A DNA stretch of 27,361 bases from a virus. Positions 1 through 27,361 of the stretch are shown in pieces. The notes beneath the pieces were generated by a model. That model did not search any database, was not told the origin of the DNA, and worked only from the letters and a program-made list of their open reading frames with translations. A program made the translations under genes and the position numbers. The stretch is taken from positions 1-27,361 of the IMG/VR virus record IMGVR_UViG_3300042549_001025; one strand, written 5' to 3'. The first letter of the stretch is position 1. Each line of letters begins with the position of its first letter.

Positions 1-693
1 CTTCGGATTGAACTCATCACCACGGGCGATCAGGCCGGTACGTGGGGCACCACCACAAACACCAACCTTGGTGGGCTGATTGAGTCCGCAATCGCTGGCT
101 ACACCTCGGTGTCAATCACGACAGCCAACCAAGCGCTCACGGCGCTGAACGGCGCACCTGACCAGTCACGCAACATGACCATTGCGCTGACAACAACTAC
201 AGGCGCAAACTTTGCTGTGTACGCACCCCCGGCAGAAAAAACATACATCATTTACAACGCCAGCAGCTACACGGCAACGATCTACAACTCAACAGTTACT
301 GGAAACACCACGGCGGCAGGGGTTGGCGTTGCTATTCCTGCAGGTAAGACAATGACTGTCTGGTCTGACGGCACCAACTTTGCTGTGCAGAACAGCCACA
401 TTATCGGTACTGTGGTTGGTAACGTGACTGGCGATGTGTCGGGAAATGCAGGTACCGTCACCAACGGCGTCTACACTACAGGCAACCAAACGATTGGCGG
501 CACAAAAACCTTTAGCAGTCCAGTTGCCGGGTCCGTTACAGGCAGCGCAGGCTCCGTGGCGACAACCAACTGGACTGCGGCAGAGGCTGCTGGTAAGCTC
601 GTGTTCAGTTACGGAGGCTCGGCAAAGTTTTCTATCGACTCGTCTGGAAACATGATCGTCACCGGAAACGTCACCGCCTACGGAACACCATAA
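1..693 (+). CDS. Tail fibre/virion protein, 5' end cut off by the window
   Basis: The frame is open from the first base of the window (it reads L-R-I-E-L-I-T-T-G-D-Q-A-G-T-W-G before any start), so the gene begins upstream. A GTG at 109 is only an internal codon. The visible 230 residues are rich in Thr, Gly, Asn, Ser and Val with few charged residues, and the middle reads GNVTGDVSGNAGTVTNGVY, a pattern typical of beta-structured tail fibre or collar-appendage proteins. The opening GDQAGTWGTTTNTNLG segment recurs in phage tail fibre N-terminal regions (from memory). It is followed after 9 bases by another tail-fibre-like gene in the same direction. The assignment to fibre rather than another virion part is inferred from composition and neighbours. 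Confidence 0.7.
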   Translation, partial: LRIELITTGDQAGTWGTTTNTNLGGLIESAIAGYTSVSITTANQALTALNGAPDQSRNMTIALTTTTGANFAVYAPPAEKTYIIYNASSYTATIYNSTVTGNTTAAGVGVAIPAGKTMTVWSDGTNFAVQNSHIIGTVVGNVTGDVSGNAGTVTNGVYTTGNQTIGGTKTFSSPVAGSVTGSAGSVATTNWTAAEAAGKLVFSYGGSAKFSIDSSGNMIVTGNVTAYGTP

Positions 694-702
694 GGAACGA
701 GC

Positions 703-1623
703 ATGGCACTGCCTTCGTCTGGAACGATCACGCTGGCTCAAATCCAAACTGAGTTTGGTGGGAGCAATCCGGCCAGCTTATCTGAGTATTACCGTGGCGG
801 AGCGTACGTCACCGCCAACAACACCAATGTGCCAACGAGTGGAGCGATAAGCCTGAGCAACTTTTATAACGCAGTAAAACAGTTTGCGTTCACTATTGGC
901 ACTAGCTACTCCACTACGCAAGACCTGCGGACGCTGGCCTTGGCTGCGGGGTGGGACAGTGCCTCGCCAGTTGTCGCAACAGTATCCGGCGGGGTACTTA
1001 TCCGAGGGGGTTCCGGTTCAGCGGGAGCTGGGGGTTCAGCAGGCGGCGCATCAACTGCAGGCGGGGGCGCAGGGATTGGTCTAACGGTGGCCGGGTCGTT
1101 TCCGGGCGGGGTTATCTTGGTTAACAACGGGACTATTTCAGGCGGCGGCGGTGGTGGTGGCGGCGGCGGCGGAAACGGTGTTGGCGCAAATGGCGGCGCT
1201 GGCGGTTCTGGCATGTCTGTGTCCACGTCCGTTACTGTTCAAAATAACGGCGTCATCCAAGGTGGCGGCGGAGGTGGTGGTGGAGGTTCTGCTTGGGGCA
1301 CTGGTGGCGTTACAAGATGCGGTGGTGGCGGAGGTGGTGGCGCTGTCTTTGGTGCTGGCGGAGGCGGCGGAACTTGGAGAGATGTATACATTGGTGGTGG
1401 TGCAGGTGGAGCTGGAACCATTAATGCAGGTGGCGGAGGAGGCTCTTCGGATCAAGGATTCAACGTCGGCGGTGCAGGTGGCGGAATTGCTTCTGCAGGC
1501 GCAGCTGGAAGTGCTGCAGCCGGAGGAACCCCGGGTTCTGGTGGCGCTGGAGGAGCTGCAGTCAGTGGCAATTCGTTTGTCACATGGCAAGCAACAGGTA
1601 CGCGTTACGGCGCACTGGTGTAA
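703..1623 (+). CDS. Glycine-rich tail fibre / adhesin-like protein
   Basis: This 306-residue protein starts at ATG 703 with AAGGA eight bases upstream. Residues 1-65 form a small ordered domain (MALPSSGTITLAQIQTEFGG) often found at the front of phage tail proteins. Residues about 100-300 are dominated by glycine, with several runs of 7 to 11 consecutive Gly separated by short Ser/Thr/Val strands such as ILVNNGTISGG and VTVQNNGVIQGG. Such Gly-run blocks resemble polyglycine-II adhesin domains of phage tips (as in gp38-type adhesins), which carry host specificity in the connecting loops. The likely role is host recognition at the fibre end, together with the preceding gene. Receptor binding is inferred; the glycine architecture is seen directly. 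Confidence 0.65.
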   Translation: MALPSSGTITLAQIQTEFGGSNPASLSEYYRGGAYVTANNTNVPTSGAISLSNFYNAVKQFAFTIGTSYSTTQDLRTLALAAGWDSASPVVATVSGGVLIRGGSGSAGAGGSAGGASTAGGGAGIGLTVAGSFPGGVILVNNGTISGGGGGGGGGGGNGVGANGGAGGSGMSVSTSVTVQNNGVIQGGGGGGGGGSAWGTGGVTRCGGGGGGGAVFGAGGGGGTWRDVYIGGGAGGAGTINAGGGGGSSDQGFNVGGAGGGIASAGAAGSAAAGGTPGSGGAGGAAVSGNSFVTWQATGTRYGALV

Positions 1624-1629
1624 GAGCTC

Positions 1630-2076
1630 ATGCTTGCAGAACTTGCAGCGGCAAATGCCGCATTCAATGTAATCAAGGCAGCTCTGGCCAATGGCAAAGA
1701 GCTGCACCAGCTTGGCTCTCGGGTCTTCGACTACTTTGACAACAAGGCAGTCATTCAAGAGAAAGCCACCAAGAAGGGTGGCGGCTCCGACATGGAAGAG
1801 TTCATGGCGCTGGAGCAACTTAAGCAGCAGGAAGAAGAGCTGCGCGAGCGCATGGTCTACGCTGGCCGTCCGGGCATGTGGGATGACTGGGTCAAGTTCC
1901 AAGCCGCTGCATCTCGCCGACGCCGTGAGGCCAAGGAAGCCGCAGCCCGTGAAGTACTCAGACGCCAAGAACGCGCAGCAAGGCTCACCGAGCAGATCGT
2001 CTTGGGAATAGCAACCGTCATCTTGGCGGTGATGCTGATTTACGGCATCGTGTTGTATATACGGTATCTGCGATGA
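1630..2076 (+). CDS. C-terminally membrane-anchored coiled-coil phage protein
   Basis: The protein has 148 residues. Residues 1-25 are Ala-rich and helical, 54-120 are strongly charged and helical (coiled-coil-like, with an RRRREAKEAAAREVLRR stretch), and 122-145 form one hydrophobic transmembrane segment followed by a short basic end. There is no signal peptide, so it is probably a tail-anchored inner-membrane protein with its bulk in the cytoplasm. Similar small proteins occur beside lysis genes in aquatic phages (recalled, not searched). It overlaps the next membrane-protein gene by ATGA, and those two genes lead directly into the holin and endolysin, so a role in lysis or its timing is possible but unproven. 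Confidence 0.7.
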   Translation: MLAELAAANAAFNVIKAALANGKELHQLGSRVFDYFDNKAVIQEKATKKGGGSDMEEFMALEQLKQQEEELRERMVYAGRPGMWDDWVKFQAAASRRRREAKEAAAREVLRRQERAARLTEQIVLGIATVILAVMLIYGIVLYIRYLR

Positions 2077-2690
2077 GCGACGAGAAGCTGAACGCCAACT
2101 CCACACTCGACAAAGTGCTCGGGTATGTGGACTCGCCGTTCAAGCTGTTCGCCATCCTGATCATGGGTGTGGTGGCCTTTACCGGCTACTTCCTGTGGCA
2201 AAACCAAGATTTCATGCGAGACGCCTACAAGGAGTCCAAGAAGCTGCCCGAGATCAACACCAGCCGCGCAGACGACGCCAGCTCGATGCTGTTCAAGAAG
2301 ACTGGCGCAACCGTGGTGGCGATCTTCAAGGTCAACCCGCTGTTCGGAAGTCGGGTGCTGTATAGGGCATACACCAAGGATGGACGGGACAAGTCCGTGG
2401 AAGACATTGATGTTGGCCTGTTCAGCCAGAACTCGGCCAACAATGCTGACATCATCAAGCTGATGACCAACGATATTCCCTGTTCTGAGTACCGATATGC
2501 TCAGTCTGAAGTCGGGCTGTGGTACATCGAAAAGGGGGTGGGGTTCACCTGCCGGGTAAGTGTTCCACCAGACAGCCACAGGTTTGTTGGACAGATCACC
2601 GTGGGCTGGACACAGCAGCCTGAGAACATTGAGCAAGTGAAATTCATGCTGGAGATTGCCAGCGCCATGCTAACCAAAAGGGGTAACTGA
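2073..2690 (+). CDS. Single-span membrane protein with exported domain, lysis cassette
   Basis: This 205-residue protein starts at ATG 2073 inside the ATGA overlap with the previous gene. Residues 1-24 are polar, 25-42 form one transmembrane helix (LFAILIMGVVAFTGYFLW), and the remaining 160 residues have a mixed alpha/beta look with exactly two cysteines (C137, C160) that could form a disulfide if the domain is periplasmic. It is followed at TGATG by the holin gene. Position and topology would fit a spanin-like or lysis-regulating function, but it lacks the proline-rich or coiled-coil look of usual spanins, so I leave the function open. The family is not recognised with confidence. Confidence 0.65.
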   Translation: MSDEKLNANSTLDKVLGYVDSPFKLFAILIMGVVAFTGYFLWQNQDFMRDAYKESKKLPEINTSRADDASSMLFKKTGATVVAIFKVNPLFGSRVLYRAYTKDGRDKSVEDIDVGLFSQNSANNADIIKLMTNDIPCSEYRYAQSEVGLWYIEKGVGFTCRVSVPPDSHRFVGQITVGWTQQPENIEQVKFMLEIASAMLTKRGN

Positions 2691-3118
2691 TGTTTCCATT
2701 GACCGCATTACTTGAAGTGGGTGGCAAGCTGATTGACAAGCTAGTACCTGATCCAGAGGCCAAAGCCAAAGCACAGATGGAGTTGGCAAAGATGGCTCAA
2801 GACGGTGAGCTTGCAAAGATGGCTAACGACACCAAGTTGTTTGAGACTGAGCAAAACAACCTCACAGACCGCTTAAAAGCAGATATGTCATCTGACTCTT
2901 GGCTGTCCAAAAACATTCGCCCTATGACCCTTCTATTGATTCTGGGTGGCTATTTCACATTTGCCATGATGTCTGCCTTTGATTACGACACAAACAGGTC
3001 GTATGTTGAGTTGCTTGGACAGTGGGGAATGCTGGTGATGTCGTTCTACTTTGGTGGGCGAACATTGGAAAAGATCATGGACATGAAATCTGACAAGAAA
3101 GACAAGGACGCAAAGTGA
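2690..3118 (+). CDS. Holin, GTA-type (3TM superfamily)
   Basis: This 142-residue protein resembles the holin family associated with gene transfer agents (GTA_holin_3TM type). The front GGKLIDKLVPDPEAKAKAQ and following Lys/Glu/Ala helix (residues 10-50) match the family's typical amphipathic N-terminal half. The segment WLSKNIRPMT precedes hydrophobic helices at about 79-97 and 106-124, and the tail is very basic. Holins of this kind assemble in the inner membrane and let the endolysin reach the cell wall. The gene overlaps the upstream membrane-protein gene by one base (TGATG) and the endolysin gene by GTGA, the usual arrangement of a lysis cassette. Confidence 0.8.
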   Translation: MFPLTALLEVGGKLIDKLVPDPEAKAKAQMELAKMAQDGELAKMANDTKLFETEQNNLTDRLKADMSSDSWLSKNIRPMTLLLILGGYFTFAMMSAFDYDTNRSYVELLGQWGMLVMSFYFGGRTLEKIMDMKSDKKDKDAK

Positions 3119-3711
3119 TTACTGCTGAACAACTCAAAGAATTGCACATTGATGACGATTGGTTGGAGCCTTTGAACGAGGCTTGCCAACGCTATGAGAT
3201 CAACACCCCGCTGCGCATGGCTGCGTTCATTGGCCAGTGCGCCCATGAGTCGGGCAACTTTAAGACCCTGCAAGAGAACCTGAACTACAGCGCCGAGGGC
3301 TTGTGCCGGGTCTGGCCGAGCCGATTCCCCACGCTGGAGGCTGCGCAGCCCTACCACCGCAATCCCGACAAGATCGCCAACAAGGTCTATGGCGGGCGGA
3401 TGGGCAACGGCACCGAGGAGACCGGCGAGGGTAGCTTGTATAAAGGCCGTGGTCTCATCCAGCTCACCGGCAAGGACAACTACACCTTGTGCGGCGATGC
3501 GCTGGGCCAAGACTTCATCCACTCCCCCGACCTGATCCTATCCCCCAAGTACGCGGCCCTGAGCGCGGCGTGGTATTGGAACAAGCGCGGCCTCAATAAA
3601 GAGGCTGACGCCAAGGACTACACCGGGATGACGAAAAAAATAAATGGTGGTGTAATCGGTCTTGACGACAGAATTAAGCACATCAACCACGCGCTGGCTG
3701 TGCTCACCTAA
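3115..3711 (+). CDS. Endolysin, glycoside hydrolase family 19 (chitinase-like)
   Basis: This 198-residue protein starts at GTG 3115 (AAGGA seven bases upstream), overlapping the holin stop as GTGA. GH19 features are clear: AAFIGQCAHESGNF with the likely catalytic acid E45, a second glutamate E54 nine residues later (QENLNYS), YKGRGLIQLTGKDNY at about 109-123, and AAWYWNKRGLN near 151-161. The E-to-E spacing of nine agrees with GH19 endolysins. It cuts peptidoglycan glycan strands. There is no signal peptide or anchoring helix, so it should depend on the upstream holin for release. It consists of the catalytic domain alone, with no cell-wall-binding module. Confidence 0.9.
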   Translation: MITAEQLKELHIDDDWLEPLNEACQRYEINTPLRMAAFIGQCAHESGNFKTLQENLNYSAEGLCRVWPSRFPTLEAAQPYHRNPDKIANKVYGGRMGNGTEETGEGSLYKGRGLIQLTGKDNYTLCGDALGQDFIHSPDLILSPKYAALSAAWYWNKRGLNKEADAKDYTGMTKKINGGVIGLDDRIKHINHALAVLT

Positions 3712-3720
3712 GAGGACATC

Positions 3721-5664
3721 ATGCCGCTGCAAAAGCTACTGCTCCGCCCCGGGGTAAACCGAGAATCGACATCGCTGGCCAATGAAGGCACATGGTTCGA
3801 GATGGACAAGGTGCGCTTCCGCTCGGGATACCCCGAGAAGATTGGCGGCTGGACGCTGGACACCGGGACGGCTGACGCCGCTTTGCAGCCACCAGCAGGC
3901 TCGTACTGGGGCGTGGCACGCTCCTTGTGGAACTGGGTCACGCTATCCGGCTTCAACCTGATGGGGGTTGGCACCAACCTGAAATACTACATCCAGCAAA
4001 CTGCTGGCGGTGACTTCTACGACATCACGCCAATTCGGCTCAGCACCGCAGTTGCTGCAAACGCCTTCACCACGGTGAACGGCTCCACCACGGTGGTAAT
4101 CAACAACGCAGGCTACAACGGGCAGACGGGCGACTTCGTGACAATCTCCGGCGTTGTTGGCGCGATCAACGGCATCCCGGCAGCAGCCTTGAACCGCGAG
4201 TTCAGGATCACCTACATCGACTCGTCAAAGTACAGCATCACGGTGTCGGCCCCTGCCACATCCTCTGGAACTACCGGCGCTGCCAACTTTGCGTATCAGG
4301 TTTCTGTTGGCGGTGAAATTTTCACGGTTGGCGTTGGTTGGGGTGCAGGCGGATGGGGTGGGGATTCCGCCGGAACGCTGACGGGTTGGGGCGAAGCGGC
4401 CCCCGCTGGTCTTGGTATTGGCATCCAAATGCGCCTATGGAGTCAAGACAACTACGGCCAAGACCTACTCATCAACCCTCGCGGCGGTGCGCTGTATCTG
4501 TGGAAAGTCAACGCCTCGCCGTCCATTTACGACCGCGCCGTGCTGCTGTCGTCCACGAGCCCAGCGCCCTACACCACCGACACAAGCTGCCCTTCCGTTG
4601 CCAACGCCGTCGCTGTGTCCGATGCTTCGCGTTTTGTGATTGCCTTTGGCTGCAACGACTACGGTTCGGCCGATCAGGACCCCCTGCTGATTCGCTGGTC
4701 GGATCAGGAAAACTACGCCGTGTGGGCACCAGCTGCCACCAACCAAGCTGGCAGTTACCGACTGAGCACTGGCTCGTCCATCGTTGCGCACCAGCAGACC
4801 CGGCAGGAGATTCTGGTTTGGACGGATGCGGCCGTGTACTCCATGCAGTACCTTGGCCCACCGTTTGTTTGGGGCTTTCAAATTCTGGGCGACAACGTCT
4901 CGATTGCGGGCCCGAACGTCACCGCCACCGCATCCAACATCACGTACTGGATGGGGCTCGACAAGTTCTACATGTACTCCGGTCGGGTGGAGACGCTGTA
5001 CTGCCCACTGCGTCAGTACATCTTTGGCGACATCAACCTGCAGCAGCAGTATCAGTTCTTTGCTGGCACCAACGAAGGCTTCAACGAAATCTGGTGGTTC
5101 TACTGCTCGGCAAACTCGACGGCCATCGACCGCTATGTGGTCTACAACCACTTGGAGAAAATCTGGTCCTACGGCAATCTGGCCCGCACCGCGTGGCTGG
5201 ACACACCTTTGCGCGATTTCCCATCGGCCGCAGGTTACAACGGCCAGTTGATCTACCACGAAGACGGCGTGAATGACGGCACGACCAACCCGCCAAGCCC
5301 GATCAGCTCATACATCCAGTCTGCCGACGCGAACATTGGCGATGGCCACAACTACGGCTTTGTCTGGCGCATGATCCCGGACGTCACCTTTGATGGCTCG
5401 ACGGTCAACAACCCGTCCGTCACGATGACGCTCAAGCCCCGCCAGAACCCCGGCGCGAACTACAGCGCTGCCGCAACGCCAACCGTCACCAGCACGCAGA
5501 ACTACCAAGCGCAGCGCAACTACACCGTGCAGCAGTTCACCGAGATTGTTTACGTCCGGGTCCGTGGTCGCCAGATGGCGTTCCGCATCAGCTCTGACGG
5601 CTTGGGTGTGCAGTGGCAACTGGGTGTTCCTTCACTCGACATCCGTCCTGACGGCCGTAGGTAA
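3721..5664 (+). CDS. Large tail/virion structural protein (nozzle or stabilisation-like)
   Basis: This 647-residue protein starts at ATG 3721 with AGAGGA in front. The first 45 residues (…RPGVNRESTSLANEGTWF… and FRSGYPEKIGGW) are a recognisable opening of large virion proteins in aquatic podoviruses. The rest is rich in Trp, Tyr, Asn and Gly with repeated strand-turn-strand patterns such as LLIRWSDQENYAVW, EILVWTDAAVYSMQ and ITYWMGLDKFYMYSG, which suggest beta-propeller blades. P22 gp10 and T7 gp12 tail nozzle proteins are built that way, so a tail tube/nozzle or packaged-DNA stabilisation role is the best guess. The structural call is firm, the exact part is inference. Confidence 0.65.
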   Translation: MPLQKLLLRPGVNRESTSLANEGTWFEMDKVRFRSGYPEKIGGWTLDTGTADAALQPPAGSYWGVARSLWNWVTLSGFNLMGVGTNLKYYIQQTAGGDFYDITPIRLSTAVAANAFTTVNGSTTVVINNAGYNGQTGDFVTISGVVGAINGIPAAALNREFRITYIDSSKYSITVSAPATSSGTTGAANFAYQVSVGGEIFTVGVGWGAGGWGGDSAGTLTGWGEAAPAGLGIGIQMRLWSQDNYGQDLLINPRGGALYLWKVNASPSIYDRAVLLSSTSPAPYTTDTSCPSVANAVAVSDASRFVIAFGCNDYGSADQDPLLIRWSDQENYAVWAPAATNQAGSYRLSTGSSIVAHQQTRQEILVWTDAAVYSMQYLGPPFVWGFQILGDNVSIAGPNVTATASNITYWMGLDKFYMYSGRVETLYCPLRQYIFGDINLQQQYQFFAGTNEGFNEIWWFYCSANSTAIDRYVVYNHLEKIWSYGNLARTAWLDTPLRDFPSAAGYNGQLIYHEDGVNDGTTNPPSPISSYIQSADANIGDGHNYGFVWRMIPDVTFDGSTVNNPSVTMTLKPRQNPGANYSAAATPTVTSTQNYQAQRNYTVQQFTEIVYVRVRGRQMAFRISSDGLGVQWQLGVPSLDIRPDGRR

Positions 5665-5675
5665 GTAGAAACCCT

Positions 5676-6320
5676 ATGACAAAACTTAACCTAAGCCGCC
5701 CGCCTCGGCTGCCGTCTGCGCCGACTCAGTACGACAAGCAGTTCCATGACCAGCACAGCGATGTGCTGCGCCTGTACTTCAGCCAGCTCGACAACGTGGC
5801 GTCAGCGCTTATCGGCACCAACGGCGGTCAGTTTGTGCAGTCCCCCCACGCCATGCTGATGAGCGATCAGGACCAAACCAACGCAGGCATCACGTCCGAG
5901 AATATCGTCACCTACAACGTGCCAGTCATCGAGCAGGGGATTGAGGTCCGTAACGGCTCTGAGATATGGTTTGAGCAGACGGGGCAGTACTTTGTCTCGT
6001 TCAGCCTGCAGTTCACCAATCGGGGCAACGCTGCGCAAGAAATTGAGGTCTGGGCAAAGTCGGACGGGTCAAACTACCCCTTGTCCAATACCCGGTTTGA
6101 CATCGCGGCGCGAAAGAGTGTGTCGGTGTGGTCGCATGCAGTTGCGGCTGTGACGGGTATTTTTACCGTGACCAATCCAGACACGAACTACCTGCGAATT
6201 GCTTGGTGGTCGGGCGGTGCCAGTGTGTTTCTTGAGCACTATCCGGTGGGCACTGCCCCTGTGCGCCCCGCAGTCCCGTCGGTAATCCTGACGGCCCACC
6301 TCATCTCCCGGCTGCCCTAG
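5676..6320 (+). CDS. Virion protein with C-terminal jelly-roll-like domain
   Basis: The protein has 214 residues. The first 50 residues are helical and polar (…YDKQFHDQHSDVLRLYFSQL…), a likely attachment segment. From about residue 70 to 200 alternating strands appear (IEQGIEVRNGSEIWFEQTGQ, YFVSFSLQFTNRG, IEVWAKSDG, SVSVWSHAV, YLRIAWW), the layout of C1q/TNF-like jelly-roll heads in phage structural proteins. It lies 11 bases after the large tail protein gene. Only a weak ribosome-binding site (GTAGAAA) is seen before ATG 5676, so it may be translated by coupling. The 54 bases that follow (6321-6374) contain no gene, terminator or clear promoter. Confidence 0.6.
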   Translation: MTKLNLSRPPRLPSAPTQYDKQFHDQHSDVLRLYFSQLDNVASALIGTNGGQFVQSPHAMLMSDQDQTNAGITSENIVTYNVPVIEQGIEVRNGSEIWFEQTGQYFVSFSLQFTNRGNAAQEIEVWAKSDGSNYPLSNTRFDIAARKSVSVWSHAVAAVTGIFTVTNPDTNYLRIAWWSGGASVFLEHYPVGTAPVRPAVPSVILTAHLISRLP

Positions 6321-6374
6321 ACCGGATGACCCTTAAATGATAGACTCGATCAACCCTTTTACCGCGAGGCCCCA

Positions 6375-8216
6375 ATGAGCCTACAACTTGCCGCACAACA
6401 TCTGGCCTCCCGTGGCAGGGGCCCAGACACCACCCTAGTTCACATGGCCCCACAAGAAGTGGCTGGCCTGCAGGCGCTTGCCAAGGCCCATGGCGGCTCC
6501 CTGACCGTCAACCCCGATACGGGTTTGGCCGAGGCTGGCTTCCTGTCGAGCATCCTGCCCATGGTGGCTGGCGCATTCCTTGGCCCCGCAGGTCTTGGTT
6601 TGACAGCGATGCAGGCTGGCTTGGCCGCTGGCGCTTTGGGTACTGTGGCTACCGGCAGTCTGAAGAAGGGCTTGATGGCTGGCTTTGGCGCGTACGGCGG
6701 TGCTGGCTTGGCAAGTGGCTTGATGGGCGCTGGCACAGGAGCACTCTCTTCGGCAGCTGGTGCTGCTGGCGCTAACTCGGTGGTTCCTGCTGTTGCCACT
6801 GAAGCGGTTGTCCCCGCAGCAACCGAAGGGCTTGTTGGCGCGGCAGAAACGCTTGGTTCTACCGTGGCCAACCCTACAGGGATTCCCGGATTTCAAGGCA
6901 CTGGCCTCGGTTTAACACCGGCATCTTCGGCAATCAACGCCGGTCAAATGGTGACGCAAGCCACGCCTACCATTACGCAAGCCCCCGCGTTGACTCAAAA
7001 CGCCGCAGACATCGGAAACATCTACGCGCAAGAACAAGCTGCGCAGAACGCCGTTGCAAGCAAACTGGCCAATGCAACTCCTTGGGAAACAGCAAAAGCT
7101 GGATTTGGCGAAATCGGAAAAGACCCCAAGCGGTTCATGACCAAGGAAAACCTGCAGTACGGTCTGATGGGCCTCTCCCCAGTGATAGCGGACATGATGA
7201 CGCCAAAGAGAGGCGACGTGCAACAACGCCCTGTTGAAGCAACCCCACGTTATGCTTACGATCCCGGCCGCATTGCAGACCCCTACTCGCAGCGCACTGG
7301 AGCCTATACAGGCGAAGTCTTGCACTTTGACCCACGCTTTACGCGTGTCGCTGCCGGTGGTGGCCTCATGGACATCGGTCCAATCGAAGCCATGTCTGAC
7401 CGCAACCAAGCCGAGACCATGATGGCCAACGGCGGCATGCGCTTTGCCGAAGGCGGCAAGGCTGTAAGCAAAGTAGAGGACGACCCGTACTACACCATGT
7501 CCGGCCAGTCCGGCGATGCGTACAAATACCTGATGGGTCAAGGCGCTAAACCTGCGACACCCATGCCCGCCCCTGTGGCAGCTCCTGTTCAACAAGCCCA
7601 AGTCGCGCAGAATCTGGCCCCTCAAAATGCGGTATTCGCTAAGGTTCTTGGCGGGATGAACCCGCTAGGTCAGTCAATGTTCCGGGGCATGTTTGCGGGC
7701 AACCCCGCAATCCAGCAGGCACTTTCTGGTGGGCAAGGCGGCTCTTGGCAAGACGACACCAGCGGACTGACTAAGACCTACACCTTTGACCCTAACACCG
7801 GCACGTTCACTGCAGCCCAAGCGCCCAAAGTATGGGTGCCAACGACAACCGCAACGCCGATTGCGGGAGCGTGGGATTCAGGCGATTACGCCCAAGGCGG
7901 CATCGCATCTTTGGCTCAAGGTGGTCAAAGCCATCTGGGCGATTACTCGGACGGCGGTCGTCTTTTGAAAGGTCCCGGCGATGGCGTATCTGACTCCATT
8001 CCTGCTTCGATTGGCGACAAGCGCCCGGCGCGTCTTGCTGACGGTGAGTTCGTTGTGCCTGCTCGTATCGTTTCTGAGTTAGGCAACGGCTCGACCGAAG
8101 CTGGCGCACGTAAGCTGTACGCCATGATGGACCGGGTCCAGAAGGCCCGGAAGAAGTCGATTGGCAAAGACCGTGTGGCTGTCAACAGCCGCGCAGAAAA
8201 ACTGCTCCCAGCATGA
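6375..8216 (+). CDS. Ala/Gly-rich virion protein, probable internal/ejection protein
   Basis: This 613-residue protein starts at ATG 6375 with GAGG five bases upstream. Residues 1-50 are an ordered head (…LVHMAPQEVAGLQALAKAHG…). Residues about 55-140 are hydrophobic, Ala/Gly-rich segments able to enter a membrane. The centre is Gln/Ala/Thr-rich. The last 80 residues contain GPGDGVSDSIPA (from residue 533) and ADGEFVVPARIVSEL, a C-terminal module I recall from many aquatic phage virion proteins. Two A-polar-G-G doublets occur (residues 351-361 and 506-517), echoed in the next virion genes. Membrane-active stretches and context with other ejection-type proteins suggest it leaves the particle with DNA, but this is inferred. 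Confidence 0.6.
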   Translation: MSLQLAAQHLASRGRGPDTTLVHMAPQEVAGLQALAKAHGGSLTVNPDTGLAEAGFLSSILPMVAGAFLGPAGLGLTAMQAGLAAGALGTVATGSLKKGLMAGFGAYGGAGLASGLMGAGTGALSSAAGAAGANSVVPAVATEAVVPAATEGLVGAAETLGSTVANPTGIPGFQGTGLGLTPASSAINAGQMVTQATPTITQAPALTQNAADIGNIYAQEQAAQNAVASKLANATPWETAKAGFGEIGKDPKRFMTKENLQYGLMGLSPVIADMMTPKRGDVQQRPVEATPRYAYDPGRIADPYSQRTGAYTGEVLHFDPRFTRVAAGGGLMDIGPIEAMSDRNQAETMMANGGMRFAEGGKAVSKVEDDPYYTMSGQSGDAYKYLMGQGAKPATPMPAPVAAPVQQAQVAQNLAPQNAVFAKVLGGMNPLGQSMFRGMFAGNPAIQQALSGGQGGSWQDDTSGLTKTYTFDPNTGTFTAAQAPKVWVPTTTATPIAGAWDSGDYAQGGIASLAQGGQSHLGDYSDGGRLLKGPGDGVSDSIPASIGDKRPARLADGEFVVPARIVSELGNGSTEAGARKLYAMMDRVQKARKKSIGKDRVAVNSRAEKLLPA

Positions 8217-8710
8217 ACACTCCAGAATTTGATCGCCTGAATAAACACGTACCGCTCTTTGGGCAGTTCCTTAAAGGGGATGCCGAGGCGGTAAATTTTG
8301 TTGTCCGCGTCTTCCGCGCCCTGCACGTTTGGGACGATCTGATCGACAAAGACAAGCCCGTGGCGGATGACGAGATTCACGCCGTGTTCTGGGATTTGCT
8401 GATTGGCCTGCCTGCCGACAAGTTCTATCAGGCGCACCTTGGTCTGCTTAGCAGCACACTGGTAAACGCTGTAGTGAACTGGCACATTGCCAATAAGCTG
8501 GAGCGCGAAGGCAACGAGAAAGATCGTTCCATCGCTTTTATTTTGCGCGGGGCATACATTGATGTGCTGTCCGCATCCGCCCTGATCGTGGGCGGTTTGG
8601 ATTGGGCGCGAGAGATTGGCCCGGACATCCGCCGCTGGGCACACGAAGAAACCTTCGACCAATACTTGAACAACTTTGCCAAAGAATGCGAGGCACGCAA
8701 TGATAATTAA
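8213..8710 (+). CDS. All-helical phage protein with a WDDLIDKD motif
   Basis: This 165-residue, almost entirely helical protein starts at ATG 8213 by ATGA overlap with the previous gene. A DDxxD-type sequence (VWDDLIDKD, about residues 42-50) is followed by an acidic-hydrophobic helix (DDEIHAVFWDLLIGLP) and later by GAYIDVLSASALIVGGLDWA, which looks like a buried helix pair. I recall similar proteins in the virion gene blocks of aquatic phages, without known function. The DDxxD followed by long helices is reminiscent of isoprenoid-synthase-fold proteins, but the second Asp-rich motif is not evident. Its location between two virion genes argues for a structural or assembly role. Function is unassigned. 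Confidence 0.75.
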   Translation: MNTPEFDRLNKHVPLFGQFLKGDAEAVNFVVRVFRALHVWDDLIDKDKPVADDEIHAVFWDLLIGLPADKFYQAHLGLLSSTLVNAVVNWHIANKLEREGNEKDRSIAFILRGAYIDVLSASALIVGGLDWAREIGPDIRRWAHEETFDQYLNNFAKECEARNDN

Positions 8711-9722
8711 GTCCAAAGCCGAAGGCTATTCCAGAGACGGCATCCGCCTGTATCCATGCGACGACGGCGGCGGCGGTTCGGCCCCTGCACAAACCACACA
8801 AACCCAAGACCTGCCAGACTGGGCCAAGCCATACGCTCAAGAGGTTCTAGGTAAAGGTGCTGCGCTGTCTGAGGCCCCGTACCAAGCGTACACAGGGGAG
8901 CGGATTGCGCAGTTCACCCCCTTGCAGCAACAAGCATTCCAAGGCGCTGGCGCTATGGCCCCCTCTGCGGCAACAGGTGAGGCCGTTACTCGGGCGCTGG
9001 GTACATCCTACGACCCCTACGCCACTGGGCAGTTCGGTGCGCAGGCCAGTCAGTACATGGACCCCTACATGCAGAACGTGGTGGGCATCCAGCAGCGTGA
9101 AGCACAACGCACGGCCGACATTGCAGGCACACAGCGCGGCGCTCAAGCCGTTCAGTCGGGTGCTTTTGGTGGTAGCCGTCAGGCCATCATGGATGCAGAG
9201 GCTGCACGCAATCTGGCAATGCAAAAAGGCGACATCCAAGCCCGTGGCTTGCAGGATGCTTACGGCCGTGCCCAAACTCAGTTCAACACCGAGCAGCAGC
9301 TGCGCGAGCAGTCCAAGCAGTACGGCGCAGGACTTGGCCTTCAGGGTCTCCAGACCGCCCTCACGGGCGCTGGTCAGCAGTTTACACAAGGCATGGATGT
9401 CAACAGGTTGCAAGCAGGCTACGGCACGCAGCAGCAACAGCAGGTGCAGAACATCCTTGGTCAGCAGTACCAAGACTTCTTGGACCAGAAAAAGTTCCCG
9501 TATCAGCAGCTGGAGTTCCAGTCCAACCTGTTGCGCGGCACGCCATCAGGCACGACACAATCTTTGTATTCCGCTGCACCAAGCACAGCGTCGCAGTTGG
9601 CTGGTCTGGGCACGGCTGCGTATGGTTTGAGCAAAATGGCAGAAGGCGGGACTACTCGCGGCTACGCCAAAGGCGGGTTGATGGATTTGGCGATCGCCGA
9701 CATGATGGGAGAGCAGGCATGA
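8700..9722 (+). CDS. Gln-rich coiled-coil virion protein
   Basis: The start is set at ATG 8700 (340 residues, MIIKSKAEGYSRDG), because GAGG lies six bases upstream; an in-frame ATG at 8676 has no such site and would increase the overlap with the previous gene. Residues 35-60 read WAKPYAQEVLGKGAAL, followed by long Gln/Ala helices. Hallmarks are YMDPYMQNVVGIQQREAQR (about 119-137) and QSGAFGGSRQAI (about 152-163), which I recall as conserved in podovirus virion proteins. The C-terminus carries an A-polar-G-G doublet (residues 314-326) and ends in DLAIADMMGEQA. An internal virion or ejection role is likely from the family and neighbours. Confidence 0.7.
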   Translation: MIIKSKAEGYSRDGIRLYPCDDGGGGSAPAQTTQTQDLPDWAKPYAQEVLGKGAALSEAPYQAYTGERIAQFTPLQQQAFQGAGAMAPSAATGEAVTRALGTSYDPYATGQFGAQASQYMDPYMQNVVGIQQREAQRTADIAGTQRGAQAVQSGAFGGSRQAIMDAEAARNLAMQKGDIQARGLQDAYGRAQTQFNTEQQLREQSKQYGAGLGLQGLQTALTGAGQQFTQGMDVNRLQAGYGTQQQQQVQNILGQQYQDFLDQKKFPYQQLEFQSNLLRGTPSGTTQSLYSAAPSTASQLAGLGTAAYGLSKMAEGGTTRGYAKGGLMDLAIADMMGEQA

Positions 9723-11308
9723 TTAACATCGAGCAGATCACGTCCCGTCTGGCCAAGTTGCCAGACCAGCAGCTGCAGCAGTACGCGCAGATGCACAAGA
9801 GCGACCCGTACATCATGGCGCTGGCCATGTCGGAGTCCAACCGCCGCAAGGACCTGCGGGCTTCCGCGCAGGCGGGCCCGGCCCAAGAGCAGCCCAAAGT
9901 TGTTGACCAAGCCTTGGCCGAGATGGGTGTCCAGCAGTCACCTGACGAATCCGGTATCGCTGCGCTACCTGCGGGCGAGATGAACTTTGCCGACGGCGGC
10001 ATTGTGGCGTTCGCTGACGGTGGGGGTACCTACGAAACCCCTTACGACCGCAGAAACCGTGTAAATCGGGAAGCTGCCGCAGCGGCACAGGCGGAGCGCG
10101 AAGCGGAAGCTGCGCAAATTGGCGTAACCCCTTACGGCGACCAGATGAGTCGCATGTACGACGCGTTGGTTCCGAACCCGTTGAATATAGTTAAGACGCT
10201 GGTGAGCGCTCCCGGGTACGGCTTAAATAAAGATGCTGTGCCTACTGCAGCTGCGCCTATGCCTGCGCCGTCCGCTGCGGGTGCCCCGAGCCCACAGACC
10301 CGACCCACTCCTCAGCAGATCGAAGCTGCGGTACGCCCCAAAGCGAAACCCGCACCCGAAGCTGGTCTCGGCGGCACCCGTGAAGCTGCCGCACTGCGCG
10401 GAACTGGTACTTCCGGTGCTGGTGGTCCGTCCGTAGACAGCGCCAAGGAAACAGCCGGTCAGTTCTTGGATACCAAGGGCCTGCGCGCCGATCTGGATAA
10501 GTTCTACAAGGACGAAGAGGCTGCCGTCGCGGCCTCACGCAAGCGCCGTGATGAGGGTAAACCTGAGGGGAAGGCGTACTCCAAATACGAGGAAATGCTG
10601 GCAAAGGAAGAAGCCGGCGCTGGTAAAGAGAAGGACGAAGCCCAAGCTACTGCGATCTTCCGCTTGGGTGTGGGCATGATGGCGGGCACATCGCCAAACG
10701 CGTTCAAGAACATCGGAGACGCTGCCGGGACTGCATTGACCGAATACTCTGGCGCCATAAAGGACATGAAGAAAGCCACCAAGGAGCGCCAGAAAGCCTT
10801 GGGCGAAATCGAGCAGGCCCGCCGTGCGGAGTCCCGCGACGACTGGAAAACCGCGCGCGAGTTTGAGGAGAAGGCCGACGCCCGCATGGCAAAAGCTCGG
10901 GAGTTCGGCATCAAGGGCATCATGGACATCACCGGCAAGGACGCCGATATTGCCTCCGGCATCTACAAAACGCAGGTGGAGCAGCAGGGTCGGATGGACA
11001 TAGCCCAGTTGCAGGCACGTACCACGCTGGCTGCGGCCAAAGAGCGCGGCAGTGCGGAACTGACGCAAAAAGACCGGGCCGCAATCGCGGACAAGGCGAT
11101 GGATAACGTCAACGCGACCCTCAAAGCCAACGTCCCACTGCAGATGAAAGCCGCCAAAGACCCTGCGTATTTGCAGCAGTTGGTCCAAGCGGAAACTTCC
11201 CGGTTGATGGCGGCGGCAGAGGGTCGTACAATGGCGCCAGCCCCCGGCGCAGCAAGCCCCGGCGGAACCAGTTTGAAGTACAACCCCGCAACGGGGAAAA
11301 TTGAATGA
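9719..11308 (+). CDS. Coiled-coil virion protein, probable internal protein
   Basis: This 529-residue protein starts at ATG 9719 within an ATGA overlap. The front (residues 1-45, ITSRLAKLPDQQLQQYAQMH then YIMALAMSESNRRKDLRA) is a conserved-looking helical module. An A-polar-G-G doublet sits at 91-102. Residues about 170-240 are a Pro/Ala linker, and 250-410 are strongly charged helices likely to form coiled coils (KDMKKATKERQKALGEIEQA). The end is Gly/Pro-rich. Together with the preceding and following proteins it makes up a block of long helical virion proteins, as in the inner core/ejection apparatus of short-tailed phages. The virion role is inferred from context. Confidence 0.6.
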   Translation: MINIEQITSRLAKLPDQQLQQYAQMHKSDPYIMALAMSESNRRKDLRASAQAGPAQEQPKVVDQALAEMGVQQSPDESGIAALPAGEMNFADGGIVAFADGGGTYETPYDRRNRVNREAAAAAQAEREAEAAQIGVTPYGDQMSRMYDALVPNPLNIVKTLVSAPGYGLNKDAVPTAAAPMPAPSAAGAPSPQTRPTPQQIEAAVRPKAKPAPEAGLGGTREAAALRGTGTSGAGGPSVDSAKETAGQFLDTKGLRADLDKFYKDEEAAVAASRKRRDEGKPEGKAYSKYEEMLAKEEAGAGKEKDEAQATAIFRLGVGMMAGTSPNAFKNIGDAAGTALTEYSGAIKDMKKATKERQKALGEIEQARRAESRDDWKTAREFEEKADARMAKAREFGIKGIMDITGKDADIASGIYKTQVEQQGRMDIAQLQARTTLAAAKERGSAELTQKDRAAIADKAMDNVNATLKANVPLQMKAAKDPAYLQQLVQAETSRLMAAAEGRTMAPAPGAASPGGTSLKYNPATGKIE

Positions 11309-11316
11309 GGTAACAC

Positions 11317-14300
11317 ATGGCGTACACAGTAGCTTTGCCTGACGGTCGGACAGTTGAGTTTCCCGACGATCTACCCAAGGACAAAGCTGCTGCGATAATC
11401 CGCCGGCAGTTCCCTGAGCTCGGCGCACCAGAAACCACCGCCCTCGGCCAAGTCAAAGAAGGCTTCAAGGGGCTCGTGCCCGGCGCGATCGGTTTGCTGG
11501 AAGGCGCAGCTACAGGCGCGTCTGCGTTGCTCCCCGAGGACATGGAGAAATCCGCCCGGGAGAAGATCAAGTCGGTGGCCACTGCTGCCAAATCACCATT
11601 TGCTGCAGCTCCCGGATACGAAGACACTGTCGGGCGCAAGCTGGGCGAAGCCGTCGGCTCTACGGCTCCATTCCTGTTGGCGGGCCCCTTGGGGTTGGCG
11701 GGCCGTGTTGGTGCCGTAGGATTGGGTGTTGGCGCTGGCGCTGGCGAAGCCCGCACGCGAGCAGAAGAGTCTGGAGCCACTGGCGACCAGCGCGGCACGG
11801 CCACGGCACTGGGCATGATTCCCGGTGCACTCGAAGCCTTTGCTCCACTCCGTATCTTGTCCCGCATCCCCACGGCGTCTAAAGCTGCAGGGGTCGAGGC
11901 CGTCAAGCGTGCCTTGTTTGCTGGCGGCGAGGAGGCGGCCCAAGAAGCTGCATCAGGGTTCGCGCAAAACCTCATTGCCCGGGGCATCTACAAACCCGAG
12001 CAGGCACTGATCGAAGGTCTGGGCGAGCAGGCTGCTTACGGCGGCGCTACTGGTGCCATCGTGCAGGGTTTGATGGACTTGGCCCTCGGCCGTCGCGCTC
12101 GTGGCGCGCAAACAACACCCGGAGAAACACCTCCCGCAGCGCAGCCCGGTACGCAGGGCACCATGTTTACCGAAGAGGAAATGGGGAAGCCCGTGCGCGC
12201 TCGCGCAGAGCCTGCTGCCACGATGCCAGAGTTAATGGCCGAACGGGATGCACTGCGTGCCGAAGCGCCTACGCCAGAGACACAGGCTCGAATTGACGCC
12301 ATTACGCAGAAGCTGACAACGGCTGAAGGCCAGCAAGACCTCGGCCTTGATTACCAGCGCGAGTACGTTGATATGGTGCAGGAGCGTGAGCGCCTCACGC
12401 AGCAGCCGCAGACCCCAGAGGTCAAGGCCCGTCTTGCTGAGCTGGGCGAGCAGATGGCGCTGTACACACAGAGCGACATTGAGAGTATCCGTGCGGAGAA
12501 GGAAGGCCAAGTAGCCGCTGCGCAAGCCGATGCCAAAGCCCGCAAGAAATTCCCCGCTTTGGCCGGAGCCCCTGACCTGCTGACCCAATCGGATGAAGTC
12601 AAAGCTCGCACTCAAAGCGACCTGTTCGGTGGTGAACCCGCCCCACTCCCCGCTGCCAAAACGCCCGAGGCGCCCACTGGCCCTACCCCAGTTCCGCCTT
12701 ACACCCGCAAGGGCGAATATCAGTACAAGCTGCCGCTGCGCGGCGGTGAAGTGGTCGAGCCGTTTACTCTGCAGAACGTGATGGACACCGGCATTGCACC
12801 GTCCACAACCAAGGGGTGGTTTGAGAAGAACGTGGTCGGCAAAACCCAAAGCGAGGTGCAAGCCCTCGTCGACAAAGACCCGACGCTGCTGGGCGGAAAC
12901 GGAAAACGCGCCAAGATTTTGCGTGAACTGCTGGCTCCGCAGTCAGCCCCATTTAAGGAGGCACCAAGTGTCAAACCGACCCCTACCGAGACGCCTGCAG
13001 CTGAGCAGCGAGATGAGCCCCGAGCTGGTGAGCCAAGCGTGGGAGTTCCTAGTGAGCCTGCAGCCCCCGTCGTTTCTGAACCCGGAGCCGGAGTTCCCGG
13101 AGCCGCCGCAGAACCTGTCACACCTGACGGACGCGGACTGGTACCTGCTGGACGGCCTGCTGTGCAGGGAGATGAAACTCAAGGAGCAGAGCCCACTGCA
13201 GTAACGGCTGAGGCGGAACCAACCCCTGCTCCGGTAGTGGAACCAACCCCTCCTGCCGAAGCTGCACCCCAATCGTACGAGCAGTCTCCTGTAATCGCTG
13301 CGTTGGCCAAAGCCAAGACCAAGGCGCAACTGGAGTCGGCACTGGACGAGATTGCGCGAATTCGCCGAAATCCCGCGCACCCAGAGCACGAGGCCGTCAA
13401 TGCGTTCCTTGCGGATGCACTTGCAGCTCCCGGCTTCGAGCCAATGTTTGCTGCTGCGCTGGACCGGACCCGCCCACGCCAAGTACCTACGGAGCCAAAA
13501 TCGACTACGGATGGCTTGGAGAAGAAGCCCCGCGCAACCAAGCCAATCCGCGCTGTCCCGGCTGCATTCTTTGAGCCTGTTGGGGTCGACCGTAGGACTG
13601 GCAAAGTAGTCCGTGGCAAGCAGATGCTGATGCAGCCGATCGACGACAAACGCGCCGCTGAGTACCTGAAGGCCAAAGAGCAAGCAGACGAAGGCGATAC
13701 CACCGACCTGATGGCACTGTTTGAGGAGATCGAGAACGAAGGCGAAACCCCCGATACCCAAGGCGCTTTGTTTGATGACGACGGCAACGTGACCAAGGAA
13801 GGCGCAGCGACGGCACCGCTAAAAGCCACAAAGGCAAAACCCGCCGCTGCTAAACCAGCCTCTGCACCTGCGCAGCCTACGTCAGTTGCGCCTACAAAGG
13901 AAATCACCCAGACTGCCGACGGATGGGGTGGGGAAGTTTTGTTCTTTGACGGCAACGTGGGAATCATCAAGCGCCCAAATCCCCGCTCCGGCGAGCTGCA
14001 ATACATCCCGATTCAGGCGGACGGCACATACTCGCAGAACTTGTTGAACGGTGTTCAGACAGTAGACAACCTCCAAGCGGCGGGCACGAGCAAAGTGTTT
14101 TCCCCTGCCGAGATGGCGACGCTCACTGCACAAACTGCTGACTTCAAAGCCAAAGAGACCGCAGCGGAAGCTAAGTTCCCGGACGGCCCGTTTACAGGGG
14201 CTGCCTCCAATGTGGTGGCTGGTAATTCGGTTGACCCTCGCTATACAAACTACCTCACAGCCTTGATGAAGTCCATGGGGTTGGGCGACATCCGCGTGTA

Positions 14301-17300
14301 CCTGTACCACTCCGCTGACGTTGCTGGGAACGCGGACAAACTGCATATCCACGGCAGCTACTACCCAATCATGGCGCGAGGTACGGCAGATAAGTCCCAA
14401 AAAGGGGGCACCCGATCCATCGGTCCTGAGGGCAAAGACTTTATGTTGTTCATCAACGACAACATGTCGGAGGCCGAAACGCTGGAGATTCTGTCCCACG
14501 AACTCGGGCACATGATTCAGGAGATCGCGTTCAACAACGCCCCTGCCAACGTGCAAGCTGCTATCAAGGACGCACATGACGACTGGCTCAACAGCCTAAA
14601 AGGCAAGACCGTCGGAGATTTGGTTGAGAGTTTGCGCAACCGCTCAGCTGCCGAGCTGACGATCCGCGAGTCTGGGCCCGGCGCAATGCAGATGCCTATC
14701 AGCCAGCTTACTGCCAAAAACCGCAACTACTGGTTGGGCTTCAATGAGTGGTTCGCTGATAACGTATCCCGCTGGGCGACCACTGCGGACAAGCCCCTGA
14801 CCATTACCGAAAAGTTTTTCTCCAAGGTCGGGCAGATGATGCGGGACTTGGTGGCTGTTGTGACGGGCCGCAAATACCCACCACAGAAAGTGGTAGCTGA
14901 CTTCCTCGACAAAATGGGTCCCGGCAGTGGCGACGCGTGGATGGCCAAAGCGCAGGTTCCGGTGGGTAAGGTTCAGCCCTTGCAGAACGCAGTGACGTAC
15001 ACAACTGAGCAGCTTATCGACTCTATGGGCCCAATGGAGGCGCAAGAAAAGCCCATGCTGCGCAAAGTCATCGACGGTTACAAAGACCAGACTGAGGTGG
15101 GTTACGCGGTCAAGTTTCGTACGCAGGTTGCGGACTCTGCTGCCACGATCGAGCACCGCCTGCGCGAGCAGTTTGACGGCGCCGTGAAGGACAAGCTGGG
15201 CAAGTTCAACCCCATGGGTCTATACCGTCAGGCGCAGGACTACTCCAAGATGCTGCTGGAGTACCTGCAGGTTGGCGCAATGTCCAAGGAAGCTGCCACA
15301 GGGCTGTGGAAAGTCAAAGCCGACGCCAATGTGCGCCCTCCCGTGGAGGTCTACGCGATGATCGACAAGTGGGCTGCCAAGAACGGGTACTCCCGCGAGC
15401 GCGGCACCCAGATCGCAAGTCGTATTCTGGAAGGTGTGCGTCTGGACGCTATGCGGACATCTAACAAGAACGACGGCACCAGCTTCCTGCTGCACCTGAA
15501 AGATAACGAGATCGACCAGCTCGTGCGCGAGTACAAGGCAGACCCCGAGCTGCAAGCCATGAGCAAAGCCATGGACGAAGCGCGTCTGGCTATGGTGGAC
15601 AACATGATTGCGGTCGGCCGGTTGTCTGCTGAACAAGGCCAGTTGTGGAAGGACGCCGCAGGGTACGTGCCGTTCGACCGGATTGACGACTTTGCCACCA
15701 GCTTCTCCAAGATCAAGAAGATCAGCAACAAGGGCTTGGCCCAAGTGGGCAAGCTGCCAGAGCTCGTCGGTTCGATCAACCGCCCCGTTGGCAACGTGTT
15801 TGACAACTACCTGAACACCCTCGGGTGGATGGTGGGCCAGACCCTCAAGACGGACGGCACGGTGCAAACCCTGCGCAGTCTGGAGGATGCAGGGCACGCC
15901 AAATTTATCGGCCGCAGCCCTCAGGGCAAAGACAACGTCGTGGGCATGTACGTCAAGGGCGAGATGATGTACTGGGAAGTGCCATCGAAGTACGACGTGC
16001 TGGCGTTTAAGGACCTGAACCCGCCCAAGGCCAAGTGGCTGCAGGTGCTGGGCCAAGCGTCCAACGTGCTGCGCAAGGCAGTGACAGCACTGCCACCATT
16101 CGCGCTCAAGCAGGTAACGGACGACGTGCAGCGTGCCATCATGACCTCCGGTGTGAAGAACCCCGGCGCGCTGCTGCGCATGACGCTGTCCAACTTCGGC
16201 GGGCTGGCACTGGCCGAGTTGCGCGGCATTCAGCATCCTACAGTCAAGCAGTTTGGTGCATTGGGCCTGACCGGCGAATACGACTTCCAGCAAGGCAAGC
16301 CTGCAGCGTCTGTGCTCAAGGACTTGGGGTACAAGCCTCGGGGTAAGTTTGAGACCCTGCTGCACCGACTGGACGGCATCACCCGCGCGTCTGACTTGGC
16401 TGTGCGTAAGGCCATCTTCGACCAGACCATGAAGGAGTCGCAAGGCGACGAGCTGCTGGCACAGACCCGGGCCCGGGAATTCATCAACTTCCGCCGCCGT
16501 GGCGCAAGCGACTTCGTGGGTGCGATGGTCACAACCATCCCGTTCTTCAACGCCTACATCCAAGGTATGGACGTGCTGTACCGCGCAGCATCCGGCAAGG
16601 ACTCCAGCTCCTCAGTGGGCCGAGCACAAGCTCGCCGCATGTTCTGGAGTCGGGCTGCCATCGCCATGACGCTCAGCTCGCTGTACGCGCTGGGTGCGGG
16701 CGACGACGAGGACTACCAAGAAATGGACCTGCGCACTCGGGACAGCAACTGGATTTTGCCGGGCGGGTTCAAGCTGCCGGTGCCAAGCGAACTGGGCGCG
16801 TTGTTCAAGGTGGTCCCCGAGCGCGTGGTGGAATACATGCGCCGCCAAGGTACGCCCGAGGAGCAGACTGCATGGGAAGCAACTCGTACTGCCCTGACCT
16901 ACATCATGGAGCAATACGTCGGCCGCACGGTGCCTGTGCCGCAGGGTGTCAAACCTCTGCTGGAGGCATGGACCAACTACTCGTTCTTCACCGGGCGCGA
17001 GCTGGAAGGCATCTACCAGAAGCAGCAGGACCCAAGCCTGCGCCGCGCATCCAACACCTCTGAGCTGGCCATCGCCATTTCTGAGTTCAGCCGGGACGTG
17101 ATCGGGGTGGATAAGGTATCGCCCATCATGATCGACAACGCACTGAACGGCTACTTCGGCTCGTCCGCTGGCCTGCTGGTTGCCATGACGGACTCCTTGC
17201 TGAACCCAACGCGAGTCGACCGCCCACTGCACAAATACGCGCTGGTGTCCAACTACATGTACGACCCAGTGGGCACGCGCCGCATGACGGAGTTCTACGA

Positions 17301-17598
17301 ATCCCGCGAGAAGGTTGGCCGCGCCAACACCACGCTGAACGAGCTGATGAAGACCGATCTGGACAAAGCCGCCACGTATGCTGAGGAGCATGCAGACGAG
17401 CTGATGCTGGAGTCGGCAGTCAACTCAACGCTGGAACAGCTGGAGCGCACCCGGGCCTACAAGAAGTACCTGAACAGCCCGCTCGGCGCAGAAGCCATGT
17501 CGAAGGAAGAGCGCGAAGCGTCCATCAAAGAAGTCCGGCAGATGGAGATCGACCTCACTGGCTGGCTGCGCGAGGCGAAGACCGCGGTACGTCAGTAA
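11317..17598 (+). CDS. Giant polyvalent virion protein with zincin HELGH motif
   Basis: This 2093-residue protein starts at ATG 11317 with GAGG seven bases upstream. Residues 1-35 are a short module (YTVALPDGRTVEFPDDLPKD), and 45-250 contain Gly/Ala-rich membrane-like helices. Residues 255-840 are mostly Pro/Ala/Glu linkers with small helical islands. A zincin-type H1061-E-L-G-H1065 motif is followed by E1144 in GFNEWFAD, a candidate third zinc ligand, pointing to a metalloprotease-like domain. The helical C-terminal half (about 1230-2090, with GYVPFDRIDDF and ALPPFALKQVTDDVQRA) resembles the 'large polyvalent protein' domains of phages. Such proteins are packaged and injected with the genome. 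Protease activity is not proven. A second gene is nested in another frame at codons 551-629. Confidence 0.75.
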   Translation: MAYTVALPDGRTVEFPDDLPKDKAAAIIRRQFPELGAPETTALGQVKEGFKGLVPGAIGLLEGAATGASALLPEDMEKSAREKIKSVATAAKSPFAAAPGYEDTVGRKLGEAVGSTAPFLLAGPLGLAGRVGAVGLGVGAGAGEARTRAEESGATGDQRGTATALGMIPGALEAFAPLRILSRIPTASKAAGVEAVKRALFAGGEEAAQEAASGFAQNLIARGIYKPEQALIEGLGEQAAYGGATGAIVQGLMDLALGRRARGAQTTPGETPPAAQPGTQGTMFTEEEMGKPVRARAEPAATMPELMAERDALRAEAPTPETQARIDAITQKLTTAEGQQDLGLDYQREYVDMVQERERLTQQPQTPEVKARLAELGEQMALYTQSDIESIRAEKEGQVAAAQADAKARKKFPALAGAPDLLTQSDEVKARTQSDLFGGEPAPLPAAKTPEAPTGPTPVPPYTRKGEYQYKLPLRGGEVVEPFTLQNVMDTGIAPSTTKGWFEKNVVGKTQSEVQALVDKDPTLLGGNGKRAKILRELLAPQSAPFKEAPSVKPTPTETPAAEQRDEPRAGEPSVGVPSEPAAPVVSEPGAGVPGAAAEPVTPDGRGLVPAGRPAVQGDETQGAEPTAVTAEAEPTPAPVVEPTPPAEAAPQSYEQSPVIAALAKAKTKAQLESALDEIARIRRNPAHPEHEAVNAFLADALAAPGFEPMFAAALDRTRPRQVPTEPKSTTDGLEKKPRATKPIRAVPAAFFEPVGVDRRTGKVVRGKQMLMQPIDDKRAAEYLKAKEQADEGDTTDLMALFEEIENEGETPDTQGALFDDDGNVTKEGAATAPLKATKAKPAAAKPASAPAQPTSVAPTKEITQTADGWGGEVLFFDGNVGIIKRPNPRSGELQYIPIQADGTYSQNLLNGVQTVDNLQAAGTSKVFSPAEMATLTAQTADFKAKETAAEAKFPDGPFTGAASNVVAGNSVDPRYTNYLTALMKSMGLGDIRVYLYHSADVAGNADKLHIHGSYYPIMARGTADKSQKGGTRSIGPEGKDFMLFINDNMSEAETLEILSHELGHMIQEIAFNNAPANVQAAIKDAHDDWLNSLKGKTVGDLVESLRNRSAAELTIRESGPGAMQMPISQLTAKNRNYWLGFNEWFADNVSRWATTADKPLTITEKFFSKVGQMMRDLVAVVTGRKYPPQKVVADFLDKMGPGSGDAWMAKAQVPVGKVQPLQNAVTYTTEQLIDSMGPMEAQEKPMLRKVIDGYKDQTEVGYAVKFRTQVADSAATIEHRLREQFDGAVKDKLGKFNPMGLYRQAQDYSKMLLEYLQVGAMSKEAATGLWKVKADANVRPPVEVYAMIDKWAAKNGYSRERGTQIASRILEGVRLDAMRTSNKNDGTSFLLHLKDNEIDQLVREYKADPELQAMSKAMDEARLAMVDNMIAVGRLSAEQGQLWKDAAGYVPFDRIDDFATSFSKIKKISNKGLAQVGKLPELVGSINRPVGNVFDNYLNTLGWMVGQTLKTDGTVQTLRSLEDAGHAKFIGRSPQGKDNVVGMYVKGEMMYWEVPSKYDVLAFKDLNPPKAKWLQVLGQASNVLRKAVTALPPFALKQVTDDVQRAIMTSGVKNPGALLRMTLSNFGGLALAELRGIQHPTVKQFGALGLTGEYDFQQGKPAASVLKDLGYKPRGKFETLLHRLDGITRASDLAVRKAIFDQTMKESQGDELLAQTRAREFINFRRRGASDFVGAMVTTIPFFNAYIQGMDVLYRAASGKDSSSSVGRAQARRMFWSRAAIAMTLSSLYALGAGDDEDYQEMDLRTRDSNWILPGGFKLPVPSELGALFKVVPERVVEYMRRQGTPEEQTAWEATRTALTYIMEQYVGRTVPVPQGVKPLLEAWTNYSFFTGRELEGIYQKQQDPSLRRASNTSELAIAISEFSRDVIGVDKVSPIMIDNALNGYFGSSAGLLVAMTDSLLNPTRVDRPLHKYALVSNYMYDPVGTRRMTEFYESREKVGRANTTLNELMKTDLDKAATYAEEHADELMLESAVNSTLEQLERTRAYKKYLNSPLGAEAMSKEEREASIKEVRQMEIDLTGWLREAKTAVRQ
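12955..12961 (+). promoter_or_regulatory. Perfect Shine-Dalgarno site inside the giant virion gene
   Basis: The sequence AAGGAGG is fully complementary to the anti-SD of 16S rRNA. It stands six bases before a GTG (12968) in the +1 frame relative to the host gene. It has no use for the host frame, where the bases simply encode part of F-K-E-A. Its strength and exact spacing decide the start of the nested gene. Confidence 0.65.
12968..13204 (+). CDS. Nested overlapping gene, 78-residue unknown protein
   Basis: This frame lies wholly within the 2093-residue gene, shifted +1. GTG 12968 follows AAGGAGG at six bases, and the stop is TAA at 13202-13204. The product starts SNRPLPRR, has MSPELVSQAWEFLVSLQP (residues 16-33), a Pro/Glu linker (PSFLNPEPEFPEPP), and an ordered-looking helical end LTDADWYLLDGLL followed by REMKLKEQSPLQ. 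Of 78 codons about 68 end in G or C (hand count), while only about 31 of 79 host-frame codons do over the same stretch. The host protein there is a low-complexity Pro/Ala/Glu linker. Short phage proteins ending in a similar DW..L..LL..-SPL pattern seem familiar, but I cannot name the family. An internal ATG at 13013 is a weaker alternative start. Confidence 0.65.
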   Translation: MSNRPLPRRLQLSSEMSPELVSQAWEFLVSLQPPSFLNPEPEFPEPPQNLSHLTDADWYLLDGLLCREMKLKEQSPLQ

Positions 17599-17801
17599 AC
17601 CCGCCACACGCGGACGCCGTAGCGTCCGTACTCACAGCGGTTGCGCACCTGCAGCTGTATTCCCAGATACCGGGCGTACGGCTGCAGTGCCTCGAACGCT
17701 TGCTTCTTGGTTGCCGTGGTTGGCAGGAAGAAGGACGCCCCGAGGGACAGGTGGTCCCACAGGATGAAGTAGTCCACCCCGTGCAGGGTGAACAGCCTCA
17801 C
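17592..17801 (-). CDS. Small conserved-looking protein at the end of the replication block
   Basis: The preferred start is GTG at 17801, four bases after the stop of the PrimPol gene, giving 69 residues (V-R-L-F-T-L-H-G-V-D-Y-F-I-L-W). An ATG at 17888 is in frame but would overlap the PrimPol gene by 83 bases. GAGG is present, though only two bases from the GTG, so translation is probably coupled to the upstream gene. The product has an ordered pattern: YFILWDHLSLGASFFLP, a helical TKKQAFEALQPYARYLG, then strands ending GVRVWRVY. Small phage proteins with a 'WD-F-G-SFF-P' core are familiar but of unknown function. Its last seven bases overlap the convergent giant virion gene. Confidence 0.6.
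   Translation of the reverse strand: MRLFTLHGVDYFILWDHLSLGASFFLPTTATKKQAFEALQPYARYLGIQLQVRNRCEYGRYGVRVWRVY
17611..17628. terminator. Possible bidirectional hairpin at the convergent junction
   Basis: CGGACGC-CGTA-GCGTCCG forms a perfect 7-bp stem with a 4-base loop, 13 bases after the stop of the plus-strand block and inside the last codons of the minus-strand block. No U-tract follows on either strand, so it is at best a weak or factor-dependent terminator. A stem of this size could also arise by chance. Confidence 0.3.
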
Positions 17802-17805
17802 GTCC

Positions 17806-20640
17806 TCAGACGGCGGGGGTAGTGAACGCCGTCTCGTCGATGCCAATGGCGTCTCCGTCAAACACGTAGCATCGGATGGCGATACCACTCAGCCCACCCA
17901 CCGCGCCAGCACCCAAACGTGTCGGGTGTGACTTGCCGTCGTGCTTCATGTACCGCGCTTGGTTCAGCCGCGCGATGCTGTCCTTGACGTCCACCTGCCG
18001 CATGGAGAAGAACCTGCGGAACTCCGCCACAGAAATGGCCAGCTCGCGAGTCTCCGGGTCGTAGCGCATACGCAGGGTGCCCTTCGGTGTGACTGCAGGG
18101 CGCTCAGGCAAACCTCCGGGCGGTGTGAATGGTGCCACCAACGCGTTGTTCACGTTCTCGTTGATGAACGCAGCCAGTGTCTCCTGAGCCACGGTAGTGG
18201 GGTCGCCAATGTCGGCCTTGGTCGCTGCACGAATTTGCGTCACGGAGGCCAGCGCGTATTGGTAGACGTGCGAGATTTCAATGTCGTGCAGGCTCAGGCG
18301 GCGGCTTATCAGGGCCCCCACAAACGCGCAGGTCAGGATCGCGGAGTAGAAGCGATCGGACTGGTCCAACCCCAACTCGGCGTCGATCTTGGTCTGCATG
18401 TTGGCCAGTAGCGCGCGCACGCTGTCCATGTGCGCCATCACGTACTCGATGTAGATGGGCCCTGCCACACCGAAGTTGGTGTTGAGCTTGCCGAACACAG
18501 CGTCAATCTCCTGCTTCGTGGCACCTGTGTACTTGGGCACGGACAGCTCCAGCACGCGGCGCAGTTCGCCGTCAGCCGTGCTCTTGTATTGCTGCAGAAC
18601 GTCCGTCACCGAAGCGTTGCCGGAGGTCAGCGTGATGTTGCACCAGACCGTGTGGTTCGCCCGCATCTTGTTGGACTGGGACTCCATACGGTGCTTGCCC
18701 CGACCGGAGGTGAAGCCGTAGGCCATGTCCGACAAGACCTCTGCCTTCTCGTTCGTGATCTCGTCCACGGTGTAGATCAGGCTGTTGACCATGCCGAGCA
18801 TGTGCATCTTGGAGGCGTAGGTGTCCTCTTTCTTCATGAGCAGGTCGTCAGGGTGCCCGAAGATCGAGTTGGCCACCATCTGAGCAGTGGACTTGCCGGA
18901 GCCAGACCCGTTGTGCTTGAGGTGCACCATCGCGCCCTTGACCACGTTGCCTTCGATCAGGCGCAGCAGGGGGGAGCCAAAGCCAAAGAACAGTGCCAGT
19001 GCGTGCGGCTCAAGGCCGGGGCGGTTGTAGAAGTTGGCGATCTTCTTCCACTCTTCCAAGGAGCCGGTCGGTTTGAACGCGGCAGCCAGCTGACGTGTGC
19101 CACTGGCCGGAGGCGCCAGCTTGACGCCAGAGGCGGTGTATTCCAACTCACCAACGACGAAGCCCAGCAGGTCAGGAGTCCACCCCATCTGATTGCGGGT
19201 GCGGTTGGCTGCATACTGGGACTGCAGCTTACGAATTGCGGATGCGAAATAAGCCATAAGGACTTCCAATTTTTTACCGTAGGCGACGACACCGTTGCGC
19301 ACCAACAGGTCACGCAGCTTGTCCGTAGCGAACAGCGTGGTGACTGGGGCGAAGAACCGGCGCACACCATCTTTGCGCATGTGCAAGTTGATGCCAACCA
19401 TCTCACCGTCACCGCTGTCATGCTCGTCGGAATCGAAGAAGCGTTCTGTCAGATATAGGTCGTCTGGGTAGACTTCAACCTCAACGTCGTCACCGTCTTT
19501 GTCCCTGTCCTTGCGGAACACCCCACCGTTCACACCACGGAAGTATGGGAACGGGTAGGTCGGAATTGCCAAGGCCACGACCGGCGAGTCCTCGTCTTCG
19601 TCCTTTTCGATCACGTAGTGGTCGTCCGTGACGGGTGCTTCCTCCACGATCTTGCCGATCAGGATTGGGCTGCTGATAGTTTGCTTGCAACCCTTGCAAC
19701 CCTCGTGGTAGTTGTCCTTGTACCACTGGCAGGTGTACGGGCCCTTGGTCTCGGCAGCTTTGGCTTCGGTGTTCTCAGCCGCGTAGCCGGGGTGGGCTTG
19801 GGACAGCTTGTGGATTGCGGTCGCGCCATCTTCGCAACGAATTGCGATCGACAGGGCTGCGCGCCACAGGGGCTCTTCCAAGTTGGCGGCGTCCACCAGC
19901 GCGTGCTTGATCTGGTTGCAGCCTGTGCCGTTGATGCTGCGTGTTGCCACGCGGGAGAACATGCACTTGGGGAACTCCCCACCTGCCACCTCACGGGTCG
20001 AGGCATCCATGCCGTACGCTTTGGCCGCTGACAAATCAACGGGCGCATGAGGCAGCAGCTCAACGAACGATTTAAGATCAGTCGGCTGACCTTGTGCAAC
20101 GATCTGTACGGGCCGCTGTTGGCCACCCTTGAAGTTGTGCGTACCGGGGATGCGCAGAATACGCGCCGCGTCAGCAGTCACCGCAGGGTCTGCATGCAGG
20201 TTGTGCTGGGTGCACAAACGCTTGAGTGATTTTGCGTGCGGTATCCAGTCGGATACAGCTACGTCTTCTGTGAGCGGCCAATACACATGCAGGCCGCCGC
20301 CTGAGTTGACAACAGTGGGGCTTGGGAGCCCGGTGTCTTTGATGAATACGGAAAGTGCCTGTGCCGCAGCGGGCTGGTCAGCGTATGGCTTACCTGTGCC
20401 GCAGTCCAGATCGAGGAAGAACGACCGCAGAAATGCAGCGTTATCAACCTTACGGCTTGAGTCGTCATTGAATGTGGCCAGCGCAAAATACGCATCCACA
20501 CCAGCAGCATCAAGCCCAACACCAACAGAATCAACGTCATCAATCGTGGGTTGGAACGATTGCTTGACTACACCGGACCGGATTCCCACCGTGCAGTATG
20601 CGCCCTGTGTGGGCAGAACGGATTCGAGAAAGTCAGTCAC
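17806..20640 (-). CDS. PrimPol (archaeo-eukaryotic primase) fused to a superfamily helicase/ATPase
   Basis: This 944-residue protein starts at GTG 20640 (GAGG four bases upstream). Residues 1-190 form an AEP/PrimPol domain: FFLDLDC with D77 and D79 as metal ligands, NSGGGLHVYW (H118) as the nucleotide-binding motif, and AARILRIPGTHNFK (159-171) as the third motif. C304, C315 and C318 (GPYTC…CKGCK) suggest a zinc-binding insertion. The C-terminal half is a DUF927-like ATPase with Walker A GSGSGKST (578-585) and Walker B-like IYTVDE (D626, E627). It should make primers and unwind DNA for the family A polymerase encoded upstream. A terminator lies directly before this gene. The primase call is strong, the helicase class is less certain. 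Confidence 0.85.
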   Translation of the reverse strand: MTDFLESVLPTQGAYCTVGIRSGVVKQSFQPTIDDVDSVGVGLDAAGVDAYFALATFNDDSSRKVDNAAFLRSFFLDLDCGTGKPYADQPAAAQALSVFIKDTGLPSPTVVNSGGGLHVYWPLTEDVAVSDWIPHAKSLKRLCTQHNLHADPAVTADAARILRIPGTHNFKGGQQRPVQIVAQGQPTDLKSFVELLPHAPVDLSAAKAYGMDASTREVAGGEFPKCMFSRVATRSINGTGCNQIKHALVDAANLEEPLWRAALSIAIRCEDGATAIHKLSQAHPGYAAENTEAKAAETKGPYTCQWYKDNYHEGCKGCKQTISSPILIGKIVEEAPVTDDHYVIEKDEDEDSPVVALAIPTYPFPYFRGVNGGVFRKDRDKDGDDVEVEVYPDDLYLTERFFDSDEHDSGDGEMVGINLHMRKDGVRRFFAPVTTLFATDKLRDLLVRNGVVAYGKKLEVLMAYFASAIRKLQSQYAANRTRNQMGWTPDLLGFVVGELEYTASGVKLAPPASGTRQLAAAFKPTGSLEEWKKIANFYNRPGLEPHALALFFGFGSPLLRLIEGNVVKGAMVHLKHNGSGSGKSTAQMVANSIFGHPDDLLMKKEDTYASKMHMLGMVNSLIYTVDEITNEKAEVLSDMAYGFTSGRGKHRMESQSNKMRANHTVWCNITLTSGNASVTDVLQQYKSTADGELRRVLELSVPKYTGATKQEIDAVFGKLNTNFGVAGPIYIEYVMAHMDSVRALLANMQTKIDAELGLDQSDRFYSAILTCAFVGALISRRLSLHDIEISHVYQYALASVTQIRAATKADIGDPTTVAQETLAAFINENVNNALVAPFTPPGGLPERPAVTPKGTLRMRYDPETRELAISVAEFRRFFSMRQVDVKDSIARLNQARYMKHDGKSHPTRLGAGAVGGLSGIAIRCYVFDGDAIGIDETAFTTPAV

Positions 20641-20663
20641 AAAACCTCGCGGGTAACTGGGAT

Positions 20664-20696
20664 AAAAAAGGGGGCGGCAGGAAGACCCGCCGCCCC
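20664..20696 (-). terminator. Strong intrinsic terminator between the HTH and PrimPol genes
   Basis: Reading the minus strand, GGGGCGGC, a 10-base loop and GCCGCCCC form an 8-bp all-GC stem, followed after one C by six T. It sits 12 bases past the HTH stop and ends 24 bases before the PrimPol GTG. Only minus-strand RNA would have the U-tract. It would end the Gp157/SSB/HTH transcript or act as an attenuator for PrimPol. Confidence 0.8.
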
Positions 20697-20707
20697 ACCG
20701 GGCGCGA

Positions 20708-20956
20708 TCACTTACGCTTGGACAAGCGCGTTGTGATCTTTGGAATCAGAGCCCGATACCGAGGGCTTGGTGCAGTCTTCCCTGTCATCCAGTTGTAGAT
20801 GGTCGCCCGCGTCACACCGAGCAGCTCCGCCACTTCCGTGACGGGGATGTTCTTCTCGATGCAAACGTCAGCCAGCTGCAAAACAGCTGATGGCTGATCG
20901 GCTTCTTCCACCTTGCGGATGAATAGGGAGTCATACCCCCGGGTTCGATCACTCAT
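20708..20956 (-). CDS. Small HTH DNA-binding regulator
   Basis: This 82-residue protein starts at ATG 20956 and overlaps the SSB-like gene by eight bases. Residues 38-60 (IPVTEVAELLGVTRATIYNW followed by MTGK) are a clear helix-turn-helix: the turn GVTR is followed by recognition helix ATIYNWMTG, the pattern of Cro/XRE- or transposase-like small regulators. The end is strongly basic (RLSKRK). It is the last gene of the unit that begins at the promoter near 22302 and is followed by an intrinsic terminator, so autoregulation of that unit or control of replication genes is plausible. The operator is not identified. Confidence 0.8.
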   Translation of the reverse strand: MSDRTRGYDSLFIRKVEEADQPSAVLQLADVCIEKNIPVTEVAELLGVTRATIYNWMTGKTAPSPRYRALIPKITTRLSKRK

Positions 20957-21857
20957 CGTCAGTTGCCCAATCGCTCAGAATATCCGTCACGTTCTTGGTC
21001 GCTGCAGGAGTTGCCTCAGCCTTTGGCTTGGCAGCGCGCTTGGTAGGCTCGGCCACTTCCTCAGCTTGCACTTTCTCTACGGCTTCTTCCTTTGCAGGGA
21101 TGTCAGCATCTTTAAACGCAGCAGGCAGCGCCGTTTGCTTCTCAGTCTTGCTTGGCACCATCTTGAACTCGACAGCTTGCATGGCGTCTTCGGTCTGGCT
21201 CTGGGCCTTGGCCAGCTCCCACTCGCTACGCTCCAGAGGACGTACCGCGCGGAACTTCAGGACAGGCACCGCCTCAGCAGTGTCGAAGCGGGCTTCGGTC
21301 ACAACGCCAGTGATTGGGATGCCGTGGCCGGACAGGAACTTGCCGTAGGCTTGCAGGGGCATCTTGTCACCGTCAGCCTTGCCGAAGTAGGACTTGGCGG
21401 GCACCGACAGGCGGTAGATGTTGCCACCAATGTCGTTCTCCAACGCCACAGCCAAACGCTTGCTGTAACGGCAGGCGCGGGACTTGCCATCGCCGGAGCC
21501 TTCGATGTTCTGAGGGCAGGTAGCGCAGGTCTTGCCTTGTGGGTTTGGCACTTCTTCGTTGGGCACCACGCCTTCGGCCGACCAGCATGCTGGCTTGATG
21601 TCTTTGCCTTCTTCATACTTGTCCGCGTAGAACGTGCGGGACACACCCTTACCGGCAGAGATCACCACGATGTTCATGGAGCGCTCTTCGTTCTTTGCGA
21701 CTTCTTCACCACCAACCACCATGCGCCATACGCCGCCCTTGATGGAGATTTGTTTGCCGCCGGACGAGCCAGCGATGTCTTTGGTAGTTGCGTCAGATGC
21801 CTCACGCAAGTAGTCGGGGATAACGGAACCGGATTTGAAAAGTGTCATATTGCTCAT
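20949..21857 (-). CDS. Probable single-stranded DNA-binding protein
   Basis: This 302-residue protein starts at ATG 21857 with AAGGAA six bases upstream; an ATG three codons later is an alternative. Residues 35-220 look beta-rich and ordered (ISIKGGVWRMVVGG, RSMNIVVISAG, NIYRLSVPAKSYFG). Four cysteines at 91, 111, 114 and 129 (CWSAEG, CATC, RACRY) probably bind a metal. Residues 220-285 are a Lys/Ala/Glu linker, and the end is acidic with one aromatic residue (DILSDWATDDE), the form of C-terminal tail that phage and bacterial SSBs use to contact replication partners. The gene sits among replication genes. The SSB call rests on the tail and context, not on a recognised fold. Confidence 0.55.
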   Translation of the reverse strand: MSNMTLFKSGSVIPDYLREASDATTKDIAGSSGGKQISIKGGVWRMVVGGEEVAKNEERSMNIVVISAGKGVSRTFYADKYEEGKDIKPACWSAEGVVPNEEVPNPQGKTCATCPQNIEGSGDGKSRACRYSKRLAVALENDIGGNIYRLSVPAKSYFGKADGDKMPLQAYGKFLSGHGIPITGVVTEARFDTAEAVPVLKFRAVRPLERSEWELAKAQSQTEDAMQAVEFKMVPSKTEKQTALPAAFKDADIPAKEEAVEKVQAEEVAEPTKRAAKPKAEATPAATKNVTDILSDWATDDE

Positions 21858-21877
21858 GTTGATTTCCTTGGTTTGAT

Positions 21878-22264
21878 TTAACGGGCCCGAGTGACGGTGA
21901 CGGCGTAGCGGGAGTCTACGTTCATACCCTCAGGCAGTTTGTCAGGGTTCGCTTGCAAGAATTCCTTGAAGTTGGTCTGACTTACGCGACGCTCCAGAAG
22001 CTCTGGCACATCGTGTTCTTTTATGAAGCGGTACATGCTGTCCCAATCGGAAGTCCAGTACCGCGTCTTGACAGATCGCCGAAACGATCCGAATTGTGTT
22101 TTGCCGCCGTCTTGGCCTGTGGTCTTGCACAGCTCCAGCAGCTCTGTTTCGATGGTGCTCAGCTGCTCGTCGAGCGCAGCAATCTCAGCTTCCATCTCTT
22201 TGGTTTTTGCAGCCTTGGCATCACGAATCTTGATGTAGACCTGCACCAGTTTGTTTGCATCCAT
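21878..22264 (-). CDS. Gp157-like coiled-coil phage protein
   Basis: The protein has 128 residues. The front (MDANKLVQVYIKIRDAKAA) and an acidic coiled-coil (residues 15-47) are followed by a compact region containing YWTSDWDSMYRFIKEHDVPE and ELLERRVSQTNFKEFL, then PEGMNVDSRYAVTVTRAR. This order matches the siphovirus Gp157-like proteins as I recall them, whose function is not firmly established. The gene is the first in the unit downstream of the promoter at 22302-22329, with AGG seven bases before ATG 22264, and precedes the SSB-like gene by 20 bases. A role alongside ssDNA handling is inferred from this pairing. Confidence 0.65.
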   Translation of the reverse strand: MDANKLVQVYIKIRDAKAAKTKEMEAEIAALDEQLSTIETELLELCKTTGQDGGKTQFGSFRRSVKTRYWTSDWDSMYRFIKEHDVPELLERRVSQTNFKEFLQANPDKLPEGMNVDSRYAVTVTRAR

Positions 22265-22301
22265 GGGAGAACCTGTTTTGATTTACGTTGAACGAAATTA
22301 A

Positions 22302-22329
22302 ATTATACACTGTCAAATCTTCTCGTCAA
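22302..22329 (-). promoter_or_regulatory. Sigma70-type promoter for the Gp157-SSB-HTH unit
   Basis: On the minus strand TTGACG (22329-22324), 16 bases, then TATAAT (22307-22302), near consensus for sigma70. The -35 overlaps the last codons of the helicase gene. A second TTGACA begins 13 bases after the first, giving a TTGAC direct repeat. Transcription should begin near 22295, leaving a leader of about 30 bases before ATG 22264. The surrounding AT-rich patch stands out in GC-rich DNA. Confidence 0.75.
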
Positions 22330-23872
22330 GCTCTTGTTTGTACAAATCGACGAGGGCTTGGTGAAGATCGACCTTGCTTTGGAGCAAGGTGTACATGCGG
22401 CGCTCAACGGGGCTCCCCTGCAAGTGCGTGACTGTAACGCAGTTTTTCTGCCCCGCGCGGTGCGCCCGAGCGTTTGCTTGGATATAAATTTCCGTGGAGC
22501 TTACTGGACCCCACCACACCACCTGATTGGCGCGAGTAAGGGTAATCCCGTGTGCCGTAGCTTGCGGAACCATGACAAGAACCCGGGGGTCGTCCTCGGT
22601 TTGAAACTCCTTGATGATCTCCGCCCGCTTGCCAGCGGCCACGCCGCCGTGGATGGTTGCCGTGGTGTATCCCGCCTTGATGATGCGTTCGTTGAGCATC
22701 TCCAGCGTGTGCCGATACGGCACGAACACCAGCACCTTCTCGTTGGTGCCAGCGATCACATCAAGCAGCTCAGCTACGCGGTTGTCTACATCGAACTCCA
22801 CAACATCACGATCGTCTGTGTACACCGCGCCTTGGGAAATCTGCAGCAGCTTGTTGAGCATAGACGCGGCATTGACCGCCGTGACTTCTGCGCCTGCGGC
22901 GATGACTGCCATCTGTTTGCGAATCGCGTCGTAATACTTGGTCTGCTGCGGGGTAAGCGGCACCTCGCGTGTCGAGTACAGCATGTCAGGCAAGTCAAGA
23001 CACTCGGCCTTGGTGAACCGGATGGCGGGTTGCAACACTTGGTGCACGATCGCTTGCGCATCTTGACGCGGGGCCCATCGGTACTGCGAGAGCTTAATCA
23101 TCACTCGGTCACGAAACGCACCGAAGAACTTAGGCACTGCATCAGGGTTCACGAGCTTGGCCAAGCCATACGCATCGAGAGGTGACTGCGAGGCGGGCGT
23201 GCCCGTCATCATCCATAACCGGGTACTGGGCTTGACCAGCGCGGCCAAGCACTTCCAGCGTTCGGTCTGCACGGTCTTGATAGCGTTAGCCTCGTCCACA
23301 ATGATGAGATCGAAGCCGCCATTGACCAGCTCATCCGTAACGACTTTTACGCCGTCGAAGTTGATGATGACGAACTCGTACTTGCCAGCGATGACAGCTT
23401 GCCGCTGGGTGCGCGTGCCTTGGGCGATAGCCACTGTGCGGTGCATCACCGTCTTGAACAGGTCCGAGCGCCACGCGGTTTCCATGATGGACACGGGGCA
23501 CACCACCAGCACGCGCTTGACTTTGCCTTGCGTCATGAGATAGTCGGCAGCCCATGCAGCAGCAGAGGTCTTGCCGGTGCCCGCTTCGTTAAATACAAAG
23601 CAGCGAGGGTTGAGAGTCAGGAAGTCGGCCGTGGTTCGTTGGTGGTCGAATGGAGAGAACATGCCGGGCCACTTGTATCTGCCGCGGATGGGGCTGGGCA
23701 CGTCTTTGATACCCATGTTGCGTAGGAGTTGCACCTCGTCAAAGCCCCAGTTGACCAGCAGTTGGTCCACATCTCCGTTGGATGCAACGACCTTACTCTT
23801 GGGGATGATTGCAGTGATCTGCCCTGCTTTGCGCGTGTTGAACAGCAGTGCTTTGTCTTCGATGACTTGCAT
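22313..23872 (-). CDS. SNF2-type superfamily 2 DNA helicase/translocase
   Basis: This 519-residue protein has all SF2/SNF2 motifs: a Q-like FDHQR (Q78), motif I EAGTGKT (96-102), motif II IVDEAN (D193, E194), motif III MMTGTP (221-226) and motif VI QANARAHRAGQ (465-475), the last being a hallmark of the SNF2 group. It hydrolyses ATP to translocate on or remodel DNA and is common in phage replication/recombination blocks. The N-terminus MQVIEDKALLF looks natural, although no ribosome-binding site precedes ATG 23872. An intrinsic terminator stands 30 bases upstream, so this gene may need readthrough or its own weak promoter; no convincing one was found. Confidence 0.9.
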   Translation of the reverse strand: MQVIEDKALLFNTRKAGQITAIIPKSKVVASNGDVDQLLVNWGFDEVQLLRNMGIKDVPSPIRGRYKWPGMFSPFDHQRTTADFLTLNPRCFVFNEAGTGKTSAAAWAADYLMTQGKVKRVLVVCPVSIMETAWRSDLFKTVMHRTVAIAQGTRTQRQAVIAGKYEFVIINFDGVKVVTDELVNGGFDLIIVDEANAIKTVQTERWKCLAALVKPSTRLWMMTGTPASQSPLDAYGLAKLVNPDAVPKFFGAFRDRVMIKLSQYRWAPRQDAQAIVHQVLQPAIRFTKAECLDLPDMLYSTREVPLTPQQTKYYDAIRKQMAVIAAGAEVTAVNAASMLNKLLQISQGAVYTDDRDVVEFDVDNRVAELLDVIAGTNEKVLVFVPYRHTLEMLNERIIKAGYTTATIHGGVAAGKRAEIIKEFQTEDDPRVLVMVPQATAHGITLTRANQVVWWGPVSSTEIYIQANARAHRAGQKNCVTVTHLQGSPVERRMYTLLQSKVDLHQALVDLYKQELDEKI

Positions 23873-23901
23873 AAATTTTGAATAGAAAGAGTTGATAGAC
23901 G

Positions 23902-23933
23902 GAAAAAGTGGCCGGGTAGCTGCCTACCCGGCC
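23902..23933 (-). terminator. Intrinsic terminator after the HNH gene
   Basis: On the minus strand GGCCGGGTAG, a 4-base loop and CTACCCGGCC form a perfect 10-bp stem, followed after AC by five T. It lies 54 bases past the HNH stop and 30 bases before the helicase ATG. It would reduce expression of downstream genes from the polymerase-side transcript. Bases 23934-23987 hold no convincing gene. Confidence 0.75.
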
Positions 23934-23987
23934 GAATCCTTAGGAGAAACACATCATGCCAGACTGCTCCGGCACGGAAATCGTATC

Positions 23988-24272
23988 TTATTTCTTGCGC
24001 TCGCGCTTGGAAATCTGTGACTTCATGGCACCTGTTTTGGTGCGCGCAAAGCTCGTGTTCTCAGACTGCGGCGAAGCTCGCAGGTTGCTCAGCTTGGACG
24101 TGCCGCCCTTGGACATGGCCTTCTTGTGGTCCACATCCACAGTCGAAGGCAGGTCGCCATTGGCCTTCTCGTAGGCACGCCGCGCCTTGTGTCGCTCGGA
24201 CTGGGCCTTGAGCTGGGCGGGGGTGCCTTGGTAGTTTTTGTACTCGGCAGCGTAATCGCGTGGTTTAGCCAT
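23988..24272 (-). CDS. HNH endonuclease-like protein
   Basis: This 94-residue protein has its start set at ATG 24272 (MAKPRDYAAEYKNYQG), because a longer frame reaching to 24518 runs antisense-like through the nuclease gene and its extra sequence is not protein-like. Basic helices (residues 20-37) precede the HNH core VDVDHKKAMSKGG (45-57; D48-H49 as the metal/catalytic pair), LSNLRA with the central Asn (N63) and SPQSENTSF with the final Asn (N72). The tail is very basic (SKRERKK). It overlaps the nuclease gene by eight bases. Such small HNH proteins may be homing-type nucleases or help packaging or recombination; which applies here is unclear. Confidence 0.8.
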   Translation of the reverse strand: MAKPRDYAAEYKNYQGTPAQLKAQSERHKARRAYEKANGDLPSTVDVDHKKAMSKGGTSKLSNLRASPQSENTSFARTKTGAMKSQISKRERKK

Positions 24273-24927
24273 GATGGTACTCACATGAAGAGACAGGGCA
24301 GAATTTGCAAAGGGCTGAACTGCGGGGGTTCCACACATCCACGTCAACGGCCTTCTCGATAGCCCCGGCTCTGCCTGCCCACTTGGACAGAATCTCGGGG
24401 AGCTGAGCACGAGTGTACTCAGACTTGATGATGTCGCCAACCACCACGAACAGCAAGGCGCCCTTGACCTTCTCGACTGTTGGGTGATGCAGCATGACCA
24501 TTGCAGCCATGAGTTCAAGCTGCGCGGTGTCGGCGTATCGGCTGGACTTGCCGGTCTTGTAGTCGGCTACGCGGGCTGTCTTGCCTGACCTGCTGATGGC
24601 GAGGTAGTCGGGGATGCCCCGGAACCATACATCCTTGTCAAAAAAGCCACACGGGCTAAAGTCAACTCGGATCGCCATACGGTCCTCGCACCGGATTTCA
24701 CCGTCATGTGCGGCAAGGGGCTCAACAAAGTGTGCGAACTGTGCGAACTGCTCGGGTAGCGGGGTGCCGTCTTTGATGTAGTCTTCAAAGGCTTTGTGTA
24801 CTGCTGTTCCATAAAGGGTTGCTTGGGTGTCTTGTGACTTGAATTTTTTGAGGATACGAACTTCGTGATAACGACGGGCGCAGCCCTCGTAGTCTTTGAC
24901 GGACGAATAGGAATGTGCGAGTGCCAT
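24265..24927 (-). CDS. Cas4/RecB-like PD-(D/E)XK nuclease with Fe-S cysteines
   Basis: The start is set at ATG 24927 (220 residues, MALAHSYSSVKDYEGC), since this is the usual N-terminus of the family; an ATG at 24993 would add a poorly protein-like stretch. No good ribosome-binding site precedes either. Motifs seen are YGTAVHKAFEDY (H44), RGIPDYLAI (D107), VADYKTGKS (D122, K124) and TAQLELMA (Q136), the RecB-family nuclease order. C16 with C207, C210 and C215 (LCKFCPVSSC) forms the four-cysteine set that holds a [4Fe-4S] cluster in Cas4/AddB-type enzymes. It probably resects DNA ends in replication or recombination with the SNF2 helicase and polymerase encoded nearby. Confidence 0.85.
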   Translation of the reverse strand: MALAHSYSSVKDYEGCARRYHEVRILKKFKSQDTQATLYGTAVHKAFEDYIKDGTPLPEQFAQFAHFVEPLAAHDGEIRCEDRMAIRVDFSPCGFFDKDVWFRGIPDYLAISRSGKTARVADYKTGKSSRYADTAQLELMAAMVMLHHPTVEKVKGALLFVVVGDIIKSEYTRAQLPEILSKWAGRAGAIEKAVDVDVWNPRSSALCKFCPVSSCEYHHG

Positions 24928-24961
24928 AGAAATGAACCGGAGGTTTGTTTGGACCCCCAGT

Positions 24962-25411
24962 TTACCAGCGTCGGAGCGGCTTGCGGAGCGCATACAGCTC
25001 GGGGCATCTTAAAGGGTGGCTTAATTTTCGCAGGGCAGAGAGTTCGATCTGGCGGATGCGCTCACGAGTTACGTTGAATTGGTAACCCACTTCCTCCAGT
25101 GTCATCTCTTCGCAGCCCACCCCAAACCGCATGCACACGACCTTAGCTTCTCGGGGAGTTAGCAGCTCGTCAAACACTTTTGCAATCAACGCGGCCAGCT
25201 CGCGCTTAAACACCATATCGTCTAAGTCCACTTCCACTGGCTCTGGCTCCCATACCGGCAGCTCGGGCAAGTCCGTGTCTTTGGGGTAGCCCTCGTAGTA
25301 GTAGGCCTTGCGCAAGGGCCAACTGGCCCCCGCCAGCGTGCCATATGGGAGGGTGTCCCCGGTGTTCACACGGCCGTAACGCGGGTCTCGTTTTTCGTCA
25401 GCAGTCGCCAT
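24962..25411 (-). CDS. Stand-alone sigma-70 region 4 protein
   Basis: This 149-residue protein starts at ATG 25411, chosen for GGGAG six bases upstream; ATG 25435 would increase the overlap with the polymerase gene. Residues 1-65 are a Pro/Tyr-rich, weakly ordered region. Residues 84-137 match sigma70 region 4: [16 protein letters not shown] (4.1) and [20 protein letters not shown] (4.2), then [11 protein letters not shown]. The [10 protein letters not shown] recognition helix is identical to that of RpoD, with the residues that read the -35 element and contact activators. Regions 1 to 3 are absent, so it cannot be a full sigma factor. It may compete with or adapt host RNA polymerase at phage promoters. 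It overlaps the polymerase gene by 14 bases. Confidence 0.85.
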
Positions 25412-27287
25412 AGCTCGCTCCCACACCAGATTCACATGCCAGAGGCAAGCCCACTGCCCATTTGGGGTTCCAGCTCATGCACTCCTCCAGATAGGCTTGG
25501 GCCTCGGGGGCTTCTTCCTTCTTGGCAATGATCGCCACGGCGTCATGCACCGTCAGCACGACCTTGTACCGCTTGGACACGCGCAGCATCTGCTCAGCCA
25601 CAACCTGACGGGCCACAGCTTGGCAGATGTTCTCCACGACCTTCCCGCCGTAGATGCGGACAGGCAGACCCTTGGAGTAATAGACCAGCTCTCGCTTGCC
25701 AGTCTCCTCGTTGCTGATCGCGCGCAGGCCGGGGTACTGGATGTGCAGACCATTCGGCAGTGTCAAACCCTTGCCGGGGATGGCCTTAATCAAACCGATC
25801 GCATCGACCTGCATGGACTGGCCCAAGGTCAGCGCCGTGAGCGCCTCGCCCGCGTTGCGCCAGAAGTCGGCGATTTTGTAGGACGCGCTACGGTACGTGT
25901 CAATAATCCGCTTGGCTTCCTCAAGCGTAACTTCAACGCCCGCTTGGGTTTTAAGGAACAGTTGTAGCTTGACGTGGCCGACGCCGTAACCAGCTCCAAG
26001 AACAACAGTCTTGCCAACCTGACGCTGTGTCTTGTCGACGCCGTCAAGCGCGATACCGTAAATTTTCGTCGCCATGAGTTTGTATACATCTTGCTTGTCC
26101 CTAAACGCTTGTACCAAATCATCCTGCCCAGCCAGCCACGCCAGCACCCGCGCTTCGATCTGCGCGGAGTCACAGTCGATCACCACGTACCCATCAGGGG
26201 CCATGATGGCTTTCTTGATCTTGCCAGCGTTCGAGCCGCGTGACGGCAGGTTCTGCAGGTTTACAGAGTCTTGGCCAGACCAACGACCAGAATGAGCACC
26301 GTAGTAACGCAAAGGAACCGGAAACTTGCCGCGAGTAGCCATCCCAATAAAACGCTGCGTACGAGTTTCCTCCAGTGTGGTTTTATTCCCGAGTCGGGCA
26401 GCCACCAGTGCTTGAACTCTTTCATCTTCGTGCTCTTCCAGCGCCTTGAACGCTTCGTCAGTTTTGGCAAATGCCCATGCCGTCTTCTTGGTGGCGGGGC
26501 TGACCTTGGTTGGGGGCGATACGCCCAGTGACTGCAGGGCCAACGCGAACTTGTCGTTAGACATGAGCAGCTTCTTGATGCCGTCCATACCCTCGGTGTA
26601 GATCGCATGCACGTAGTCCGGGTCTGCGTCTTTTAGCATGTTGTCCCGCACGGTTTCGAGCAGGGCCAGCTTGTTCTCCTTGACGGCTTCCAAGTGGTCC
26701 CGCAGCTTCGCAGGGTCCAGCTCCAGCACAGGCTCGATGAACATGCGCAGTGTCAGGTCGATCAGCTTCAGTTCCTGTTTAGGGAAACCCATGCCCATGT
26801 ACTTCATGAAGATGTCGTAGGTCAGCTCCACGTCGTTGATACAGTACGCGGCGTACCGTGCCAACTCTGCGTCGTAGAAGTCAGCGTAGCGTTTGCCGAT
26901 GGCGTTCAGCACTTCTTCGCCCTTGACACCCACACCCATGCGTTCGGCTTGCGCCTTGAGGCTGTGTGCCTTGTCGTGCGGGTACAGAGCACGCGACATG
27001 CCCAGTGTGTCTGCCCACACCTGCGGCTTGACGCCGTACCGCCAGTCGAGGATTGCACCATCGAACGCAGTGTTCTGGCACACAACCATCGCATCAGACC
27101 AATCGAATGACTTGAGGACCGCCTCGCACTCAGGCTTGGGCACCCACTGGGTGGGGCCGGCGTTGGTCTTGATGGCAAAACCAATCAACTCGAACTGCGG
27201 CGAACGCACGTAGTCCTCAGTGGTGATCTTGCTCAGGCTGTACTCGCGGTCGTAGTACGTCTCCGCATCGAACGTGACAATTTTCAT
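25398..27287 (-). CDS. DNA polymerase, family A, with 3'-5' exonuclease
   Basis: The protein has 629 residues. The exonuclease domain shows TFDAET (D7, E9), [10 protein letters not shown] (D76) and [11 protein letters not shown] (D152), so proofreading should be active. Polymerase motif A is DSAQIEAR (D373, E378; usual form DYSQIELR). Motif B is R422-xxx-K426-xxx-L430-xxx-Y434, so the position equal to E. coli F762 is Leu. Motif C is TVHDAVAI, with D582 kept but Ala583 in place of the usual Glu. [15 protein letters not shown] (335-348) is typical of the family. It replicates the phage genome with PrimPol and the SSB-like protein. ATG 27287 overlaps an upstream stop as ATGA. Confidence 0.95.
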
Positions 27288-27361
27288 AGGAAGCTTTGGA
27301 ACGGTTTTGTGTTGCGCTGCGCGTATTCGTAATCTTGTGCACGTCGCTGCTCCAACCTGTA
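27284..27361 (-). CDS. C-terminal end of an unknown gene, cut by the window
   Basis: On the minus strand an open frame enters from the window edge and reads 25 residues (Y-R-L-E-Q-R-R-A-Q-D-Y-E-Y-A-Q-R then NTKPFQSFL) to a TGA that overlaps the polymerase ATG as ATGA. The polar, basic sequence and the tight overlap suggest the end of a real gene in the same operon. Nothing can be said about its function. Confidence 0.5.
   Translation of the reverse strand, partial: YRLEQRRAQDYEYAQRNTKPFQSFL

Follow-up and report, generated by a model that had tools for sequence, protein, structure and literature searches.

A conserved glycine doublet motif shared by three neighbouring phage proteins and found beside a tape measure-type hook module

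A doublet tag common to three neighbouring phage proteins, here called p1, p2 and p3, is genuine and conserved. It was found in the window, the whole stretch of 27,361 nucleotides analysed (positions 1 to 27,361 of the IMG/VR virus record IMGVR_UViG_3300042549_001025). At the C-terminus of p1 the tag stands next to a module that profile comparison shows to be homologous to the hook of siphophage tape measure proteins. The reading favoured here, given a little less than an even chance, is that the doublets make up a conserved short linear motif and serve as the docking peptide of a phage DNA-ejection cassette. The cassette runs in the order p1, a small ORF, p2, p3 and a giant polyvalent protein, with the following features.

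6375–8216, plus strand: p1, 613 aa (from the ORF, its relatives, homology to tape measure proteins and hydropathy)
7425–7457, plus strand: doublet 1 of p1, ANGGMRFAEGG, in the translated ORF
7890–7925, plus strand: doublet 2 of p1, AQGGIASLAQGG, with one unit at −109 and another at −101, counted from the C-terminus
7944–7958, plus strand: third p1 unit, YSDGG, at −90 on the same count
7962–8213, plus strand: p1 hook core, LKGPGDGVSDSIPA...ADGEFVVPARIVSELGNG..., near-invariant across 28 sequences
8213–8710, plus strand: 165-aa ORF between p1 and p2, phrog_21390 (unknown function), without a unit
8703–9722, plus strand: p2, 339 aa, matching the DNA ejection protein family phrog_4287 (E 7.7e-15)
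9639–9677, plus strand: p2 doublet, AEGGTTRGYAKGG, near the C-terminus
9719–11308, plus strand: p3, 529 aa, with a helical N-terminal module, a disordered linker and C-terminal long helices
9989–10024, plus strand: p3 doublet, ADGGIVAFADGG, in the linker predicted to be disordered
11317–17598, plus strand: polyvalent-type protein of 2093 aa with LPD38 and a weak virion RNA polymerase match, without a unit

Translation returned all four doublet strings of the first-pass annotation at their positions; p1 has one more, overlapping match, AQGGQSHLGDYSDGG, beginning at residue 514. What is conserved is the unit [FYMLWIV]-[AS]-x-G-G (AxGG), frequently paired at a spacing of 8 residues and often followed by I or V. 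Of the pattern originally described, A-polar-G-G, the alanine and the glycine pair hold, whereas the third residue can be any and not only a polar one. The units sit within or beside flexible segments. Five doublets were observed in the called genes of the window, against a mean of 0.13 and a maximum of 3 in 5000 residue shuffles. When GG blocks were kept intact in the shuffles, P was 0.0008 for p1, 0.038 for p2 and 0.025 for p3. Chance origin of the doublets was thereby ruled out. The shuffled gene set consisted of greedy calls, from which a Gly-rich, fibre-like protein of 306 aa is absent; a separate check of that protein counted 53 GG pairs and a single weak unit-like match.

Apart from the motif the three proteins are mutually unlike, as first proposed, and homology between them beyond the motif was rejected, the best BLASTP E value being 0.14. 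They are not strictly consecutive, as had been claimed, because the 165-aa ORF separates p1 from p2; ORFs of 134–157 aa recur in relatives between the hook gene and the doublet gene. The phrog_4287 match spans residues 25–314 of p2. Gene neighbourhood and PHROG matches indicate that p1–p3 are probably virion proteins.

Conservation was assessed in 39 related phage contigs. A unit is present in p1 of 36/36 relatives, the last one lying at exactly −90 in 34; units at −101 and −109 occur in 30/36 and 18/36, and doublet 1 takes the form MANGGxx[FY]AxGG in 15/36. The doublet region of p3 contains a unit in 40/40, with two units exactly 8 apart in 31/40. The signal is looser in p2: any unit is found in 27/37 relatives (absent in 10/37), and a unit 15–32 residues from the C-terminus in 25/37, while GG occurs somewhere in the last 45 residues in 37/37. 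In the four relatives that were fetched, all doublets fall in p1, p2 or p3. The family of the 2093-aa protein has any unit in only 2/35 relatives, amounting to 3 units in 87,645 aa. The first-pass annotation had named two refuting outcomes, an equal frequency in non-virion Gly-rich proteins and a lack of conservation at these positions in relatives; both were checked and neither refuted the proposal. That unrelated proteins of particle type have a conserved element in common, restricted to p1, p2 and p3, is borne out. Generic Gly-richness was ruled out by the positions of the units in relatives together with the single weak match in the 306-aa protein. In some relatives (L015, L017, L018, L024 and L025), a p2 ending in KKGG accompanies FSDGG or FGSGG in p3; this possible covariation may reflect a single clade and carries no weight here.

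An ordinary flexible linker, in which Gly-Gly beside Ala is simply a favoured hinge composition with no specific partner, is a somewhat unlikely explanation. The p3 doublet segment is predicted to be disordered (pLDDT of about 38–52), and AxGG is frequent at domain borders. Against this, the exact residues and the 8-residue spacing are kept in p3 (31/40) while the surrounding linker varies, and units are nearly missing from both the 306-aa protein and the 2093-aa family. Near-invariant doublet columns amid a variable linker are the pattern of a short linear motif. The rest of p3 includes a conserved helical N-terminal module (residues 1–51), for which tblastn against INPHARED gave no match. 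No p3 relatives were found in GTDB genomes (0/25 candidates confirmed), blastn of positions 5676–11308 against phage DNA gave no match, and a 40-aa motif query returned noise only (E 1–8).

The N-terminus of p1 has a single hydrophobic segment by hydropathy, and its C-terminus has a tape measure-type hook module after the AxGG units. The module reads GPG-x-G-x-SDSIPA...DGEFV... and is directly preceded by an AxGG unit; p1 therefore contains both elements of a hook module, the GPGxGxSDSIP...[DN]GE[FY]V core and the AxGG-type unit immediately upstream. A core-only profile, built without AxGG, matched p1 of the window with E 8.4e-11 (Z=1e4) and the JBD30 tape measure protein with E 9.2e-13; it also matched the tape measure proteins of JBD25, 9NA and AlishaPH and lambda gpH. 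In a profile–profile comparison, the p1 hook (profile built without L027, which was also left out for the core-only search) and the tape measure module were matched with a probability of 99.2%. In INPHARED, 88 records match the C-terminus of p1, many of them annotated as tape measure protein, and a related C-terminal module gave 130 record matches, with 42/60 named tape measure among the matches listed. Neither the tape measure link nor the hook module figured in the first-pass annotation.

No known tape measure domain was detected in p1 at E≤1 in Pfam or E≤0.1 in NCBIfam (TMP_2, TMP_3, Tape_meas_lam_C or NCBIfam equivalents). The 10 window proteins scanned included none recognised as the product of a long-tail gene, and p1 is therefore not classed with the tape measure proteins. 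The AF2 model of the p1 C-terminus did not yield a confident fold (mean pLDDT 59.3), and searching PDB sequences with the p1 module brought up a chance match only.

Among the closest parallels is JBD30 gp46, which has a GPGxGxSDSIPx...xxEFxxxA module with an AxGG unit just upstream, as in p1. The module lies at about 1018–1052 and overlaps the predicted hook (1022–1066) which, in the available text of a cryo-EM study (PMC11445458), is the authors' proposed anchor retained in the tail tip. Unlike siphophage tape measure proteins, p1 is tape-less, has only 613 aa and belongs to a podovirus-like gene set; in this cassette, moreover, p2 and p3 bear units without a hook. In lambda gpH, FATGG (733) and YATGG (778) stand on either side of GEFVFTKEATSRIGVG; its C-terminus matches the core-only profile more weakly than JBD30 (E 7.6e-5, Z=1e4) and lacks GPGxGxSDSIP. 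The C-terminal 42–43 residues of T5 pb2* are a functional counterpart of the hook, alike in position and role only. The TP901-1 tape measure protein has neither unit nor core, and those of HK97 and Mu have no unit.

Among short-tailed phages, P22 gp7, gp20 and gp16 and T7 gp14, gp15 and gp16 probably have a DNA ejection role in common with p1–p3. They have no doublets and no hook module match, and none of those in the target set is among the core-only profile matches listed. Although p2 is a member of PHROG 4287 by its family match, C-terminal AxGG units distinguish its lineage: a direct test found no doublet in P22 gp7 or T7 gp14. The hook/second/third gene order seen here recurs in DSL-LC04, Synechococcus phage MinM2 and Caulobacter phage GB2A; in these, the pre-hook unit of p1 is present in 3/3 and the p3 unit in 2/3, and p2 is without units in 3/3. 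No published description of the motif or of its sharing between proteins was found in the PMC papers searched, and the available text of two ejection-protein papers (PMC8954989 and PMC11440229) makes no mention of such a motif.

A further reading is proteolytic processing, in which a maturation protease would cut at or after GG. GG is recurrent at domain borders, and the T5 and lambda tape measure proteins undergo cleavage during tail assembly according to the available text of PMC10038345. The same text places the T5 cut after Arg1127, however, and the predicted JBD30 cut at 1066 (PMC11445458, likewise from the available text) is downstream of the FASGG unit at 1019. Cleavage at GG, raised in the first-pass annotation, found no support and was downgraded to very unlikely after searches for S78, ClpP and S49 proteases (PF04586, PF00574 and PF01343) found none in the records of 15 relatives (0/15 each), which are possibly fragments. 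Least probable of all is that the doublets are membrane-active segments entering the host membrane during ejection. The most hydrophobic 19-residue segment of p3 does cover the first doublet unit (mean 1.06), but on the Kyte-Doolittle scale neither p2 nor p3 has such a segment at 1.4, and the units include charged or polar residues.

Doublet proteins are genomically linked to hook and ejection genes. An unbiased doublet scan yielded at least 114 proteins, of which 48 are themselves hook-bearing and another 25 are encoded within 5 kb of a hook gene. Hook genes were found in 72/120 doublet contigs versus 4/120 control contigs among the matches listed. The 25 neighbouring hook genes are all on the same strand as the doublet gene and 24 are upstream, a count made with earlier hook profiles and not the core-only ones; in L099, excluded from the upstream cases, the hook is downstream. 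A p2-like DNA-ejection gene lies between hook and doublet genes in 21 of the 24. The PHROG scan took in 86 of the 114 doublet proteins (200–760 aa), and the gene calls behind the counts were greedy longest ORFs, some of them spurious. The first-pass annotation mentioned similar strings in other aquatic phages; the motif does recur in many environmental phage proteins, and it sits beside ejection-type genes. Upstream of ORFs with a GExGxEAIxP[LF] core, a unit lies within 60 aa in 97/119 among the matches listed, compared with 2.4% of random windows from the same proteins. In GPGTGTxDxIP proteins, a strict unit is found within 40 aa upstream in only 46/119, and AxGG within 20 aa upstream in 68/119, again among the matches listed.

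A tag for packaging or core assembly, by which AxGG would bind portal or scaffold and load p1–p3 into the procapsid with no role in ejection, is unlikely. The specificity of the unit for p1–p3 would suit it, as would gp72 of Pelagiphage HTVC115P, encoded between portal and capsid genes, which has the module and MAKGG near its C-terminus. On the other side, the unit flanks siphophage tape measure hooks, in proteins that are built into tails and not procapsids.

Under the docking reading, p1–p3 would be ejected, and their units would bind, share one partner and act as anchors. Extended AxGG peptides would dock, perhaps via strand addition, on the tail lumen, the portal opening or the hook itself. 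Docked in this way, they could keep the ejection proteins assembled at the exit, one end staying anchored there while the remainder passes into the cell envelope. The occurrence of a common tag in p1–p3 and beside tape measure anchors suggests that short- and long-tailed phages have part of their DNA-injection machinery in common. A more specific version, put forward tentatively, is that AxGG is a common docking code: placed at the hook in long-tailed phages, and in a large group of environmental podophages carried beside the hook of a tape-less p1 and repeated on p2 and p3, with one exit site holding the set.

Ejection proteins diverge fast and are hard to recognise; the motif together with the hook module flags their cassettes in many unannotated environmental phages. 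The motif also supplies named, mutable positions, and it becomes testable whether an anchoring step is common to the ejectosomes of podophages and the tape measure proteins of siphophages, with lambda gpH and JBD30 gp46 as existing laboratory systems. If true, the docking code would tie long- and short-tailed ejection machines together through a common part that can be recognised from sequence.

The unit hydrophobic-Ala-x-Gly-Gly ([FYMLWIV][AS]xGG) occurs in closely spaced pairs, or doublets, in three proteins, p1, p2 and p3, of the window, an IMG/VR virus record of 27,361 bases. The relevant genes are the following.

703-1623, glycine-rich tail-fibre-like protein of 306 residues
3115-3711, endolysin-like gene immediately preceding the structural genes (Glyco_hydro_19, phrog_181)
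6375-8216, p1, 613 residues, hook module at its C-terminus
8213-8710, ORF of 165 residues between p1 and p2, overlapping both gene ends (phrog_21390, unknown function)
8703-9722, p2, 339 residues, DNA ejection family
9719-11308, p3, 529 residues, doublet protein
11317-17598, giant protein of 2093 residues, directly after p3 (LPD38, E 4.6e-27)

The four doublets reported in the first-pass annotation were recovered by translation at exactly 7425-7457, 7890-7925, 9639-9677 and 9989-10024. Five doublets were observed in the window, against a mean of 0.13 per window expected from shuffling. As had been claimed, p1, p2 and p3 are otherwise unlike: beyond the motif, BLASTP showed no meaningful similarity among them. 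The three genes had also been called consecutive, which holds for p2 and p3, which adjoin, but not for p1 and p2, which are separated by the 165-residue ORF. This ORF may be a fixed part of the cassette, possibly a chaperone, as ORFs of 134-157 residues recur at its place in many independent cassettes. The 306-residue protein, a natural negative control, contains 53 GG pairs and a single weak unit-like match. No unit was found in the 2093-residue protein, which contains a HELGH zincin-like motif and, at residues 161-427, a stretch weakly resembling virion RNA polymerase (E 1.3e-4).

Conservation was examined in 39 IMG/VR loci found with p3 as query, the counts including the window's own proteins (32 distinct sequences for p1, 33 for p2 and 36 for p3). 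The motif positions are kept, with the unit present in 36/36 p1, 40/40 p3 and 27/37 p2. Its distance from the p1 C-terminus is fixed (-90 in 34/36, -101 in 30/36, -109 in 18/36), two units lie exactly 8 apart in 31/40 p3, and p2 has a unit 15-32 residues from its C-terminus in 25/37 and GG within its last 45 residues in 37/37. Unit density per 1000 residues is 8.8, 1.7 and 3.6 in p1, p2 and p3; other genes have 0.8, and the family of the giant protein next door has 0.03. In four fetched relatives (82, 67, 66 and 69 called genes), no doublet matching the pattern was found outside the p1, p2 and p3 genes. A second conserved string, G-I-x-x-L-P (9926-9988), lies just ahead of the doublet in most p3 relatives; a loose version of it stands before the doublet in 18 of the 114 proteins from the scan described below (matches listed), some by chance.

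No confident model was obtained for the C-terminal 263 residues of p1. The p3 doublet lies within predicted disordered residues 70-105 (pLDDT about 38-52), with a helical N-terminal module on one side and long helices on the other. Its columns are near-invariant in the alignment, the remainder of the linker being variable. Because the disordered segment keeps both the exact residues and their spacing, docking is favoured over a simple linker.

The last 119 residues of p1 gave tblastn matches to 88 INPHARED records, many annotated as tape measure protein. When a related module taken from an environmental protein served as query, 130 records matched, with the tape measure name on 42/60 among the matches listed and similar naming across a spread of the 130. 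A core-only profile, devoid of AxGG, matches p1 (E 8.4e-11, Z=1e4) and the tape measure proteins of JBD30 (E 9.2e-13), 9NA, JBD25 and AlishaPH, and weakly lambda gpH (E 7.6e-5); none of the P22, T7, HK97 and Mu proteins among the targets was matched. Profile-profile comparison gave a probability of 99.2%. In JBD30 gp46, GFASGGHIKGPGTGTSDSIP...EFMTRAAVV starts at about 1018; in the JBD30 study, residues 1022-1066 are predicted to form a hook anchoring the protein once the C-terminal part is released (PMC11445458). A resolved counterpart is provided by T5, in which the C-terminal end of pb2* occupies a crevice of the opened hub (PMC10038345). In lambda gpH, GEFVFTKEATSRIGVG is flanked by FATGG and YATGG. 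Among the matches listed, a unit lies at most 60 residues upstream of a second tape measure core, GExGxEAIxP[LF], in 97/119 ORFs (versus 2.4% of windows drawn at random from these proteins), peaking at 22-23 residues, and at most 40 residues upstream of GPGTGTxDxIP in 46/119 ORFs (versus 5.5% of random windows). The looser AxGG was found within 45 residues in 111/119 and within 20 residues in 68/119 of these ORFs, respectively (matches listed). The unit is widespread but not universal among tape measure proteins, since those of HK97, Mu and TP901-1 lack it. A protein of the head region, Pelagibacter phage HTVC115P gp72 (6293-7300 of locus L289), has the hook module too; it is encoded between the portal and capsid genes and contains GPGTGTSDSIPAMLSDGEFVFTA plus MAKGG near its C-terminus.

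A scan of viral contigs for DNA encoding A-x-G-G-I-x-x-[hydrophobic]-A-x-G-G yielded at least 120 stretches; the reversed pattern was run for comparison. Among the matches listed, which limit all counts of this paragraph, 113/120 doublet stretches were in frame within a called gene versus 75/120 reversed ones. PHROG matches, from a scan covering 86 of the 114 doublet proteins, were topped by tape measure families. With core-only profiles, the hook was carried by 48/114 doublet proteins themselves; 25 of the other 66 had a hook gene within 5 kb (15/22 with long enough flanks), and hook genes were present on 72/120 doublet contigs versus 4/120 control contigs. Longer profiles gave 49, 25, 73 and 4, respectively. 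All 25 neighbouring hook genes were on the same strand and 24 were upstream, with a p2-like ejection gene in between in 21/24 cases. Such p2-like genes numbered 71 on doublet contigs versus 2 on control contigs. As only 11 of the 24 doublet proteins were detectably p3-like, the doublet is a marker of a cassette that recurs even without visible p3 homology.

The interpretation initially attached to the doublets, a binding, packaging or processing tag, is supported in part. Docking is also preferred to processing by cleavage, because three protease families searched for in 15 relatives were absent, the cut predicted in JBD30 (1066) is downstream of its unit, and T5 is cut after arginine R1127, not after GG. 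This kind of element, in which ejection and tape measure proteins contain a conserved motif and a hook, is built from known parts; as far as the literature was searched, its presence in common in three podophage ejection-type proteins has not been described. Beyond the observed sequence, conservation, specificity, module homology and genomic linkage, p1, p2 and p3 would be packaged and ejected, and their units would bind a partner and may serve as anchors.

Follow-up and report, generated by a model that had tools for sequence, protein, structure and literature searches.

A conserved overprinted gene in the linker of a giant polyvalent phage protein, and a second unrelated family nested in the same kind of place

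Genes embedded in another frame of a larger gene are described as rare in tailed phages, Rz1 being the standard example in the Caudoviricetes, and annotation guides urge extreme caution in recording them (PMC8785237). Among viruses at large, overprinted genes of the phiX174 type are familiar. A review of such genes is available (PMC8227390). Giant proteins carried inside the virion are represented by DarB of phage P1, which enters the head last, with Ulx and DdrB listed as helpers in localising or adding it (PMC9024508). Large polyvalent proteins with an LPD38 domain were described by Iyer et al. (2017, PMC5512222), where, as far as the text was covered, searching for terms turned up no mention of overlapping genes. 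The literature searched likewise contained no account of genes nested in the giant polyvalent genes of phages, although the coverage was incomplete and this is not proof of novelty.

We analysed a virus record of 27,361 bases, referred to here as the window, whose relatives lie on contigs reaching about 68 kb. The host gene (Table 1) meets the criterion for an LPD38 large polyvalent protein, being a large late-region product with a domain score well above the cutoff. It adjoins a DNA-ejection-like gene and virion genes, and the holin and endolysin genes are located further upstream (2690-3711). That the host is a virion protein, as the first-pass annotation had labelled it from sequence alone, is inferred from this gene context and is not shown. 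The HELGH motif of the host, with weak profile support, suggests that the giant protein may be cut into pieces. Downstream, on the minus strand, positions 17806-20640 encode a probable replication protein of 944 aa, which has a DUF927 domain and weakly matches a primase-polymerase.

Read directly from position 12955, the sequence comprises AAGGAGG, CACCAA, a GTG at 12968, 78 sense codons, and a TAA at 13202-13204. The frame is the host +1 frame, since (12968-11317) mod 3 = 1, and in the window it remains open for 62 codons upstream of the GTG. Within the overlap, 68 of the 78 nested codons end in G or C, against 31 of 79 host codons (computed). The first-pass annotation had claimed this same arrangement, which held in full, and its hand counts of about 68/78 and 31/79 proved exact. 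Its 2093-residue host ORF with a Pro/Ala/Glu linker also held, the linker being composed of Pro, Ala, Glu, Gly, and Val. The profile of the nested protein reads S-x-A-W-x(2)-L-x(2)-L ... P-x(2)-L-x(2)-L-x(3)-D-W-x-L-L-x(3)-L-x(2)-E. At the N-terminus, MSNRPLPRRLQLSSEMSPE, there is no hydrophobic signal, lipobox (by eye), or visible membrane segment. An Rz1-like embedded spanin was considered and rejected, as the lipobox signal is missing and the holin and endolysin genes are far from the site. The AlphaFold2 model of the nested product of the window predicts two helices (pLDDT 75, pTM 0.55), which gives only moderate support for a folded helical protein, as the first-pass annotation had claimed for the C-terminal half.

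Table 1. Positions of the features discussed; coordinates refer to the window unless a locus is named.
Feature	Position	Strand	Description
Host gene	11317..17598	+	2093-aa large polyvalent protein, late/virion region; LPD38 above Pfam cutoff
LPD38 domain of host	16705..17220	+	residues 1797-1968; Pfam E 4.6e-27, 95.8 bits vs cutoff 27
HELGH (HExxH-like) metallopeptidase motif of host	14443..14517	+	Peptidase_M78 E 0.12 (below cutoff), phrog_87 metallo-protease E 0.01
Small host segment upstream of nested gene	12715..12950	+	unrelated segment in its place in other loci keeping the nested gene
DNA-ejection-protein-like neighbour	8676..9722	+	phrog_4287 E 8.4e-15; virion/ejection module context
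Nested (overprinted) gene	12968..13204	+	GTG start, 78 aa, TAA stop, host +1 frame
Shine-Dalgarno AAGGAGG	12955..12961	+	6 nt before GTG; covers host-frame Lys-Glu-Ala codons
Host codons beneath nested gene	12967..13203	+	Pro/Ala/Gly/Val/Thr/Glu linker, near-neutral in host frame, host dN/dS ~1
Second nested family, by locus	L138 6749-7144; L289 9001-9390; L290 9001-9363; L291 9001-9390; L292 9001-9390; L293 7001-7396; also L294-L331		

The length of the ORF carries no weight as evidence for a gene, as a +1 ORF of at least 78 codons is present in 1781 of 2000 (89%) synonymous-codon shuffles of the host gene. The combination of AAGGAGG, an ATG or GTG, and at least 78 codons occurred in 9 of 2000. 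Codon bias was also rejected as proof of the age of the nested gene, given that the Pro, Ala, Gly, and Val codons of the linker yield G/C nested third positions anyway. The decisive evidence that the nested ORF is a gene is its conservation across relatives.

Searching IMG/VR with the 78-aa product recovered 12 loci, and searching with profiles recovered 80 contigs. The homologue is nested in the same +1 frame within an open host ORF in all 80 loci, as it is in six more distant ones (6/6). More than 90 distinct homologues are present in IMG/VR phage contigs, with identities from about 26% to 92%; the first family contains 96 distinct protein strings in total, a few of which differ merely by the assigned start. 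The host ORF is open across the overlap in all loci and spans at least 700 aa even on truncated contigs. In the 83 complete first-family hosts it measures 1,738-3,184 aa, and the nested start falls at host residue 472-775 (median 557). The nested gene is present in a single copy per genome, and in no locus did it occur outside the giant gene. The appearance of a free gene beside a split host in locus L246 is accounted for by an N-gap in that contig downstream of the nested gene, and this candidate was rejected.

A reverse scan, seeded with the LPD38 region of the host, returned 80 loci, 70 of which carry the nested homologue in the same frame. The other ten lie on contigs truncated at the 5′ side, including one (L177) that ends near the expected position. 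When a divergent LPD38 was used as the seed of a third scan, still more distant first-family members emerged, as did nine complete, more distant hosts that carry none, which sets a boundary to the family. In the lowest pairwise-identity bin, the mean identity of the nested proteins (27%) is close to the shuffled baseline (25%), and the most distant members are therefore tied in by profile rather than by pairwise identity. The first-pass annotation had proposed searching the 78-residue product against phage proteins, with stops in this frame in related phages and loss of the Shine-Dalgarno sequence and GTG as refuting observations. The search found homologues only as nested genes and none in a frame of their own; no stops were seen, and the ribosome-binding site (RBS) and start are kept in every profile-scan locus whose contig includes the start.

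The start signals were compared in the 80 sequences whose contig includes the start, namely the window and 79 loci (starts assigned by script; L007 was left out, its contig beginning downstream of the start). The assigned start codons are GTG in 49 and ATG in 31. An RBS-like match of at least 4 nt precedes the ATG or GTG in 80/80, with a spacing of 6-7 nt in 79 and 9 nt in one. A stop codon in the nested frame directly precedes the nested start in five distinct members of this family and in at least 12 loci of the second family described below; these members must therefore initiate internally. Together, the conserved RBS and spacing and the upstream stops point to internal initiation, and not to frameshifting or read-through, in the absence of expression data.

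The pattern of substitution identifies the frame under selection. Among ten close relatives, the order of codon positions is inverted in the overlap, with host-codon mismatches of 0.23, 0.17, and 0.14 at the first, second, and third positions, respectively. The host third position, normally the fastest, is the slowest in the overlap alone, where its mismatch of 0.14 compares with 0.34-0.71 in all other gene windows. An unsupervised scan for codon-position inversion, run on first-family hosts against one another, flagged only the nested site. We estimated dN/dS by a simple OLGenie-like count of changes by their effect in each frame, not with the published program. In three clades and in all sequences together, the nested frame gave values of 0.35, 0.10, 0.10, and 0.36, and the host frame in the overlap gave 1.0, 1.14, 0.54, and 1.14 for the same four sets. 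Because nested dN/dS is low and host dN/dS is about 1, the nested protein is the selected product in the overlap. It is under long-term purifying selection, while the host residues there evolve near neutrality, and the host needs little beyond an open, flexible linker. The first-pass annotation had attributed the reversed codon bias to selection on the nested frame and had asked for synonymous and nonsynonymous rates to be compared in both frames; the attribution held, with nested values of 0.10-0.36 against a host value of about 1. The nested gene accordingly meets the criteria for an overprinted gene: it is wholly inside an ORF of another frame that stays open, has its own start and RBS, and is under purifying selection.

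The host sequence surrounding the nested gene varies in type. Across the loci retaining the nested gene, the immediately preceding host segment falls into at least two unrelated types. The LPD38 regions of L081 and L119 are 26% identical to each other, and that of L081 is 26% identical to that of the window, with the nested gene kept. Except at the lowest identities, the nested protein has a higher identity than the host segments at the N-terminus, upstream, and downstream. As a separate observation, the upstream-segment types (window positions 12637-12966 and the equivalents in L020, L034, L050, and L081) suggest domain exchange at this point. Similarly, LPD38 in L081 (9716-11047) and L119 (11417-12781) is about 26% identical to the common type, and the giant gene appears to have exchanged its C-terminal half.

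A second nested family was identified in Vibrio phage 1.232.O, a relative host without the first family, which contains a 131-aa +1 ORF. Its product is 91% identical to that of Vibrio phage D274 and matches unannotated stretches of giant genes in Pseudomonas phage Skulduggery, Ruegeria phage 45A6, Serratia phage Parlo, and Klebsiella phage ZX1 (29-35% identity, E 5e-9 to 7e-13). In all six public phages, the host ORF is uninterrupted (3,162-3,912 aa) with the gene nested in its +1 frame, and the gene is unannotated in the six public records examined. A profile scan added 38 loci from IMG/VR, and each has the gene nested in that relative frame. With L307 apparently being Parlo itself, the family stands at 43 records, the cultured phages Parlo, Skulduggery, and ZX1 among them. 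The proteins measure 121-138 aa and occupy the +1 frame of giant DarB-like, PLxRFG, or unnamed proteins in both cultured and metagenomic phages. Comparison of Parlo with ZX1 reveals the same inversion in the overlap (0.43/0.24/0.225), the third position being fastest in every other window. The AlphaFold2 model is a confident all-alpha fold (pLDDT 89, pTM 0.83). Kinship between the two nested families was rejected, as no relation was found on comparison.

Other +1 ORFs in hosts without the first family were not accepted without conservation, the second family excepted. A possible third nested +1 gene, of about 55 aa and 66% identical between the only two loci that carry it (L273 8895-9065, L287 7677-7844), is located downstream in the giant gene, shows the host codon-position inversion, and remains a lead. 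Protein-like +1 ORFs with RBS-like leaders were also seen in other LPD38 giant genes (L137 5672-5866, L278 1538-1744, L136 9545-9751, and L140 2122-2331); the one in L137 has no homologue outside its own record in INPHARED.

Searches of both nested families against Pfam, PHROGs, NCBIfam, and PDB sequences returned nothing convincing. A lone second-family member matched a Pfam TPR repeat (E 0.00014), a match common to no other member. Fold searches with both AlphaFold2 models gave no match below E 1, and in these databases nothing of known function is related to the first family by sequence or fold. IMG/VR, GTDB genomes, INPHARED phages, and plasmids yielded no homologue in stand-alone form.

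We propose that a genuine protein gene occupies positions 12968-13204, where it overprints, in the +1 frame, a linker between domains of a giant polyvalent protein that is probably virion-delivered. Judging from the anatomy, its translation would begin internally, within the mRNA of the giant gene, and both proteins would therefore be made together, each from its own start. We hold this part of the explanation with high confidence. The conserved RBS and start, the open host frame, and the near-neutral host residues in the overlap are shown; expression is inferred from the anatomy, without expression data. We further hypothesize, by analogy with the P1 Dar proteins, that the small alpha-helical product may work with the giant protein as a loading, chaperone/folding, or processing partner. 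On balance we lean slightly against this second part, which rests on strict co-location, an arrangement that positional entrapment could also give.

The strongest alternative, at least as likely as partnership and one that we can neither favour nor discount, is that the product is independent of the giant protein and merely co-expressed and trapped, acting for example in host takeover, in defence inhibition, or as a minor component of the virion. In its favour, host segments before and after the nested gene are exchanged while the nested gene stays, and the nested sequence is better conserved than the host flanks. Against it, the nested gene never occurs outside the giant gene, and a second unrelated family occupies the same kind of place. 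The probability left over by the partner and independent readings belongs to functions not considered.

A different question is the origin of the gene. The first-pass annotation had suggested a small gene captured within the host or trapped when two genes fused around it, and such enclosure of a formerly free gene is possible. The family is old, and codon usage is nearer to that of the phage in the nested frame than in the overlapped host frame in 70 of 83 loci, a result that would suit an older nested frame. However, linker composition biases this test, linkers readily yield long +1 ORFs, and none of the four collections searched gave a stand-alone homologue. De novo birth in the linker is the likely origin and is preferred over capture, although the matter is not settled.

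The remaining alternatives concern whether a separate protein is made at all. An RNA element or regulatory sequence could also suppress synonymous change and constrain the host third position, but the substitutions track the nested codon phase, with nested third positions the most variable, and change at nested-synonymous sites is about 2 to 8 times faster than at nested-nonsynonymous sites; this explanation was already disfavoured and is very improbable. A fusion to the host N-terminus, made by programmed +1 frameshifting out of the host gene, would suit a +1 frame that is open upstream of the start in the window, but it is hardly tenable given the conserved RBS and start spacing and the in-frame stops directly preceding the start in several members of each family; with five distinct first-family members interrupted in this way, the requirement for a continuous upstream frame fails. 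A chance ORF in a GC-rich Pro/Ala linker is easily obtained, as the shuffles demonstrate, but is all but excluded by more than 90 distinct conserved sequences with a constrained nested frame and a near-neutral host frame.

Two or more widespread families, unrelated to each other and under strong selection, have been missed because they lie inside giant genes, one of them in cultured phages with public records. A bolder reading is that the giant polyvalent virion-region proteins of podophage-like phages repeatedly carry hidden +1 genes in their flexible linkers, encoding dedicated, co-made partners, and that this has evolved independently at least twice, possibly three times. Taken as a single joint claim, this might as easily prove wrong as right; if true, it would be a general and overlooked rule of tailed-phage genome organisation. 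The result provides a testable set of hidden genes, a simple means of finding more in codon-position inversion, and an entry point to the production and loading of giant ejected proteins.

Compared with known systems, the locus resembles the Rz1 spanin of lambda-like phages in that a small gene is read from its own start within a larger phage gene and out of frame with it (PMC8785237). Unlike Rz1, a lipoprotein encoded within a lysis gene, its product has no visible signal, lipobox, or membrane segment, and its host is a giant polyvalent protein of the virion region. As in viral overprinting generally, two frames share the same DNA and constraint is shifted between them (PMC8227390); unlike the phiX174 type, the genomes are those of large tailed phages, and the overlap is confined to a near-neutral linker in which the nested frame is constrained. 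The P1 Dar system (DarB, Ulx, DdrA, DdrB, DarA, and Hdf) offers a parallel in a giant internal virion protein delivered into the cell with small co-produced helpers (PMC9024508), and some second-family hosts are annotated as DarB-like. The P1 helpers are, however, separate genes, and hhalign comparison of Ulx and DdrA with either nested family gave probabilities of at most about 0.2%, with no detectable homology. The host itself conforms to the LPD38 large polyvalent proteins (PMC5512222) in carrying LPD38 and a metallopeptidase-like motif. Overprinting as such is known, whereas its repeated occurrence in the linkers of giant virion-region proteins appears to be new.
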